Shown: positions 1-64,000 of the stretch, one piece after another | How positions within the stretch are numbered: the stretch's first letter is position 1 | Layout: every line of letters begins with the position of its first letter | Origin: Natrinema amylolyticum | Lineage (GTDB): Archaea > Halobacteriota > Halobacteria > Halobacteriales > Natrialbaceae | Assembly (NCBI RefSeq): GCF_020515625.1 | Contig: NZ_JAIWPJ010000002.1 | Span: 372,001 to 436,000, forward strand | Direction: 5' to 3' | DNA: 64,000 nucleotides | Made by a program: the position numbers and the translations under genes | The notes under the pieces: generated by a model | Database searches by the model: none | Seen by the model: the letters and a program-made list of their open reading frames with translations, nothing else | Told to the model about the DNA's origin: nothing

Positions 1-54
1 CGGAACCCCCAGTGGCAGTAACCCTAAAGGCACCCCATCCGAAGTGACACTCAC

Positions 55-1227
55 ATGCTCGAGGGAGTCAACGTCGCGCTCGGGATCACGGGGTCGATCG
101 CGGCGGTCAAGACGGTCGAACTGGCCCACGAACTGCGGCGGCAGGGGGCCGCGGTTCGCGGGGTGATGACCGACAGCGCAGGCGGGATTATTCACCCCTG
201 GGCCGTCGAGTTCGCGACCGAGAACGAGGTCGTTACGGAGATCACCGGACGCGTCGAACATGTCGATCTCTGCGGGTACGACGGCTGGGCGGACGTGCTC
301 CTGATCGCACCGGCGACGGCCAACACCGTCGGCAAGATCGCCGGTGCCGTCGACGACACGCCCGTGACGACGTGCGCGACGACCGCGCTCGGTGCCGACA
401 CGCCGATCGTCATCGCGCCCGCGATGCACGAACCGATGTACGACCACCCCGGCGTGCTCGAGGCCATCGACACCGTCACGGCGTGGGGCGTCGACTTCGT
501 CGATCCCCGGATCGAGGAGGGGAAGGCCAAGATCGCCAGCGAGGAGGCGATCGTCTGTGATACGGCCCGCGCGGCCGGCGATCGGCCGCTCGAGGGCGAG
601 CACGTGGTGGTCACCAGCGGGGCGACCAGCGAGTCGATCGATCCCGTCCGGGTCATCACGAACCGCTCGTCGGGGAAGATGGGACGAGCCGTCGCGAAAG
701 CCTGCTACGTCCGCGGGGCGGACGTGACGCTCGTCCACGACGGTCCCGAGGTGCCCTACGCCGACGTCCGCGACGTCGAGAGCGCGAGCGAGATGCTCGC
801 GGCCACGCGCGAGGCCTGCGAAGACGCCGACGCGCTCGTCTCGGCGGCGGCGATCGGCGACTACACCGTCGACACGAGCGAGGCAAAGATCCGTTCGGGC
901 CAGGATCTCACGCTCGAACTCGAGCCGACGCCGAAGCTCATCGACGAGATTCGCTCGGCCCATCCCGACCTCCCGATCGTCGGTTTCAAGACCGAGACCT
1001 CCGGCGACGAGGACGCGATGATCGAGCAGGCCAGGAACACGCTCGAGCGAGCCGACCTCGCATTCGTCGTCGCGAACGACGCGAGCGTGATGGGCGCAGA
1101 GCGGACGACGGCCCTGCTGGTCCACGCGACCGACGCCGCCAGGTACGAGGGGTCGAAAGCGGGACTGGGCGGCGAAATCGCCGACTCGATCGCGGCGGTC
1201 CTGACCGCGGACGTGACAGATAGTTAA
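55..1227 (+). CDS. coaBC: Bifunctional phosphopantothenoylcysteine decarboxylase / phosphopantothenate-cysteine ligase
   Basis: Makes 4'-phosphopantetheine for coenzyme A in two cytoplasmic steps: CTP-dependent joining of cysteine to phosphopantothenate, then flavin-dependent decarboxylation. The 390-residue protein has the usual two-domain order. The FMN decarboxylase half (residues 1-175) shows GITGSIAAVK at 10-19, the APATANTVGKIA substrate motif at 85-96 and PAMHEPM at 122-128, where many bacteria have PAMN. The ligase half (180-390) shows TSGATSESIDPVRVITNRSS near 187-206 and FKTET at 311-315. The length is normal. It stands alone here, ending about 115 bases before the next gene. The assignment is secure. 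Confidence 0.96.
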   Translation: MLEGVNVALGITGSIAAVKTVELAHELRRQGAAVRGVMTDSAGGIIHPWAVEFATENEVVTEITGRVEHVDLCGYDGWADVLLIAPATANTVGKIAGAVDDTPVTTCATTALGADTPIVIAPAMHEPMYDHPGVLEAIDTVTAWGVDFVDPRIEEGKAKIASEEAIVCDTARAAGDRPLEGEHVVVTSGATSESIDPVRVITNRSSGKMGRAVAKACYVRGADVTLVHDGPEVPYADVRDVESASEMLAATREACEDADALVSAAAIGDYTVDTSEAKIRSGQDLTLELEPTPKLIDEIRSAHPDLPIVGFKTETSGDEDAMIEQARNTLERADLAFVVANDASVMGAERTTALLVHATDAARYEGSKAGLGGEIADSIAAVLTADVTDS

Positions 1228-1342
1228 TTGTATCCCGAGTGCGTCAGGAGAATTATATGGGTGGGGTTCGTCCGACCGGGATAATGGATAGACGATCGGA
1301 ATTATCAGTTCCCGGGATAGCGGCGTCGGCCGGCACTTCGAG

Positions 1343-2020
1343 GTGATCGAGGTGGCGCAACGACACCGAACCGCCGACGATGCCGAGGACGCTGCTACCG
1401 GCGACGACGGTGCCGATACCGTCGACGACAGTGCCGATACCGGCGACGGTGCCGAGGACGCCGATACCGACGAACAGCTCTCCAAAGGTGAAATATTCGA
1501 GGTGTTGCGGAACCAGCGACGTCGCTACGTCCTGCAGTATCTCAAGCAGGACGATCGCCCGGTCGAACTCGGCGACCTGGCCCAACAGGTCGCCGCCTGG
1601 GAGTACGAGACGACGCTCGAGGGAGTCACGCCCGAACAGCGAAAGCGGGTCTACACGACGCTCCAGCAGACGCACCTCCCGAAGATGGACGGGATCGGTA
1701 TCCTCCGATTCGACTCCGATCAGGGCGTCATCCAGGCGACCGAGCGAACCCGGGACATCAGCGTCTACCTCGAGATCGTTCCCGGTCGGGAGTTCGCGTG
1801 GCGGGAGCTGTACCTCTCGCTGGGCGCGATCAGTTGTGCGCTCGTCGCCGCTCTCTGGCTGGAAATCTATCCGTTGATCGCCCTGTCGAGCCTGACCTGG
1901 ACGGCCGTCATCGCGGTCACGTTTACGCTGACCGCGGTCGCACACATCTACCACGAGCGGAACATGCGCCTCGGCCACGGCGACCAGCCGCCCGAGCTCA
2001 GCTACGGGACCGACGAGTAA
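1343..2020 (+). CDS. Haloarchaeal winged-helix protein with two C-terminal membrane segments (DUF7344-like)
   Basis: The first 45 residues are a low-complexity acidic Asp/Ala/Gly/Thr region. A winged-helix-like domain follows (about 48-140), opening with LSKGEIFEVLRNQRRRYVLQYL, a pattern common to haloarchaeal DUF7344 transcription-factor-like proteins. Two hydrophobic segments (about 155-172 and 178-200) then suggest a membrane-anchored regulator. The start is uncertain: the frame offers only GTG at 1343 or GTG at 1352 before the conserved part. No partner gene is evident; neighbours point the same way but have their own spacers. The regulatory role is inferred from the fold only. Confidence 0.8.
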   Translation: MIEVAQRHRTADDAEDAATGDDGADTVDDSADTGDGAEDADTDEQLSKGEIFEVLRNQRRRYVLQYLKQDDRPVELGDLAQQVAAWEYETTLEGVTPEQRKRVYTTLQQTHLPKMDGIGILRFDSDQGVIQATERTRDISVYLEIVPGREFAWRELYLSLGAISCALVAALWLEIYPLIALSSLTWTAVIAVTFTLTAVAHIYHERNMRLGHGDQPPELSYGTDE

Positions 2021-2158
2021 GGCTCAGCGTCCGATGTGCGGGGCCGATGCGTCCACTGCATCTACTGCGGGGGAGAGTCCGACGGTCAGTCGGCCAGCCC
2101 GAACCGAGATGGAGTGTGATTCGTTCTCGTTCCACAATCGTCTCGGTCGTATCGTCAA

Positions 2159-2164
2159 CTTTTA
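2159..2164 (+). promoter_or_regulatory. Probable TATA box of the purine PRTase gene
   Basis: CTTTTA is centred about 27 bases before the ATG at 2189, the spacing expected when transcription starts at the first codon (leaderless mRNA). Confidence 0.45.
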
Positions 2165-2188
2165 CTCCGCTACCGTCCCACCGACGAC

Positions 2189-2758
2189 ATGGATCAGTTG
2201 AAGCAGTCGCTCCTCGAGGCGCCGATCATCGAGAAGAACGGCTATCACTACTTCGTCCATCCGATCAGCGACGGCGTCCCGAAGCTCGACCCGACACTCC
2301 TGCGCGAGATCGTCATTCGGATCATCCGAAAGGCGGAACTCGACGAGGTCGACCGGATCGTCACCCCCGCAGCGATGGGCATTCATATCTCGACTGCCGT
2401 CTCGCTGATGACCGACATTCCGCTGACGGTCATCCGCAAGCGCCAGTACGGCCTCGACGACGAGGTCGCGATCTCCCAGAAGACGGGCTATTCGGAGAAC
2501 GAGATGTACATCAACGACGTTCGCGAGGGCGAGCGCGTGCTCGTCCTCGACGACGTCCTCTCGACGGGCGGCACGCTCGCCTCGGTGCTCGCCGCGCTCG
2601 ATGAGATCGGCGCGGAGGTCGTCGATACCGTCGCAGTTATCAAGAAGGTCGGCGGGGAGAACAAGGTCGCTGATGCCGACTACGACGTCAAGACGCTGAT
2701 CAACGTCGACGTCGTCGACGGCGAGGTCGTCATCGTCGACGAGGAAGGCGATCAGTAA
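2189..2758 (+). CDS. hpt: Hypoxanthine/purine phosphoribosyltransferase, archaeal type
   Basis: Transfers ribose-5-phosphate from PRPP to a purine base (salvage). The 189-residue protein carries the PRPP-binding loop [13 protein letters not shown] at 117-129 and an upstream [12 protein letters not shown] segment (57-68) typical of the archaeal HPRT/APRT-like group. Haloarchaeal members are annotated as Hpt or Apt; the preferred base cannot be read from sequence. The ATG at 2189 fits the family's N-terminus and a TATA-like box 27 bases upstream. It is monocistronic by spacing. A second, different PRTase lies at 56876-57574. Confidence 0.9.
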
Positions 2759-2833
2759 GCAGCGTCGGTAATTCGTCGGTTTTCGGCCGATATACTCGGC
2801 CTTCGTACTGGCCTGTGTCTACCTATCACAAGG

Positions 2834-2840
2834 AATATAT
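2834..2840 (+). promoter_or_regulatory. TATA box of the peptide-importer operon
   Basis: AATATAT is centred about 28 bases before the ATG at 2865, so the transcript should begin at or next to the start codon. This supports ATG 2865 as the true start of the first gene of the operon. Confidence 0.55.
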
Positions 2841-2864
2841 CGTCACGATCTGAATCCTACACCG

Positions 2865-4511
2865 ATGTCAGGGAATCGCGTCGGGCCGGATGAACGCCGT
2901 CCGTTACGGCGGCGTTCGCTATTGAAGTGCGTGGGTACGGCCGGAATCGCCGGATTGGCCGGCTGTATTCGCAGCAACAGTGTCGAAGCCGATGGCCCGG
3001 CCGAGGAGCTGATTCAGGAGGGGTTCGCGGCGACCGGCATCGAGCCGCCGTTCGAAACGACGATCGCCGTCACCGAAGGCACCGAGCGAAGCCGCTTCGC
3101 TGAACTCCTCGCGGCCGAACTCGAGGACACCGGCTTCTTCGATATCTCGATCGCGGAATACAAGTGGACGACCTATCTCGACCTGCTGACCGCAGCGGCC
3201 GACGAGGGCGAAAACGCCCTCTTCATCGTCAGTTGGACCGGTGGCTGGGATCCCGACGACTACGTCAACATGCTGTTTCACTCGGACAGCCACACGCCCG
3301 GTGGGCTCAACGTGAACCACTACGCCGACGAGACCGTCGACGAGTACATCGACAGCGGACTCGAGGAGACGGTCACCGCCGAACGGGTCGAGATCTACCG
3401 GCGGCTACAGGAGCGGCTGGTCGCCGACTCGCCGGTCTCGGTCGTTCGATTCAGCGAAGCGGCACACGTCTGGGACGCCGACGCCGTCAGCGGCTGGCAG
3501 GCATATCCGCTCCAGACGGGAACGTACAACGCGGTGTACGCCCCCTGGGCGGACGTCTTCACGAAGCTCGAGGGGACCGACGAGTTCGTCGGCGATCTCG
3601 GGAGCGACATCTCGACGACCGATCCCGTGTCGATGAACGACACCGCCTCGAGTCAGGCGACACAGCTCGTCTACGAGGGGCTTACCGGTGTCGACTTCGA
3701 CGGGACGGTGCAGCCGGTCCTGGCCGACGGCTGGAAGCGACTCGACGCGACGAGTTACCGGTTTTCCCTCCGAGAGGGCGTCCGGTTTCACAACGGCGAG
3801 GAGCTCACCGCCGCCCACGTCAAGGGCTCGTTCGAACGCTACGAGGGCGAAGCGCGCGAGGCCGACGTCTTCGACTGGTACGACGGCAGCGAGATCGTCG
3901 ACGACTACACGATCGACATCGACTGCTGGCGGGAGTACGGCCCCTTCGAACGGCGACTGTTCGACCTTCCGATCGTCCCCATGGCGGCCATCGACGGTGA
4001 CCTCGACCTCGAGTCGACCCCGATCGGAACCGGGCCCTATCGGTTCGCCGACTATCGAGCGGGCGACGACTGTCGACTGGAGCGGTTCGACGACTACTGG
4101 TTCGAGGGCTCGCAGACGGTCCCGGCGACGGCACCGGTCGAGACCGTGCGACTCGAGATCATCACCGAAACGGCGTCGCGACAAGGCGCACTCGAGGCCG
4201 GAAATATCGACTTCAGTGACGGCGTGCCGCCGGCGAGTCTCGCGGATCTGGACGCCGACGACGCGTACGGCGTCGATCGCCACGTCGGCGGCGGGTTCGA
4301 TATGCTGATCTACCCGTGCTACCGCGATCCGTTTTCCAGCGACGCCGTTCGGCGGGGCTGTAACATGCTGATTCCGCGCGAGCGGATCGTCGAGGAGGTG
4401 TATCACGGGGTCGGCCGACCGGCCTACACGCCGATCTCGCCGCTGCTCGAGGCGTACACCGACGAGGCGTTCCAGAAACGAATCGCCGACGAATACGTCC
4501 GTTCGGACTGA
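2865..4511 (+). CDS. Peptide-type ABC importer substrate-binding lipoprotein with circularly permuted SBP_bac_5 order
   Basis: Extracytoplasmic ligand-binding protein of the importer encoded directly downstream. The N-terminus has a twin-arginine signal (arginine cluster at 11-17) and lipobox LAGC at 31-34, so the mature protein should be lipid-anchored outside the cell. Family motifs are in swapped order. Residues 45-232 match what is normally the C-terminal third: ETTIAV at 64-69, KWTTYLDLL near 100-108, WTGGWDPDDYVNMLF at 124-138, and the IYRRLQERLVADSP helix at 177-190. Residues 245-535 match the usual N-terminal two thirds: DISTTDP at 248-254, LVYEGLT at 268-274, SLREGVRFHNGEELTAAHV at 301-319, IGTGPYRF at 387-394, and the PRERIVEEVYHG helix at 504-515. 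The reading frame is continuous over 548 residues, a normal family length. The substrate is unknown. Confidence 0.93.
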   Translation: MSGNRVGPDERRPLRRRSLLKCVGTAGIAGLAGCIRSNSVEADGPAEELIQEGFAATGIEPPFETTIAVTEGTERSRFAELLAAELEDTGFFDISIAEYKWTTYLDLLTAAADEGENALFIVSWTGGWDPDDYVNMLFHSDSHTPGGLNVNHYADETVDEYIDSGLEETVTAERVEIYRRLQERLVADSPVSVVRFSEAAHVWDADAVSGWQAYPLQTGTYNAVYAPWADVFTKLEGTDEFVGDLGSDISTTDPVSMNDTASSQATQLVYEGLTGVDFDGTVQPVLADGWKRLDATSYRFSLREGVRFHNGEELTAAHVKGSFERYEGEAREADVFDWYDGSEIVDDYTIDIDCWREYGPFERRLFDLPIVPMAAIDGDLDLESTPIGTGPYRFADYRAGDDCRLERFDDYWFEGSQTVPATAPVETVRLEIITETASRQGALEAGNIDFSDGVPPASLADLDADDAYGVDRHVGGGFDMLIYPCYRDPFSSDAVRRGCNMLIPRERIVEEVYHGVGRPAYTPISPLLEAYTDEAFQKRIADEYVRSD

Positions 4512-4522
4512 CTCACTCATCA

Positions 4523-5470
4523 ATGTCGCTCGGTCGCTACGTCCTCACGCGGCTGTCGGTCACGGTTCCGGTCCTGCTCGGTGTCTCCGCGCTGACGTTC
4601 TCGTTCATCCACGCGCTCCCGGGCGATCCGATCGACGCCCTCGTCGGGTTTCGGAACGTCAGTCCCGCCACCGAGGCCGCGATCCGGGCCGAGTACCATC
4701 TCGACCGACCGGTCTGGGAACAGTACCTGCTGTGGCTGCGGGACGCACTGTTCCTCGAGTTCGGCGAATCGCCGATCACCGGTCGAAGCGTCACGGCGAC
4801 CGTCGGCCGGCGGCTGCCCGCGACGCTCGCCCTCGGCGGGGCCGCGTGGCTGCTCGCGCTCGCGATCGGCGTCCCCGCGGGCATCGTCGCCGCGGTCAGG
4901 CGCGGCGAGCCGGCCGACGAGTTCAGTCGGCTCGCCGCACTCGCCGGCATCGCGACGCCGAACTTCTGGCTCGGGCTCGTCCTCCTGCTCGTCTTCGGCG
5001 TCCGACTCGGCTGGGTTCGGGTGATCCCGCCGGACGCGCCGCTGGCGAGCCTCGCGATGGCGAAGTTCATGGTCCTGCCGACGATCACGCTCGGAACCGC
5101 CTCGGCCGCGCTCGTCACCCGGCTACTGCGGTCGTCGATGCTCCAGGAACTCGACGCGGCCTACGTTCGGACCGCGCGCGCGAAGGGACTGCGCGAGCGG
5201 ACGGTGATCCTGAAACACGTCCTGCGAAACGCCTTACTCCCGGTCGTGACGGTCGCCGGTCTCCAACTCGCGTTCCTGGTCGACGGCGCCGTCGTGGTCG
5301 AACAGATCTTCTCCTGGCCGGGCATGGGGCGGCTGCTGGTCCGGTCAATCCTGGAGCGAGACTACCCGGTCATTCAGGCCGCCGTCCTGCTCATCGGCGT
5401 CTCGATCGTCCTCGCGAACCTGCTCGTCGACGTCGTCTACGCGATACTCGACCCGCGCATTCGATACTAA
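4523..5470 (+). CDS. dppB: Peptide-type ABC importer permease, DppB-like
   Basis: First membrane subunit of the importer. It has 315 residues with a first helix at about 10-30 and five more after residue 95. The cytoplasmic EAA loop for ATPase contact is seen in AKGLRERTVILKHVLRNALL, followed by the strongly conserved EQIFSWPGMGRLL near the C-terminus. It starts 12 bases after the binding-protein gene and is followed after 3 bases by the second permease, so it belongs to one operon. Length and motifs are typical of DppB/OppB. Confidence 0.94.
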   Translation: MSLGRYVLTRLSVTVPVLLGVSALTFSFIHALPGDPIDALVGFRNVSPATEAAIRAEYHLDRPVWEQYLLWLRDALFLEFGESPITGRSVTATVGRRLPATLALGGAAWLLALAIGVPAGIVAAVRRGEPADEFSRLAALAGIATPNFWLGLVLLLVFGVRLGWVRVIPPDAPLASLAMAKFMVLPTITLGTASAALVTRLLRSSMLQELDAAYVRTARAKGLRERTVILKHVLRNALLPVVTVAGLQLAFLVDGAVVVEQIFSWPGMGRLLVRSILERDYPVIQAAVLLIGVSIVLANLLVDVVYAILDPRIRY

Positions 5471-5473
5471 TTC

Positions 5474-6562
5474 ATGAGCGACCGACCACCGACCACCGAC
5501 CGCGGCCGGATTCACATCGTCGGCTTCGACGACGCGGAGTCGGACGGCCGCGGAGACGCAGACTCGGCGGGCCGCAGAGACGCGGACTCGAGCGGCGATG
5601 ACGCCGACTCACCGACGGCGACGATGGGAACGTCCGAGGGACGGGGACGCCGCCGCCTCGAGGAGGCGTGGCACCGGTTCCACCGGAATCGAACGGCGAT
5701 GGTCGGGCTGGCGATCATCGTCGTCATGGCGCTGCTCGCGGTCTTCGCTCGCCCGATCGAGGTCTCGACGGCGGAGTACACGATCACGCTCCAGCCCGTG
5801 TCGCTGGCTCCGTACGATCCCGCCCGACAGTTCGTCGGCCCGACGAACGCCCCGCCGTCGTGGGACCATCCGTTCGGCACTGACTGGGCGGGCCGCGATC
5901 AGTTATCTCGAGTGCTCGTCGGCGGCCGCTACACGCTGAGTGTCGGCCTCATCGCCGTCTCGCTGGCGCTGTGTATCGGGGTTCCGCTGGGCGCGATCGC
6001 CGGCTATTTCGGCGGCTGGGTCGACGAAATCATCATGCGAGTCGTCGACGTGCTGTACGCCTTTCCGTTCCTGGTCCTCGCGATCGGGATCGTCGCGATC
6101 CTCGGACGGGGCTTCTGGAAGCTGGTAGTGGCGCTCGTCGTCACCGGCTGGATCGGCTACGCCAGACTGTTGCGCGGCGAAGTCCTCTCCGTCCGCGAAC
6201 GCGAGTACGTGACGGCGGCCAGGGCGCTCGGCGTCCCCGACCGAACGATCGTCCGCAGGCACGTCGTCCCGAACGCAATCGCGCCCGTCGTCGTGCAGGC
6301 GACGCTCAACGTCGGTACGGTCGTCCTCACGGCGGCAGCGCTCGGCTTCCTCGGACTCGGCCCGGAGTCCGGGGCCGCCGAGTGGGGCGCGATGCTCTCC
6401 CGAGGCCGGGACTCGCTCGTCCAGGGTCACTGGCACGTCACGGTCTTCCCCGGGCTCGCGATCTTCCTGTTCGTGCTGGCGATCAACCTCGTGGGCGACG
6501 GCATCAACGACGCGCTCGATCCCCATCGGGACGCGAGCGACGAGCGGAGGCGGATGCGCTGA
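5474..6562 (+). CDS. dppC: Peptide-type ABC importer permease, DppC-like
   Basis: Second membrane subunit, 362 residues. The first 55 residues are a hydrophilic Asp/Ser/Arg-rich tail that bacterial DppC lacks. The OppC-type N-terminal segment (WHRFHRNRTAMVGLAIIVVM) and the BPD-type permease domain follow. The DHPFGTDWAGRDQLSRVL motif and the EAA loop (YVTAARALGVPDRTIVRRHV) are intact. It overlaps the next ATPase gene by one base (TGATG junction at 6560-6564), indicating translational coupling. Confidence 0.94.
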   Translation: MSDRPPTTDRGRIHIVGFDDAESDGRGDADSAGRRDADSSGDDADSPTATMGTSEGRGRRRLEEAWHRFHRNRTAMVGLAIIVVMALLAVFARPIEVSTAEYTITLQPVSLAPYDPARQFVGPTNAPPSWDHPFGTDWAGRDQLSRVLVGGRYTLSVGLIAVSLALCIGVPLGAIAGYFGGWVDEIIMRVVDVLYAFPFLVLAIGIVAILGRGFWKLVVALVVTGWIGYARLLRGEVLSVREREYVTAARALGVPDRTIVRRHVVPNAIAPVVVQATLNVGTVVLTAAALGFLGLGPESGAAEWGAMLSRGRDSLVQGHWHVTVFPGLAIFLFVLAINLVGDGINDALDPHRDASDERRRMR

Positions 6563-7674
6563 TGGCGCTGCTCGAGGTCGAGGACCTCGTCGTCCAGTTC
6601 TACACCGACGACGGCGTGGTCCGGGCCGTCGACGGCATCAGCTACGAGATCCGTGCTGGCGAGACGGTCGGACTGGTCGGCGAGAGCGGGGCCGGCAAGA
6701 GCGTCGCCACCCTCGCGCTCCTCCGCCTGATCCGCGAGCCCGGCGAGATCGTCGGCGGCGAGATCCGGTTCGACGGGCGGGACTTCCTCGAGTGCTCGGC
6801 CGACGAACTCCGGGAGATCCGCGGCAACGACGTCGCGATGGTGTTTCAGGACGCCGACGCCGCGCTCAATCCGGTCTACACCGTCGGCGAACAGATCGCC
6901 GAAGCGATTCGCGCCCACGAGGCCGTCACCGACCGCGAGGCCCGCGATCGGGCGATCGCCCTCCTCGAGCGGGTCGGGATCCCGGACGCGACCGCACGAT
7001 ATTCCGACTACCCCCACGAGTTCTCCGGGGGAATGCAACAGCGGGTCGTCATCGCGATGGCGCTGTCCTGCGATCCCGCCCTCCTGCTCTGTGACGAACC
7101 GACGACGGGCCTCGACGTCACCGTTCAGGCCGGCATTCTCGAATTGCTCGCGGACCTCGCCCGGGAGTCCGACACGGCGATCCAGCTCGTCACGCACGAC
7201 CTCGGGGTCGTCGCGGAACTGTGCGATCGTGTGCTGGTCCAGTACGCCGGGCAGCTCGTCGAACGTGCGCCGGTCGAAGAGTTGTACTACGATCCCAAAC
7301 ACCCCTACACCGTCGGACTGCTGGCGTCGATTCCCCGCCTCGGCGACGATCGCGACCGCCTCGCGACGGTGCCCGGGACGATGCCGAGCCTCGTCGACCC
7401 GCCGACGGGCTGTCGGTTTCATCCGCGCTGTCCCTACGCCGAGGAGGCGTGTGCCCGGCGGGACCCGCCGCTCGTCGAGTCCGAATCGAGGACGCCGGCC
7501 GCCGATACCGGCCCCGACGCGCACCTCGCCGCCTGTCTCGAGTACACCGGCGACCTCGAGGACGGGCTGGAGTACGAGGTGCAGGTGCGAGACGACGAGC
7601 GCGAGGACGAGACGGACGATTCGCGTCGCGACCGGGAGTCCGGGGACCGGGATCATCGAGGTGAGACGCGATGA
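6562..7674 (+). CDS. dppD: Peptide-type ABC importer ATPase, DppD-like
   Basis: First ATPase subunit, 370 residues from the ATG at 6562. The frame is open further upstream, but the domain begins at [13 protein letters not shown] and this ATG overlaps the stop of dppC. Walker A is GESGAGKS, the signature is FSGGMQQR, and Walker B ends LLLCDEP with the switch His in LVTHDL. The C-terminal oligopeptide-transporter motif [14 protein letters not shown] is present, then an acidic/basic tail of about 45 residues. It overlaps the next gene by 4 bases. Confidence 0.94.
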
Positions 7675-8987
7675 CGGCCGACGACGCCCCGCTGCTCCAG
7701 GCCGAGGGGCTCGAGACCCACTACTCCACCGCCGACGGGGTCCTCGATCGGCTGCTCGGGCGCGACGAAACGGTCCGTGCGGTCGACGGCGTCGACCTCG
7801 AGATCCGGGACGGCGAGACGCTCGGGCTGGTCGGCGAGAGCGGCTGCGGCAAGACGACCCTCGGCCGGACGCTCCTCGGGCTGCTCGAGCCGACCGGCGG
7901 CTCGGTCACGTATCGGGGCACCGAGGTCACGGACTGCTCCCGAGCCGACCTCCGAGAGCTGCGGACCGAGATCCAGTACGTCTTCCAGAACCCCACGGCC
8001 AGCCTCGATCCGCGACTGACGGTCGGCGAAATCGTCGGCGAGGCCCTCGCGGTCCACGATATCGTTCCGCCCGACCGCCGCGACGAGCGCGTCCGTGACC
8101 TGCTCGAGACGGTCGGGCTGCGGGCCGACCACGCGCACAGGTACCCCCACGAGTTCTCGGGCGGCCAGCGCCAGCGGATCGGCATCGCCCGCGCGCTCGC
8201 CGTCGAACCCGAACTCGTCGTCTGCGACGAACCCGTCTCCGCGCTCGACGTCTCGGTACAGGCCCGGATTCTCAACCTATTGTCCGACCTGCAGGACGAG
8301 TTCGGCCTCTCGTATCTGTTCATCGCCCACGACCTCTCGGTCGTCGAGCACGTCGCCGACCGCGTGGCCGTGATGTACCTCGGCGAGATCGTCGAAACCG
8401 GACCGACCGCCGCGGTCTTCGACGACCCGTCCCACCCCTACACGGAAGCGCTGCTGTCGGCGATCCCCGAACCCGACCCCTGCTGGGAGGGCGACCGGAT
8501 CGTCCTCGAGGGGTCGGTCCCCTCGCCGACCGATCCGCCCGCCGGCTGCCGGTTCCACACTCGCTGTCCGAAAGTCATCCCGCCCGCGGCGTTCGACCTC
8601 GAGACGGCGACCGTCCGCGGGATCATGTCGCTCCGGACCCGTCTGGCCGAGGCGGACGCCGACGCGGGGCTCGAGGCGCTGTGCTCGCGATCCGACGACG
8701 CGGCGGATCTCACTGCGGCGATCCGCGACGCCCACGACATTCCCCGGCGGCTCCGCGATTCGGACGCCGACGCCGTCCTCTCGACGGCGCTCGAGACGGC
8801 CGCCGTCGGCGACCTCGAGGGGGCGCGACGGCGTCTCGCATCGGCGTTCGAGACGCCCTGCGAGACGACGGAGCCAGAACTGCAGGGGAGTTCGGATCAC
8901 CACCCGATCGCTTGCCACCGGTTCGACGACCGATTCGACGCCGATCCCGAGTTCGACGCGGACCGAACGTCAGCACATGATCAGTAG
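7671..8987 (+). CDS. dppF: Peptide-type ABC importer ATPase, DppF-like, with enlarged C-terminal domain
   Basis: Second ATPase subunit, 438 residues. Walker [10 protein letters not shown] is at 55-63, the FSGGQRQR signature at 162-169, Walker B VVCDEP at 183-188 and the switch His at 220. The C-terminal motif begins as usual with CRFHTRCP (293-300), but its closing ACHR appears only at 414-417. About 110 mostly helical, charged residues are inserted between the Cys-containing halves, where relatives usually have 20-30. It ends the five-gene operon. Confidence 0.92.
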
Positions 8988-9080
8988 AACTGTTCCCATG
9001 ACGGACGACGAGAGCAATGGCCGACCTGCTCGGGCCGATCGACCGACTCGAGCCGATCGGCGGACGCGAGACGAGCAGCG

Positions 9081-9611
9081 ATGAAACGAATCTACGACTC
9101 CGACGCGCTCGAGCGCGCGGACGATGACCCGTTCGCTCCGGAGACGGCCGCGGGCGACGACCGCGATCCGCGCACGATCGACTGGGCGGCGTTCAGCCAC
9201 GCGTTCGCGCCGGTCGCGGTGCGCCACTGGGCGATCGACGTTACCGTCTCGACCGAGAAACGACGGTACGACGCCGGCGAACCGGTCGACATCGTCGTCG
9301 AGTTTCGCAATCGGTTCCCGTTTCCGATTCGAATTCGAACCGACTCGCCGAACCGCTGGTACTGGGCCATCGACGGCCTCCGCGACGCCTCAGAGTGCCC
9401 GCGATCGGTTCCCGACCGATCCGACGCGTTCTCCTTCGCCCGAAACGAACGCAAACGCTTCCGTCGGCAGTGGTCACAGCGAATTCAGGTGGCCGACGAC
9501 GCGTGGGAGCGCGTCGATCCCGGTACCTACGCGATCAGCGGGAGCGTCGCTCGCACGGACGCCGCCGACCGAGGACTCGCCGATCGGACCGAGATCGAGA
9601 TCACCGATTGA
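9081..9611 (+). CDS. Haloarchaeal protein with a BsuPI-like beta-sandwich domain
   Basis: 176 residues, no signal peptide. Residues 50-175 alternate strands and turns: an opening DVTVSTEKRRYDAGEPVDI, a central IVVEFRNRFPFPI, and a terminal DPGTYAISGSV. This pattern resembles the intracellular proteinase inhibitor BsuPI fold found in many haloarchaeal proteins of unknown role. The first 45 residues are acidic and probably disordered. Its 3' end overlaps that of the opposite-strand HalOD1 gene by 11 bases. Function is unknown; the fold assignment is by pattern only. Confidence 0.72.
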   Translation: MKRIYDSDALERADDDPFAPETAAGDDRDPRTIDWAAFSHAFAPVAVRHWAIDVTVSTEKRRYDAGEPVDIVVEFRNRFPFPIRIRTDSPNRWYWAIDGLRDASECPRSVPDRSDAFSFARNERKRFRRQWSQRIQVADDAWERVDPGTYAISGSVARTDAADRGLADRTEIEITD

Positions 9612-9918
9612 GGCTCCGTTCGGAGTGGTTCGGAACGATCCGTATCTCCCTGGAATCGCTCACACGAACGGTGTACCCGTCGACGGTAAATCCGACGTCT
9701 ACGGACCGCCCGCGTTCCTCAGCGTGGCGTATCATCGCTTCCAGTGACCCGACGTCGACGTTCTCGTAGAGCGGCTCGAGATCCCCCTCTGAAACCCCAC
9801 GTACTGCGGCGACGCTCCGTGAAACGGCCTCTATCGTCGACTCCTCCGGCCGACACTCCGTGACGAACTCGGGGCCCCCATCGGCAACGGGCCGGTCGCT
9901 CTCGCGGTCTCGCGTCAT
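9601..9918 (-). CDS. HalOD1 output-domain protein
   Basis: 105 residues: a short acidic N-terminus and one HalOD1 domain, recognisable from STIEAVSRSVAAVRGV, the LEPLYENVDVGSLEAMI stretch and the terminal TVRVSDSREIRI. HalOD1 is a haloarchaea-specific domain thought to act as an output module in signalling; the mechanism is unknown. It is a stand-alone gene. An A/T-rich stretch (TTTATTTAG, 9960-9968 read on the other strand) about 45 bases before its ATG is a possible TATA box. Confidence 0.82.
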   Translation of the reverse strand: MTRDRESDRPVADGGPEFVTECRPEESTIEAVSRSVAAVRGVSEGDLEPLYENVDVGSLEAMIRHAEERGRSVDVGFTVDGYTVRVSDSREIRIVPNHSERSLNR

Positions 9919-10208
9919 GGTCCGTCACACGGAACAAACGACCATCAACGTTCGTCCCGTTTATTTAGGGTGTGAGAATTGTAGTGAACGCTGTGGATGT
10001 CGCGACTCGCACCGAAACCGGTCGCTGACTCTCGACGAACGCGAGACTCGATCCGAAGCGAACCGGCTCGACAGCGGGCTGCAAGAAACGGGACCGGCAG
10101 CGACGCGGCCGTGAACGGATCCGTGACCTGTGCTGCTCGAGTGGCGTCCGGTCGAACTGACTATCGCTACGGTCGCCGCTCACGGGACTCATCGTTCCGT
10201 TTGCTGGT

Positions 10209-10244
10209 ATTATTCACGTCAAAATGGAGGAGGTAGATTTGAAC
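10209..10244. repeat. Partial direct copy of the initiator-tRNA 3' end and flank
   Basis: GGAGGTAGATTTGAAC at 10229-10244 is identical to 10364-10379, the T-arm and 3' acceptor side of the tRNA. The bases before it (10209-10228, ATTATTCACGTCAAAATGG) resemble those just outside the tRNA 3' end (10339-10358, TTATTGTTCGCGTCGAAAAG). The similarity is thus an imperfect repeat of about 36-40 bases, about 135 bases apart, on the 3' side of the tRNA. Confidence 0.7.
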
Positions 10245-10293
10245 CTCGCCGTCACCCTCGCGATGCTCGGGTGCCGTCTGGTTCAAATCTACT
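10233..10293. repeat. Inverted repeat built from the tRNA T-arm sequence
   Basis: GTAGATTTGAACC (10233-10245) is mirrored by GGTTCAAATCTAC (10280-10292), giving a 13-base stem with a 34-base loop. The arm is the same sequence as part of the initiator tRNA T-arm, so the spacer holds both a direct and an inverted partial copy. Confidence 0.6.
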
Positions 10294-10358
10294 CTATACT
10301 ATTTTCGACGCTCACGACACTCGTCGCTTTGCTCCTCGTTATTGTTCGCGTCGAAAAG

Positions 10359-10433
10359 TAGCGGGAGGTAGATTTGAACTACCGATCTGCGGGTTATGAG
10401 CCCGCCGGAATCTCCTGGCTATCCCATCCCGCT
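10359..10433 (-). tRNA. Initiator tRNA-Met (CAU)
   Basis: Read on the minus strand, it starts AGCGGGATGGGATAGCC and ends with the T-arm and CCTCCCGCTA. The anticodon is CAU in loop CTCATAA. Initiator hallmarks are visible: a weak A1-U72 first pair and three consecutive G-C pairs closing the anticodon stem (GGG/CCC). The acceptor stem pairs AGCGGG with CCCGCT. The discriminator base is A, CCA is not encoded, and there is no intron. A short T-rich run follows the 3' end (10354-10357 read on the minus strand). Confidence 0.95.
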
Positions 10434-10499
10434 ACCACATCATACCCGAGTGCATTAGTTAAGGGTTGCGATCCGGTAGCCGTATGCGGGTTTTTCCCG

Positions 10500-10946
10500 C
10501 TACGTCCGATGGACCTGCCAGGTGTAGAGGCTCTCACAGGTGTAGTTGACGAAGAAGCCGACGCCGATCCCGATCACGTTCGCGGCAACGTACCAGACGT
10601 CGAACCGCCGGACCAACACGCCTAGGACGGCTATCGTCACCAGAAATCCGCCGAACCGGACCGCGTTCGAGCGGAGGAACCGCCTTCCCAACGGCCGTAG
10701 TCCGACCCGCCCGTAGTCCGCGAACGTCCACCGTTCGTTGATCGCGAAGATGATCGCGATCCCGAGTTCCCAGGAGATGACCTTCGCGACGATCGGGCCG
10801 AGAACGGTGGCCTCGACGAGCGCCACGAGGACCAGGTTATCGACGGTTGCACCGACGGTCCCGACGCCAACGAACTGGGTAAACCGCGTCGTCGAAAGCA
10901 ACGCGCGAGCTCGCGTTCGAACTGCCTCTGACAGGGACTCTCTCAT
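10500..10946 (-). CDS. GtrA-family membrane protein
   Basis: 148 residues from the ATG at 10946 (MRESLSEAVRTRARAL). The frame stays open upstream but becomes Arg-rich and unlike a protein. Four hydrophobic segments (about 22-40, 50-68, 90-110, 117-135) and GtrA landmarks are present: RFTQFVGVGTVGATVDN at the first helix, NERWTF after the second, and FFVNYTCESLYTW at the end. GtrA-like proteins are linked to flipping or moving lipid-linked sugars. No glycosyltransferase is adjacent, so the substrate is unknown. Confidence 0.85.
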   Translation of the reverse strand: MRESLSEAVRTRARALLSTTRFTQFVGVGTVGATVDNLVLVALVEATVLGPIVAKVISWELGIAIIFAINERWTFADYGRVGLRPLGRRFLRSNAVRFGGFLVTIAVLGVLVRRFDVWYVAANVIGIGVGFFVNYTCESLYTWQVHRT

Positions 10947-11146
10947 CGTCGTGGTCGGTCTCGAGCGGGTCGGTGGTCGTCCTCGAATTCGGTTTCTCGG
11001 TCGCCGAGCGATCGTCTCGATCCGATCGGATTCGCGGACCGGGACACTCGCTCGCGGTGCTCGTTTGCCCGTATGCGATCTGCGAGAAAGAAAAACATTC
11101 GGAGCCGAGGTGAGAAGCGGGCCGACGACCGAGCGGACCGACGCGG

Positions 11147-11425
11147 TCAGACCGCGAGATCGCTCTTCGCTCGAACGACTTCGACGTCGTCGGCGTCGAC
11201 GCGGTCGACGTCGAGGAAGTGCGGCGTGAAGTTTCGCTTCTCGTAGTCCTCGAACTCGTCTTCGCTGCCGACGGTACACCAGAGCTGGACCCGGTCGGGA
11301 CCGTGGTACTCGCCGTTTCGATTGATCCCGAAACAGACCACCTCGGATTCCCCGTCGTCTCCCTCGTACCGAACGATGGCTCCGTTACGGATCCCGGGAT
11401 CCCCGTGGATGATGAGCTGCTTCAT
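11147..11425 (-). CDS. Conserved haloarchaeal small protein (HAH_0734-like)
   Basis: 92 residues from the ATG at 11425 (MKQLIIHGDPGIRNGAIV). The longer open frame upstream has no family character. It is acidic, mostly predicted strand, without membrane segment or zinc motif; GRNxxGEYHGPD-like and YEKRNFTPHFLDVDRV segments look conserved. It resembles a haloarchaeal family I remember as HAH_0734, but I cannot verify that. It is divergent from the rpl44e operon with 149 bases between starts. Role unknown. Confidence 0.7.
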   Translation of the reverse strand: MKQLIIHGDPGIRNGAIVRYEGDDGESEVVCFGINRNGEYHGPDRVQLWCTVGSEDEFEDYEKRNFTPHFLDVDRVDADDVEVVRAKSDLAV

Positions 11426-11532
11426 GGCCGGGAATTCACGGGAGAGCGGATTAAACGCTTCGGACCTGGGAGTGCGTCCGACCGAGGTCGAAACGACGGC
11501 CGGCGACGACGAGCGACGACGAACCAAACGGG

Positions 11533-11539
11533 TTATAAA
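11533..11539 (+). promoter_or_regulatory. TATA box of the rpl44e operon
   Basis: TTATAAA predicts transcription from about 11563, leaving a leader of about 12 bases before the ATG at 11575. The sequence GTGAG just before the ATG may serve as a weak Shine-Dalgarno site. Confidence 0.55.
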
Positions 11540-11574
11540 CGGCGCTATCTTAGCCCACGGCAAGTGAGATAACT

Positions 11575-11856
11575 ATGCAGATGCCACGCCGATTCAATAC
11601 GTACTGTCCGCACTGCAACGAACATCACGAACACGAAGTCGAAAAGGCCCGAACGGGCCGCTCCTCTGGTCTGAAGTGGGACGCTCGCCGCACCCGACGG
11701 AGCACCTCGAGCATCGGTAACTCCGGTCGCTTCTCGAAGGTGCCCGTCGGCGAGAAGCCTACCAAGAAGACCGACCTCAAGTACCGCTGCGGCGAATGCG
11801 GCAAGGCCCACCTCCGCGAGGGATGGCGTACCGGCCGACTTGAGTTCCAGGAGTGA
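11575..11856 (+). CDS. rpl44e: Large ribosomal subunit protein eL42 (archaeal L44e)
   Basis: 93-residue ribosomal protein. It binds zinc through two Cys pairs, C11-x2-C14 ([11 protein letters not shown]) and C72-x2-C75 ([10 protein letters not shown]). Length and sequence match archaeal L44e. It is the first gene of a translation operon; rps27e begins 5 bases after its stop. Confidence 0.97.
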
Positions 11857-11861
11857 TACCA

Positions 11862-12035
11862 ATGGCAGGAAAATTCTACAGCGTTCGATGCAGTGACTGC
11901 GAGAACGAACAGACCGTCTTCGGCAAGGCCTCCTCGGAGGTCGCCTGTGCCGTCTGTGGCACGACGCTCGTGCGACCGACCGGCGGCAAAGCCGAGATCG
12001 AACACGAGATCGTCGAGACAGTCGAGTCACGATGA
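11862..12035 (+). CDS. rps27e: Small ribosomal subunit protein eS27
   Basis: 57 residues from the ATG at 11862 ([10 protein letters not shown]). A GTG nine bases earlier is possible but adds residues not typical of the family. A four-cysteine zinc finger, C10-x2-C13 and C29-x2-C32, is intact. It overlaps the aIF2-alpha gene by 4 bases. The archaeal order L44e-S27e-aIF2alpha-Nop10 is well known. Confidence 0.96.
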
Positions 12036-12832
12036 AGTACAGCGGCTGGCCCGATCCCGGCGAACTCGTCGTCGGCAAGATCGACGAAATCGAGGACTTC
12101 GGTGTCTTCGTCGATCTCGAGGAGTACGAGGACAAGCGCGGTCTGATCCACATCTCCGAAGTCGCGAGCGGCTGGATCAAGAACGTCCGCGATCACGTCC
12201 GCGAGGGCCAGATCGTCGTCTGCAAGGTCTTGGACGTCGACGAGGGGTCCCAGCAGATCGACCTCTCCTTGAAGGACGTCAACGACCACCAGCGCTCCGA
12301 CAAGATTCAGGAGTGGAAAAACGAGCAGAAGGCCGACAACTGGATGGAACTGGCCTTCGGCGAGGAGATCGCTGACGAGGACTACACCGCTATCGCCAAC
12401 GAGCTGATCGCCATCCACGGCGGTCTCTACGAGGGATTCAAGCAGGCCGCGATCCACGGCGAAGAGGCCCTCGAAGACACCGACCTCGACGACGACGAGA
12501 TCGAATCGATCGTCGATACGGCCCGCGAGAACGTCTCGGTGCCGTACGTCAACGTCACCGGCTACGTCGACCTCGAGAATCCGACCGAGACCGGCGTCGA
12601 CGGCATCCGTGAGGCTCTCGAGGCGGCCGAAGGGAACGGCGAGGTGCCCGACGAAGTCGATCTCGAAGTGAGCTACGTCGGCGCACCCGAGTACCGAATC
12701 AAAGTTCGAGCGCCCAACTACAAGACCGCCGAATCCAACCTCGAGGAGAGCGCACAGCGAGCGGTCAGCGCGATCGAAGGCCACGGTGGCACGGGCGAAT
12801 ACCACCGCGAGCGCCGCACCGACGACGAGTAA
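12032..12832 (+). CDS. Translation initiation factor aIF2, alpha subunit
   Basis: Subunit of the heterotrimeric factor that carries initiator Met-tRNA to the ribosome. In 266 residues it has an S1/OB domain at about 9-82 ([20 protein letters not shown], then [13 protein letters not shown]), a helical middle, and an alpha/beta C-terminal domain (from about 170) that contacts the gamma subunit. It overlaps rps27e by 4 bases and nop10 by 1 base, so translation is coupled. Confidence 0.96.
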
Positions 12833-13011
12833 TGAAATCGGATATCCGGGTGTGTTCGGCGTGGCGCGAGGCCCACGACAGCCCGGTGTACACCCTTTCT
12901 GACACCTGTCCCGACTGCGGAGCCACGGCCGAAAACAGCGCTCCGGCACCGTTCGATCCGAACGATCCATACGGGGAGTACCGACGCGCTCTTAAACGTC
13001 GCCGCCGCTGA
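12832..13011 (+). CDS. nop10: H/ACA ribonucleoprotein protein Nop10
   Basis: 59 residues. Core protein of H/ACA guide-RNA particles that direct pseudouridylation with Cbf5. The C-terminal half is canonical (PFDPNDPYGEYRRALKRR), and one zinc-type pair, CPDCG at 26-30, is present. The usual first CxxC is replaced by a lone C8 followed by H15, so zinc binding may be weakened or lost. The ATG overlaps the stop of aIF2-alpha, and PAC2 starts 6 bases downstream. Confidence 0.93.
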   Translation: MKSDIRVCSAWREAHDSPVYTLSDTCPDCGATAENSAPAPFDPNDPYGEYRRALKRRRR

Positions 13012-13017
13012 TACGGT

Positions 13018-13785
13018 ATGGACGAACTCGAGATCGACGCAGTCGCCGAGGTCGAACTGGACGACCCCGTCCTCGTCGAGGGGTTGCCGGGCGTCGGGCA
13101 CGTCGGCACCCTCGCGGTCGAGCACTTACTCGAGGAACTCGAGGGCGAGAGCACGCTCGTCCGACGGATCTATTCTCGGGAGTTCCCGCCGCAGGTGAGC
13201 GTCGAGGACGGCGTCTCGGAGCTGACCTGTGCGGAGATCTACGCCGTCGACGTTCCCGAGGGCCGCGATCTCCTCCTCCTGACCGGTGATCATCAGGCCC
13301 AGAGCAACGCGGGTCACTACACGCTGACCGACGCGTTCCTCGATATCGCCGAGGAGTTCGGCGCGACCGAGGTGTACGCGCTCGGCGGCGTCCCGACCGG
13401 CGAACTCATCGAGGAGTACGCCGTCGTCGGAGCCGTCAGCGACGAATCGATGCTCGAGGAACTCGAGGACGCGGGCGTCGAGTTCCGCGAAGACGAGCCT
13501 GCCGGCGGTATCGTCGGCGTCTCGGGTCTCCTGCTCGGACTCGGCGATCGCCGCGGCTTCGAGGCGACTTGCCTGATGGGCGAGACCAGCGGCTATCTCG
13601 TGGACCCCAAGAGCGCCCGCGCGGTGCTCGAGGTGCTCGAGGACGTGCTCGGCTTCGAGGTTGAGTACGAGTCTCTGGACGAGCGGGCCGACGAGATGGA
13701 GGAGGTCATCGGCAAGATCCAGGAGATGGAGCAACAACAGCAGATGGACGTGCCGACGGACGACGATCTGCGGTATATCGGCTGA
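13018..13785 (+). CDS. Proteasome assembly chaperone (PAC2) family protein
   Basis: 255 residues with the PAC2 fold pattern: an opening DPVLVEGLPGVGHVGTLAVE, a central LLLLTGDHQAQSNAGHYTLT, and VYALGGVPTGE near 120. Archaeal members are thought to help 20S proteasome assembly, although this is shown for few. It ends in a Glu/Gln-rich helix. It is the last gene of the L44e operon, an association common in archaea. Confidence 0.9.
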   Translation: MDELEIDAVAEVELDDPVLVEGLPGVGHVGTLAVEHLLEELEGESTLVRRIYSREFPPQVSVEDGVSELTCAEIYAVDVPEGRDLLLLTGDHQAQSNAGHYTLTDAFLDIAEEFGATEVYALGGVPTGELIEEYAVVGAVSDESMLEELEDAGVEFREDEPAGGIVGVSGLLLGLGDRRGFEATCLMGETSGYLVDPKSARAVLEVLEDVLGFEVEYESLDERADEMEEVIGKIQEMEQQQQMDVPTDDDLRYIG

Positions 13786-13913
13786 TAGCGGTACCGACGG
13801 TCGGTGTCGGGCGTTCGAGTCGGCGGTGATTTTCGGATCCCTGACCACAATAGCGGTCGCTGTTCTCGTATCGTGTGTTTCATCGGGCGAACGGCCGTTC
13901 GCGGCCGATCGAA

Positions 13914-14693
13914 TCAGCCCTCGAGCACTTCGTAGGAGACGTCGGCGTCCCGGAGCGCGTCGGTGACTCGGCCGACGGCGTCGGTCGTGGCGACGGCGGT
14001 GACCTCGAGGCCGTGATTCGCGGCGTCGGCCGCGACGTCGCCGACGGCGAAGGTGACGTCGGGATCGGTGTCCGCCTGCCGACAGGCGACGACGGCCTCG
14101 ACGCCGGCGGCGACCACGATGTCGGCGTCGGCGCAGGCTTCGGTGACGGTTTCATCGTCGATTGCGCGGCTCCCGCCGGTGCGGATCGAGGGGACCTGCA
14201 GGACGGTGACGGAGCCGGGATCGAGTTCCATGACGCCCTCGAAACTGGTGACGCCGACGTCGGTCCCGGCCTCGGCGTCGGTCGTCGCGATGCCGGTCGC
14301 GGGACCGTCGCTGCCCGGCGTGGCGTGGAGGAGGCCGTCTCTGACCGTCAGCGAGACGGTCTCACCTTCCTCGATGTCCTCGGTCGCGATGTAGGCGTCC
14401 TCGCTCATCGCACCGAGCACGTCGCCGGTGACGTGGTCGGCGAACCGGCGGACGTCGTCGGCCGCCCGGAAGAGCCAGTCGACGCCCTCGCGGGTGACGC
14501 GATAGCGCGATCGGCCTTCCTTCTCGACGAGGCCGTCGTCGACGAGTTCGCGGATGTACTCGCTGACGGCCTGGCTCGTCACGCCGACCTCCCCGGCGAT
14601 CTCCCCCTGGCTGACTGCGGGCTGGCGCTCGGCGATCTGGACGAGGATCCGGAACCGCGTCGCGGCCCGCTTGTTGTCGAGGACGTCGACCAT
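13914..14693 (-). CDS. Winged-helix transcriptional regulator with C-terminal haloarchaeal domain
   Basis: 259 residues from the ATG at 14693 (MVDVLDNKRAATRFRIL). Residues 1-80 form a MarR/ArsR-like winged helix with the recognition region GEVGVTSQAVSEYIRELVDD and a wing EGRSRYRVT. Residues 100-259 form an Ala/Val/Asp-rich domain with no catalytic motif I know, possibly effector-binding. A T-rich run (14717-14723 on the minus strand) about 27 bases before the ATG may be the TATA box. It faces away from artA, 128 bases apart, so shared regulation is possible. Confidence 0.82.
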   Translation of the reverse strand: MVDVLDNKRAATRFRILVQIAERQPAVSQGEIAGEVGVTSQAVSEYIRELVDDGLVEKEGRSRYRVTREGVDWLFRAADDVRRFADHVTGDVLGAMSEDAYIATEDIEEGETVSLTVRDGLLHATPGSDGPATGIATTDAEAGTDVGVTSFEGVMELDPGSVTVLQVPSIRTGGSRAIDDETVTEACADADIVVAAGVEAVVACRQADTDPDVTFAVGDVAADAANHGLEVTAVATTDAVGRVTDALRDADVSYEVLEG

Positions 14694-14821
14694 ATAGCTA
14701 GGTTTTCGCGAGCGGAGAAAAAAGGTACGCGGTCGACGGTGATCCGTCGCGGGCCCCGGCGGCGACCGAGCGCTCCGAGGCGTCAAGTTGATAGCGGGAG
14801 AGTCCGTCGGATCACGTGAGT

Positions 14822-15916
14822 ATGTCGGCCCTCCAAGCGACGACCGCCGCGGCCGCGACGGGCGTCGATCTCGCGGCGACGGGGACGATGTCGATCACCC
14901 CGGCAGTCCTGGATTCGCTCGGACTGTCCGACTGGATCGCCTGGATCGCGATCGGAACCTTCGTCGCGGCGATGGCGCTCCAGTGGGCCGGTGCCGTCGA
15001 TCCGGCCCGATACGTCGCCGCAGCGGCCTGGGCCGTCTTCGGCGTCTACTGGGTCATGCTGGTGCCGTACTACTACGGCCAACTTCAGAGTCCGCTGGAG
15101 ACGTTACTGGCGCTCGCTGCACTGCCCCTGTGTCTCTACACCGGCTACCTCCTCGTTCAGGGCCGGGAGTCGCTGCTCCTGCTCTCGAAAGCCGTCGCGT
15201 TCATGGGGCTCATCTATCTGCCCGCCGAGACGATCCCGGTCGTTCGGACGTGGTTGATCGAAACGACCGCGGCACAGACTCACTTCGGGATGGAGCTGTT
15301 AGGACACAGCCCCGGACTGACCGAAGGAGCGGAGGGCTACCTGAGCAAGTTCGACTTCGATCCCGAGGAGACGGTGACCGGACGGACGACTTACATCATC
15401 ATGGCCTGTACCGGTATCGGCAGCATGGCCATCTTCGGCGGTCTCATCGCTGCAGTCGAGGCACCGCTCGAGCGGAAAGCGATCGCCTTCGTGAGCGCGA
15501 TCGGCGTCATCTGGTTTCTCAACCTCTCTCGAAACGTTTTCATCGGGCTGGCCTCACCGTGGGGCTGGTTCCAGCAGGACGTGTTCGTCTACATCGCGAG
15601 CGACCTGATGGGCGCCCCCGCGAGCCGGACCTCCTACATCGTCGCGCACAACTTCATTGCGCAGACCCTCTCTATCGTCGCCCTGCTGGGCATCACCTAC
15701 CTCGTCGTTCGCGTCCTCCCGGAAGTCCTCGAGCCCCTCGAGGACGTCCTCTTCATTCTGACCGGCTCCGAGTACGACCTCGAGGCAGCGCTCGGCGAGG
15801 GGATGCGTACCGACGGCGGGACGGACCCGGCGCGGTCAGAGTCGACGCGGTCGCCCGATTCCGGCGCGACGGTCGACTCCGACGTCGCGTCTGATCCCGA
15901 AACCGACGATGACTGA
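14822..15916 (+). CDS. artA: Archaeosortase A
   Basis: Multi-pass membrane transpeptidase-like enzyme that removes PGF-CTERM tails from surface proteins and attaches lipid, notably on the S-layer glycoprotein. The family's nucleophile Cys lies in IIMACTGIGSM (C198 counted from GTG 14816), the conserved Arg in FLNLSRNVFIG (R239, 41 residues later as in the Haloferax enzyme), and the third active-site residue is R271 or H278 in SRTSYIVAHNF. About eight membrane segments precede a 60-residue acidic tail. The start may be GTG 14816 instead of ATG 14822. It overlaps the next gene by 8 bases. No PGF-CTERM substrate is in the window. Confidence 0.93.
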   Translation: MSALQATTAAAATGVDLAATGTMSITPAVLDSLGLSDWIAWIAIGTFVAAMALQWAGAVDPARYVAAAAWAVFGVYWVMLVPYYYGQLQSPLETLLALAALPLCLYTGYLLVQGRESLLLLSKAVAFMGLIYLPAETIPVVRTWLIETTAAQTHFGMELLGHSPGLTEGAEGYLSKFDFDPEETVTGRTTYIIMACTGIGSMAIFGGLIAAVEAPLERKAIAFVSAIGVIWFLNLSRNVFIGLASPWGWFQQDVFVYIASDLMGAPASRTSYIVAHNFIAQTLSIVALLGITYLVVRVLPEVLEPLEDVLFILTGSEYDLEAALGEGMRTDGGTDPARSESTRSPDSGATVDSDVASDPETDDD

Positions 15917-16625
15917 CGACACTGCCGTCGACGTTCCGTTCTCGATCCGCGACCGCGCCGTCCTCTTCCCCGCCGCCGAGACGCTCGTCCTCGCCGATAT
16001 TCACCTCGGCAAGGCGGCCGCCTCGAGCGTCGAGGCACCGATCGACGACGGGAGCGACGCCGTCGAGCGGCTTCGGGGGCTCCTCGCGGACGCCGAGCCG
16101 ACCACGGTCGTCGTCGCCGGGGACCTGCTGCACTCGTTTTCGCGGGTTCCGCGGGGGGTCGAGCGCGATCTCGAGCGGTTCGTCGAGACCGTCGACGCGG
16201 CGGGTGCCGACCTGATCGTCACGCCCGGCAACCACGATACGATGCTCGAGAACGTGTTTTCAGGCGCGACCGTCGGGGAGTACCGGTTGGACGACGGCGA
16301 GACGGTGGTCTGTCACGGCCACGAGCGCCCCGAGGCGGCGGCCGAGCGCTACGTCGTCGGCCACGACCATCCGGCGCTGTCGATCGAGGGTCGTAAACTG
16401 CCGTGTTTCCTCTACGGGCCGGCGTGCTACGACGGCGCGGACGTGCTCGTCCTCCCGGCGTTTACCCGGCTCGCCGCCGGGTCGACGGTCAACGGGATGG
16501 CCGGTCGCGACTTCCAGACGCCGCTGGTCCGAACCGCCGACGCGTTTCACCCCGCGGTCAGGGACGACTCGAGCGGCGAGGTCCTGTGGTTCCCGCCGTT
16601 GGGGGAGCTACGGCGGTTGCTGTGA
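15909..16625 (+). CDS. Calcineurin-like metallophosphoesterase (PdeM-like)
   Basis: 238 residues. The metal-binding motifs are complete and in order: LADIHLG, GDLLHS, TPGNHDTM, CHGHE and VGHDHP. The length and layout fit the family that includes bacterial PdeM, where some members sit next to DNA ligase or helicase genes. Here it overlaps artA by 8 bases instead, so it is probably co-expressed with archaeosortase. The substrate cannot be inferred. It is cytoplasmic (no signal). Confidence 0.9.
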   Translation: MTDDTAVDVPFSIRDRAVLFPAAETLVLADIHLGKAAASSVEAPIDDGSDAVERLRGLLADAEPTTVVVAGDLLHSFSRVPRGVERDLERFVETVDAAGADLIVTPGNHDTMLENVFSGATVGEYRLDDGETVVCHGHERPEAAAERYVVGHDHPALSIEGRKLPCFLYGPACYDGADVLVLPAFTRLAAGSTVNGMAGRDFQTPLVRTADAFHPAVRDDSSGEVLWFPPLGELRRLL

Positions 16626-16668
16626 CTGTCGACGGCCCACTCCTCGTTCGGGTGGACGACGGTCGACG

Positions 16669-16890
16669 TCAGCGACGCTTGACTCCACTGGCCGACGGGA
16701 CGGTGACGAGCCACAGCGCGCCGGTCCGAACGCCGGTCGCGTCGGTGGACGCCACCAGGTTTCTGAAGAAGTCGCTGAACGTGATCAGTAAGACCGCCGC
16801 GGTAATGATCAAAACGAGGAAGGCGAAGAAAATGATCGCCGCTTGTCGCCCGGTCAACGCCGTCCCTTCGAGGAATTCGTCCATGGCCAT
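16669..16890 (-). CDS. Small single-pass membrane protein
   Basis: 73 residues (or 71 from the second Met at 16884) with a short polar N-terminus, one strongly hydrophobic helix (AAIIFFAFLVLIITAAVLLI) and a basic C-terminus. It is convergent with the phosphoesterase gene, 43 bases apart. The base composition is coding-like and the hydrophobic run is clear, but I recognise no family. Confidence 0.6.
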   Translation of the reverse strand: MAMDEFLEGTALTGRQAAIIFFAFLVLIITAAVLLITFSDFFRNLVASTDATGVRTGALWLVTVPSASGVKRR

Positions 16891-17038
16891 AGCGATTCCG
16901 TCCGTGTCTCGAGGTGACGAGACGAGCGGAAGTTAGTATTTTCCCGCTACTCGAGGACTGTCATCGGACGGAGAACGTAGCGACCGCGGAGGCGGCGACG
17001 GGATGCCGCGATCACAGCGCCTGCCGACTCGAGTGCGG

Positions 17039-18394
17039 TCACCGCGACAGGTCGTCGATCACGACTTTGGCCGCCCGCCGGCCGCTCTCCATCGCGCCTT
17101 GGATCGACGACCACTGCGTGTAGTCGCCGGCCAGATAGACGGCTCCTGCGGGCGCGCGAGCGTCGGGGAGGCGGTCGTGAATCCCCGGCGGCTGGTCGAA
17201 CTGCGCGAACGGGACGCGCTCGGTGTGGAGCGTCGCGAGGCCGTCGAACGCCTGCTCGGGGTACCACGACTCGAGGGCTCGTCGCGTCCGGTCGGCGAGA
17301 TCCGCGTCGCGCTCGTCCGCGCCGCGATCGGCGTCGCTCCGCGTCGAGAGTGCGCGGTCCTCGCACTGTTCGTCGAGGTAGGTCGCGCTGATCAGCGTCG
17401 TCCCGTCTGGGGCGTATTCGGGCGCGACCGCACTGTGCGGGACGACGTGGTTCGGCCCGCGATCGGTCGCGTTCAACAGGAGTCGGCGTCCGGTCTCGAG
17501 GTCGGTGTCGGCCGGCAGCGCGTAGTACTGGGTGACACAGCCCCGTCCGTCGGTCGGGATCGAAGCGACGTCGGTGAGGTCGCGAGCGGTCGGCGGATCG
17601 GTCGCGACGACGACCGCGTCGGCGTCGACGGTTCCGCCGTCGGTCTCGACCGTGACTCGGCCGTCGGCGCGGTCGTCACTGCTCGAGCCGCCGCCGTTCG
17701 TCGCGACTGACTCGACCTCGACGCCCGTTCTGATCGTCCCGCCGGCCTCGCGAACGCGGGCGGCGAGCTGGGATGGGATCGCTTCCATGCCGGCCGCCGG
17801 GACCACCGTCTCGCCCGCCGCGAGCGTCCGGAAGGTGTACTCGAAGACGTGCCGGGAGGTCGAGAGCGACCGGTCGAGCGTGATACCCCCGTAGAACGGT
17901 GCGACGAAGCCCTCGACGAACGCCTCGGAGAACCCCCGATCGCGGAGGAACTCGTCGATCCGTTCGTCGCTGCCGGCGAATATTTCGTCCGGCTCGGTTC
18001 GCCGGAGGTCCCACCAGAGCCGAGCGACTCGAATCGCGTCGCCGACGGAGACGTACGGACTGGACAGCGTCGACGAGACGGTTCCCGGTTCTCGGAGCGG
18101 GTCCGCCAGCGTCGACCGACCGTTCGGTCCGGCGACGGTGGCGCCCGGCGCGAACCGGCGGCAATCGAGCGACTCGAGATCGAGTTCTTTCCGCACCGCC
18201 GGATAGGCGGTGAAGAGGACCTGAAAGCCGCGATCGAAGCGATAGCCGTCACGCTCGAGGGTTCGGACGCGGCCCCCGACCGTCTCTCGGCGTTCTACCA
18301 GCGCTACGTCCACGCCGCCGGCGGCGAGGTGCCGCGCGGCGACCAGTCCGGCGAGTCCGCCACCGGCGACGACGACCTGCGGAGTCGAACGCAT
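17039..18394 (-). CDS. FAD-dependent amine oxidase / protoporphyrinogen oxidase-like protein
   Basis: 451 residues. An N-terminal Rossmann motif (VVVAGGGLAGLVAARHLA), the ERRETVGGRVRT motif following it and the C-terminal FAD signature (GAVYLAGDYTQWSSIQGAMESGRRAA) place it in the flavin amine oxidase / phytoene desaturase superfamily. The substrate is unknown; haloarchaeal relatives are variously called protoporphyrinogen oxidase or carotenoid dehydrogenase. It is single by spacing. Confidence 0.88.
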   Translation of the reverse strand: MRSTPQVVVAGGGLAGLVAARHLAAGGVDVALVERRETVGGRVRTLERDGYRFDRGFQVLFTAYPAVRKELDLESLDCRRFAPGATVAGPNGRSTLADPLREPGTVSSTLSSPYVSVGDAIRVARLWWDLRRTEPDEIFAGSDERIDEFLRDRGFSEAFVEGFVAPFYGGITLDRSLSTSRHVFEYTFRTLAAGETVVPAAGMEAIPSQLAARVREAGGTIRTGVEVESVATNGGGSSSDDRADGRVTVETDGGTVDADAVVVATDPPTARDLTDVASIPTDGRGCVTQYYALPADTDLETGRRLLLNATDRGPNHVVPHSAVAPEYAPDGTTLISATYLDEQCEDRALSTRSDADRGADERDADLADRTRRALESWYPEQAFDGLATLHTERVPFAQFDQPPGIHDRLPDARAPAGAVYLAGDYTQWSSIQGAMESGRRAAKVVIDDLSR

Positions 18395-18583
18395 ACGGAG
18401 GAACGTCCGTCCGGCGGCGAATAAAATGGTCGACCCAACAATGCAGGCCGCGTCGAGGGCGGCGGGGTCCTCGCTCGAGGACGACGCTCCTCGGGTCTCA
18501 CTCCGGAACGGGGGAACCGTCTCCGAGCGGCCCGTTGTGAATGCGTGCCGTCGTTCTATCCGTCGTCGCGTCGTCCAAGAGAT

Positions 18584-18721
18584 ATGGCCAAACTCTCGAC
18601 GATCGTGATCCTCGCCGGCGTCCTGATACTGCTCTTCCCGATTCCGCCGATCGCGAGCGCGCTCGGGGGCGTCGTCATCATTCTCATCGGAATCGCGCTC
18701 CGGGTACTAATGGGGAAGTGA
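18584..18721 (+). CDS. 45-residue hydrophobic membrane protein
   Basis: A short gene reading MAKLSTIVILAGVLILLFPI and ending VLMGK. Two hydrophobic stretches are separated by a PIPPIAS turn, giving a small helical hairpin in the membrane. Very similar tiny proteins are widespread in haloarchaea (DUF7470-like, from memory). It lies 62 bases upstream of the nucleoside hydrolase in the same direction, possibly co-transcribed. Function unknown. Confidence 0.72.
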   Translation: MAKLSTIVILAGVLILLFPIPPIASALGGVVIILIGIALRVLMGK

Positions 18722-18782
18722 TGAGCGCGACGCCGACCGCCCGATCACCCGTCTCCGAACGCGATCCGGGAACTGTGAGCGC

Positions 18783-19763
18783 ATGAGCGGCGCGGACTCC
18801 CGGCGAGTGATCGTCGACACGGACACTGCCGGGGACGACACGCAGGCGCTCCTGCTGGCGGCGCTCTCCGATCGCGTCTCGCTCGAGGGCGTCACGATCT
18901 GCGCCGGCAACGTCCCGTTCGAGTATCAGGTCGAGAACGCCAAGTACACCCTCGACCTCGCCGACGTCGCCGACGACGTGCCGGTCTACGAGGGGGCGCG
19001 GTCACCGCTGCTCAAGGACCACGAGTTCGCGGAGTACATCCACGGCGAGGGCGGACTGGGCGGAAATCTCTTTCCCAACACGGGGATCCCGTCGGCCGAC
19101 GAGCACGCGGTCGATTACATCGTCCGCTCGGCCCGGGAGAACCCGGGCGAGATCACGCTGGTCTGTATCGCGCCGCTGACGAACGTCGCCTTGGCGCTCC
19201 AGCGCGAGCCCGACCTCCCCGAGTTGCTCGAGGACGTGTGGATCATGGGCGGTGCCGCCAACGCGCTCGGCAACGTCACCCCCGCGGCGGAGTACAACTT
19301 CTGGGTCGACCCCGACGCCGCTCGAGCGGTGACGGGTGCCGTCGAGGCGACGCTCGTCGACTGGGGCGTGACGGTGCGCGATTCGGTGTTCGACGCCGAC
19401 GTCTTCGCGGACATCGAGGCGATCGACACGCCGCTGGCGGACTTCTTCGAGACGGTCACGGAAGCGGTCCGAGCGTTCAACGCCCAGTCCGACCACGACG
19501 CCCTCGGGGCGGACGTCACGACCCAGCCGGACTCGATGACCGTCGCGACGCTGCTCGAGCCGGAGCTGATCGACGCGGCCGGCAGGTACTACGTCGAGGT
19601 CGACGACCGCGAGGGGCTCACTCGCGGATACAGTCTGGTCGACGAACTCGGCGTGACCGAGGGCGAGCCGCGAACGCGCGTCGTCGAGTCCGTCGACGGC
19701 GACCGGTTCGAGCGGATGCTGCTCGATACGCTTCGGCACCGGGACCCGCACTACGCCGAGTGA
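18783..19763 (+). CDS. Nucleoside hydrolase (IUNH family)
   Basis: Hydrolyses the N-glycosidic bond of ribonucleosides (or a related glycoside) in purine/pyrimidine salvage. 326 residues. The N-terminal calcium-binding motif reads DTDTAGDD where the family consensus is DTDPGxDD; all four Asp are kept. The middle has LVCIAPLTNVALAL and WIMGGAANALGN, and the C-terminal part keeps the acidic ligand region near NFWVDPDAA. It is followed on the opposite strand by the GMC oxidoreductase. Confidence 0.9.
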   Translation: MSGADSRRVIVDTDTAGDDTQALLLAALSDRVSLEGVTICAGNVPFEYQVENAKYTLDLADVADDVPVYEGARSPLLKDHEFAEYIHGEGGLGGNLFPNTGIPSADEHAVDYIVRSARENPGEITLVCIAPLTNVALALQREPDLPELLEDVWIMGGAANALGNVTPAAEYNFWVDPDAARAVTGAVEATLVDWGVTVRDSVFDADVFADIEAIDTPLADFFETVTEAVRAFNAQSDHDALGADVTTQPDSMTVATLLEPELIDAAGRYYVEVDDREGLTRGYSLVDELGVTEGEPRTRVVESVDGDRFERMLLDTLRHRDPHYAE

Positions 19764-19824
19764 CCGGTCCGGGACTCGGACTCGAGTCGCGAACCAGCGG
19801 GACCGAAGCCGGAGCCGAGACCGG

Positions 19825-21588
19825 CTACGGGCTCACGAGTAGGTCGGGACTGTCGAGGTACTCCTGAATGCCCTCCGCCGCGCGGAAGGCGAGCGCACCG
19901 ACCGTTCCCGTCGGGTTGTAGCCGCTGTTGTGAGCGAACGCCGACGCCCCGGGGACGAAGAGGTTGTGCGCGTCCCAGTTCTGCAGGTAGTTGTTCACCA
20001 CGGACTCCTCGGGATCCGAACCCATGATCGCGCCGCCGGTGTTGTGTGTCGACTGATAGGGCGTGATGTCGAAGCTGCCCTCGAGACTCGTGCTGGCTTC
20101 GACCCTGTCGGCGCCCATCTCCTCCATGATCTCCTCGAGGTAGGGGCCGATGTACTCGACCATCTGTCGGTCCTGCTCGCGCCAGTCGAAGGTCATCCGG
20201 AGCAGCGGCCGGCCGTACTGATCAGTGTAGTTGGGGTCGAGGTCGAGATAGTTCTCTCGGAACGGAAGCACAGCACCCTGGGCGGCGATCGAGACCGAAC
20301 TGTGGTAGTTGTCGATGCTCTCGGCCTTGAACTCGGAGCCCCACGAGGGGGTATCCTCGGGGACCGGGTTGTTGGCGATCGGCCGGTCGCCGGTCTGGTT
20401 CAGGGCGACGTTGCCGCCGTGGAGGAAGTCCAACCCGGAGTGATCGAAGTTGTCGCCGTTGAAGTCGTCGATCGACGCGCCGAGCGCGCCGGCACCCATG
20501 TAGAGGTTCCACTCCTCGTCGTCGAAGAAGCCGCGGGCGCTGGCCTGGAAGTTCTGGTAGCAGTAGTTCTTCCCGACGGTGCCCTCGCCCGTCTCGGGGT
20601 CGTACGGCTCGCCGATGTCCGACAGCAACAGGAGCCGGACGTTGTTCAGCACGTAGGCGGTCAGCGCGACGACGTCGGCCGGCTGCTCGTACACCTCGTC
20701 GGTCTTCCGGTCGACGTACCGGACGCCCTCGACCCGTTGCTCGTCCTCGTTGTACAGCAGTTCGACCACGTCGGCGTGCGTCCGCAGTTCGAAGTTGCCC
20801 GTCTCTCGGGCGGCGGGGAGGACGGTGGTGATCGGCGAGGCCTTCGCGCCCCACTCGCAGCCGAATCGCTCGCAGTAGCCACAGTACTGACACTGGCCCT
20901 GCTGGACGCCGTCGGGGTTCGTGTACTGCTCCGTGAGGTTGGCCGAGGGAGCCTGAAACGGTTCGTAGCCCAGCTCGGCGGTCGTTTCCTTGAATCGCTC
21001 GAGGACCGGCGTCTCCATCATCGGTGGGAGCGGATACTCCCGCGACCGGGGCCCCTCGTAGGGGTTGCCCAGGTCCTGGATCTCGCCCTCGATGTTCCCC
21101 GCCTGGCCCGCGATACCGGCGGTGTACTCGAACGCGTCGTAGTATGGCTCGAGTTCGTCGTAGCTGATCCCCCAGTCCTGGAGCTGCATGTTCTCGGGGA
21201 TCTTCTCCTCGCCGTACTCGTCGACCGTCCGCGACCGAATCTCGAAATCGTAGGGGAGGAACCGCCACGTCTGGCCGTTCCAGTGGACGCCCGCGCCGCC
21301 CTCGCCGGAGCCGGGTAGGAACGCGCCGTAGCGACGCATCGGCAGGGCGGTATCGTCGACCGCGTTCCGGAAGGTGATCGTCTCCTTCGAGAGGTCCTGC
21401 ATCAGCTTGTACCGCAGGGCATAGCCCAGCTCGTCGTGGACCGTAAAGAAGTTCTCAGTCTCGCGCTCGCCCCCTCGCTCCAGGCTCACTACCTGATAGT
21501 CCTCCTGAGTGAGTTCCTTGGCGATGATGCCGCCGGTCCAGCCCGCGCCGACGGTCACGACGTCGACGGGATCGAGCTGTTGTGCCAT
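19825..21588 (-). CDS. GMC-family FAD oxidoreductase, large (catalytic) subunit
   Basis: 587 residues resembling the large subunit of gluconate/sugar dehydrogenases. The FAD-binding VTVGAGWTGGIIAKEL is at 11-26. The C-terminus carries STHNTGGAIMG and the active-site region SAFAHNSGYNPTGTVGALA. A four-cysteine cluster C233-x2-C236-x2-C239-x4-C244 could hold an Fe-S centre, as seen in bacterial FAD glucose dehydrogenases. It has no signal peptide and is expected to be exported with its partner, whose stop codon overlaps its start by 1 base. Substrate unknown. Confidence 0.9.
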   Translation of the reverse strand: MAQQLDPVDVVTVGAGWTGGIIAKELTQEDYQVVSLERGGERETENFFTVHDELGYALRYKLMQDLSKETITFRNAVDDTALPMRRYGAFLPGSGEGGAGVHWNGQTWRFLPYDFEIRSRTVDEYGEEKIPENMQLQDWGISYDELEPYYDAFEYTAGIAGQAGNIEGEIQDLGNPYEGPRSREYPLPPMMETPVLERFKETTAELGYEPFQAPSANLTEQYTNPDGVQQGQCQYCGYCERFGCEWGAKASPITTVLPAARETGNFELRTHADVVELLYNEDEQRVEGVRYVDRKTDEVYEQPADVVALTAYVLNNVRLLLLSDIGEPYDPETGEGTVGKNYCYQNFQASARGFFDDEEWNLYMGAGALGASIDDFNGDNFDHSGLDFLHGGNVALNQTGDRPIANNPVPEDTPSWGSEFKAESIDNYHSSVSIAAQGAVLPFRENYLDLDPNYTDQYGRPLLRMTFDWREQDRQMVEYIGPYLEEIMEEMGADRVEASTSLEGSFDITPYQSTHNTGGAIMGSDPEESVVNNYLQNWDAHNLFVPGASAFAHNSGYNPTGTVGALAFRAAEGIQEYLDSPDLLVSP

Positions 21589-22637
21589 CAGTGCTCACCC
21601 CCGTGGTCGGCGGCCTCGTCGTCGAGATCGGTCTGGACTGTCTCACCGTCGGCGTCGCCGCGAGCGGCCTGCTCGTCGACGACGTTCGGATAGTCCGCCT
21701 CGGCCGCGTTGTGGACGTGTGCGTGCCCTTCCTCGCTCTGTTCGTTCGCCGGCTGTTCGTTCTCGCCGTCGATCCCGAGCGACTCGACGTCGTCGGCCAG
21801 TTTCCGGAAATCGCCCTCCTCGAGTTCGATGTACTCGCCCTCCTGTAACAGCCCTCGATAGCTGCCGAGCGCTCCGGGCGTTCCGGGGAACCCCTTCAAC
21901 CGCCAGCCGATCATCTCGCGGTTGCCGCCGTACATCGGATCGCTGAACATCCCCTCTAAGGTGTTCTGCCGGACCATGAGGAAGAAGCCGCTCGCGTCGA
22001 TATCGGTCTCCTCGAAGGTATCGACCTCGTCGGCCTCGAGCGCGGCGACCACCTCGTCCTGCTGGCTCCCGTCGAGTCCGGTGAACGACTCGGCGTCGTA
22101 CTCCGACTCGACGTACTGCTCGACGGCGTAGATCCCCTGGTCGTACGCCTCGTTGGGCGTGAGCGCGTACTGCCAGCCCTGGGTCGCGGCGGGGTCTTCC
22201 TCGGCCCACGGCACCTCGACCTCCTCGCCCGCGGCCTCGCCCGGTTCCTGCTGAAACGGATCGGTCGGGGTCTTTCCAGCGAACGGTGCCTCCATGTACC
22301 ACCGCTCGCCCCGGCCCCACGCCGAGTTCATCTGCTCGTCGATGAAGTAGACCACGCCGGCCTCCGGCGCACCCGGCCCGTTGTCGTCGGATGGGTAGAT
22401 CCGCGCCGTCAGGTCGTGGACCACCCGCGCTTGCTGAATCGTGAAGTACTCGAGCCCCTGCGGCTCGACCTCGACTTCCTCGACCTGTTCGAGGGGAGCC
22501 ACGTCGAATTTCTCGGGGTCGAACCCCTCCGCCGTCCCGGCGATCCCGAACACGGCCAGCGTGCCGCCGGCCCGCATTACTTTCCGCCGGGAGAGGTCTC
22601 GCGTGAAGTCGAACGTTGGGTCACCGTCGTCTGACAT
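21588..22637 (-). CDS. Gluconate 2-dehydrogenase subunit 3-like protein with Tat signal
   Basis: 349 residues from the ATG at 22637; longer upstream frames are not protein-like. The N-terminus has a twin-arginine signal (DLSRRKVMRAGG, then a hydrophobic run). The body matches the small subunit of membrane gluconate/sugar dehydrogenases: the YFTIQQARVVHDLTARIYPS motif, YFIDEQM, and a Trp/Pro-rich C-terminal half. It probably carries the catalytic subunit through the Tat pore. The C-terminus ends in a His/Asp/Glu-rich tail. Confidence 0.88.
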   Translation of the reverse strand: MSDDGDPTFDFTRDLSRRKVMRAGGTLAVFGIAGTAEGFDPEKFDVAPLEQVEEVEVEPQGLEYFTIQQARVVHDLTARIYPSDDNGPGAPEAGVVYFIDEQMNSAWGRGERWYMEAPFAGKTPTDPFQQEPGEAAGEEVEVPWAEEDPAATQGWQYALTPNEAYDQGIYAVEQYVESEYDAESFTGLDGSQQDEVVAALEADEVDTFEETDIDASGFFLMVRQNTLEGMFSDPMYGGNREMIGWRLKGFPGTPGALGSYRGLLQEGEYIELEEGDFRKLADDVESLGIDGENEQPANEQSEEGHAHVHNAAEADYPNVVDEQAARGDADGETVQTDLDDEAADHGGEH

Positions 22638-22886
22638 ACAGGCGACGGACGCCGAGTGACGGAATAGTGAGTGTCCTTGCGAATGCGTGTCATATCCCGG
22701 CTGCCCATCGAATCGGTCCGAGAGCCGACTGCAGATCGAGTGGTCACGGGCGTCGACGCGCTGATCTTCGTCCGCGAAGCGGAGCCGAACCGCGCCACCG
22801 ACGGGTGTCCTCGACGGGAGCGGACTCCGAACCCGGCCGCTTGCCGTGGCCGATACGGTTTTGCACGTCGCGAGGGCGTTGCCGGT

Positions 22887-23363
22887 ATGGGAGACACTGA
22901 CGCGAACGATCCGGACCGGGACTCGGAGCGTCCGGCCTTTCAGCCCGTCCTCGAGAACCGCGTTCGATTCGCTGAGACCGACCAGCAGGGAATCGTCTTC
23001 TACGGCGAGTACTTCACGTTTCAGGACGAGGCGATCTCCGCGTTCTTCCGGGATCTCGACTACCGGTACGAGACGATGCACGACCGGGGCTGGCAGACCC
23101 ACGTCGTCAACGCCGAACTGAACTACCACGCCGGTGCCGAGTTCGAGGACGTCATCGTCAACGAACTGCGCGTCGCCGAGATGGGGTCCTCGAGTTTCAC
23201 GTCCGACTACCGCGCGAGGCGGAAACGCGACGGCGAACTGCTCGCCGACGGCTCCGTTACCCACGTCGCCGTCGACCTCGAGACCGAGGCGCCCGTCGCC
23301 GTCCCGGACGACTTCCGGGAGGCGGTGGCGGCGTTCCAGGGCGGCCTCGAGTCGAGCGACTAA
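22887..23363 (+). CDS. Acyl-CoA thioesterase, 4HBT/YbgC-like
   Basis: 158 residues from the ATG at 22887 (MGDTDANDPD); upstream extension is unlikely. A hot-dog fold thioesterase is indicated by NRVRFAETDQQGIVFYGEYF, with the conserved Asp and Tyr of the 4-hydroxybenzoyl-CoA thioesterase group, and by a following alpha/beta pattern (VVNAELNYHAGAEFEDVI). It hydrolyses an unidentified acyl-CoA. It is convergent with the liv operon. Confidence 0.88.
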   Translation: MGDTDANDPDRDSERPAFQPVLENRVRFAETDQQGIVFYGEYFTFQDEAISAFFRDLDYRYETMHDRGWQTHVVNAELNYHAGAEFEDVIVNELRVAEMGSSSFTSDYRARRKRDGELLADGSVTHVAVDLETEAPVAVPDDFREAVAAFQGGLESSD

Positions 23364-23398
23364 CGCTTCAGGATGCACTCGCCGTCGCGTGCGCCGCG

Positions 23399-23405
23399 AA
23401 AAAAA
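23399..23405 (-). terminator. Probable terminator of the first liv operon
   Basis: A run of seven T on the minus strand, flanked by GC-rich bases, lies 36 bases after the livF stop. Oligo-T is the usual archaeal termination signal. Confidence 0.5.
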
Positions 23406-23440
23406 CGCGCGATCGGTGTCGCGCTATCGGTGACCCGCGC

Positions 23441-24157
23441 TCAGTGGACGCCGACGTACGCCTCGCGAACGTACTCGTTGTCGGTGAACTCGTCGTGCGT
23501 CCCCGACAGTTCGATCTCGCCGGTCTCGATCAGCGAGAGCCGTTCCGCGTGGTTCAGCGCGAACGTCGAGTTCTGCTCGGCGAGCAGGATCGTCAGCCCC
23601 TGCTCCGAGAGGCGCTCGAGTGCTTCGCTGATGTCCTGGATGATCACCGGTGCGAGCCCGAGCGTCGGCTCGTCGAGCATCAGCACGTCCGGATCACTCA
23701 TGAGTGCCCGCCCGACGGCGAGCATCTGCTGTTCGCCGCCGCTCATGGTCTCGGCCTCCTGTTCGCGGCGTTCGTCCAGCCGCGGGAACAGTTCGTAGAC
23801 CATCTCGAGGTCTTCTCGGACTGCATCGCGGTCGTCGCGGAACTGCGCGCCCATGAGCAGGTTGTCGTGGACCGAGAAGTACGGGAACAGGTCCCGGTCC
23901 TCGGTACAGTAGATCAGGCCGTCCCTGACGATCTGTTGCGGGTTCACGCGGGCGAGATCCGCTCCGTCGTAGCGGATCGTTCCCTCGTATTCGACGAAGC
24001 CCGCGATGGCGTTGAGCATGGTCGTCTTGCCGGCTCCGTTGGGGCCGATGACGCCGTAGATCTCGCCCTCGTCGATCGACAGCGAGACGCCCTTCAGTGC
24101 GTGTGACTTTCCGTAGTAGACGTTGAGATCTTCGATCTCGAGTATCGGATCACTCAT
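23441..24157 (-). CDS. livF: Branched-chain amino-acid-type ABC importer ATPase, LivF
   Basis: 238 residues. Walker A GPNGAGKTT, signature MSGGEQQMLAVGRAL, Walker B VLMLDEP, and the LivF-type ending LLAEQNSTFALNHAERLSLI. It is the last gene of livKHMGF, overlapping livG by 4 bases. It energises import together with LivG; the real substrate of haloarchaeal Liv systems may be amino acids, amides or other small solutes. Confidence 0.93.
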   Translation of the reverse strand: MSDPILEIEDLNVYYGKSHALKGVSLSIDEGEIYGVIGPNGAGKTTMLNAIAGFVEYEGTIRYDGADLARVNPQQIVRDGLIYCTEDRDLFPYFSVHDNLLMGAQFRDDRDAVREDLEMVYELFPRLDERREQEAETMSGGEQQMLAVGRALMSDPDVLMLDEPTLGLAPVIIQDISEALERLSEQGLTILLAEQNSTFALNHAERLSLIETGEIELSGTHDEFTDNEYVREAYVGVH

Positions 24158-24885
24158 TCGATTCCCTCCCCAGCGAGGTAGGCCTCCTGGACTGCGTCGT
24201 CGTCGGCGATCTCTTCGGGGGTTCCCGCCGCGAGGAAGTCGCCGTTGTTGAGGACGATGACTCGATCGACGAGTTCCATCAGGCCGCCCATGTTGTGGTC
24301 GACGACGACCATCGCCATCCCTTCCTCGCGGAAGCGCTCGATCTGGTCGGCCAGATCCGTGATTTCGGCCTGATTCATCCCGGCGAAGGGCTCGTCGAGC
24401 AGCATCATGTCGGGCTCGGTCGCCAGCGCTTTGGCGATCTCGAGCCGGCGAACGTCCGCGTGCGGGAGTTCATCCGGCATCTCGTCGAGCTTGTCCTCGA
24501 TGTCGATGCGAGCGGCGTACTCGTAGATCTCCTCGTCGCTCGCGCCGCCGTGGAGCGAGCGGATACTGTTCGGCAGGGTGAACAGCTTGATGTTCCCCGA
24601 GACGGAGTAGAGATCGATCGGGTTCGACTCCTGTGAGACCCGTGAGAGCCCCTTGTTGACGATCTGGTGGGTCGAATCCGACGTGATGTCGTCCCCGTTG
24701 AACCGAATTTCGCCGCCGGTCACGTCGTAGATACCCATGATGCAGTTGAACACCGTCGACTTGCCCGACCCGTTCGGGCCGATCAGGCCGACGATCTCGC
24801 CCTCGTCGACTTCGAACGAGAAGTCGTCGACGGCGACGAGGCCACCGAACGTCTTCGTGAGACTGTCGACTTCGAGCACGCTCAT
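24154..24885 (-). CDS. livG: Branched-chain amino-acid-type ABC importer ATPase, LivG, with altered signature
   Basis: 243 residues. Walker A GPNGSGKST and Walker B MMLLDEP are intact, and the switch His is in VVVDHNM. The family signature LPYGDQRRLEIA is changed to LPHADVRRLEIAKAL, with Ala in place of the near-invariant Gly. The Q-loop reads RVSQESNP in place of the usual RTFQ. It overlaps livF and livM by 4 bases each. The assignment is firm; full ATPase activity cannot be judged from sequence. Confidence 0.92.
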   Translation of the reverse strand: MSVLEVDSLTKTFGGLVAVDDFSFEVDEGEIVGLIGPNGSGKSTVFNCIMGIYDVTGGEIRFNGDDITSDSTHQIVNKGLSRVSQESNPIDLYSVSGNIKLFTLPNSIRSLHGGASDEEIYEYAARIDIEDKLDEMPDELPHADVRRLEIAKALATEPDMMLLDEPFAGMNQAEITDLADQIERFREEGMAMVVVDHNMGGLMELVDRVIVLNNGDFLAAGTPEEIADDDAVQEAYLAGEGIE

Positions 24886-26039
24886 TCGGACTCACCTCGA
24901 ACGGCACCGAGTCGGTGCCAGATGGCTCTGAACAGCCCGTCCCGCGCGAACACGAGCACCAGCAAGACGATCAACCACAGGAAGAGATACCGGACCGGCG
25001 TCGAATAGCCGTGGAGGACCTGGTGGTTGAGAATCTCGAAGAGGAACGCGCCGCCGAGCGGGCCGAGAATCGAACTCATGCCGCCGATGACGGCGATCGC
25101 GATCATCTCGATGCTGTTGTCGACGACGACGAAGGTGTTCGGATCGACGTTCCCGGTAAAGCCGACCAGGAGCACGCCACCGATTCCCATCGGAACCGAA
25201 CTGAGCATGAACGACCAGAGCTTGAACTTCGTCGGATTGATCCCGGCGGCGGACACCGCCGATTCGTTCTCGCGGATCGCGACCAGGATCATCCCGAGGT
25301 CCGATCGAGCCATGAACGTCAACGCGAGCGCGATGAGCAGCATCGGGATCACCATGTAGTAGTATCGCATCACTGGATCCCAGGTGAAGACGTCCGGCTG
25401 GCCGAATCCCGGAATTCCGCCGAGCGAACTAAAGGCCGTCGTCAGCCTGTAGAACAGGAGCACGGCGACGAACGTGATCAGCGAGAAGTACGGCCCCTCG
25501 AGTCGGAGTGTCGGCAGTGCGATCAACAGGCCGACCGCGAGGGCGGCCAGCACCGATATCGATCCCGTGACCCAGATCGACAGCGTCGGATCGACGTGCA
25601 CGATCAGGAGGGCCGTCGCGTACCCGGCCGCGCCCGACAGCGCGGAGTGGCCGAAGCTGATGTAGCCGGTGTATCCGCTCTGGATGTCCCAGCTCATCGC
25701 GAAGATGGCCCAGATGCTGGCCAGCGCTAGCGTCCGTAGGAGGCCGCCGCCGAGGAGCGGCCCGACCACCGGGGCCCAGACGCCCGCGGAGAGGAGCGCG
25801 ACGAAACTGACGGCGATCACGCCGAACTGCAGTCCCGTCATCTCTCCGAAGTACGGCCCCAGTAATCGGTTGTAGCCCCTCGCGCCGGGATCGAGTACCC
25901 GGTCGAGCGGCGCGAAGAGCCGATCGAGGACGCGACCGATCGGCGACAGGAGCTGTCGTCGCACCGTCCCGGCGATGTTACCGATCCGTCCTGTCACCGT
26001 CGAGAGCACCGTTCCGAGGAGTAGAATCGTACTAATCAT
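24882..26039 (-). CDS. livM: Branched-chain amino-acid-type ABC importer permease, LivM
   Basis: 385 residues. An extra N-terminal part (about 1-75) precedes the LivM domain. The SGYTGYISFGHSALSGAAGYA motif identifies the family, followed by about eight membrane helices and the cytoplasmic IRENESAVSAAGINPTKFK loop. It overlaps livG by 4 and livH by 8 bases. Confidence 0.93.
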   Translation of the reverse strand: MISTILLLGTVLSTVTGRIGNIAGTVRRQLLSPIGRVLDRLFAPLDRVLDPGARGYNRLLGPYFGEMTGLQFGVIAVSFVALLSAGVWAPVVGPLLGGGLLRTLALASIWAIFAMSWDIQSGYTGYISFGHSALSGAAGYATALLIVHVDPTLSIWVTGSISVLAALAVGLLIALPTLRLEGPYFSLITFVAVLLFYRLTTAFSSLGGIPGFGQPDVFTWDPVMRYYYMVIPMLLIALALTFMARSDLGMILVAIRENESAVSAAGINPTKFKLWSFMLSSVPMGIGGVLLVGFTGNVDPNTFVVVDNSIEMIAIAVIGGMSSILGPLGGAFLFEILNHQVLHGYSTPVRYLFLWLIVLLVLVFARDGLFRAIWHRLGAVRGESE

Positions 26040-26904
26040 GGGCGAACTCCCTCCCGTAGAGTCCCTGCGGCATGAACAGCAGGAATATCACGAGCACGAC
26101 GAGCGAGAGGATCCCTCTGAACCCGTGCCCGACGAACGTCACCGTGAACTGTTCGAGGAATCCGATCACGTACGCTGCGACTACGGACCCCTTGATCGAT
26201 CCGATACCGCCGATAACGACGATCATGAACGCCAGCGCGAGCGGGTTGAGCCACATGAGCGGCGTGGCTCCGCCCGTCGAACCGAGGATGATACCGGCGG
26301 CTCCGGCGAGCGCCCCGGCGATGAGCCACGTTTTCGATCGGACCGAGTGAAGGTCGACGCCGGTCAACTGCGCCCCGCGTTCGCTCATCGAGGCCGCGAG
26401 GATCGACCGCCCGTCGTCGGTCTTCGTGATGTAGTACCACAACAGTCCGATCGCGATCCACGAGATGACGAACCCGAGGAACTGAACGGTACGCGGCCGC
26501 GCGTTGATCCCGTAGGGCTCGAGGTTCACGGCACCGCTGACGAGCGTCATGCCCAGCGGCGAGCTTCCGAACTGGATGAGGATGACTTCCGTCGCCGCGA
26601 CCGCGACGATGACGGTCGCCAGAAACGTGATGACGACGTTTTCCTCGACCCAGCGAACGAGTATCTGGTACAGCCCCCACGAAAAGAGGGCGACCACGCC
26701 GATGGTGACCGGGAACGCGACGACGGGGTGGGTACTCTGTGCGAGGACACCGAAGACGTAGGCCCCGGACATGATCAGCGCGCCGTGAGCGAGGTTCAGG
26801 GTCCCGCCGACGCCGAAGATCATGGTGAAGCCGATGGCGATCAGGGCGTAGACGGCGCTGATCATCGTTCCTTGCAACACCAGCGTAGCGATATCTCCGA
26901 GCAT
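26032..26904 (-). CDS. livH: Branched-chain amino-acid-type ABC importer permease, LivH
   Basis: 290 residues. The LivH hallmark GTLNLAHGALIMSGAYV is near the N-terminus, with about eight membrane helices and the coupling-loop region MSERGAQLTGVDLHSVRSKT. It lies 3 bases after livK and overlaps livM by 8 bases. Confidence 0.93.
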   Translation of the reverse strand: MLGDIATLVLQGTMISAVYALIAIGFTMIFGVGGTLNLAHGALIMSGAYVFGVLAQSTHPVVAFPVTIGVVALFSWGLYQILVRWVEENVVITFLATVIVAVAATEVILIQFGSSPLGMTLVSGAVNLEPYGINARPRTVQFLGFVISWIAIGLLWYYITKTDDGRSILAASMSERGAQLTGVDLHSVRSKTWLIAGALAGAAGIILGSTGGATPLMWLNPLALAFMIVVIGGIGSIKGSVVAAYVIGFLEQFTVTFVGHGFRGILSLVVLVIFLLFMPQGLYGREFAHD

Positions 26905-26907
26905 TTC

Positions 26908-28251
26908 TCACTGCATCCACGGCGGCATCTGGTGGTCTGCAGTCCGGTGCTGATCGGGGTAGACGCACTCGATTTCCTCCGGTCCGACCCACTGGGTCAT
27001 GGGGTAGTTCGTGATCGTCCCGTCCTCTCCGCGCTCCTCTCGGACGTCGTGTGGGTAGTCAGAGTCCTCGCCGTAGAAGCTGACCTGGCCGGCGACACCG
27101 GTGAAGTCGACGTCGAGCATCTCGCCGACGAAGTCGTCGAGGTTGTCCCGCGTGTTCGTCGTCTCCAGCGAGTCGACGACCTCCTTGAAAACGTGGACGC
27201 CGTCGTACGTGTTGAATCCCATGTACATCGGTGCCCGAATTGGTGCGCTATCCGCGTCCTGATACCGACTGGCGTAGTCGTCGACGAAGGGCTGCGTGCG
27301 GTCCGTAATGGGAGCGACGCCGGCAGCACCGGACTGCGACGTCGTCTCGTAGGTCGCAGCGCCGTTGTACGCCGACGGACCGTTGTACGACGGGAGCATC
27401 CCGGGAACGTGCACGCCCTCGATGCCGAACTCGTACTGGCCCTCGTGCCACCGCGTGAGCATATCGCCGCCGTCGATATGTGCGAAAAACCGCAGGACGA
27501 AGTCCGCGTTCGACTCGTTGACGTCGCTCATCACCGGACCGAAGTCGGTCCCCTCGATCGAGAGGGCGTCCTGATAGACGACCTCTAAGTCCCGCTCCGA
27601 GAGCAGATCCGGAATCTGGTCGCCGAACGGTTCCGTCCAATCGGCCTGATCGCGGAGAAACGCGACTCGGTTCCAGCCGTGTCGATCGTTGAGGTGGGCA
27701 CAGTAGTCGGCGATGGACTCGGCCTGGAAATCGGAATTGATCGGACCGATACGGAATACGTTCTTGTACTGTTCGTAGTCGGAACCGGCGTATTCCGTGA
27801 TCAGGCCCGGATCGGCCGACCCGGTGATCATAAACGGGACGTCGAACTCGGCAGTGAGATCCAGAATCGACTGCGTCGTCTCGGAGTTGAACGTTCCGAT
27901 GAGGAGGTCGACGTCTTCCTGCTGGATGAGTTCCTCCGTCACGTTCTGTGCTTCACTCGGATCCGTTCGCGTGTCCTTCGTGATGACTTCGGCTTCCTCG
28001 CCGTTGAAACCGCCGTCTTCGTTGAGTTCCTCGACAGCCATGTCGACCGTCCGCTTGGATCCGATTCCGAGCGGATTGCTCATCGGCGCGAGATGACCGA
28101 TCGCGAGTCCGTCGCTACCGCCGCCACCGAGACAGCCGGCGAGCGTCGTCGCGACGGCACCGGCACTCGCGGCTCCCAGGAACGTTCGTCGATCGACAGA
28201 ACCGTTACCAAATCTATCCGATTTGAGATTATTATTATCTTCGTTAGCCAT
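26908..28251 (-). CDS. livK: Branched-chain amino-acid-type ABC importer binding lipoprotein, LivK
   Basis: 447 residues. A twin-arginine signal (DRRTFLGAASAG) and lipobox LAGC with C40 give an anchored extracellular protein. The periplasmic-binding-protein type 1 core is seen in GHLAPMSNPLGIGSKRTVD and in FNSETTQSILDLTAEFDVPF. It leads the operon. A Shine-Dalgarno-like GGGAGGAGT (28278-28286 on the minus strand) and a TATA-like CTTTATTAAG (28299-28308) lie upstream, so unlike many neighbours this mRNA has a leader. The ligand is not determinable. Confidence 0.92.
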   Translation of the reverse strand: MANEDNNNLKSDRFGNGSVDRRTFLGAASAGAVATTLAGCLGGGGSDGLAIGHLAPMSNPLGIGSKRTVDMAVEELNEDGGFNGEEAEVITKDTRTDPSEAQNVTEELIQQEDVDLLIGTFNSETTQSILDLTAEFDVPFMITGSADPGLITEYAGSDYEQYKNVFRIGPINSDFQAESIADYCAHLNDRHGWNRVAFLRDQADWTEPFGDQIPDLLSERDLEVVYQDALSIEGTDFGPVMSDVNESNADFVLRFFAHIDGGDMLTRWHEGQYEFGIEGVHVPGMLPSYNGPSAYNGAATYETTSQSGAAGVAPITDRTQPFVDDYASRYQDADSAPIRAPMYMGFNTYDGVHVFKEVVDSLETTNTRDNLDDFVGEMLDVDFTGVAGQVSFYGEDSDYPHDVREERGEDGTITNYPMTQWVGPEEIECVYPDQHRTADHQMPPWMQ

Positions 28252-28298
28252 TGTGTGTCAGTGAGTTACCGATTCTCACTCCTCCCTTTTGATTCTCG

Positions 28299-28308
28299 CT
28301 TAATAAAG
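28299..28308 (-). promoter_or_regulatory. TATA box of the first liv operon
   Basis: CTTTATTAAG on the minus strand, about 52 bases before the livK ATG at 28251, predicts a leader of about 25 bases that contains a GGGAGGAG ribosome-binding site. Confidence 0.5.
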
Positions 28309-28406
28309 ATGAGGGAAGTTAGCAAGAATATTGAGAACAATACACAGGTTAGAAGTTTACGGACGCAATGGCGGTTCGACTGACTGGCCTACTGATCGGC
28401 GGTCAC

Positions 28407-29372
28407 TCAGAGAGTCACGTCGGTATCGACCGTTTTGGTTACTGGCCGATACTCGCCGTTTTCGTACGCGAGACGGCCCTCGTGGTGGAGGTGATCGAGA
28501 TGGGCGAACGCCTCGCCGGGGCCGTGGACGATGTGAATTCCCTCGAGGTCGCCGAACAGATGGGCGCTGACCGTCCAGGCGTCGGCAGGCCCGTGTTCGT
28601 CGAGGAAGGCGAGGATCGCCGCCGTTCGCTCGCGATGGTGCTCGAGGATGGTCTCGGCCCGCTTGGTCGGCTCGTCGATGGGGTCGCGGTGACCGGGCCA
28701 GACCCGTTCGTAGTCGCGGTCGATGAGTCGCTCTACGGTCTCGACGTACTGCTGGAGGGGCCGCTCGACCCGGACGTCCGCGCCGCCGACGTTCGGCGTG
28801 TACACCGGGAGGACGGCGTCACCGACGAACGCCTCGTCACCGCCGTCGGTTTCGAAACAGCACAGTCCCGCCGCGTGTCCCGGCGCGTGGACCGTCTCGA
28901 GGGTCCGTCCGCCGACTTCGAGAACGTCACCGTCCTCGATCGGCGTCGGGTCGGCCGGCCGCCCGTCGATTTCGGCCGACTCGAGGAAGGCGAGGAGTTC
29001 CGCCCGTGCGTCCTCGGGAACGCCCCACTCCTCGAGGCGTTCCCGGCGGCGGTCTTCGACGGCCGCGATCGCGTCCGGTTCCTGGGCGACCAACGGCGCA
29101 TCGGCCTCGTGGACGTAGACCGTCGCGTCGCTTTCGGCCTGAATCTCGCCGGCCAGTCCGGCGTGATCGACGTGGAAGTGGGTGAGAACGATGTCGTCGA
29201 CGTCGGCGAAGTCGTAGCCGCGTTCGGCGAGACCGTCGCGGAGGTCCCGTCGAACGGAGTCGGTGGCGAGCCCGGTATCGACGAGCGCGAGTTCGTCCGC
29301 GGCGTCGTCGTCGAGCACGTAGGCGTTGTTTCGACCCTCGAACTCTTCGTTCCCCAGCCTGATACGATTCAT
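28407..29372 (-). CDS. Metallo-beta-lactamase-fold hydrolase
   Basis: 321 residues. The metal motif HFHVDH is at 65-70, preceded by LVDTGLATD (30-38) and followed by HAPGHAAGLCCFE and a distal WPGHRDPI. The C-terminal 70 residues form a winged-helix-like extension (AHLFGDLEGIHIVHGPGEAFAHLDHL), as in the LACTB2/endoribonuclease-like subgroup, so the substrate could be a thioester or RNA. It is single, divergent from a possible 46-codon frame at 29371. Confidence 0.88.
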   Translation of the reverse strand: MNRIRLGNEEFEGRNNAYVLDDDAADELALVDTGLATDSVRRDLRDGLAERGYDFADVDDIVLTHFHVDHAGLAGEIQAESDATVYVHEADAPLVAQEPDAIAAVEDRRRERLEEWGVPEDARAELLAFLESAEIDGRPADPTPIEDGDVLEVGGRTLETVHAPGHAAGLCCFETDGGDEAFVGDAVLPVYTPNVGGADVRVERPLQQYVETVERLIDRDYERVWPGHRDPIDEPTKRAETILEHHRERTAAILAFLDEHGPADAWTVSAHLFGDLEGIHIVHGPGEAFAHLDHLHHEGRLAYENGEYRPVTKTVDTDVTL

Positions 29373-29511
29373 GTCGAGACACCACTCGCCGATCGCTCAT
29401 AATTCGCCGGGTCGTGACGGGCGTCGCGACGAGTTCGTCGACCACGACGACCTCGAGGCGATCATCACGCCGCAGGGCGACGAGACCGGTATCGCCGTCA
29501 AAACGTCGTGA
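29371..29511 (+). CDS. Possible 46-residue protein or gene remnant
   Basis: The frame from ATG 29371 has strongly coding-like codon use (G or C at almost every third position over its last 30 codons) and ends ITPQGDETGIAVKTS. Its ATG overlaps the start codon of the opposite-strand MBL gene by two bases, which is odd, and no promoter is apparent. It could be a small acidic protein or the 3' end of a lost gene. No family recognised. Confidence 0.3.
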   Translation: MSRHHSPIAHNSPGRDGRRDEFVDHDDLEAIITPQGDETGIAVKTS

Positions 29512-29674
29512 GCTACCGGTAGCAGCCGTGAAGGATGATGTCTGCACTGCTCGTTCGTTCCCGACAGCGCCGAGTGCTCTGCTCGTGCCGGCAATAGGGA
29601 CTCGCCACGCCCTCCCCAGCCGATCGCTGCTCACGGGCGCTGCGTAGCGCCGCGCTCTCGTTCGCCTTCGGTAG
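29512..29674. other. Spacer with short inverted repeat
   Basis: No gene seen. GGCGCT (29636-29641) and AGCGCC (29646-29651) form a small hairpin within a GC-rich stretch just after the gatB stop. Confidence 0.4.
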
Positions 29675-31171
29675 CTACCCCTCGAGTTCGGATCGAAGGA
29701 GCTGATTCACGTCGCCGGGATCCGCGCTGCCGCCGGTCTTCTGCATGACCTGCCCCACGAGGAAGTTGATCGCGCCGTCGTCGCCGGCCTCATAGTCGCC
29801 GACGGCGTCGGGATTCTCGTCGATCGCCTCGACGACGGCCCGCTGGACTTCGTCCTCACCGGTCTTGCCCAGTCCCTCCTCTTTGACGACCTCGTCCGGC
29901 GTCCGGCCGTCGTCGAGCATCGACCGCAGGACGGTCTCGCGGGCGTTCTTCGCCGTGATTTCGTCGTCGGCGACGAGTTCGACGAGCCGTTTGACCTCCT
30001 CGAGGCGGCCCTCGATCTCCGTGATCTCGATGTCGCGGTAGTTGAGTTCGCCCAGCAGGTTGTCCGCGACCCACGTGGCGGCGAGATCGGGGTCGAACTC
30101 GCCCGCGACGTCCTCGTAGAAGTCCGCGACCTGCTTCGTCGAGGTGAGCTTCGAGGCGGCCTCCTCGCTCAGACCGTATTCGGCCCGGAACCGCTCGCGG
30201 CGGGCCGAGGGGAGTTCCGGAATCGCGATCTCCTCTTTCCAGTGGGACACACGGAGAGGCGGCAGGTCAGCTTCCTCGAAGTACCGGTAGTCCTTCTCCT
30301 CCTCTTTCGAACGCATCGAGACCGTGATGCCCCGGGACTCGTCCCAGTGGCGGGTCTCCTGTTCGACCGCGCGGCCGCGCTGGATCGCGTTCTTCTGGCG
30401 CGTCTCCTCGTAGGCCAGCGCTTTCTCCGCGCCCTTGTGACTCGAGATGTTCTTGACCTCCGTCCGGTTCGCGGCCTCGAGCGCGTCGCTCCCGATCTCG
30501 TCGGTGTCGTCGCCGTCGATATCGTCCGCGGGGATGATCGAGAGGTTGGCGTCGATCCGCAGGCTGCCGTCGCGCTCGGCGTCGAAGACGCTCAGGTACT
30601 CGAGGACTTCCTCGAGTTCGGCGAGAAAGGCCCGAACCTCGCTCGGACTGCGGAAGTCGGGTGCCGTGACGATCTCCATCAGGGGCGTGCCCGCGCGGTT
30701 GTAGTCGACGAGGGTGTACTCCGCCGAATCGATGCCGCCACCGCCGCCGACGTGCTGGAGACTGCCCGGGTCCTCCTCGAGGTGGGCGCGCTCGATCGCG
30801 ACGGTGCGCCGCTGGCCCTCGACGGAGACCTCGAGTTCGCCGTCCTGGCAGATCGGCTCGTCGTACTGAGTGATCTGGAAGTTCTTGGGCAGGTCGGGGT
30901 AGTAGTAGTTCTTCCGGTGGAACCGCGTCTCTTCGGGGATGTCGGCGTCGATCGCCTTCCCGATCTTGACGGCGGCCTCGACGGCGCCCTCGTTGAGTAC
31001 CGGCAGCGCCCCCGGGAGCCCGAGACAGACCGGACAGACGTTGTCGTTGGGCTCGTCGCTCGGCTCGGTCGAACAGCCACAGAAGATCTTCGTGTCGGTC
31101 TCCAGTTGGACGTGGACCTCGAGGCCGATGACGGTCACGAGGTCGCCCTGCTGGACGGTCTGGGCAGTCAT
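29675..31171 (-). CDS. gatB: Asp-tRNA(Asn)/Glu-tRNA(Gln) amidotransferase subunit B
   Basis: 498 residues from the ATG at 31171 (MTAQTVQQGDLVTVIGLEVH). Kinase/transamidase subunit that converts misacylated Glu-tRNA(Gln) or Asp-tRNA(Asn) to the correct amide form with GatA and GatC. VIGLEVHVQLETDTKIFCGC opens the catalytic cradle, and zinc-type cysteines are in IFCGC and VCPVCLGLPG. The C-terminal GatB/Yqey tRNA-binding helices run from about 350 to the end. No gatA or gatC is adjacent. Confidence 0.95.
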   Translation of the reverse strand: MTAQTVQQGDLVTVIGLEVHVQLETDTKIFCGCSTEPSDEPNDNVCPVCLGLPGALPVLNEGAVEAAVKIGKAIDADIPEETRFHRKNYYYPDLPKNFQITQYDEPICQDGELEVSVEGQRRTVAIERAHLEEDPGSLQHVGGGGGIDSAEYTLVDYNRAGTPLMEIVTAPDFRSPSEVRAFLAELEEVLEYLSVFDAERDGSLRIDANLSIIPADDIDGDDTDEIGSDALEAANRTEVKNISSHKGAEKALAYEETRQKNAIQRGRAVEQETRHWDESRGITVSMRSKEEEKDYRYFEEADLPPLRVSHWKEEIAIPELPSARRERFRAEYGLSEEAASKLTSTKQVADFYEDVAGEFDPDLAATWVADNLLGELNYRDIEITEIEGRLEEVKRLVELVADDEITAKNARETVLRSMLDDGRTPDEVVKEEGLGKTGEDEVQRAVVEAIDENPDAVGDYEAGDDGAINFLVGQVMQKTGGSADPGDVNQLLRSELEG

Positions 31172-31305
31172 TGGAGGCGATTCGGGCCCGCGGGGGTAAA
31201 ACGTAACGGACCGGCGCGTACGGCGGACCGACGCGCGAACGCCAGCAGACGGCTCGAGCACGTCCTTGGGGCCGGGGTGGCCCCGACGGGTCGGCGACGC
31301 AGGAC

Positions 31306-32637
31306 TCAGGGACCGATCGCGACCGCGCCCTCGCTCGTGTTCACGTACAGGTGGTCGTCGACGATCGCCGGTGTGTGCGCGATATGGGTTCGTTCGTCGA
31401 GATCGATCTCACCGGTCCCGATCGTCGATCCGTCGGTGTGATCGATCGCGACGATCCCGTCTCCACCGAACGTGTAGACGACGCCATCGGCGGCGACCGG
31501 GACCAGTCCGCCGGCTCCCTCCAGATCCCAGCGGACGGTCCCGTCCTCGGCCGCAAGTCCGAAGCACGTCCGCTCGCCTCGTTCGGTACCGATGGCGCAG
31601 ATCGTGTCCGTCTCCTCGAACACGAGCGGCAGTCCGGCCATTCCGGACCGGACTTCGGACGGACGTCTCCCTTCGGTATCGGACTCGGCCCCGTCCGGCA
31701 GGAACGACCACAACTGATCGCCGTCGGCCGCCGAGAGGGCGACGATACCGCCCCCGGTATCGGCCCTGACGGAATCGCTGGCGACCGCGTAGACGACGTC
31801 GTCTCCGACCACCGGTGGGTTGAACGGGGTTCCGCCGTCGTCGACCCGCGAGTCGAACGGGGACTCGGCCGTCCACAGCGGGGAGCCGTCCGCCCGGTCC
31901 GTGGCACGGAGCGTGTCCGCGACGCCGGCGTAGACGGCGTCCTCGGTTACCGTCGGCGGAAACTCGCTCGTCAACCGCCGAACCGAACCGTCGCGCTCCC
32001 ACTCGTACCGGCGCTCGAGGTCACCGTCGTCGGTATCGAAAACGGCGTAGGTCCGCTCGCCGGCGTACAGCGAGCCGCCGTCGGCGGTCGGTGGCGAGTA
32101 GAGCTGTCTCTCGATGGACGCGTTCCAGCGTTCGTCGCCGGTCGCCGGATCGAGGGCCCGGAGGGTGGGACCCCCGTCGAGGGTCACGAGGTACACCGCG
32201 ACGCCGTCGGACTCGAGCGTTTGACTGGGCATCGCGACCGCCTCGTTGCTCCCGCCGGGGGCCAGTTCGACGGTCTCGGCCCAGTCTCGCTCCCCGGTCT
32301 CTCGGTCGACCGCGATCACGTGCGTCTCCCGGCTGACCCCGCGGTCGAAGTCGAACGCGACGATCACTCGATCCCCGAGGACGATCGGAGAAGAGAGCTC
32401 GATCGGGACGCCGTCGTCGGGCGGTTCGAGGTCCTGTTGCCACGCGATCTCGAGGTCGGCTTTCGGTCCGGTCGCGTCGGGATTCCGACCCGAGTTCGCC
32501 GCGTCGTACCGGTACGACGGCCATCCCTCGAGCCGCTGCGGATCGTCGGCCAAGAGGTCGAAGCAGCCGGCCAGTCCGGCCGCGCCGGCACCGCCGATCG
32601 CTCCGAGGGCTTCTCGACGGGTAAGCGGGGACTCCAT
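31306..32637 (-). CDS. PQQ-type beta-propeller lipoprotein
   Basis: 443 residues. A twin-arginine signal (LTRREALGAIGGAG) ends in lipobox LAGC (C25), so the protein sits outside the cell on a lipid anchor. The rest is a repeat propeller with several ALDPATGDERWNA-like blades (ALSAADGDQLW, RATDRADGSPLW, and so on), as in BamB and quinoprotein-like folds. Residues needed for PQQ catalysis are not evident, so a scaffold or binding role is more likely than an enzyme. No assembly machinery is adjacent. Confidence 0.85.
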   Translation of the reverse strand: MESPLTRREALGAIGGAGAAGLAGCFDLLADDPQRLEGWPSYRYDAANSGRNPDATGPKADLEIAWQQDLEPPDDGVPIELSSPIVLGDRVIVAFDFDRGVSRETHVIAVDRETGERDWAETVELAPGGSNEAVAMPSQTLESDGVAVYLVTLDGGPTLRALDPATGDERWNASIERQLYSPPTADGGSLYAGERTYAVFDTDDGDLERRYEWERDGSVRRLTSEFPPTVTEDAVYAGVADTLRATDRADGSPLWTAESPFDSRVDDGGTPFNPPVVGDDVVYAVASDSVRADTGGGIVALSAADGDQLWSFLPDGAESDTEGRRPSEVRSGMAGLPLVFEETDTICAIGTERGERTCFGLAAEDGTVRWDLEGAGGLVPVAADGVVYTFGGDGIVAIDHTDGSTIGTGEIDLDERTHIAHTPAIVDDHLYVNTSEGAVAIGP

Positions 32638-32863
32638 ACGAACCCTAGCGAAGCCGTTCCGTTAAGTGTTACTACTACAACCATTTTGGGAAGAATACAA
32701 CCGGTGGTGGTCGACGACGATCCGGGGCGTCCGGAACTGCCGAGCGCCACGAGACCGGCCGCTCGCTCCGACCGTGGGAGCGAGACGTCCTCGACGACGA
32801 TCGTCCGAGACCGCTCGAGCCTTTTTCCTCGATGCCGTGGAAGCGCTAGTCGAGGTGTGGTGA

Positions 32864-34189
32864 ATGTCAACAAACACAGTCAGACCGTCGTGGCGACGGT
32901 ACCGCTCGGTTCCGATCGTCTACCGAATCGGCGCGGCGTTCGTGCTCGGATCGATCGTCGGCCTGATCGTCGGTCAGCCGGCAACGGTGCTCCAGCCGGT
33001 GGGCGATATCTTCGTCCGACTGTTGAGCATGATCGTCATCCCCATCGTAATCTTCACGCTGCTGATGGGGATCAGACGCATTTCGCCGGCCCAGCTCGGC
33101 CGGATCGGCGGACAGGTGATCGCGCTCTACGCCGTGATGTCCGCGATCGCGGTGTTCATCGGACTGGCGGTGGCGAACCTGGTGAATCCGGGCACCGGAC
33201 TGACGCTGGCCGAGGACGTCGAGTTCGATCCGGCCGAAACGCCGGACTTCGTCGAGGTGCTCGTCGGGATCGTTCCCGAGAATCCGATCGGCGCGATGGC
33301 GGAGGGGGACGTGCTCGCGACGATCTTCTTCGTCATCGTCTTCGGACTCGCGCTCCTCATGCTCGAGGAGTCGACGGACGACGAGGCGGTCTGGTCGGGG
33401 ATCGAGTCGATCTTCAACATCGTCGAGGCGGGGACGGAGGCGCTGTTCAAACTCGTCTGGGGAATCATGGAGTACGGCGTCATCGGCGTCTTCGCGCTGA
33501 TGGCGGCCGTCTTCGGCGACGCAGGTGCGGACGCAATCGTTCCCTTCGCGATGCTGATCGCCGCGCTGACCGCCGCGATCCTGATCCACATCGCGGTCGT
33601 CTACCTCGGCGGTCTGATCGTCGCGCTCACCAGACAGTCCCCCGTCGCCTTCCTCGCGGGTTCGAAGGACGCGATCGTGACCGCGCTCTCGATCCGGTCC
33701 TCGAGCGGTACGCTGCCGGTGACGATGGCCAACGCCGACGAGAACCTGCGGATCGACGAGAGCGTCTACGGCTTCTCGCTCCCGCTGGGGGCGACGATCA
33801 ACATGGACGGGACGGCGATGTACCAGGGCGTCGTCGCCATCTTCGCCGCGAACCTCGTCGGCGTCCAGTTGACCGTCGTCGAGCAGGTGACGGTCGTCCT
33901 CATCGCCGTGCTCGCGAGCATCGGCGCGGGCGGCGTCCCCGGGACGGGGCTGATCATGCTGACGCTCGTGCTGACCCAGCTCGGCCTCCCGCTCGAGGTG
34001 GTCGGCTTCGTCGCCGGCGTCGATCCCATCCTCGATCGGCTCCGGACGATGACGAACGTGACCGGCGACCTCGCCGTCACGACGGTCGTCGCTCACTGGA
34101 ACGACGCGATCGACTTCTCGGGCGGCTCCTGGGCCGACCCGACGCGGGGCCTCGAGGTCGGCGGCGACACTGCGGCGGGCGGCGACTGA
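32864..34189 (+). CDS. Dicarboxylate/amino acid:cation symporter (DAACS family)
   Basis: 441 residues, about eight membrane helices with two re-entrant loops. The serine-rich signature SIRSSSGTLPVTM (hairpin 1), NMDGTAMYQGVVAIFAAN (helix 7, cation/substrate site) and GAGGVPGTGLIMLTLVL (hairpin 2) are intact, so it should import glutamate, aspartate or C4-dicarboxylates with cations. GAGGTG at 32851-32856 may be a ribosome-binding site. Confidence 0.93.
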   Translation: MSTNTVRPSWRRYRSVPIVYRIGAAFVLGSIVGLIVGQPATVLQPVGDIFVRLLSMIVIPIVIFTLLMGIRRISPAQLGRIGGQVIALYAVMSAIAVFIGLAVANLVNPGTGLTLAEDVEFDPAETPDFVEVLVGIVPENPIGAMAEGDVLATIFFVIVFGLALLMLEESTDDEAVWSGIESIFNIVEAGTEALFKLVWGIMEYGVIGVFALMAAVFGDAGADAIVPFAMLIAALTAAILIHIAVVYLGGLIVALTRQSPVAFLAGSKDAIVTALSIRSSSGTLPVTMANADENLRIDESVYGFSLPLGATINMDGTAMYQGVVAIFAANLVGVQLTVVEQVTVVLIAVLASIGAGGVPGTGLIMLTLVLTQLGLPLEVVGFVAGVDPILDRLRTMTNVTGDLAVTTVVAHWNDAIDFSGGSWADPTRGLEVGGDTAAGGD

Positions 34190-34198
34190 TCCCGCCGC

Positions 34199-36283
34199 TT
34201 ATCTCGCGTCCTCGAGTTCCTCGAGCGCCTCGGGATTTTCGATGCTGCTCATGTCACCGAGGTCCTCGCCCGTGTAGGTGGCCTGGATGGCGCGGCGAAT
34301 GATCTTGCCGGACTGCGTCTTGGGGAACTCGTCGACGAACAGCACCTCGCGCGGGCGGAACGGTTTCCCGAGTTCCTCGCCGACCTGCGCGCGCAGTTCC
34401 TCGCGGAGGTCGTCGCTCTCCTCGAACCCCTCCTCGAGAACGACGTAGGCGACGACGGCGGTCCCGGTGGTGTCGTCGGGCGCGCCGATAGCGGCGGCCT
34501 GGTTGACGGCCTCGTGGTCGATGAGCGCGCCTTCGACCTCCGCCGGCCCGACCTTGCGACCGGCCACGTTGAGGGTGTCGTCGGCCCGGCCGTGGAGGAA
34601 CCAGAAGCCGTCGTCGTCCTTCTGGGCCCAGTCGCCGTGGTTCCACATGTCCTCGAAGGTCGCCCAGTACTCGTTGAGATAGCGGTCGTCGCCCGACCAC
34701 AGCGACTTGGTCATCGACGGACAGGAGTCCCGCGCGACGAGGTAGCCGCGCTCGTTGTTCTCCGTCACCGAGTTCCCGTCGCGGTCGACGATGTCGATGT
34801 CCATCCCGAGCCCCGGCCCGCCGAGCGTACAGGGTTTCAGCGGTTCCGTCGGCATCGGCATCAGGAAGCAGCCACAGATCTCGGTCCCGCCGGAGATATT
34901 GATGATCGGGGCCTCGCCGCCGCCGACGTTCTCGTAGAACCAGTGCCAGGACTCGGGGTCCCAGGGTTCGCCCGTCGATCCCAGGATCCGCAGACTCGAG
35001 AGGTCGTGGCCCTCGAGCCAGTCGTCCCCGTGCTTTCGGAGCGCGCGGATCGCGGTCGGCGAGATGCCGAACTGGGTGAGGCCGTGGCGGTCGATCATGG
35101 ACCAGAAGCGATCTGGCTCGGGGTGATCCGGTGCGCCTTCGTACATGAAGACGGTGCCGCCGAAGGTGTGGGTGCCGATCAGGCTCCACGGCCCCATCAT
35201 CCAGCCGATGTCGGAGACCCAGAAGAACCGGTCCGCGGGCTTGAGGTCCATCCCGAAGTAGACCTCCTTGGGACACTGGACCTGCACGCCCGCGTGTGTG
35301 TGAACTATTCCCTTGGGCTTGCCCGTCGTCCCAGAGGAGTACAGCAGCATCGACTCCTGACTCGAGTCGAGCGACTTCGTCTCGTACTCGTCGTCCCGAC
35401 TCTCGACGGCGTCGTCCCACCACTCGTCGCGGCCGTCGGTCCACGGGATCTCGTGCTCGCTGGTCGCGGCACTCGCCCCCAGCCGATCGAAGACGATCGT
35501 CCGCTCGACGTGGCCGGCCTCCTCGATCGCCTCGTCGGCGGCGGACTTGAGGAAGACCGGGTCGCCGCGGCGGTAGAAGCCGTCGCCCGTGAAGAGGACG
35601 GAACACTCCGAGTCCGCGATCCGGGTCGCGGCCGCATCGACGCCGAAGCCCGAGAAGATCGGGACCGCGATCGCGCCGACCTTGAAACAGCCGTAGAGGA
35701 TCGAGACGACCTCCGGCACCATCGGCATGTAGAGCCCGACGGTGTCGCCCGTGCCGATACCTCGCTCCTCGAGCGCGTTCGCGACCCGATTCGACTGTCG
35801 GTGGAGTTCGTGGTACGTTATCTCCCGGACCTCGCCGTGTTCCCCTTCCCAGATGGTGGCGACCTTGTTCCGGCGCTCCTCGTCGACGGCCGCGTGGCGG
35901 TCCACGACGTTGTGGGCGATGTTGAGTTCGCCGCCGGGGTACCAGTCGGTGAACTGCGGGCCACCGCGGCTCGCGGTTTCACCGCTCGCGTCTTTCGAGG
36001 CGCTTCGCGCCTCGCTTTCGCTGTCGTCGCGAATCTCGTCGTACGCCTCGTAGAACTCGATCCCGAGATAGTCGACCAGTTCGTCCCAGAACCAGTCGAC
36101 GCCGCTCTCGGGTTCGCCGTCCAGGTCCGTCGTCGTCCGCTCGATCAGCTCCTCGTAGTCGTCGATCCCGTACGTCTGCATGAAGTCGTAGACGTTCGTG
36201 GACTCGACGAACTCCCGGCCGGGTTCGTGGGCGATCTCGTCGATGTCCTCGAGACTGGGGCTGGTGTTCCCGGGCATTGTCAC
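34199..36283 (-). CDS. AMP-forming acyl-CoA synthetase (acetyl-CoA synthetase-like)
   Basis: 694 residues. Activates a carboxylic acid as acyl-adenylate and transfers it to CoA. The ATP-binding YSSGTTGKPKGIVHTH, the NISGGTEICG motif, HGRADDTLNVAGRKV and the catalytic Lys in TQSGKIIRRAIQ are all present. The N-terminal ACS cap is preceded by a 60-residue acidic region. About 22 Ser/Ala/Glu residues (SESEARSASKDASGETASRG) are inserted just before the FTDWYPGGELNIAHN motif (see the repeat at 35975-36020). It overlaps the SDR gene by 4 bases, so the two are co-translated. Confidence 0.92.
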   Translation of the reverse strand: MTMPGNTSPSLEDIDEIAHEPGREFVESTNVYDFMQTYGIDDYEELIERTTTDLDGEPESGVDWFWDELVDYLGIEFYEAYDEIRDDSESEARSASKDASGETASRGGPQFTDWYPGGELNIAHNVVDRHAAVDEERRNKVATIWEGEHGEVREITYHELHRQSNRVANALEERGIGTGDTVGLYMPMVPEVVSILYGCFKVGAIAVPIFSGFGVDAAATRIADSECSVLFTGDGFYRRGDPVFLKSAADEAIEEAGHVERTIVFDRLGASAATSEHEIPWTDGRDEWWDDAVESRDDEYETKSLDSSQESMLLYSSGTTGKPKGIVHTHAGVQVQCPKEVYFGMDLKPADRFFWVSDIGWMMGPWSLIGTHTFGGTVFMYEGAPDHPEPDRFWSMIDRHGLTQFGISPTAIRALRKHGDDWLEGHDLSSLRILGSTGEPWDPESWHWFYENVGGGEAPIINISGGTEICGCFLMPMPTEPLKPCTLGGPGLGMDIDIVDRDGNSVTENNERGYLVARDSCPSMTKSLWSGDDRYLNEYWATFEDMWNHGDWAQKDDDGFWFLHGRADDTLNVAGRKVGPAEVEGALIDHEAVNQAAAIGAPDDTTGTAVVAYVVLEEGFEESDDLREELRAQVGEELGKPFRPREVLFVDEFPKTQSGKIIRRAIQATYTGEDLGDMSSIENPEALEELEDAR
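35972..36020 (-). repeat. Two-hairpin palindromic insertion inside the acyl-CoA synthetase frame
   Basis: On the coding strand, CGAGGCGC-GAA-GCGCCTCG (35996-36014; 8-base arms, 3-base loop) is followed closely by GCGGT-GAA-ACCGC inside GCGAG...CGCGAG. The pair is translated as the extra low-complexity stretch of the ligase. A matching second hairpin, GCGAC-ACC-GTCGC, occurs in scpA at about 50887-50899. Confidence 0.5.
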
Positions 36284-37137
36284 TCGTACGTTAGCGTCAT
36301 GCCACCATCAAACAACAGGTCGCCGCCGTCGAGGTGTCGGCCCAGATCGGAGAAGCCGAGCAGGAAGAGGTTGGCGACGTCGACCGGTTCCATCATCTCC
36401 GTGACGCGAGACTGACCGAGCATGACGTCCTCGATCACCTCGTCGACGCTGATCCCGCGCTGTTCGGCCGTTTCCTCGAGCTGGGCCGTCACCAGCGGCG
36501 TCTTCACGTAGCCGGTGCTGATCGAGAACGCGCGGATCAGTCCCTCGCCCTCCGCGGCGATCGATTGGGTGAGACCGCGCAGACCGAACTTCGAGACGTT
36601 GTACGCCACCTTGTCGCTGGTGACGTAGTGGCCGTGGATCGACGCCATATTTCCGACGCAGCCCTCGCCGTCCTCGGTCTCGCGGAAGTGGGGAATGCAG
36701 AGCTTCGCGAGGTACAGCGGCGCGCGGAGCATGAGCCGGTGCATTCGGTCGTAGGTCTCCATCGGAAACTCGTCGATGGGATCGATGTGCTGCATCCCCG
36801 CGACGTTCGCGAGGTATTTCAGATCGCCCAGCCCCGCGGCCGTCTCGACGATTCGCTCTATGTCGGCGTCGTCCGTGAGGTCGCCGGGGATCGACTCGAT
36901 CGTCCCCTCGAGATCGAGTTCCTCGTCGCGGTCGATCGTTCCCTCCAGACCCGCTTCGTCGACGTCCGTCGCCGCGACGGTGAGTCCGTTCCCGGCAGCG
37001 GCAAGTGCGGTCGCCCGACCGATGCCCGAGGCCGCGCCCGTTACGAGACAGACGTTCCGGGCCGTAAAGCCGTCGTCGGGTATGGTGTGTATATCTTCGC
37101 GGGTCACTGTCGGTGGCGTCACGTGCGCTCGGGCCAT
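36280..37137 (-). CDS. Short-chain dehydrogenase, 3-hydroxybutyrate-dehydrogenase-like
   Basis: 285 residues. NAD(P)-binding TGAASGIGRATAL, the NVAG strand motif, and catalytic Ser-Tyr-Lys in MASIHGHYVTSDKVAYNVSK. The ASIHG/YNVSK layout and the long C-terminal helices resemble D-3-hydroxybutyrate dehydrogenases. About 28 N-terminal residues precede the Rossmann fold. It is the first gene of a two-gene operon with the acyl-CoA ligase, which suggests oxidation and CoA-activation of a hydroxy acid (inference). Confidence 0.85.
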   Translation of the reverse strand: MARAHVTPPTVTREDIHTIPDDGFTARNVCLVTGAASGIGRATALAAAGNGLTVAATDVDEAGLEGTIDRDEELDLEGTIESIPGDLTDDADIERIVETAAGLGDLKYLANVAGMQHIDPIDEFPMETYDRMHRLMLRAPLYLAKLCIPHFRETEDGEGCVGNMASIHGHYVTSDKVAYNVSKFGLRGLTQSIAAEGEGLIRAFSISTGYVKTPLVTAQLEETAEQRGISVDEVIEDVMLGQSRVTEMMEPVDVANLFLLGFSDLGRHLDGGDLLFDGGMTLTYE

Positions 37138-37310
37138 CTTACACGATATACGGTACCGAGGAGCGCCCTAATAGACCGCCATTAACATATCAACAGTGGT
37201 ATTCCACCGGTCGTCCGGCGGATAATTCACTTAGTTCTGCAATCACAGTTAATGTGGGGGAACAGGATTATGATTGTTTTAGAAAGTAGAAATTTCGACC
37301 GTATCTGCAT

Positions 37311-37318
37311 TTTATAAT
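37311..37318 (+). promoter_or_regulatory. TATA box of the HTH regulator gene
   Basis: TTTATAAT, centred about 25 bases before the ATG at 37339 in an unusually A/T-rich spacer (37138-37338), predicts a leaderless transcript starting at that codon and so supports the longer of two possible starts. Confidence 0.6.
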
Positions 37319-37338
37319 AGCAACTATTAAGACCTTGT

Positions 37339-38079
37339 ATGGTAGTTCCTCTCTCCCTAGCGATGATCGACCTGGATATCGATATGCGGCAGTACGATTG
37401 CCCGTTCATCGATACGACCGACGACATCGATATCGCGTTCTCGGCCGTGCAGTGGCAACTCGACACCGACGCGGAGCGACTCGAGACGCGACTCATCGCC
37501 AAGGCGGACTCGCGGGGCGCACTCGAGGACGGCCTCCGGATGCTCCGAGAGCACCCGAACATGACGGACTGCTATATACTCTCGAAGCGAGACAACGTCG
37601 CCGAGATCGGGACGGAAATCGAGGAGACCAACGCGATGGGGACGATTCAGCGAAACGGCGGCTACATCACCGGCCCCTTCCAGATCGAAAACGGGCGCGA
37701 GCGGTGGCACGTCGGCTTCGACGCGGACGAAGACGAGGATCGGACCCTCGCGGAACTCGAGCGCCACAACGACTTCAGCGTCGAGAACCGCGATCAGTTC
37801 GGCCCGTCGACCCTGTTCGACCTCCTCGAGAACTCCGAGAGCGCGATGCAACTCCTCGAGGGCTGTCGGTCGCTGACCGAGACCGAACGCGAAACGTTCG
37901 AGGTCGCGTCCCGAAACGGCTACTACGAGACGCCGCGGGAGACGACGCTCGACGAACTCGCGGACCACTTCGACATCTCGAAGACGGCCGTTTCGATGAA
38001 CCTGCGACGGAGCGAGCGGAAAGTGCTTCAGGCGGCGCTGGGAGCGCTCGATCAGATGGACGGCGAAGACGAGCTTTGA
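37339..38079 (+). CDS. Bat-like HTH regulator (HTH_10 family)
   Basis: 246 residues. The C-terminal HTH_10 domain is typical of bacterioopsin-activator-like haloarchaeal regulators: LTETERETFEVASRNGYYE, the helix-turn-helix LDELADHFDISKTAVSMNLRR, then EKVLQAAL-like. The N-terminal 170 residues match the BAT sensor-like domain without a known ligand motif. A TATA box supports ATG 37339; ATG 37363 is the alternative. It lies between the SDR/ligase operon and the second liv operon, facing away from the former, and might control either (inference). Confidence 0.87.
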   Translation: MVVPLSLAMIDLDIDMRQYDCPFIDTTDDIDIAFSAVQWQLDTDAERLETRLIAKADSRGALEDGLRMLREHPNMTDCYILSKRDNVAEIGTEIEETNAMGTIQRNGGYITGPFQIENGRERWHVGFDADEDEDRTLAELERHNDFSVENRDQFGPSTLFDLLENSESAMQLLEGCRSLTETERETFEVASRNGYYETPRETTLDELADHFDISKTAVSMNLRRSERKVLQAALGALDQMDGEDEL

Positions 38080-38385
38080 GACCGGCAGTCAGAACGACGA
38101 ACTGACCGTGCACTCCGCTGGTTCGGCTGCCCACGTTCCCACACGTGCGTCGTTCGCGAACGAGGGTTCTGAGAGTGTCGCGCGAGTGAACGGATCGGCT
38201 CCTCGTATCGTCCGTTCTCGTACGGCTCAGAGAACGAATCCGTCTCAGACGTGCGATGAACGGGACGGTCGGTCGTTCTCCTGCACTGACCGCCACGAAA
38301 TTCGATCGTATTCTCGACCGAGTAGTTCAACGGCACGGAAAAGAGCTGTTCGCGTCGCCGAAGAGAGTTGCAGATCCAGACCAGA
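38080..38385. other. Convergent spacer, no gene seen
   Basis: About 306 bases between the convergent regulator and livF2. It contains a hairpin GTTCTC (38214-38219) / GAGAAC (38230-38235). Open frames across it have no protein character. Confidence 0.5.
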
Positions 38386-39156
38386 CTACTCGCCGCCGCC
38401 CTGCATCAGCATCTGGATCTCCTCGTCCGAGGAGAGCGCCTCGGGGTCACCGCTGTCGACGATCTCGCCGCGTTCGATCACGTACATCCGATCGACGATC
38501 TCGGGGACGTGGCTCGCGTTCGACTCGGCGATCAACACAGAGATGTCCCGGTCGATGATCTCGCGGATGTAGGACTTGACGTTCTCGACGACCACCGGCG
38601 CCAGCCCCTCGAGCGGTTCGTCGAGGATGAGTAAATCGGGCTCGAGCGCGAGCGCTCGCCCGATCGCGGTCATCTTCCCCTGACCGCCGCTCAGGTTCTG
38701 GACTTCGGCGTCGCGGCGGTCCTCGAGTTCGTCGAAGAGGTCGAAGATGTCCTCGACCAGGGCGTCCTCGTCTTCGACGCCGCGCGCCGCGCCGGCGGTC
38801 CAGATCGGGAGCCGGAAGTTCTCCTCGACGGTCATCCCGGTGAAGAGGTCGCGACTCTCAGGCTGGTAGCCGATCCCCCGTTTGGGGATCAGTTCGGGCC
38901 GCATCTCGAGCAGTTCCTCGCCGCGCAGTCGGATCGAGCCGGTCGCGACCGGCGTGAGTCCCATGATCGACCGGAAGGTGGACGTCTTGCCGGCACCGTT
39001 GCGGCCGACGAGCGCGACAGCCTCGCCCTCGTTGACCTCGAGGTCGATCCCGTGAGTGACCTGGAATCCCTCGACCGTCGCGGAGAGGTTCGATACCTCG
39101 AGCAGCGGGTCGGACGCGCCGGTGCCGGCGTCGGAACCGGGTCCGTGCGTACTCAT
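38386..39156 (-). CDS. livF: Second Liv-type ABC importer ATPase, LivF-like
   Basis: 256 residues. Walker A GRNGAGKTS, signature LSGGQGKMTAIGRAL, Walker B LLILDEP, and a LivF-type ending. The Asn/Gly-rich N-terminal 20 residues are variable. It is the last gene of the second livKHMGF set, overlapping livG by 4 bases. Confidence 0.92.
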   Translation of the reverse strand: MSTHGPGSDAGTGASDPLLEVSNLSATVEGFQVTHGIDLEVNEGEAVALVGRNGAGKTSTFRSIMGLTPVATGSIRLRGEELLEMRPELIPKRGIGYQPESRDLFTGMTVEENFRLPIWTAGAARGVEDEDALVEDIFDLFDELEDRRDAEVQNLSGGQGKMTAIGRALALEPDLLILDEPLEGLAPVVVENVKSYIREIIDRDISVLIAESNASHVPEIVDRMYVIERGEIVDSGDPEALSSDEEIQMLMQGGGE

Positions 39157-39926
39157 TCGTCCACCCCCAGCAGGACCCGCCGGAGCTCCGAGTCGGTCTC
39201 GAGCAGGGAGGGATCGCCCTCCCGGAAGACCCCGCCTTCGTGGAGGACCACGAGGCGATCCGCGTACTCCTTGACGAGGTCCATGTCGTGTTCGATCGTC
39301 ACCGTCGTGACGTCGTCGGCCTCGCTGGCCTCGACGATCGTCTCGATGACGTACTCCTTCTCGCGAGTCGCGACGCCGGCCGTCGGCTCGTCGAGCAGCA
39401 GGTATGTCGGATCGAGACCGAACGACATCGCCACGTCGAGCAGCTTCCGGTCGCCGTGGGGCAGCGTCTCGGCCACTTCGTCTTGGACGTCCTCGAGGCG
39501 GAACTGCGCGAGGAGGTCGTCGATCTCGCGTTCGACGTCCTCGTGGCCGTCGTCGACGGACCGCATGCTCAGCGTCTTGTCGTGTCGAGAGAGGACCGCG
39601 ATGCGAACGTTCTCGCGGACGGTCATCTCCTCGAAGACGTGGACGATCTGGAAGCTCCTGACGAGCCCCTGTTTGACCCGCTCTTCGGGAGCCATTTCGG
39701 TGATATCCTCCTCGACGGAAGCGCCGTTCTCGTCGCCGTGGACGACGACCGAGCCCCGATCGGGCTCGAGCAGCCCGGTCAGCAGGTTGATGAGCGTCGT
39801 CTTGCCGGCCCCGTTCGGGCCGACGATGAAGACCATCTCGCCGGGGGTCTCGCCGAACGTCAGCGAAACGTCGTCCGTGGCGCGCAGTTCTCCGAACTCT
39901 TTGCGAAGATCTCGTGCTTCGAGCAT
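39153..39926 (-). CDS. livG: Second Liv-type ABC importer ATPase, LivG-like
   Basis: 257 residues. Walker A GPNGAGKTT, signature LPHGDRKLLDVAMSF with the glycine kept, Walker B YLLLDEP, switch His in TIEHDMDLV. The LivG-specific QIVHVFEEMTVRENV segment is present. Spacing to livM is one base; it overlaps livF by 4 bases. Confidence 0.92.
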   Translation of the reverse strand: MLEARDLRKEFGELRATDDVSLTFGETPGEMVFIVGPNGAGKTTLINLLTGLLEPDRGSVVVHGDENGASVEEDITEMAPEERVKQGLVRSFQIVHVFEEMTVRENVRIAVLSRHDKTLSMRSVDDGHEDVEREIDDLLAQFRLEDVQDEVAETLPHGDRKLLDVAMSFGLDPTYLLLDEPTAGVATREKEYVIETIVEASEADDVTTVTIEHDMDLVKEYADRLVVLHEGGVFREGDPSLLETDSELRRVLLGVDE

Positions 39927-39927
39927 A

Positions 39928-41070
39928 TCAGTTGACCCCGAAAACGATGATTCGAACGGTGGTTACGGCGCGAGTCACGCTCTGACGGAGCGACGAGCCG
40001 ATCGCCGTCACGTCCTCCCGGAGCAAGCCGGGATCCCGACGCCGCCGGGCCAGTCCGGTGCCGATCTTCGGGATCGATCCCAGGATCCCCTCGGGGAGGA
40101 AGAGCACGACCGCGACCAACGTCAGCCCGGTCAGCGCGTTGTAGTACTCCACGTAGAACGGTGCCTGGACCAGGAGGTAGACGAGGACGACGCCGCCGAT
40201 GACCGGCCCGACGAGGGTGCCGAAGCCACCGAGGATCGCCATGAAGAGGATCTCGCCCGACACGAACGCGTACAGCGTCGGGTCCGGACTGACGTGCAGC
40301 TGCAAGAGCGCGAACAGTCCGCCGGCGAGCCCGCCGTAGATACCTGAGATCACGAACGCGACCCAGACGTACTTCTCGACGGGGATCCCGACGAATCTGG
40401 CTCGCGTCCGGTTCTGCCCGATCGCGTCCAGTGCTCTCCCGAACGGCGAGTTGATCAGCTTCCACATCACCAGCAACGAAACGACGAGCACGACGACCGT
40501 GAAGTAGTAGAGGATCAGATCGTAGCCGGCCGACGTCCACTCGAGGCCGAACAGCGTCGGCGGATTCAGCCCGTCGGGGCGGACGCTGAGCCCGTCGCTG
40601 TAGTTGAAGTAGCTGCTCTGCAGGACGAACGCGTACAGCACCTGATTGAACGCGAGCGTCAGCAGCGCGAAGTAGATGTCGAGGTAGCCGGCGACGAAGT
40701 AGCCGACCAGCACCGCGATCGTCGTCGCCGCGAGGACGCCCCCGAGGAGCAAGAGCAGCCCGCTCGAGACGTCGAAGTGAGACGCCAACACGGCGGCGCC
40801 GTAGGCTCCGACGCCGAAGAACGCCGCGTGACCGAACGAGACGAGTTCGGTGTGACGCAGGAGCAGGTTCAGTCCGACCGCCGCGAGTCCGAACAGGATC
40901 CCGCGGTGGATCGCGGTAAACGAGAGGCCGGTGAACCGCGTGATATCGGGGACGAGAAAGAGGAGGACGAGCCCGGCGGCCGCGAGGACCGTCTGTCCTT
41001 TGGTCAGCTCCATCCCCTCCAGCAGGCGCACGTGCGTTTCGCCGTCGCGATCGACGAGGAAGCGACTCAT
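39928..41070 (-). CDS. livM: Second Liv-type ABC importer permease, LivM-like
   Basis: 380 residues. The LivM motif HTELVSFGHAAFFGVGAYGA and about nine membrane helices, with the coupling loop IGQNRTRARFVGIPVEKYVW. The N-terminal 25 residues are polar. It overlaps livH by 4 bases. Confidence 0.92.
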   Translation of the reverse strand: MSRFLVDRDGETHVRLLEGMELTKGQTVLAAAGLVLLFLVPDITRFTGLSFTAIHRGILFGLAAVGLNLLLRHTELVSFGHAAFFGVGAYGAAVLASHFDVSSGLLLLLGGVLAATTIAVLVGYFVAGYLDIYFALLTLAFNQVLYAFVLQSSYFNYSDGLSVRPDGLNPPTLFGLEWTSAGYDLILYYFTVVVLVVSLLVMWKLINSPFGRALDAIGQNRTRARFVGIPVEKYVWVAFVISGIYGGLAGGLFALLQLHVSPDPTLYAFVSGEILFMAILGGFGTLVGPVIGGVVLVYLLVQAPFYVEYYNALTGLTLVAVVLFLPEGILGSIPKIGTGLARRRRDPGLLREDVTAIGSSLRQSVTRAVTTVRIIVFGVN

Positions 41071-41999
41071 TCGATCTCACCCCACGTACCGTAGAGCCCT
41101 TCGGGCCTGACGAGCAGGACGAGGACCATCAGGAGGAAGGGCGCTGCCAGCTCGAGCGGCGAGTAGTACGCCGTGGCGACTCGGCTGGAGATACCGACCA
41201 TCAGCGCGCCGACGAAGGCGCCCTTCAGACTGCCGAGCCCGCCGATGACGATCACGACGAACGACAGCACCAGCCAATCGAGTCCCATGCCGAGCGAGGC
41301 GGATCCCGGTCCGATGCTGACCATCGCGCCGCCGAAGCCGGCGAAGAACGCGCCGATGGCGAACACGAGGGTGAACATCCGGTCCGTGCTGATCCCGATC
41401 GCAGTCGACATCTCGCGGTTGATAGCGGTCGCTCGCACGATGCGTCCGGTCTTCGTCCGATCGAAGAACCAGATCAGCCAAGCGAACACCGCGACGCCGA
41501 CCAGAATCACGAGAACGTTGTACGAGGGATAACTGATCCCGACGAGTTCCGTGGTGGGAATTTCGTTGATACCGCTGTAGACGCCGACGTCGATCGGTGA
41601 CGGCCCCCAGCCGACCTTCATCACGTCCGTGAGGACGAGCAGCAGTCCGTAGGTCAACAGGAGCTGGTAGACCTCGTCCCGGTCGTAGATCGGTCTGACG
41701 AACGTCGCCTCGAGCGCGCCGCCGATCGGCAGCAACACGGCGGCGGCCGCGAGCGATCCGGCGAGGACGACGAGCCCGAAGATAATCGCCGTCACGGGCC
41801 CGGTCGGAGACGCGACCTGACCGGCCAGGAAGCCCACGATACTGAAGGTGCAGAACGCGCCCAGCGCGTACAGTTCGCCGTGCGCGAGGTTGAGGATCCC
41901 CAGAACGCCGAAGATGATCGTCATTCCCGACGCGATCATGAACAGGATCGACCCGTAGTAGAGCCCGTTGAGTACGTGAATCCATAGTGACTCGAGCAT
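41067..41999 (-). CDS. livH: Second Liv-type ABC importer permease, LivH-like
   Basis: 310 residues. LivH hallmark GILNLAHGELYALGAF, about eight membrane helices, coupling loop NREMSTAIGISTDRMFT. It follows livK by 28 bases. Confidence 0.92.
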   Translation of the reverse strand: MLESLWIHVLNGLYYGSILFMIASGMTIIFGVLGILNLAHGELYALGAFCTFSIVGFLAGQVASPTGPVTAIIFGLVVLAGSLAAAAVLLPIGGALEATFVRPIYDRDEVYQLLLTYGLLLVLTDVMKVGWGPSPIDVGVYSGINEIPTTELVGISYPSYNVLVILVGVAVFAWLIWFFDRTKTGRIVRATAINREMSTAIGISTDRMFTLVFAIGAFFAGFGGAMVSIGPGSASLGMGLDWLVLSFVVIVIGGLGSLKGAFVGALMVGISSRVATAYYSPLELAAPFLLMVLVLLVRPEGLYGTWGEIE

Positions 42000-42027
42000 T
42001 GTTACTAGATACCACCCTGCACGTCAT

Positions 42028-43356
42028 TCACCAGCTCCCGATCCAGTCGCCCGAGGTCTCGCCCGGCGGCGGCGACACCGATTCGGCGGAGAAGACGTTC
42101 ACGTCCGCCAGCGCCGCGGCGTCGCGCTCGTCCGACCAGGTCAGTTCGCCGAAGTGGGCGTTGGAGTACCCCTGATGGTCCGGCCCGATCGTGTGATAGC
42201 CAGCGGGCGTGAAGAAGCCGTGATTCTCGAGGATCGTCGCGATTTCCTCCTGTTCGGGCCAGCGGCCGAGGAGACCGACGGCCTTCTCGGCGGCCGTCGC
42301 CCACGCCGTCACCGCGCCGTAGCCGCTCATGAAGTGAGCCGTCGGCACGACGCCGTACTCGCTCTGCACCTCGTCGACCAGCTCGGCGGCCGGGCTCCAC
42401 CGGTCGATCGACGGTTCGCCCCAGTAGAAGTTCCGCGAGCCCGAGTAGATCGGCCCGTCGACGAGGTCCGCGCTCATGTCGTTGGCCGAGCCGTAGAGGA
42501 CCGTCCCGACCAGCAGCTCGATGTTGTCGAACATTCCGTTAGCGTGGCCCTGCTCGAGCAACAGTGTCGCGTCGCCGCCCCAGCAACTCGAGAAGACGAC
42601 GTCGGGTTCCTCGCCGTTTATCTCGGTGATGTGCGTCGACATGTCGTCGGTTCCCAGATCCGGGAAGCCGCTGTGGACCTGTTCGGCCCCGGTGAGCTGT
42701 TCGATCCCCTGCGAGAACAGCTCCATCTCGTCCTGGCCGAACGCGTAGCCGGGGTTGATTCCGGCGTAGGTGTCGATCTCGTCCGCACCGAGGACCTCGA
42801 CCGCCTGATTGACGGCCGCCAGCGCCTCCATGACGTCGTGATTCTGGAAGCGGAACGAGTAGGTCACGTCCGGGAAGTCCTCCTCGTACAGCGTCGTCAC
42901 CGTCCCGTCCGTCGAGACGTTGACGACGCCCTGCTCCTCGATCTCCGGGACCATCTCCGCGTGCCCGCTGCTCGAGATCGGCCCGAAGGTGACGTCTTTT
43001 CCCTCGTCGACGAACTGTTGATAGTTGACGAGGTACGCGCCGCCCTCCTCGACGACGTCGAGATTCATCTCGCGGCCGGCGATCCCACCGTTCTCGTTGA
43101 TCCGACGGACCGCGGTTTCAGCGCCGTACTGCGCTTGGACGCCGAGTACCGCCGGTGCGCCCTCCGTGAACGTCTGCAGCCCCGACTCGATCGGCTCGTC
43201 CGGAACGTCGGCGTCTTCCAGCGAATCGTCTTCGCCCTGAAGCAGTTCCGTACAGCCGGCCAGTGCGACCGCGAGCGCCGAGCCGCCGACCGTTTTCAGC
43301 AGCGTTCGTCTGTCGATCCCGTCTAAGTCCGTTCCTGCGATTGGTCCCGTTGTCAT
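42028..43356 (-). CDS. livK: Second Liv-type ABC importer binding lipoprotein, LivK-like
   Basis: 442 residues from the ATG at 43356 (MTTGPIAGTDLDG); a Met 13 codons upstream (43395) is possible. Twin-arginine signal DRRTLLKTVGGSALAV and lipobox LAGC (C35). The type-1 binding-protein core shows GGAYLVNYQQFVDEGKDV and FSSCWGGDATLLLEQG. It differs clearly from the first LivK, so the two systems probably take different solutes. Confidence 0.9.
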   Translation of the reverse strand: MTTGPIAGTDLDGIDRRTLLKTVGGSALAVALAGCTELLQGEDDSLEDADVPDEPIESGLQTFTEGAPAVLGVQAQYGAETAVRRINENGGIAGREMNLDVVEEGGAYLVNYQQFVDEGKDVTFGPISSSGHAEMVPEIEEQGVVNVSTDGTVTTLYEEDFPDVTYSFRFQNHDVMEALAAVNQAVEVLGADEIDTYAGINPGYAFGQDEMELFSQGIEQLTGAEQVHSGFPDLGTDDMSTHITEINGEEPDVVFSSCWGGDATLLLEQGHANGMFDNIELLVGTVLYGSANDMSADLVDGPIYSGSRNFYWGEPSIDRWSPAAELVDEVQSEYGVVPTAHFMSGYGAVTAWATAAEKAVGLLGRWPEQEEIATILENHGFFTPAGYHTIGPDHQGYSNAHFGELTWSDERDAAALADVNVFSAESVSPPPGETSGDWIGSW

Positions 43357-43645
43357 AGCTAATACGCGCCCTTCCGTGGCTGTCTCGCCATACACATGAG
43401 ACTCACTACCACTGCAAATAGGCGGATGTGTACATGTTAACGGCCCTCTCTACGGCCCGAATTCGACCGACCCACGCACCGATGCGCGTATCTCCGGGCA
43501 GAGAGGATTCTCATTCGTACCGTCTCGAGGTGCGTGCTTCCCATCGGTCCGTCAGTCCCGCTGACGTGCGCTCGATGGGGCGTCTCCGACTCACGACTCG
43601 AGAGCGCCGGAGGGTTTTTTCCCGTTCGACGGCTATCGAAAGCCC

Positions 43646-46600
43646 ATGAGTACTCGAGCGGGTGCAAATGACGGGTCGTTCTGGGGGGACGCCGACGACG
43701 AGGTGGCGCTCGACCGCTATCGGACGCTCGTCAACACCATCGACGACGCCATCTATCAGCTCGACGCCGACGGCCGGTTCGTTGCGGTCAACGACGTCAT
43801 CGTCGAGGAGACCGGCTACACGCGCGAGCAACTCCTCGGCGAGCACGTCTCGATCGTGCTCGGGGACGGCGATGTCGACCGCATCGAACGCGAAATCGCG
43901 AGCCAGATCGAGGCGAACGACGACGACGTCGCGACCTTCGAGCTCGCCGTCCGAACCGCCGACGGCGACGCGATTCCCTGCGAACTGCGCGTCAACCTGT
44001 TGCTCGAGGACGGCGAGTTCCGGGGGACCATCGGCGTCGCTCGCGATCGCTCCGAGAAACACCGTCGACAGGACACGCTCGCATCGGCAGTGGCGTCCTA
44101 CGAGTCGGTCACCAGCATCATCGACGAGGCCGATATCGGCGTCGTCGTCCTCGACGAGGGGTGCGAAATCGAGTGGGTCGACGAGACGATCGAACGGTAC
44201 TTCGACCTCGATCGCGCGGCCCTCATCGGACGAAACAACCGTCGGGTCGTCGACGACGCTCTCAAAGACCGGTTCGCCGACCCCGATTCGTTCGCGGCGA
44301 CCGTCCTGTCGTCGTACGACGACGGTCGCTACGTCGATCGCTTCGAGTGTCGAGTCGTCGGTGACGGGGACGACCGCGAGGACCGCTGGCTCAGGTACCA
44401 GAGCAAACCGATCGAATCGGGGGAGTTCGCCGGCGGACGGGTCGAATTCTACTACGATATCTCCGATCAGAAGCGGTCGGAAGCAGACCTGCAGGAGAGC
44501 GAAGATGCGTTTCAGTCGCTGGTCGACGCCGTCGAGGAGTACGCGATCTTCCGGTTAGATACGGCGGGGACCGTCATCAGTTGGAACAGGGGCGCACACA
44601 AGATCAAAGGCTACGACCGCGAAGATATCATCGGCGAACACTTCTCGCAGTTTTACACCGACGCGGATCGAGCGGCGAACGTTCCCGAACGGAACCTCGA
44701 GCGGGCGCTCGAGAACGGGTCCGTCGAGGACGAAGGGTGGCGCGTCCGCGAGGACGGCACGCGGTTCTGGGCGAACGTCACGATCACGCCGGTTCGAGAC
44801 GACGACGGCACCCACCGCGGCTTCCTGAAGGTGACTCGCGACATGACCGATCGCCGGCAGCGAGAGCAGGAACTCGAGAGCGAACTCCAGCGCATCCTCG
44901 GCCGGATCTCCGACGCGTTCTACGCGGTCGACGACGAGTTCCGATTCACGCACGTCAACGACCGCGCCGCCGAACTCCTCCAGCACTCCGAGGCGGAACT
45001 CCTCGGTGAGCGGCTCTGGGACGTGTTTCCCGATCTCCACGAGATCGACACGGTCTGGGACGCCTTCCACACGGCCCTGGAAACGCAGGAGCCGACCAGC
45101 TACGAACTCTACTACGACACGCTCGATTTCCGGGTCGAGGCGAACCTCTATCCCTCCGAGACCGGGATTTCGGTGTACTTCCGCGACGTGACCGAGCGCC
45201 GGGAGCGCGAACGCGAACTCGAGCGAACGGAGCGCCGCTTCGAGGCAATCTTCGAGGACCCGAACATCCTCGTGGGGCTGCTCGAGCCCGACGGGACGGT
45301 CATCGATATCAACCAGACGGCGATGGAGTACGTCGACGCCGACCTCGCGGACGTGGTCGGCGAGCAGTTCTGTGAGACGCCGTGGTGGGGGGCGGACGTC
45401 CGGGCCGACGTCAGGGAGTGGACCGAGCGCGCGGCGGCCGGCGAGTACGTCGACTTCGAGATCGATCTGACGCGGCCGGACGGCGAGTGGTACACGCTCA
45501 ACGGCATCTTCAGGCCGGTCACGAACGACGAGGGCGACGTCGTGTCGATCCTCGTGTCGGACCGCGACGTGACGGAGCGAAAGAAGCGCGAGCGCGAACT
45601 CGAGGAGTCCGAGCAGCGGTATCGTACGCTCGCGGAACACTTCCCGAACGGCGTCGTCACCCTGTTCGACCACGACCTCGAGTACACGCTGGTCGCCGGG
45701 CAGGGCTTCGACAAGATACCGGTGGACCCGGCGGAAGCCGAGGGGGAATACTTCGACGACGTCTGGCCCGACGAGACGAGCGACGCGCTCGAGCCGGCGC
45801 TCCGAGCCGCACTCGAGGGCGAGGAGCGATCGGTCGAACTCGAGTATGCCGGCCGCGAGTGGGTCATTTACACGGTTCCGATCACCGACAACCGAGGTGA
45901 CGTCTTCGCCGGGGTGACGATGGCCTACGACATCACCGAACGGAAGCAGTATCAGCGCAAACTCGAGGAGACGATTTCGCGACTCGAGGAGTCCAATAAG
46001 CGGTTAGAGCAGTTCGCCTACGCCGCCTCCCACGACTTACAAGAGCCCCTGCGGATGGTCTCGAGTTACCTCCAGCTCATCGAGAGCCGCTACGCCGACG
46101 AGCTCGACGCAGACGGCGAGGAGTTCCTCGAGTTCGCCGTCGATGGTGCCGACCGAATGCGCGACATGATCGAGGGACTCCTCGCGTACTCTCGGGTCGA
46201 GACGCAGGGCGATCCGCTCGAACCGGTCGAGCTGGATTCGGTCCTCGAGAGCGTCCTGACGGACTTACGGCTCCAGATCGAGGAGACGAACGCCGACATC
46301 GAGACCGCAGACCTGCCCCGCGTCGAGGGTGACGCCAGCCAGTTACGACAGGTGTTCCAGAACCTCCTGAGCAACGCGATCGAGTACAGCGGCGACGACC
46401 CACCGCGGATCGCCGTCGACGCCGAGCGTCGGGGATCGAAGTGGACGATTTCGGTCCGCGACGAGGGTATCGGGATCGATCCCGACGATCAGGATCGCGT
46501 GTTCGAGGTCTTTCAGCGCCTCCACAGTCGAGAGCAGTATTCGGGGACCGGAATCGGCCTCGCGCTCTGCCAGCGGATCATCGAACGCCACGACGGGGAG

Positions 46601-46678
46601 ATCTGGGTCGACTCCGAACCGGGTGAGGGGGCGACATTCTCGTTCACGCTGCCCGCGACAGCGGACGACCCACAGTGA
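43646..46678 (+). CDS. Multi-PAS sensor histidine kinase
   Basis: 1010 residues, no membrane segment, so a soluble sensor. Six PAS/PAC units in a row (about 22-137, 147-277, 283-402, 411-519, 528-646, 653-768), several ending in the DxTERK-type PAC close. Then a HisKA-type domain with phospho-acceptor H796 in ASHDLQEPLR and an ATP-binding domain: N-box NLLSNAIEYS (906-915), G1 DEGIGI (939-944), G2 GTGIGL (967-972). No response regulator or transducer is adjacent, so the partner and signal are unknown. Confidence 0.93.
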   Translation: MSTRAGANDGSFWGDADDEVALDRYRTLVNTIDDAIYQLDADGRFVAVNDVIVEETGYTREQLLGEHVSIVLGDGDVDRIEREIASQIEANDDDVATFELAVRTADGDAIPCELRVNLLLEDGEFRGTIGVARDRSEKHRRQDTLASAVASYESVTSIIDEADIGVVVLDEGCEIEWVDETIERYFDLDRAALIGRNNRRVVDDALKDRFADPDSFAATVLSSYDDGRYVDRFECRVVGDGDDREDRWLRYQSKPIESGEFAGGRVEFYYDISDQKRSEADLQESEDAFQSLVDAVEEYAIFRLDTAGTVISWNRGAHKIKGYDREDIIGEHFSQFYTDADRAANVPERNLERALENGSVEDEGWRVREDGTRFWANVTITPVRDDDGTHRGFLKVTRDMTDRRQREQELESELQRILGRISDAFYAVDDEFRFTHVNDRAAELLQHSEAELLGERLWDVFPDLHEIDTVWDAFHTALETQEPTSYELYYDTLDFRVEANLYPSETGISVYFRDVTERRERERELERTERRFEAIFEDPNILVGLLEPDGTVIDINQTAMEYVDADLADVVGEQFCETPWWGADVRADVREWTERAAAGEYVDFEIDLTRPDGEWYTLNGIFRPVTNDEGDVVSILVSDRDVTERKKRERELEESEQRYRTLAEHFPNGVVTLFDHDLEYTLVAGQGFDKIPVDPAEAEGEYFDDVWPDETSDALEPALRAALEGEERSVELEYAGREWVIYTVPITDNRGDVFAGVTMAYDITERKQYQRKLEETISRLEESNKRLEQFAYAASHDLQEPLRMVSSYLQLIESRYADELDADGEEFLEFAVDGADRMRDMIEGLLAYSRVETQGDPLEPVELDSVLESVLTDLRLQIEETNADIETADLPRVEGDASQLRQVFQNLLSNAIEYSGDDPPRIAVDAERRGSKWTISVRDEGIGIDPDDQDRVFEVFQRLHSREQYSGTGIGLALCQRIIERHDGEIWVDSEPGEGATFSFTLPATADDPQ

Positions 46679-46695
46679 CGAACGCGGCGGGCCCT

Positions 46696-46805
46696 TAGCG
46701 GATATCCGTCCGGTCACGTCGCTCCGTCCGGGGGCCGATACATATAAAATAAATAATAGTAGTCTGACGTACGTTTATGTGGCCGGACGGACCCCTAGCG
46801 GATAT
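46696..46805. repeat. Repeats around the smc-operon promoter
   Basis: TAGCGGATAT occurs at 46696-46705 and again at 46796-46805, exactly 100 bases apart; the second copy runs into the start codon at 46804. CCGTCCGG occurs twice directly (46706-46713, 46724-46731) and once inverted (46783-46790), on both sides of the TATA-like box. The layout resembles operator sites. Confidence 0.45.
46774..46779 (+). promoter_or_regulatory. TATA box of the smc cluster
   Basis: TTTATG is about 28 bases before the ATG at 46804, fitting a leaderless start. A second A/T-rich stretch (46741-46759) lies further upstream. Confidence 0.45.
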
Positions 46806-47118
46806 GTCGAACAATCGCGTCGAGCAGCTCGAATCGACGGTCGCGGAACTCGAGTCGACGGTAGAGGGCCTGACGGACGAACTCATCGAGGCGAAAGAGC
46901 GGATCCGCGTGCTCGAGGCGGAGCTCGATGCCGACACGCCGACGCGCGTCCCCGAACGCCGCGGCGAGGAGACGGGAACGACGGAAGTCGACGAGGACGA
47001 AACCCCCGAGGCCGACCCGGACGAAGTCGCCGAAGCGGCGGCCGACGCCGACGGCGCGGACGAATCCGCCGGCGACGAAGCGGAAGACTCAGGTAGCGAC
47101 GACATCATTGTTGCATAA
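46804..47118 (+). CDS. Small acidic coiled-coil protein upstream of smc (DUF7518-like)
   Basis: 104 residues from the ATG at 46804 (MSNNRVEQLESTVAEL). Residues 3-42 are a heptad-type coiled coil; the rest is a disordered Asp/Glu/Ala tail ending DDIIVA. It sits 88 bases before smc in the same direction. I recall similar proteins next to haloarchaeal smc, but cannot confirm it. A role with the SMC complex is an inference from position and coiled coil only. Confidence 0.72.
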   Translation: MSNNRVEQLESTVAELESTVEGLTDELIEAKERIRVLEAELDADTPTRVPERRGEETGTTEVDEDETPEADPDEVAEAAADADGADESAGDEAEDSGSDDIIVA

Positions 47119-47206
47119 CTGCTGACGATGCCGTAGGTGGGGGTGAGCGGCGAAGCGAGCGCCCTCGATCGACGGCCGCGTGCGGGACGGAGGTCTTGCA
47201 ACAACA

Positions 47207-50200
47207 ATGTATATCAAGTCGATCGTTCTCGACGATTTCAAGAGCTTCGGCCGAAAGACGAAGATCCCGTTCTACGAGGATTTCACGGTCGTAACGGGTC
47301 CGAACGGCTCCGGGAAGTCCAACATCATCGACGCCGTTCTCTTCGCACTCGGACTGGCCCGGACCCGCGGGATCCGCGCCGAGAAACTGACTGACCTCAT
47401 CTACAACCCCGGTGACGAGGATGCGGACACCTCGAGCGGCCCCCGCGAGGCGACCGTCGAGGTCATCCTCGACAACTCGGAGGGGTCTCTCGAGCGCTCG
47501 CAGGTCGTCAACGCCGCGGGCAGCGAGGACGTGGGCGACGTCGACGAGATTCGAATTCGTCGCCGCGTCAAGGAGACCGAGGACAACTACTACTCCTACT
47601 ACTACCTGAACGACCGCTCGGTCAACCTCTCGGACATTCAGGACCTGCTCGCTCAGGCGGGCATCACGCCGGAGGGGTACAACGTCGTCATGCAGGGCGA
47701 CGTCACCGAAATCATCAACATGACGCCCCACGCCCGGCGGGAGATCATCGACGAGATCGCGGGTGTCGCGGAGTTCGACGCCAAGAAGGAGGACGCCTTC
47801 GAGGAGCTCGAGACGGTCCAGGAACGGATCGACGAGGCCGAACTCCGCATCGAGGAGAAACGCGACCGCCTCGACCAGCTCGCGGACGAACGTCGAGAAG
47901 CCATGCGCTACCGCCGGCTCCGTCGCGAGAAGGAGGAGTACGAGGGGTACAAGAAGGCCAGCGAACTCGAGGAGAAACGCGCCGAACTCGACGCCGTCGA
48001 AGACGAGGTCGACGACCTCGCGGACGAGCTCAGAGACCTCCAGCGCGAACTCGACGAGCGCGAGGGGAAGGTCGTCCGCTTGCAGGAGGACCTCGAGGAC
48101 TTGAACGCCGAGATCGAGCGCAAGGGCGAGGACGAGCAGCTCCGGATCAAGAGCGAGATCGAGGAGATCAAAGGCGACATCTCCCGGCTCGAGGACAAGA
48201 TCGAGACCAGCGAGGAGGCGATCGAGGACGCCGAGGCCGAGCGCCGCGAGGCCTTCGTCCAGATCGATCGCAAGCAGGAGACGATCGACGATCTCGCCGA
48301 CGAGATGCGCGAGCACAAACTCGAAAAGGCCTCGATCAAGAGCGAGATCCAGGAACGCGAGGCCGAACGCGACGAACTCGAGGCCGAGATCGAGGCCGTC
48401 GACACCGAGTTCGACGAGCTCAAGGCCGATCTCGCGGAGCGCAAAGACGAGTTAGAGGCGGCGAAGACCGAGAAGAACGACCTCCAGCGCGAGCAGGACC
48501 GGCTGCTCGACGAGGCTCGACGGCGTTCGAACGCCATCGAGGAGACGGAAACGACGATCGAGGAGAAACGCGAATCGATCCCCGAACTCGAGAGTCAGCG
48601 AAGCGACTTAGAGCGGGAACTCGAGAAGGCCGAGCGGAACCGCGCGAACATCGCGGAGGTCGTCGACGACCTGAAGGGCGAGAAGCGCCGGCTGCAGTCC
48701 GACGTCGACGACCTCGACGACGAGATCCAAGCGAAACAACAGGAGTACGCCGAACTCGAGGCCAACGCCGGCGAGAGCGGCGACTCCTCGTTCGGTCGCG
48801 CGGTGACGACGATCCTCAATTCGGGGATCGACGGCGTCCACGGCGCGGTCGCGCAACTGGGAACCGTCCCCGGCGAGTACGCGACCGCCTGTGAGACCGC
48901 CGCTGGCGGGCGGCTGGCGAACGTGATCGTCGACGACGACGTCATCGGCCAACAGTGTATCGAGCACCTCAAGTCGCGAAACGCGGGTCGGGCGACGTTC
49001 CTGCCGCTGACCGACATGAGTCAGCGACGGCTCCCTAACGCGCCGAGCGATCCGGGCGTCGTCGACTTCGCGTACAATCTCGTCGACTTCGACGACGAGT
49101 ACGCCGGCGTCTTCTCCTACGTTCTCGGTGACACGCTGGTCGTCGAAGATATCGAAACCGCCCGCTCGTACATGGGCGACTATCGGATGGTCACCCTCGA
49201 CGGCGACCTGGTCGAGAAGAGCGGCGCGATGACCGGCGGCTCCGGCGGCGGCTCACGCTACTCCTTTACCGGCGGCGGCGAGGGCCAACTCGAGCGCGTC
49301 GCCAAACAGATCACGGAGGTCCAGGAGGAACGCGAGTCCCTCCGCGAGGAGCTTCGCGGCGTCGAGGAGCGCCTCGACGACGCCCGCGACCGCAAGAGCG
49401 ACGCGGCCGACGAGGTCCGCTCGATCGAGTCCGAACTCGAGGGGCTCGACGACGAGCGCGAGGCCGTCGAGGCCGAGATCGCGGAGTTAGCGGATGACCT
49501 CGAGGAGCTCCGCGAGGAGCGCGAATCCGTCGACGAGCGGATGAACGAGATCTCCGCGGAAATCGACGCCAAGACGGCGGCAGTCGAGGAGTTAGAGGCC
49601 GAGATCGACGAGCTCGAGACCGAACTCGCGGACTCGAAGATCCCCGAACTGACCGACCAGATCGAGGAGTTAGAGGCCGAGATCGACGAGCGCGAGGACC
49701 GGATTCAGGAACTCGACGCCGACCTCAACGAGTTGAGCCTCGAGAAGGAGTACGCCGAGGACGCCATCGAGGACCTCCACGACGACATCGAGGCGGCCCA
49801 GAACCGCACGGCCGAACACGAGGAGCGGATCGAGGAGTACGAGGCGGAGATCGAGGCGAAACGCGAGGGCCTCGAGGAGAAACGCGAGGCCGTCGCGGAG
49901 TTAGAGGAGGAGTTGACGGAACTGAAAGGCGAGCGCAGCGACCTCAAGGAGGAGCTCTCCGAGGCCCGGACGAACCGGGACCGGCAGCAAGATCGGGTCA
50001 ACACCGTCGAGAGCAAACTCGAGGACGCACGCGAGCGCGCGGGTAGCCTCGAGTGGGAGATCGAATCCCTCGAATCGGAGGTCGGTGACTACGACCCCGA
50101 GGACGTCCCCGACCACGAGACCGTCCTCGAGATGATCGAGTATCTGCAGGCGGACATGGAGGCGATGGAGCCGGTCAACATGCTCGCGATCGACGAGTAC

Positions 50201-50779
50201 GACGAGGTCCGCAGCGATCTCGACGATCTCGAGGAGGGGAAGGCGACGCTGGTCGAGGAGGCCGACGGCATCCGCGATCGGATCGAGCAGTACGAGACCC
50301 AGAAGAAGCAGACGTTCATGGACGCCTACGACGCGATCGCCGCCCACTTCACCGAGATCTTCGAGAAGCTCTCGGAGGGGACCGGCTCGCTGCACTTAGA
50401 GAACGAGGTGGACCCGTTCGACGGCGGGCTGACGATGAAGGCACAGCCGGGTGACAAGCCGATTCAGCGCCTGGACGCGATGTCTGGCGGCGAGAAGTCG
50501 CTGACCGCGCTGGCTTTCATCTTCGCCATTCAGCGGCACAACCCGGCCCCGTTCTACGCGTTGGACGAGATCGACGCCTTCCTCGACGCCGTCAACGCCG
50601 AGCGGGTCGGCGAGATGGTCGAGGAACTCGCCGGCGACGCCCAGTTCGTCGTCGTCTCCCACCGCTCGGCCATGCTCGACCGCTCCGAGCGGGCGATCGG
50701 CGTGACGATGCAACAGGACAACGTGAGCGCGGTGACCGGGATCGATCTGAGTAGTGGGGAGGTGCCGGCTGATGACTAG
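47207..50779 (+). CDS. smc: Chromosome segregation ATPase SMC
   Basis: 1190 residues from the ATG at 47207 (MYIKSIVLDDFKSFG); the Met nine codons earlier is not family-like. Walker A GPNGSGKSN at 31-39; long coiled coils at about 165-510 and 690-1035; a hinge domain at about 520-680 with the Gly-rich SGAMTGGSGGGSRYSF exit. The C-terminal head has the MSGGEKSLTALAFIFA signature and Walker B FYALDEIDAFLD. It compacts and segregates DNA with ScpA. Its stop overlaps the start of scpA by 8 bases. Confidence 0.97.
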   Translation: MYIKSIVLDDFKSFGRKTKIPFYEDFTVVTGPNGSGKSNIIDAVLFALGLARTRGIRAEKLTDLIYNPGDEDADTSSGPREATVEVILDNSEGSLERSQVVNAAGSEDVGDVDEIRIRRRVKETEDNYYSYYYLNDRSVNLSDIQDLLAQAGITPEGYNVVMQGDVTEIINMTPHARREIIDEIAGVAEFDAKKEDAFEELETVQERIDEAELRIEEKRDRLDQLADERREAMRYRRLRREKEEYEGYKKASELEEKRAELDAVEDEVDDLADELRDLQRELDEREGKVVRLQEDLEDLNAEIERKGEDEQLRIKSEIEEIKGDISRLEDKIETSEEAIEDAEAERREAFVQIDRKQETIDDLADEMREHKLEKASIKSEIQEREAERDELEAEIEAVDTEFDELKADLAERKDELEAAKTEKNDLQREQDRLLDEARRRSNAIEETETTIEEKRESIPELESQRSDLERELEKAERNRANIAEVVDDLKGEKRRLQSDVDDLDDEIQAKQQEYAELEANAGESGDSSFGRAVTTILNSGIDGVHGAVAQLGTVPGEYATACETAAGGRLANVIVDDDVIGQQCIEHLKSRNAGRATFLPLTDMSQRRLPNAPSDPGVVDFAYNLVDFDDEYAGVFSYVLGDTLVVEDIETARSYMGDYRMVTLDGDLVEKSGAMTGGSGGGSRYSFTGGGEGQLERVAKQITEVQEERESLREELRGVEERLDDARDRKSDAADEVRSIESELEGLDDEREAVEAEIAELADDLEELREERESVDERMNEISAEIDAKTAAVEELEAEIDELETELADSKIPELTDQIEELEAEIDEREDRIQELDADLNELSLEKEYAEDAIEDLHDDIEAAQNRTAEHEERIEEYEAEIEAKREGLEEKREAVAELEEELTELKGERSDLKEELSEARTNRDRQQDRVNTVESKLEDARERAGSLEWEIESLESEVGDYDPEDVPDHETVLEMIEYLQADMEAMEPVNMLAIDEYDEVRSDLDDLEEGKATLVEEADGIRDRIEQYETQKKQTFMDAYDAIAAHFTEIFEKLSEGTGSLHLENEVDPFDGGLTMKAQPGDKPIQRLDAMSGGEKSLTALAFIFAIQRHNPAPFYALDEIDAFLDAVNAERVGEMVEELAGDAQFVVVSHRSAMLDRSERAIGVTMQQDNVSAVTGIDLSSGEVPADD

Positions 50780-52046
50780 GGAGCCGCTACGCGGCTCCAA
50801 AGAGTCGAGCGAGGAGCGAAGCGACCCGCGAGACAACGAGGGCTACGAGGAGCCGAAGGCGACGCGGGAGCCCTCGGAAAAAGCGAGCGACACCGTCGCG
50901 AGCAGGGAGTCGCGTAGCGACTCTGAAAGGCCGAGCGGGGAGCGGAGCGACCCGCGAGACGGCAAGGTGCCCGAGGAAACGGAGCCGAAGGCGACGCAGG
51001 AGCCCTCGAGTGATGCGAGCGGCGAAATACGAACCGACGGCGGCGACGACATCCCCCTCGATATCACCGGTCACGACGAGCGAGACCGTCCGAGCGAGCC
51101 GTCGCCGGGGTCCGTCCTCGAGCCGAAGTCGAGCGAGAAGGGCGGTGACAGTGGCCCGGAGGACGAGTCCGGCGAGTCAGTCCTCGAGTTCACGGACATC
51201 GAGACGGACGAGGCCGCGGACGACGGTGACGAGGACGAAGTCGAGCCCGTCGAACTGCTCGTGCAACTCGCGAAGGATGGCGAGATCGATCCGTGGGACA
51301 TCGACATCGTCGACGTGACGGACACGTTCCTCGAGGCGATCGAGGACGCCGACCTACGGACGTCCGGACGGGCGCTGTTCTACGCGAGCGTCCTCCTGCG
51401 GATGAAAAGCGACGAGCTGTTCGCCACCGATGAGCCCGAAGAAGAGGAATTACCGCCCTGGGAAGCGCCCTTCGCCGAGGACGGAGCGATGGAGGCGGCG
51501 GACGACGACGAACGGGAGTACCCGCCCGGGTTCGACCCCGTCGAGAACCTCGAGGAAGAGATGGAGCGTCGCCTCGATCGCAAACACGCCCGCGGGAAGC
51601 CCGAAACCCTGGACGAACTGGTCCGCGAACTCCGCAGCGCCGAACGCGACACGTGGTGGAAGGAGTCCCGGAGTTACGACACGAGCGACTCGCCGGCGGG
51701 GTACGACCGGGGCGTCCAGGAGCTGAACTACCACTCCGGCGACGACTTCCGCGTCGACGACGAGCCGACCAGCGACGACGTCACGCACACGACCCACGAG
51801 GAGGACATCGAGGCGGTCATCGAGGACGTCGAAACCGAACTCGAGGTGCACTACGAGAACGGGCGCGACGAGGTGCTGTACGCCGAGATCGACGAGATCG
51901 GCGGCTCCCGCGTGATGACCTATCTCGCCCTCCTCTTTCTGGCTCATCGAGGCCGAGTGACCCTCGAGCAGGACGAACTGTTCGGCGACCTCTGGGTCAG
52001 AGACGACGCGGTGGCGTCGGACGCGAGCGAAGCGGTCGCCGGCTGA
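50772..52046 (+). CDS. scpA: Segregation and condensation protein A with a repeat-bearing N-terminal extension
   Basis: 424 residues from the ATG at 50772, inside the smc stop region. The conserved ScpA/kleisin core starts at about 159 (PVELLVQLAKDGEIDPWDID) and ends with a winged-helix region that would bind the SMC head. Residues 1-158 are extra, low-complexity Ser/Glu/Arg/Asp sequence. Within it residues 2-42 and 43-85 are two copies of a unit sharing ERSDPRD, EPKAT and a closing EPS...AS, encoded by the DNA repeat at 50774-51026. A start inside the repeat cannot be excluded. Confidence 0.93.
   Translation: MTREPLRGSKESSEERSDPRDNEGYEEPKATREPSEKASDTVASRESRSDSERPSGERSDPRDGKVPEETEPKATQEPSSDASGEIRTDGGDDIPLDITGHDERDRPSEPSPGSVLEPKSSEKGGDSGPEDESGESVLEFTDIETDEAADDGDEDEVEPVELLVQLAKDGEIDPWDIDIVDVTDTFLEAIEDADLRTSGRALFYASVLLRMKSDELFATDEPEEEELPPWEAPFAEDGAMEAADDDEREYPPGFDPVENLEEEMERRLDRKHARGKPETLDELVRELRSAERDTWWKESRSYDTSDSPAGYDRGVQELNYHSGDDFRVDDEPTSDDVTHTTHEEDIEAVIEDVETELEVHYENGRDEVLYAEIDEIGGSRVMTYLALLFLAHRGRVTLEQDELFGDLWVRDDAVASDASEAVAG
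50774..51026 (+). repeat. Palindrome-headed tandem repeat translated inside scpA
   Basis: Two units of roughly 125-130 bases. Each begins with a hairpin of 7-base arms and 3-base loop: GAGCCGC-TAC-GCGGCTC (50781-50797) and GAGTCGC-GTA-GCGACTC (50907-50923). Between copies one arm base changes C to T and its partner G to A, keeping the pair. Both units continue with GAGCG(A/G)AGCGACCCGCGAGAC and GAGCCGAAGGCGACGC. A further small hairpin, GCGAC-ACC-GTCGC, lies at the end of unit one. Confidence 0.75.
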
Positions 52047-52194
52047 GGGACTGCTTCGATCGTCGTCGCTCGGCTCGAGTGGCCGATAGAAGTCACTGGT
52101 TCGTCGTCACCGGTCTACACGGCGGTCGCCTCACGTCTCGGCGAGAGTGTCAGTCGATCGCGGTCTCACTTCGGATCGTGCAATCGTATGGGAT

Positions 52195-52280
52195 GGCGCG
52201 CGCTGTCCGCGAGGCGCGACCGGAGGGAGCGCCTCGGAAGCGAACAGCGCGGGACCGGAGGTCCCGCGGACCGTGCGAAC
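52195..52280. repeat. Nested inverted repeats between scpA and the SRPBCC gene
   Basis: Outer arms CGCGCTGT (52199-52206) / ACAGCGCG (52244-52251) enclose CGAGGCGC (52210-52217) / GCGCCTCG (52229-52236), followed by GGGACC-GGA-GGTCCC (52251-52265). The CGAGGCGC arms equal those of the hairpin in the acyl-CoA ligase. The 271-base spacer holds no gene. On the scpA side it could also act in termination. Confidence 0.5.
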
Positions 52281-52317
52281 GGCGGCGAAGTCCCCTTTTC
52301 AGAGCGGATCGTTCCGT

Positions 52318-52839
52318 TCACGGCATCTCGTGAACCGTCAACTCGACGTCTCGCGGGCGGCCCTCGATGTCCGCGACCAGTCGCTCGACGACCGTCCGGG
52401 CCTCGCCGAGCAGTTTCGGTTCGACCTTCTCGACGACCCAGTCCAGCGAGACGAACCGCGGGAGCGAAATGGCGTTTTCGTTCGCCGAATGCGGATCGTA
52501 GACGGCCTCGAAGTAGATCCGACTCGCCGTCTCAGCCTCCGGCGGCGCGGATTCGGGCTCCGGTTCGACGCGCCACTCGCCGCGGGCGTCGATGTCGTTG
52601 ACCAGCCGCCAGGTGAGCGACTCGGGGGCCGAAATATCGGTCACCCGCGAGCGGGCGGTGTAGCTGAGTTTCCACCACGCCAACTCGAGGTCGTAGACGG
52701 AGCCGACGCCGCCGTCGCCGTCGACTCGGACCTCCTTTAAGTGGTCCGTGTACCGCGGATAGTCGGTAAATGACCGGACGTACGGGAAGACCTCCTCGGG
52801 CGACCGATAAGCGAGCGTACTGAGGAGAATTCTGTCCAC
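52318..52839 (-). CDS. SRPBCC-fold (START-like) protein
   Basis: 173 residues with a polyketide-cyclase/START-like pattern: an opening LLSTLAYRSPEEVFPYVRSF, the DYPRYTDHLKEVRV segment, a central SLTWRLVNDID and a C-terminal helix WVVEKVEPKLLGEARTVVERLV. This fold binds hydrophobic ligands; the ligand is unknown. It is single. The spacer between its start (52839) and the protease stop is about 105 bases. Confidence 0.82.
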   Translation of the reverse strand: MDRILLSTLAYRSPEEVFPYVRSFTDYPRYTDHLKEVRVDGDGGVGSVYDLELAWWKLSYTARSRVTDISAPESLTWRLVNDIDARGEWRVEPEPESAPPEAETASRIYFEAVYDPHSANENAISLPRFVSLDWVVEKVEPKLLGEARTVVERLVADIEGRPRDVELTVHEMP

Positions 52840-52944
52840 ACCGACCGTACGACGGGTCCGAAAGTAAGGATTGCCATACCGTCGATGCGACGACGACCGT
52901 AGTAGCCGGCGACCGTGCCCGTCTCTCGGACGGCGGCATCGAAC

Positions 52945-54144
52945 TCAATCGCTCGGCGTCGCCTCGCTCCCGCTGACGTCGTCGGCCGCGTCGCCGCCGT
53001 CGCGAACCGCCTCGATGCGGTCCCCGATCGGCGGGTGGTGCGTCGCCAGACTGTAGAGCAGGCCCGCCTCGCGGCGCGCGTCGTTCGCGTCGGCGAGCGT
53101 CTCGAGGGCGGCGATCATCGCCGCGCGACCGGTCTCGCGAGCGGCGTGGGCGTCCGCGCGGAACTCCTGCCAGCGTGCGAGTCCGCCGAGCAAGACGACG
53201 TGATACAGCAGGTAGAGCGCCATGAACGGGACGAAGAAGCCGGCGAAGCCGAACCGCGCCTCGAGCCAGCCGACGCCGAGGTGTCGAGCGCCGACGATCC
53301 AGACGCCGAAGACGGCGACGGTCAAGAGGCCGCGCTGCCAGAGGTGGCGGCCGGCGACGTGGCCGAACTCGTGGGCGATGATCGCGCGCAGTTCGGCGTC
53401 GTCGCACTCCGAGAGCAGGTAATCGGTCAGGAAGACGTAGCGCAGGCCGGGAACGGTCCCCGCCACGAGCGCGTTCGCGGTCTTGGTCGACTCGCCCTCG
53501 AGCACGTAGAGCCCGCGGGGTCTGTAGCCCAGCTCCTCGCAGAGCCGTTCGACGCGCTCGCGGCGCTCGCCCTCGAGCGGGATGCGGTCTCGAAAGAGAA
53601 CGATCAGATACGGCGAGCAGCCGTACGTGACGAAGACGACCGCCCCGAGCGCGGCGACGAGAACGGGGGTCGACGAGCCGACGACGGACGTGATCGCGAG
53701 GAACCCGAAGATCGCGACCGACACCGAGACGATCGTCAGTCCCATCACGGCGAGAACGCCCTTGGCGACCCGCCACAGCGACGCCGACGTGTCTCGGAGC
53801 GAGCGAACCGTCGGATACGTGCCGAGCGCTATCGACACGATCGGGACGACGACGATCCCGAACGAGACCAGCACGACCGCCCCGAACTCGAGGACGGCGA
53901 TACCGAACAGTTCGGGGCCCGAAACGCCGACGGCAGCGGTCACCGGAGCGATCACGTCGAGTTCGTACGCGGCCAGAATAGCGACGATCGGCAGGGCGAT
54001 GCCCCCCGCCTGTTGGGCCCGGTCGAGCCGGTGGAGCCGGTCCGCTGTCGGTTCGTCGGTCGCCTCGACGCGCCGAGCGTACGCCCGAAATCCGAGGAAC
54101 GGACCGACCGCGAGCGCGAGGACGAGCGCGACGGCGGCGAACAT
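52945..54144 (-). CDS. Membrane-bound M48 family zinc metalloprotease
   Basis: 399 residues from the ATG at 54144 (MFAAVALVLALAVG); a Met nine codons upstream (54171) is possible. Zinc motif HEFGH at 258-262 with the third ligand probably the Glu of WQEFRADAHAA. It is preceded by about four membrane helices, and two more follow the active site, as in HtpX/Ste24-type proteases with the catalytic side facing the cytoplasm. Its substrate, probably misfolded or prenylated membrane protein, is unknown. Confidence 0.9.
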   Translation of the reverse strand: MFAAVALVLALAVGPFLGFRAYARRVEATDEPTADRLHRLDRAQQAGGIALPIVAILAAYELDVIAPVTAAVGVSGPELFGIAVLEFGAVVLVSFGIVVVPIVSIALGTYPTVRSLRDTSASLWRVAKGVLAVMGLTIVSVSVAIFGFLAITSVVGSSTPVLVAALGAVVFVTYGCSPYLIVLFRDRIPLEGERRERVERLCEELGYRPRGLYVLEGESTKTANALVAGTVPGLRYVFLTDYLLSECDDAELRAIIAHEFGHVAGRHLWQRGLLTVAVFGVWIVGARHLGVGWLEARFGFAGFFVPFMALYLLYHVVLLGGLARWQEFRADAHAARETGRAAMIAALETLADANDARREAGLLYSLATHHPPIGDRIEAVRDGGDAADDVSGSEATPSD

Positions 54145-54260
54145 AGCCGACGCTTCACCGCCGCGGCTCAAAATGCTGTCGGGAAGTTCACACGAACGGA
54201 GACGAGCGCCGATCGATCGGCCGAGTCACTCGTTGCCGGAACTCGGCCGCGTTCGCACAC

Positions 54261-55115
54261 TCAGTCCAGATAGTCGCCGACCAGCAGGTCGACGCGCTCT
54301 CTGGTCTCGGTGGGAATCGCCTGCGTCGGCGTGTTGATCGTCCCCTCGAGGGCCGACCAGGCCTCGCTCTCGAAGTCGTCGGGCATCGTCCGGACGGCGC
54401 GTTCGACGACCGCGTTGATCGCGTCTCGGTTGGCCGCCGCGTTCTCGAGGACCTCCTCCAGCGATACCTCGCTGTCGGCCTTCCAGACGTCGTAGTCCGT
54501 GATGCCGGCGACGGTGGCGTAGCTCAGTTCGGCCTCGCGGGCGAGTTTGGCCTCCGGGATGGCGGTCATGCCGACGACGTCCCAGCCCTGATCGCGGTAG
54601 AACTCGCTCTCGGCTTTCGTCGAGAACTGCGGGCCCTCGATGCAGACGTAGGTGCCGCCGTCCTCGACGGCCGCGTCGGTGGCCTCCCGCGCGGCCGTCG
54701 CGAGATGCGAGGACAGCGCCGGACAGTACGGGTTCGCGAATCCCATGTGGACGACCATGCCGTCGCCGAAGAACGTAGGGGTGCGGTGTTTGGTCCGGTC
54801 GAACGTCTGGTCCGGGATCACGAGCGTCCGCGGCGGCAGGTCCTCGCGGAGGCTGCCGACCGCGTTGGTGGCGATGACCCGATCGACGCCCAGCGATTTG
54901 AGCGCGTAGATGTTCGCTCGATAGGGCGTCTCCGTCGGCGAGTACTGGTGGTCCTCGCCGTGCCGCGGCAGGAAGACGACCTCGGTCCCCGCGAGGGTCC
55001 CGATCGTCAGGTCGTCGCTCGGCTCGCCGAAGGGCGTCGATACCGATTCGGTCCGGACTGCCTCGAGCGGCAGTGCGTCGTAGATGCCGCTGCCGCCGAT
55101 AACGCCGATCGTCAT
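54261..55115 (-). CDS. S-methyl-5'-thioadenosine phosphorylase
   Basis: 284 residues from the ATG at 55115 (MTIGVIGGSGIYDALPLE). Cleaves methylthioadenosine to adenine and methylthioribose-1-phosphate. Phosphate-site GGSGIYD, the PRHG(E)DH segment, NAVGSLRED, the IEGPQFSTKAES region and VGMTAIPEAKLAREAELSYA all match the MTAP branch rather than PNP. The ending TDYDVWK-like is conserved. The adenine could feed the purine PRTases in this window. Confidence 0.92.
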   Translation of the reverse strand: MTIGVIGGSGIYDALPLEAVRTESVSTPFGEPSDDLTIGTLAGTEVVFLPRHGEDHQYSPTETPYRANIYALKSLGVDRVIATNAVGSLREDLPPRTLVIPDQTFDRTKHRTPTFFGDGMVVHMGFANPYCPALSSHLATAAREATDAAVEDGGTYVCIEGPQFSTKAESEFYRDQGWDVVGMTAIPEAKLAREAELSYATVAGITDYDVWKADSEVSLEEVLENAAANRDAINAVVERAVRTMPDDFESEAWSALEGTINTPTQAIPTETRERVDLLVGDYLD

Positions 55116-55264
55116 GTCACTGAATGGACCGACCAGTGCCGTAAACGGACCGGTTCCGGGCACCGGGAACGCTGCGGTGCGACGATCCATGCGGTGTCGC
55201 GGTCGGTGGCCGTCGATACCACGCCTCACGAGAACCCAAGTAGTGTCGCCGCGACTGAACGAGT

Positions 55265-56722
55265 ATGTCGTTCGACGAGGAGTCAAGCGGTGGCCTTACC
55301 GACGGCCCTCTCGTTCGGCCGATGGTCCGGCTGGCGTGGCCGCTGGTGGTCATTCAGCTGTTACAGGTCGCCTACAACGTCGGTGATACCTTCTGGCTGG
55401 GCGCGCTCTCGCCCGACGCGGTGGGGGCGGTGAGCCTCGCCTTTCCGCTGCTCTTTCTCCTGATCGCGATCGGCGGCGGATTCACGACCGCCGGGGCGAT
55501 CCTGATCGCCCAGCACACCGGCGCGAAGAGCGGTGACGCGGGATTGATCGCCGGCCAGACGCTGTCGTTCGTTTCGTTGGTCGCCATCGCACTGAGCGCC
55601 CTCGGGTTCGTCGCGACCGAACCGATGCTCGCCGCGTTGCCAGCAGACGCCGAGACCCAGGCCGCGATCATTCCGCTCGCCGCCGAGTACCTGCGCGTGT
55701 TCTTCCTCGGACTCCCCTTCCTCTTCGGCTTCTTCGTCTTCGTCGCGCTCATGCGCGGCTACGGCAGCACGCGCGCACCGATGCGCGTGATGCTCGTCAG
55801 CGTCGTCATCAACCTCGTGATCGATCCGCTGTTCATCTTCGGCGTCGGGCCGTTCCCCCGCCTCGAGGTACAGGGCGCCGCTGTCGCGACGCTCATCTCG
55901 CGGGGGATCGCGACGGCTATCGGCTTCTACCTGCTGTACTACACCGACGTGGGCCCGGACATCCGAGCGGCTCACCTCCGGCCGCGACGCGAGTACGTCG
56001 CGAAGATCACGCGCCTGGGGATTCCGACGGCGCTCGAGCAGTCGATGACGGCGCTGGCGCTGGTCGCGATGACGGCGATGGTCGTCACCTTCCCGCCGGC
56101 GGTGGTCGCGGCCTACGGGCTGGGGAACCGGTTGATCTCGCTCGCCTTTCTCCCGGCGCTGGGAATGGGGCAGGCGACGGACACGATCGTCGGCCAGAAT
56201 CTGGGCGCGGGCAAACCCGACCGAGCGGCGAGAGCGGTCCGGATCGCCGCCGGCGTGATCGGGGCGGTCATGTTCACTGCCGGTGTGTTCGCGTTCCTCT
56301 TTCCGAGGCCGTTCGTCTCGGTGTTCGTCACCGCGGACGCGGCGGGCAAAGCGGCGACGATCGACTACGGCGTGACCTACCTCCGATTCGCCGCGGTGGG
56401 ATTCGCCTTCATGGGCGTCTTGCAGGTGATTCAGGGCGCGTTCCGCGGCGCTGGCAACACGAAGACCGCGCTCGCGTTCGCGGTACTCGGGCTCTGGATC
56501 GTCCGCGTTCCCGTCACCTACTATCTGCTCTTCGTCGCGAACTGGGGGCCGACGGGTATCTGGACGGGTGTCGTGATCGGTGACGTCGTCGGTGCCATCG
56601 CTGCCATCGCGTGGTTCACGCGCGGCACGTGGAAGGAGTCGCTGGTCGAAGCGGACGAGAGAGACGAGAGGGCGGCGGACGGACCGACGGGAGCGGCCGA
56701 GACCGAGTCGACCGCTGAATGA
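55265..56722 (+). CDS. MATE family efflux transporter
   Basis: 485 residues, 12 membrane helices in two homologous halves. The first half opens LVRPMVRLAWPLVVIQLLQ; the second-half equivalent is TRLGIPTALEQSMTALALV. Exports organic cations or drugs using sodium or proton gradients; substrate unknown. An acidic tail of about 30 residues is typical of haloarchaea. Divergent from the MTAP gene by 149 bases. Confidence 0.92.
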   Translation: MSFDEESSGGLTDGPLVRPMVRLAWPLVVIQLLQVAYNVGDTFWLGALSPDAVGAVSLAFPLLFLLIAIGGGFTTAGAILIAQHTGAKSGDAGLIAGQTLSFVSLVAIALSALGFVATEPMLAALPADAETQAAIIPLAAEYLRVFFLGLPFLFGFFVFVALMRGYGSTRAPMRVMLVSVVINLVIDPLFIFGVGPFPRLEVQGAAVATLISRGIATAIGFYLLYYTDVGPDIRAAHLRPRREYVAKITRLGIPTALEQSMTALALVAMTAMVVTFPPAVVAAYGLGNRLISLAFLPALGMGQATDTIVGQNLGAGKPDRAARAVRIAAGVIGAVMFTAGVFAFLFPRPFVSVFVTADAAGKAATIDYGVTYLRFAAVGFAFMGVLQVIQGAFRGAGNTKTALAFAVLGLWIVRVPVTYYLLFVANWGPTGIWTGVVIGDVVGAIAAIAWFTRGTWKESLVEADERDERAADGPTGAAETESTAE

Positions 56723-56875
56723 CGGGCGATCGAGTCGACCGCTCTGGTCGCAATCATCGCTTACGTGCTTGTGAGGTTGACATCAACAAATAGATGCCGT
56801 CGCGACGGCTGATCCGATCGACTCGACCGGTCGTAGCGTTCGGTCGATTGAGACGACTGAAGCAGGCGTCGGATG

Positions 56876-57574
56876 TTATTCGCCGACGAGCGCCCACTCG
56901 TCGTCGCCGACCGACTCGAGCACGTCGCGCCGTTCCATCTCGTTCAGGACCTCGGACAGCCGGTCGGGCTGGGCGATCTCCATCTCGATGCGTTCGATGC
57001 CGTGGTGTTCGGTGAGGTAGCGGCGGATCGCCTCGATCGTGAAGCTCTCCTGCTCCGCTTTCTCCATCGCACTCGAGATCAGATCGACCATATCCTCGAT
57101 GAAGTTCCACGGGTAGACGACCCAGGTCCACTCCTCGAGGCGTTCGCCGACGTAGTCGGGCCGGAACTCGCTGGTGCCGAGCAACTGGAGCGTCGCCGTG
57201 CGGACCTCGCCGGCGTCGCGGTCGTCGACGTACTCGTAGGCCCGCTGAATCGAGCCGCCGGTGTCGGCGATGTCGTCGATAATGAGGACGTCCTTGTCCT
57301 CGACGCTGCCCTCGGGCATCGGGTAGCGGACGGTCGGCTCGCCGGACATCTCGGCGGTACCGACGTAGTGTTCCATCTTCAGGCTCGTCAGGTCGTCGAG
57401 GCCGAGGAAGTCACAGAGACATCGGCCGGCGAACCAGCCGCCCCGGGCCAAGGCGACGACGACGTCCGGTTCGAACTCGTCGTCGCGCACGTCGTCGGCG
57501 ACGTCTCGGCACAGGCCGTAAATGTACTCCCAGTTGGTTATCGTACAGTCGAAATCGTCCGGTAGATCGGACAT
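56876..57574 (-). CDS. Phosphoribosyltransferase with C-terminal winged-helix-like extension
   Basis: 232 residues from the ATG at 57574 (MSDLPDDFDCTITNWEYIY). The PRPP loop VLIIDDIADTGGS is at 96-108, and VVVALARGGWFAGRCL (38-52) provides the pyrophosphate loop, as in xanthine/guanine-type PRTases. After residue 150 a long extension (IRRYLTEHHGIERIEMEIAQ, then RLSEVLNEMERRDVLESVGDD) resembles a small winged helix. That could make it a regulatory PRTase like GfcR, a comparison rather than an identification. Base specificity unknown. Confidence 0.85.
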   Translation of the reverse strand: MSDLPDDFDCTITNWEYIYGLCRDVADDVRDDEFEPDVVVALARGGWFAGRCLCDFLGLDDLTSLKMEHYVGTAEMSGEPTVRYPMPEGSVEDKDVLIIDDIADTGGSIQRAYEYVDDRDAGEVRTATLQLLGTSEFRPDYVGERLEEWTWVVYPWNFIEDMVDLISSAMEKAEQESFTIEAIRRYLTEHHGIERIEMEIAQPDRLSEVLNEMERRDVLESVGDDEWALVGE

Positions 57575-57797
57575 CTGATGGCCACCTACCCGGTGACTCG
57601 AGCGCGGTCCCCTTAAGTTGGCTGAAAACGTGATCGGCGTCGACTCCGACGAGGCCGCCGACCGGGTGACGGTCCTCGTCTCGCGGAAGCGACCGCGGGA
57701 CCGGCTGTCCAACGAGGACGACGTCGGAACCGGGGCGGCCCGGTCGGGAGGATCCGGTAGTCCCGGTCACCGGATCGGTCGGTTTCGGAGTCGTCAG

Positions 57798-58457
57798 TCA
57801 GCTTTCGACCGGTCCCTCCGGGGCTTGCCCGGACCGACCGTTCCGTCGGTGCTGCCACCAGTAGTCGACCGTGGCTCCGGTGCCGAGGACGAGCGCAAGG
57901 GGGGCGAGTACGAGATTGAGTCCTGGAATATTGACCACGAGCGCACCCACGACGAGCGCGAGCCAGGGACTCGGGTCGCCGCCGCGGAGCCGTTCGAGCG
58001 GGGCCGCGCCCATCGCGATCGCCCCGATCGTCGCCGTGAGCGAGACGAACAACTGCACGCCGAGGAGGGGAACCATGGCGACCAGTGCGACGGGGTCCGG
58101 GAGCCCGACCGCCCCGAGAAAAGCCAGCGCGAACAGCAGGAGAACGATCCCAGCGACGCCGCCGACGAGGGTCCCGATCCCGATCGCCGCGGATCGACTT
58201 GGATGGGCAAGAATCCGCTGCTGGATGGCTCGAACGGGCGATTCGGAACCGACGGCACTCGAGACGGCGAGCATGAGCGCACCGAGGCCGATCGTGAACG
58301 CGACCGACACCGCGTACACGAGGGCGACGAGAACGACGAGTTCGGCGACCGCCGGATCGGCCGTCGGGGTCTCGGGATCGATCTGAGCGACGACCGTCCC
58401 GGCGCGGGACGCGAGCGGACGAAGCGGCCACGAGACGGGGGAGTGTGAGGCGACCAT
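57798..58457 (-). CDS. Multi-pass membrane protein of unknown function
   Basis: 219 residues with about five hydrophobic segments (35-65, 93-118, 122-150, 165-185, 185-200) and a short basic C-terminus. No signal, enzyme motif or known transporter signature is visible. Haloarchaeal proteins of similar size and Gly/Ala-rich helices are annotated only as hypothetical. It is divergent from thiC with 164 bases between starts, and the two may share a promoter region. Confidence 0.75.
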   Translation of the reverse strand: MVASHSPVSWPLRPLASRAGTVVAQIDPETPTADPAVAELVVLVALVYAVSVAFTIGLGALMLAVSSAVGSESPVRAIQQRILAHPSRSAAIGIGTLVGGVAGIVLLLFALAFLGAVGLPDPVALVAMVPLLGVQLFVSLTATIGAIAMGAAPLERLRGGDPSPWLALVVGALVVNIPGLNLVLAPLALVLGTGATVDYWWQHRRNGRSGQAPEGPVES

Positions 58458-58590
58458 AGACGGACTTCGTGTTAGATATTTATTAATTTTTGAGTGGGTT
58501 CTCCGGGAGTGATGACTCGAGACCGGTTGCCCCTTCGATCGGCCCTACGCCGGTTCCTCGGCTCGACCGATCGGTCGGGAGCGGAGGATC

Positions 58591-58598
58591 TTTATAAT
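58591..58598 (+). promoter_or_regulatory. TATA box of thiC
   Basis: TTTATAAT is centred 27 bases before the ATG at 58622, so the mRNA should be leaderless, leaving no room for a TPP riboswitch in the transcript. Confidence 0.65.
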
Positions 58599-58621
58599 CC
58601 AGTAGTACAACCTAGTTATCG

Positions 58622-60067
58622 ATGGCGCAGACTCAGATTCAGGCCGCCCGCGAGGGGACGGTGACGCCCGAGATGGAACGCGTTGCCGAACGAGAGAACC
58701 GAGATCCGGAGTTCGTCCGCGAGCAGGTCGCCGAGGGGCAGGCCGTGATTCCGGCGAACGTCAACCACGACGCGCTCGACGCGATGATCATCGGTCGCGA
58801 GTTCGCGACGAAGGTCAACGCCAACATCGGCAACAGCGAGACCACCAGCGACCTCGAGACGGAACTCGAGAAGCTCCACACCGCGGTCCACTACGGCGCG
58901 GACACGGTGATGGATCTCGGGACCGGCAGCGATCTCGACGAGATCCGCGAGGCACACGTCGAGCACTCACCGGTGCCGCTGGGCACGGTGCCGCTGTACG
59001 AGGCGGTCAAGCAGGCCGGCAGCCCCGAGGAGATCACGACGGACCTGCTGCTCGAGATCGTCGAGAAGCAGGCGAAACAGGGCGTCGACTACATGACGAT
59101 CCACGCGGGGATCCTCGCCGAACACCTGCCGCTGACCGACGGGCGGAAGACGGGGATCGTCTCGCGGGGCGGCTCGATCATGGCCAAGTGGATGGAGGAG
59201 AACGGCGAACAGAACCCGTTCTATCAGATCTTCCCGGAGATCTGTGAGATTTTCGCCGAGCACGACGTGACGTTCAGTCTGGGCGATAGTCTGCGACCCG
59301 GCTGTCTGGCCGACGCCTGCGACGAGGCTCAGTACGCCGAACTCGACACCCTGGGCGAACTGACTCGCGTCGGCTGGGACCACGGCGTGCAGGTGATGGT
59401 CGAGGGGCCGGGCCACGTCCCGATGCACAAGGTCGCGGAGAACGTCGAGCGCCAGCAGGAGGTCTGTGACGGCGCGCCGTTCTACGTCCTCGGGCCGCTG
59501 GTGACCGACATCGCGCCGGGCTACGATCACATCACGAGCGCCATCGGTGCCGCGATGGCGGCCCAGGCCGGCGCGGCGATGCTGTGTTACGTCACCCCGA
59601 AGGAACACCTCGGCCTCCCCGAGGAGGAAGACGTCCGCGACGGGCTCGCGGCCTACCGGATCGCCGCCCACGCCGGCGACGTGGGCAACGAACGACCCGG
59701 CGCTCGCGACTGGGACGACGCCCTCTCGGAAGCGCGCTACGAGTTCGACTGGCGCGAACAGTTCGACCTCGCGCTCGATCCCGATCGGGCCCGATCGTTC
59801 CACGACCAGACCCTGCCCGGAGACAACTACAAGGAAGCCCGCTTCTGCTCGATGTGCGGGGCCGAGTTCTGCTCGATGCGGATCGATCAGGACGCGCGCG
59901 AAGACGGCGAGATGGAGGCGATCGAGGGCGAGGAGCGCACCGACCTCGAGGCCTCGCCGGCCGCGGAAGTCAACCGGCCGCCCGTGGGAACCCACGAGTC
60001 GGGCGCGTTGCCGCCGATGGCCGATCACGAGAGTGGTGACCCGCTCGAGGAACCGGGAGACGACTGA
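58622..60067 (+). CDS. thiC: Phosphomethylpyrimidine synthase ThiC
   Basis: 481 residues. Converts aminoimidazole ribotide into the thiamine pyrimidine (HMP-P) by radical SAM chemistry. The atypical ThiC cluster motif C409-x2-C412-x4-C417 ([12 protein letters not shown]) is intact, and [29 protein letters not shown] and [11 protein letters not shown] are the family's active-site strings. An acidic tail of about 55 residues follows the cluster. TATA box and leaderless start at 58622. Confidence 0.97.
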
Positions 60068-60151
60068 GCCGTCGGCACGTCTAGCGATCGAATACAGTCA
60101 CAGAGAAACGACCTCGTCTTTATCCGACAGACCGTGGTCGATTCGGTATCG

Positions 60152-61489
60152 ATGGCACCCCGACGACGGACCGTACTGGCGGCGGTATCGACGGCGACGG
60201 CGTCGGCAGCGGCCGGCTGTGCCGATCTGCTCGCCGACACGACGGAGGAAGACGGAAGCGATCCGGAGACCGCGCGAGACGCGGCGACGGCGTTCGTCGA
60301 GGACCTCGCGAACGATCGGTTCGACGCGGCCAGCGAGCGATTCGTCGCGGCCGAACGGAACCGACGCGGCGACCCTGGCCGCCTCGAGCGATTCTGGATG
60401 GGATACGGTTCTGTCAGCGGAGGCTTCGAGGAGATCGTCGAGACGACCGAGAAGTCGGGAACTAACGCCACCGCGATCGACGCGACGCTCTCGTTCGCCC
60501 GCGGCGAGCACGACTGTCGCGTCGTCGTCGACGGACAGTCGCGACTCGTCGACTGCGGCGTCACCGACGAGTACGAACGGCCGTCGTACGTCGACTCGAG
60601 CGCGGTCGCGACCGAGGACGTCAGCCTCGCGGTCGAGGGCTGTTCGCTGCCGGGAACCGTCGCGACGCCCGCGGACGGCGGCGACGTTCCCGGAGTCGTC
60701 CTCGTCCACGACTCCGGACCGGTGACTCGAGACACCGCCCGCGGCGGGACGCAGGCGTTTACGGATCTCGCCGAGGGGCTCGCGACGCGGGGCGTCGCGA
60801 CCCTCCGGTACGACAAGCGCCTGCCTGCATGTGATGTCTCTCCCGGCGAATACACGCTCGATCGCGTCACCGTCGACGACGCGCTGGTCGCGATTGAGGA
60901 ACTCCGGGCGACCGAGGGCGTCGACCCGGATCGGATCGTCGTCGTCGGGCACGGCCTCGGCGGCCGGGCGGCACCGAGGATCGCCGCTCGAGACGGCGAC
61001 CTCGCCGGCGTCGTCGGCCTCGCCGCGCCGGCGCGACCGTTTCACGAACTGACGCTCGAACAGCTCGAGCACAAGGTGTCGGTCGGCGACCACGAGTGGG
61101 CGGACCTGGTGACCGTCTACGAGACCTGGACTGACGAGATCGAACGGGTCCGATCGGGAGCGTACGAGCCGACCGAAACGTTGCTGGGCAAACCGGGCGC
61201 GTTCTGGGACAGTCTCGCCGCGTACGACCACTTCGGGACTGCGGCGGAGATCGACGCGCCGCGTTACTTCCTGCAGGGGACCCGCGACTTCCAGGTCAGC
61301 GTCGCCGACGACCTCGAGCGGTGGCGGACCGAACTCGACGACGCGGACGCGACGTTCGAGACGTACGACGAGCTCGACCACCTGTTCATGCCGGGCGAGG
61401 AACCGTCCGTGGAGTTCGCGTACGCCGTCCGGAACAACGTCGCTGAGGACGTCGTCGGCGATCTCGCGGACTGGATCGACGGGCTCTGA
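60152..61489 (+). CDS. Alpha/beta-hydrolase-fold lipoprotein lacking the nucleophile Ser
   Basis: 445 residues from the ATG at 60152. A twin-arginine-type signal (PRRRTVLAAVS) and lipobox AAGC predict an exported anchored protein. Residues 35-140 resemble the DUF3887 accessory domain; residues 150-445 are an alpha/beta hydrolase with VPGVVLVHDSGP (oxyanion-hole region), a late DAPRYFLQGTRDFQVSV (Asp) and DELDHLFMPGE (His). The nucleophile elbow reads VVGHGLGG: Gly at 268 where Ser is expected (codon GGC at 60953-60955; AGC would be Ser). Catalysis may be lost or rerouted. Confidence 0.85.
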   Translation: MAPRRRTVLAAVSTATASAAAGCADLLADTTEEDGSDPETARDAATAFVEDLANDRFDAASERFVAAERNRRGDPGRLERFWMGYGSVSGGFEEIVETTEKSGTNATAIDATLSFARGEHDCRVVVDGQSRLVDCGVTDEYERPSYVDSSAVATEDVSLAVEGCSLPGTVATPADGGDVPGVVLVHDSGPVTRDTARGGTQAFTDLAEGLATRGVATLRYDKRLPACDVSPGEYTLDRVTVDDALVAIEELRATEGVDPDRIVVVGHGLGGRAAPRIAARDGDLAGVVGLAAPARPFHELTLEQLEHKVSVGDHEWADLVTVYETWTDEIERVRSGAYEPTETLLGKPGAFWDSLAAYDHFGTAAEIDAPRYFLQGTRDFQVSVADDLERWRTELDDADATFETYDELDHLFMPGEEPSVEFAYAVRNNVAEDVVGDLADWIDGL

Positions 61490-61558
61490 CGGTCGATCGC
61501 GGCCCGTGACGCGCGACACGACCGAGGATTCATACGCCGGTCGCCCGACCCACGTCGT

Positions 61559-62458
61559 ATGGAGACCACTCGGATCGTACAGGTCGACGCGTTCACCGAC
61601 GAACCGCACACGGGGAATCCGGCGGGCGTCGTCCCGGACGCGGACGGCCTCTCGAGCGACCAGATGCAGGCGATCGCCGCGGAGATGGCCGTCAGCGAGA
61701 CCGCCTTCCTCCGCTCGAGCGAGACCGCCGACCGTCGAATCCGCTACTTCACCCCGACGCAGGAGGTCGACCTCTGCGGCCACGCGACGATCGGCGCCTT
61801 CGCCCACCTTCGCGACGAGGGCCTCGAGCCCGGTGTGACGACCCTCGAGACGAACGTCGGCACGCTCGAGATCGAGGTCGAGGACGACGGCACGGTCTGG
61901 ATGACACAGGACGAGCCGACGATCCGCGAGGTCGACGTCGGCTACGACCGCGTGGCCGACGCCCTCGGGGTGGATCGGGCCGCGCTCGAGGGCGCGAGCG
62001 ACGACATTCCGCTCGCGGTGGCCTCGACCGGCCTCCCGTTCCTGATCGCCCCGATCACGTACCTCTCGGACGTCGGCGACGCCGACCCGGACGCGGCGGC
62101 GATCGAAGCGCTCACCGACGATGTCGACGCGACGGGCGTCTATCTCTTCACGTTCGACGCGCTCGAGGCTGAGTCGACGGTCCACGGGCGGATGTTCGCG
62201 CCGGGGGCCGGCGTCCCGGAGGACCCCGTCACCGGCACCGCGAGCGGGGCCGTCAGCGCGTATCTCGACCGCTTCGGCGCGTTCGACGGCGATCTGCCCG
62301 AGGAACTCCGGCTCGAGCAGGGCCACTACGTCGACCGGCCGGGGATCGTTCGCGTTCGCCTCGACGACGCGGTTCGGGTCGGCGGCCGCGGCGTGACCGT
62401 CCTCGACGGCTCGCTGGTCGTCCCCGAGCCCGACGACGACGAAATCCTCGAGGCCTGA
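61559..62458 (+). CDS. PhzF-family isomerase-like protein
   Basis: 299 residues. PhzF/diaminopimelate-epimerase-like fold: opening RIVQVDAFTDEPHTGNPAGV, the catalytic-Glu region EMAVSETAFL, VDLCGHATIGA, and second-half FAPGAGVPEDPVTGTASGAV. Most non-phenazine members have unknown substrates. It is single; 69 bases separate it from the hydrolase gene. Confidence 0.9.
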   Translation: METTRIVQVDAFTDEPHTGNPAGVVPDADGLSSDQMQAIAAEMAVSETAFLRSSETADRRIRYFTPTQEVDLCGHATIGAFAHLRDEGLEPGVTTLETNVGTLEIEVEDDGTVWMTQDEPTIREVDVGYDRVADALGVDRAALEGASDDIPLAVASTGLPFLIAPITYLSDVGDADPDAAAIEALTDDVDATGVYLFTFDALEAESTVHGRMFAPGAGVPEDPVTGTASGAVSAYLDRFGAFDGDLPEELRLEQGHYVDRPGIVRVRLDDAVRVGGRGVTVLDGSLVVPEPDDDEILEA

Positions 62459-62626
62459 CCGCGCGGCCGTCGTCGGAACGAGAGCGGATTCCGCCGATCC
62501 TCACTGTCACCGTGAGACGGCCGTCCAATCGGGACGCGAACCGGTCGGCCGGACGCGTCCGTCCGACGGTCAGAGCGCGATTTACTCGCGTTCGAGTTTC
62601 GACTGGGCGCGTCCGTTCGCAACCTT

Positions 62627-62633
62627 CTTTATT
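62627..62633 (+). promoter_or_regulatory. TATA box of ppsA
   Basis: CTTTATT is about 29 bases before the ATG at 62659, fitting a leaderless or near-leaderless transcript. Confidence 0.5.
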
Positions 62634-62658
62634 CGTTCCAGTGATCGACTCTATAGAG

Positions 62659-64000
62659 ATGGCTGTACTCTGGCTGGACGAGATCAGTGCCGGCGACCTC
62701 GAGAAGGTCGGCGGTAAAGGTGCCTCCCTGGGCGAACTGACGGGCGCGGGGCTGCCCGTCCCACCGGGATTCGTCGTGACCGCCGGGACCTATCGATCGT
62801 TTATCGAAGAGGCCGAAATCGACGAGGAGCTGTTCGCGGCCGTCGACGTCGACGTCGACGATTCGGCCGCGCTGGCCGACGCCGCCGACCGCGCACAGGA
62901 ACTCATTCTCGAGACCCCCTTCCCCGACGAGCTTCGGGCGGAGATCCTCGAGAGCTACAGTGAGGTCGGCGACGGCGAGGCGTTCGTCGCCGTTCGGTCC
63001 TCGGCGACGGCCGAGGACCTGCCCGACGCCTCCTTCGCGGGCCAACAGGAGACGTTCCTCAACGTCACCGAGGACGACCTGCTCGACCGCGTTCGGGAGT
63101 GTTGGGCCTCGCTGTTCACCCAGCGAGCGATCTACTACCGCCAGGAGCAGGGATTCGACCACTCGGCGGTGAACATCGCGGTCGTTATCCAGCAGATGGT
63201 CGACGCCGAGAAGTCCGGCGTGATGTTCACGAGCCACCCCTCGACTGGCGATCCGACGATGATCATCGAGGCCGCGTGGGGATTGGGCGAGGCCGTCGTC
63301 TCCGGTGCGGTCTCTCCGGACAACTACGTCATCGACCGCGAGGACCGCTCGATGGACGTGACCGTCGCCGAGAAGAAGGTGATGCACGAGAAAGACGAGG
63401 CCACCGGCCAGACCGTCGAGCGCGAGGTCCCCGAAGACAAGCGCACCCAGCGAGTCATTTCCGACGACGAGATCGACGCGCTGATGGATCTCGGCGAGCG
63501 CGTCGAGGACCACTACGGCGAACCCCAGGACGTCGAGTGGGCGATCGTCGACGGCGACGTCTACATGCTCCAGTCGCGCCCGATCACGACGATCGACGAG
63601 GGGACCGACGATGCCGCGGACGCGACCGGCAGCGTCGACGCCGCGAAGGGCCTGACCGACGGCAGCGGGAGCGTCCAGGCCGCTGACGCCGGCAGTAGCA
63701 GCGCCGAGACCGACGATGCGAGCGGCACCGGCGACGTCATCGTCGACGGCCTCGGCTCGAGTCCGGGAACGGTCAGCGGCCCTGCGAAGATCGTCACCAA
63801 ACTCGACGACCTGGCCAAGGTCAGCGAGGGCGACATCATCGTCACCGAGATGACGATGCCCGACATGGTACCCGCGATGAAACGGGCCTCGGGGATCATC
63901 ACGGACGAGGGCGGCATGACCAGCCACGCCGCTATCGTCTCCCGCGAACTCGGCGTCCCCGCCATCGTCGGCACGACCAACGCCACGACCGTCCTCGAGG
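62659..64000 (+). CDS. ppsA: Phosphoenolpyruvate synthase, 5' part (cut by window end)
   Basis: Makes PEP from pyruvate and ATP in gluconeogenesis. The first 447 codons are in the window and the gene runs past 64000. The N-terminal ATP/pyruvate-binding domain shows KVGGKGASLGELTGAGLPVP and VAVRSSATAEDLPDASFAG. The phosphohistidine domain has H423 in EGGMTSHAAIVSRELG, close to the position in bacterial PpsA. Between the two lies a haloarchaeal-style Asp/Ala/Ser/Gly linker of about 50 residues (roughly 315-365). Confidence 0.95.
   Translation, partial: MAVLWLDEISAGDLEKVGGKGASLGELTGAGLPVPPGFVVTAGTYRSFIEEAEIDEELFAAVDVDVDDSAALADAADRAQELILETPFPDELRAEILESYSEVGDGEAFVAVRSSATAEDLPDASFAGQQETFLNVTEDDLLDRVRECWASLFTQRAIYYRQEQGFDHSAVNIAVVIQQMVDAEKSGVMFTSHPSTGDPTMIIEAAWGLGEAVVSGAVSPDNYVIDREDRSMDVTVAEKKVMHEKDEATGQTVEREVPEDKRTQRVISDDEIDALMDLGERVEDHYGEPQDVEWAIVDGDVYMLQSRPITTIDEGTDDAADATGSVDAAKGLTDGSGSVQAADAGSSSAETDDASGTGDVIVDGLGSSPGTVSGPAKIVTKLDDLAKVSEGDIIVTEMTMPDMVPAMKRASGIITDEGGMTSHAAIVSRELGVPAIVGTTNATTVLE

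Follow-up and report, generated by a model that had tools for sequence, protein, structure and literature searches.

In nature, proteins are seldom circularly permuted by a cut inside a folded unit. Among binding proteins of ABC importers, the case found described is that of TpMglB-2 (Tp0684) of Treponema pallidum and its relatives, naturally permuted cluster B sugar-binding proteins for which the designation "Type Ic / Cluster Bc" was proposed (PMC4990184). In TpMglB-2, the break in the chain lies between N-lobe strands and makes a fourth hinge crossing necessary, and the reordered part is without clear sequence homology (PMC4990184). No report of a permuted cluster C or haloarchaeal substrate-binding protein (SBP) was found in the open-access literature, most subscription papers lying outside the search; in PMC2588589, the SBP_bac_5 family (Pfam PF00496) appears just in a versatility table. 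The protein described here is a cluster C case, whereas the known permuted protein belongs to another fold class. Both are natural circular permutations of ABC-importer binding proteins and occur mostly in tethered ones (PMC4990184), but TpMglB-2 has the cluster B fold and binds sugar (PMC4990184), and clear homology to ordinary relatives extends to both halves of the protein described here.

All coordinates below, unless another locus is named, refer to the window, that is, the whole analysed stretch of 64,000 nt from Natrinema amylolyticum. Positions 2865-4511 of its forward strand contain a single uninterrupted frame of 548 amino acids, the product of which is hereafter called the window protein. 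When the entire protein was scanned against Pfam, SBP_bac_5 alone was matched (E 2.9e-58, 198 bits vs. a cut-off of 32.4), in two stretches, of which the stronger placed residues 281-536 on model positions 1-259. Scanned by itself, the second half again matched model 1-259 (E 1.6e-51), and in the first half residues 56-141 matched model 275-364 (E 9e-6). Because model 275-364 precedes model 1-259, the window protein is a permuted relative of the family, and ordinary collinear membership was rejected. Two control proteins, E. coli DppA and the close ordinary-order relative L047, each gave one collinear stretch. A circular permutation had been proposed in a first-pass annotation made from the letters alone, which predicted two SBP_bac_5 matches with the C-terminal model part first; precisely this was obtained, and the single collinear match named there as contrary evidence did not appear. 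The motifs on which that proposal was built were also located at the residues given for them.

The swap was equally evident in pairwise searches. Against L047, query residues 240-544 aligned to 39-343 (49% identity, E 2e-95) and residues 46-237 to 351-542 (42%, E 8e-49). With phmmer, residues 247-534 aligned to positions 52-339 of PDB chain 5u4o and residues 55-191 to positions 355-486. E. coli DppA, OppA and GsiB, together with 5u4o, appear to be homologous to the window protein over both halves and to share its fold elements. No PDB chain matched the permuted proteins over their whole length, either by sequence or in structure comparisons.

The anatomy of the join was determined with a profile built from 12 ordinary-order relatives, whose identity to the window protein was 40-50% over the ancestral N-terminal part and 29-42% over the ancestral C-terminal part. 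This profile matched the window protein in three pieces. The signal region came first (model 25-53 on residues 10-38). It was followed by the ancestral C-terminal segment, residues 46-236 (3000-3572, forward strand; model 393-583, Pfam 275-364), whose best matches were at positions of approximately 350-600 of the relatives L046-L057. The ancestral N-terminal segment, residues 237-548 (3573-4508, forward strand; model 78-389, Pfam 1-259), now stands last. The old C-terminus and the old mature N-terminus meet at residues 236/237 (3570-3575, forward strand); in 34 family members, the linker at this join had a median length of 0 residues, and the chain ended within a few residues of the point where the C-terminal part begins. 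In the window protein, the C-terminus (model 389) stops just before the helix that now occupies residues 45-57. No segment is missing or duplicated, the C-terminus falling at model 389 and the new start at 392-393. The cut lies approximately 20 residues past PISPLL, immediately before the helix AEELIQEGF.

Compared with ordinary SBPs, the halves are thus reversed, the mature N-terminus corresponds approximately to residue 357 of the DppA precursor, and the ancestral termini are directly joined. Both segments are homologous to one and the same ordinary-order protein, their order is swapped, and the new termini are internal to the ancestral chain. Positions 2865-4511 of the window are confirmed to encode an SBP_bac_5 (cluster C, DppA/OppA-type) substrate-binding lipoprotein that is truly circularly permuted. 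The same arrangement could in principle have arisen by fusion of an unrelated C-type segment in front of a truncated SBP, and the match of the first half to Pfam alone, which is below the gathering score, would agree with such a chimera. This is very improbable, since the two halves, searched separately, both returned the same 12 ordinary-order proteins first, at the identities given above, and jointly restore a complete protein without loss and without overlap.

The permuted order was found to be kept in approximately 30 other genomes, which belong to the same genus, to five further genera of its family and to two genera of another family; the complete chromosome of Natrinema zhouii is one of them, and an ortholog is present in N. 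gari (L123). Therefore, the haloarchaeal relatives suspected in the first-pass annotation do exist, and its reservation that the two parts might be separate proteins brought together by a sequencing error was not upheld. The permuted family evolves under purifying selection, dN/dS being 0.23-0.34 overall and alike in both halves. The only sign of an assembly or sequencing artefact, or of two neighbouring genes read as one, was a frame broken near the join in Natrinema versiforme. However, the break is seen in that assembly only, and it contains CTGTCTCTTATACACAT, which resembles a transposase adapter. Because we take CTGTCTCTTATACACAT to be a transposase-adapter end, the broken frame was read as an artefact of that one assembly. 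The single frame in approximately 30 genomes, one of them a complete chromosome, and the presence of one signal peptide only argue against such an error in the window, and codon-position GC is uniform along 2865-4511, which indicates that there is no frameshift at the join. An artefactual origin of the permuted order is therefore next to impossible. The break in Natrinema versiforme JCM 10478 is at approximately 6612-6632 of locus L126, where CTGTCTCTTATACACATN interrupts the gene and has the look of a transposase adapter left behind in a publicly available assembly.

The ancestral C-terminal segment is preceded by a Tat signal peptide with a lipobox, RRRSLLKCVGTAGIAGLAGC (2865-2966, forward strand), with the pattern RRRSLL...GLAGC. 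The predicted lipid-anchor residue is Cys34 of the lipobox GLAGC. Residues R16, R17, G33 and C34 were unchanged in 26 of 26 family members, so the signal that had been placed on the new N-terminus from the letters alone was recovered with its key residues invariant. Having both a twin-arginine motif and a lipobox cysteine, the window protein would fit the haloarchaeal Tat lipoproteins.

A structure model of the window protein was built by AlphaFold2 with the 26 family sequences. The mean pLDDT was 89.6 and the pTM 0.85, with pLDDT values above 90 across the join; everything except the signal region was modelled confidently, residues 45-236 included. In a sequential structure comparison, ordinary SBPs superposed with their N-terminal residues (approximately 330) on window residues 233-548 only, with Z-scores of up to 25.2, which is the outcome to be expected if a permuted protein is compared by sequential alignment. 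For example, VIA-align placed residues 233-548 on residues 3-308 of 1uqw with a Z-score of 25.2 and an rmsd of 2.1 over 298 residues. The permuted chain would apparently still adopt the clamp fold of its relatives. The sequence, the confident structure model and the conservation of the order thus all bear out the permutation. Identity with the Type Ic / Cluster Bc class was considered and rejected, the window protein being an SBP_bac_5 protein by sequence and its second half superposing on cluster C structures.

Like ordinary cluster C SBPs, the window protein is encoded in a dppBCDF operon setting and carries a signal peptide for export. Directly 3' of its gene, on the same strand, follow genes for a dppB-like permease (4523-5470; BPD_transp_1), a dppC-like permease (5474-6562), which is kept beside both permuted and ordinary-order SBPs, a dppD-like ATPase (6562-7674; ABC_tran and oligo_HPY, start located) and a dppF-like ATPase (7671-8987), whose position is conserved. 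The presence of these domains agrees with the earlier reading that the gene heads a normal dppBCDF operon. A small conserved gene without a Pfam match (9081-9611, forward strand) lies 3' of dppF in the permuted operons and in many ordinary-order ones, and its product is possibly an unrecognised transporter partner. The order SBP-dppB-dppC-dppD-dppF-companion is common to the permuted loci and many ordinary-order loci, and the dppB-like permease is 56-64% identical to the permease adjoining ordinary-order SBPs. Taken together, this suggests that the SBP was permuted in place within an existing operon. Since permuted and ordinary-order proteins occur in the same type of operon at 40-50% identity, the states before and after the event can be compared directly. 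Just upstream of the SBP gene, a phosphoribosyltransferase gene (2189-2758) and a flavoprotein-like gene (55-1227) were observed, both conserved in Natrinema and several relatives; a bearing on the ligand, for example purines, is conceivable.

Considering all of these data, we assign a probability of roughly 0.93 to the reading that the window protein is a cluster C SBP circularly permuted in nature, which is exported by the Tat pathway, carries its lipid anchor at the new N-terminus and supplies the DppBCDF-type importer encoded in the same operon. The permuted chain would re-form the usual two-lobed Venus flytrap, bind a peptide-like ligand and dock on DppBC in the usual way. The rearrangement could have started at the locus itself with a repetition, in frame, of the mature region, after which the first N-terminal part would have been lost and the last C-terminal part truncated. 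A tandemly duplicated intermediate was sought in all examined ORFs, and none was found.

In E. coli DppA, the residues contacting the dipeptide are R383 and D436 (PMC12136057). Their equivalents are absent from the window family and also from its ordinary-order relatives, which makes a DppA-like mode of ligand binding improbable. Lack of these contacts would agree with a permuted protein that is degenerate or has been repurposed, for instance as a receptor or a scaffold, and that does not serve DppBCDF import. Such a loss of function is unlikely because the sequence is under constraint, the same residues are lacking in ordinary-order relatives too, and the gene occupies the SBP slot beside intact dppBCDF with no rival SBP at the locus. 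Service to the importer of its own operon thus remains the preferred reading.

The window protein was not the only permuted member of its superfamily; the first-pass annotation had overlooked the further permuted proteins of the genome, the multiple origins with differing cut points and the alphaproteobacterial cases. Its genome encodes ten SBP_bac_5 proteins, three of which, besides the window protein, were permuted: L005 (ORF 1432-3372, reverse strand) and the two adjoining proteins L006 (ORF 1486-3306, reverse strand) and L007 (ORF 1492-3273, reverse strand). Of 146 haloarchaeal genomes, 79 contained relatives of L007, and the permuted proteins L005 and L130 (Halalkalicoccus jeotgali) have widespread full-length relatives. 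An AlphaFold2 model of L007 (pLDDT 79.5, pTM 0.80) superposed on ordinary SBPs over residues 215-591 with a Z-score of 22. In archaea outside the haloarchaeal order, nearly all matches were, as with ordinary-order proteins, to the second half only; the clear exception was L178 (ORF 2733-4496, reverse strand), a permuted SBP that ends in a PGF-CTERM membrane anchor. The bacterial survey covered plasmids, and permuted SBPs were found on alphaproteobacterial ones: L127 (3866-5509), L128 (3683-5359), L136 (896-2644), L137 (4917-6602) and L129. In the annotated cases L127, L128 and L137, genes for an M28 peptidase and for permease and ATPase components adjoin the SBP gene.

The number of origins was studied with a tree in which the permuted sequences were rotated back and 88 proteins were aligned; a quick method was used, with SH-aLRT supports and no bootstrap. 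Ordinary-order relatives enclosed the window family with a support of 100, at a great distance from a second permuted clade. The latter, separate clade united the remaining permuted proteins except L178, had 41 members (support 96) and includes L005, L006, L007, L130, L139 of Natrialba magadii and the alphaproteobacterial L127, L128, L136 and L137. This second clade belongs to the same superfamily as the window protein and shows the same segment swap, and permease and ATPase genes mostly adjoin its members where the operons were read (L127-L131, L137 and L139). In contrast to the window protein, to which its members are approximately 24% identical, it has a separate origin in the tree, and its cut lies approximately 18 residues later, after one helix rather than before it: the last aligned residue corresponds to 1dpp residue 328 in the window protein and to residue 346 in L007. 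The second clade is older than the window clade and extends across haloarchaea and alphaproteobacterial plasmids. Within it, L127, L128, L136 and L137 group with the haloarchaeal L120, a placement suggestive of gene transfer between the two domains of life.

The wide occurrence of permuted proteins in haloarchaea, with all cut points within approximately 20 residues, might be taken to reflect one ancient permutation of SBP_bac_5 from which some lineages later returned to the ordinary order. However, when all permuted proteins were forced into one clade, the AU test on a 36-row set rejected the constraint (p-AU 3e-84), whereas a constraint that held only the window family together was not rejected (p 0.61, with a slightly higher likelihood). 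The nesting of the window clade among ordinary-order proteins and the position of the cuts on opposite sides of one helix also speak against a single event, and reversions would require exact recovery of the ancestral termini. No traces of a permuted join were seen within ordinary-order relatives. A single ancient permutation is accordingly improbable. The AU rejection and the differing cut points support at least two origins of the permutation in SBP_bac_5, and L178, the tree position of which is unsure, may represent a third.

Domain II of DppA comprises approximately residues 261-478 of the mature protein. From an alignment in DppA numbering and these domain limits, both cut points would fall in the second lobe and the ancestral termini on the first, in which case the lipid tether would be attached to the C-lobe instead of the N-lobe. 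It is conceivable, though rather doubtful, that DppA/OppA-class proteins were permuted repeatedly in independent events, each time within approximately 20 residues of one spot in the second lobe, because such a shift of the tether, or of the export end, aids docking or ligand capture. Judging from their sequences, the alphaproteobacterial permuted proteins carry apparently ordinary cleavable signals without a lipobox, and tethering therefore cannot be the whole reason for the permutation. Recurrence at almost the same site makes it possible to test whether it matters on which lobe the membrane tether sits.

The permutation also has a consequence for annotation, since collinear models span only part of permuted SBP_bac_5 proteins. 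By our own count, in which not every case was verified, approximately 34 of 87 above-cut-off SBP_bac_5 matches in 15 haloarchaeal genomes stop at the points of permutation, at model positions 257-288. In several of these, the missing piece, model 272-364, was located upstream on the same strand.
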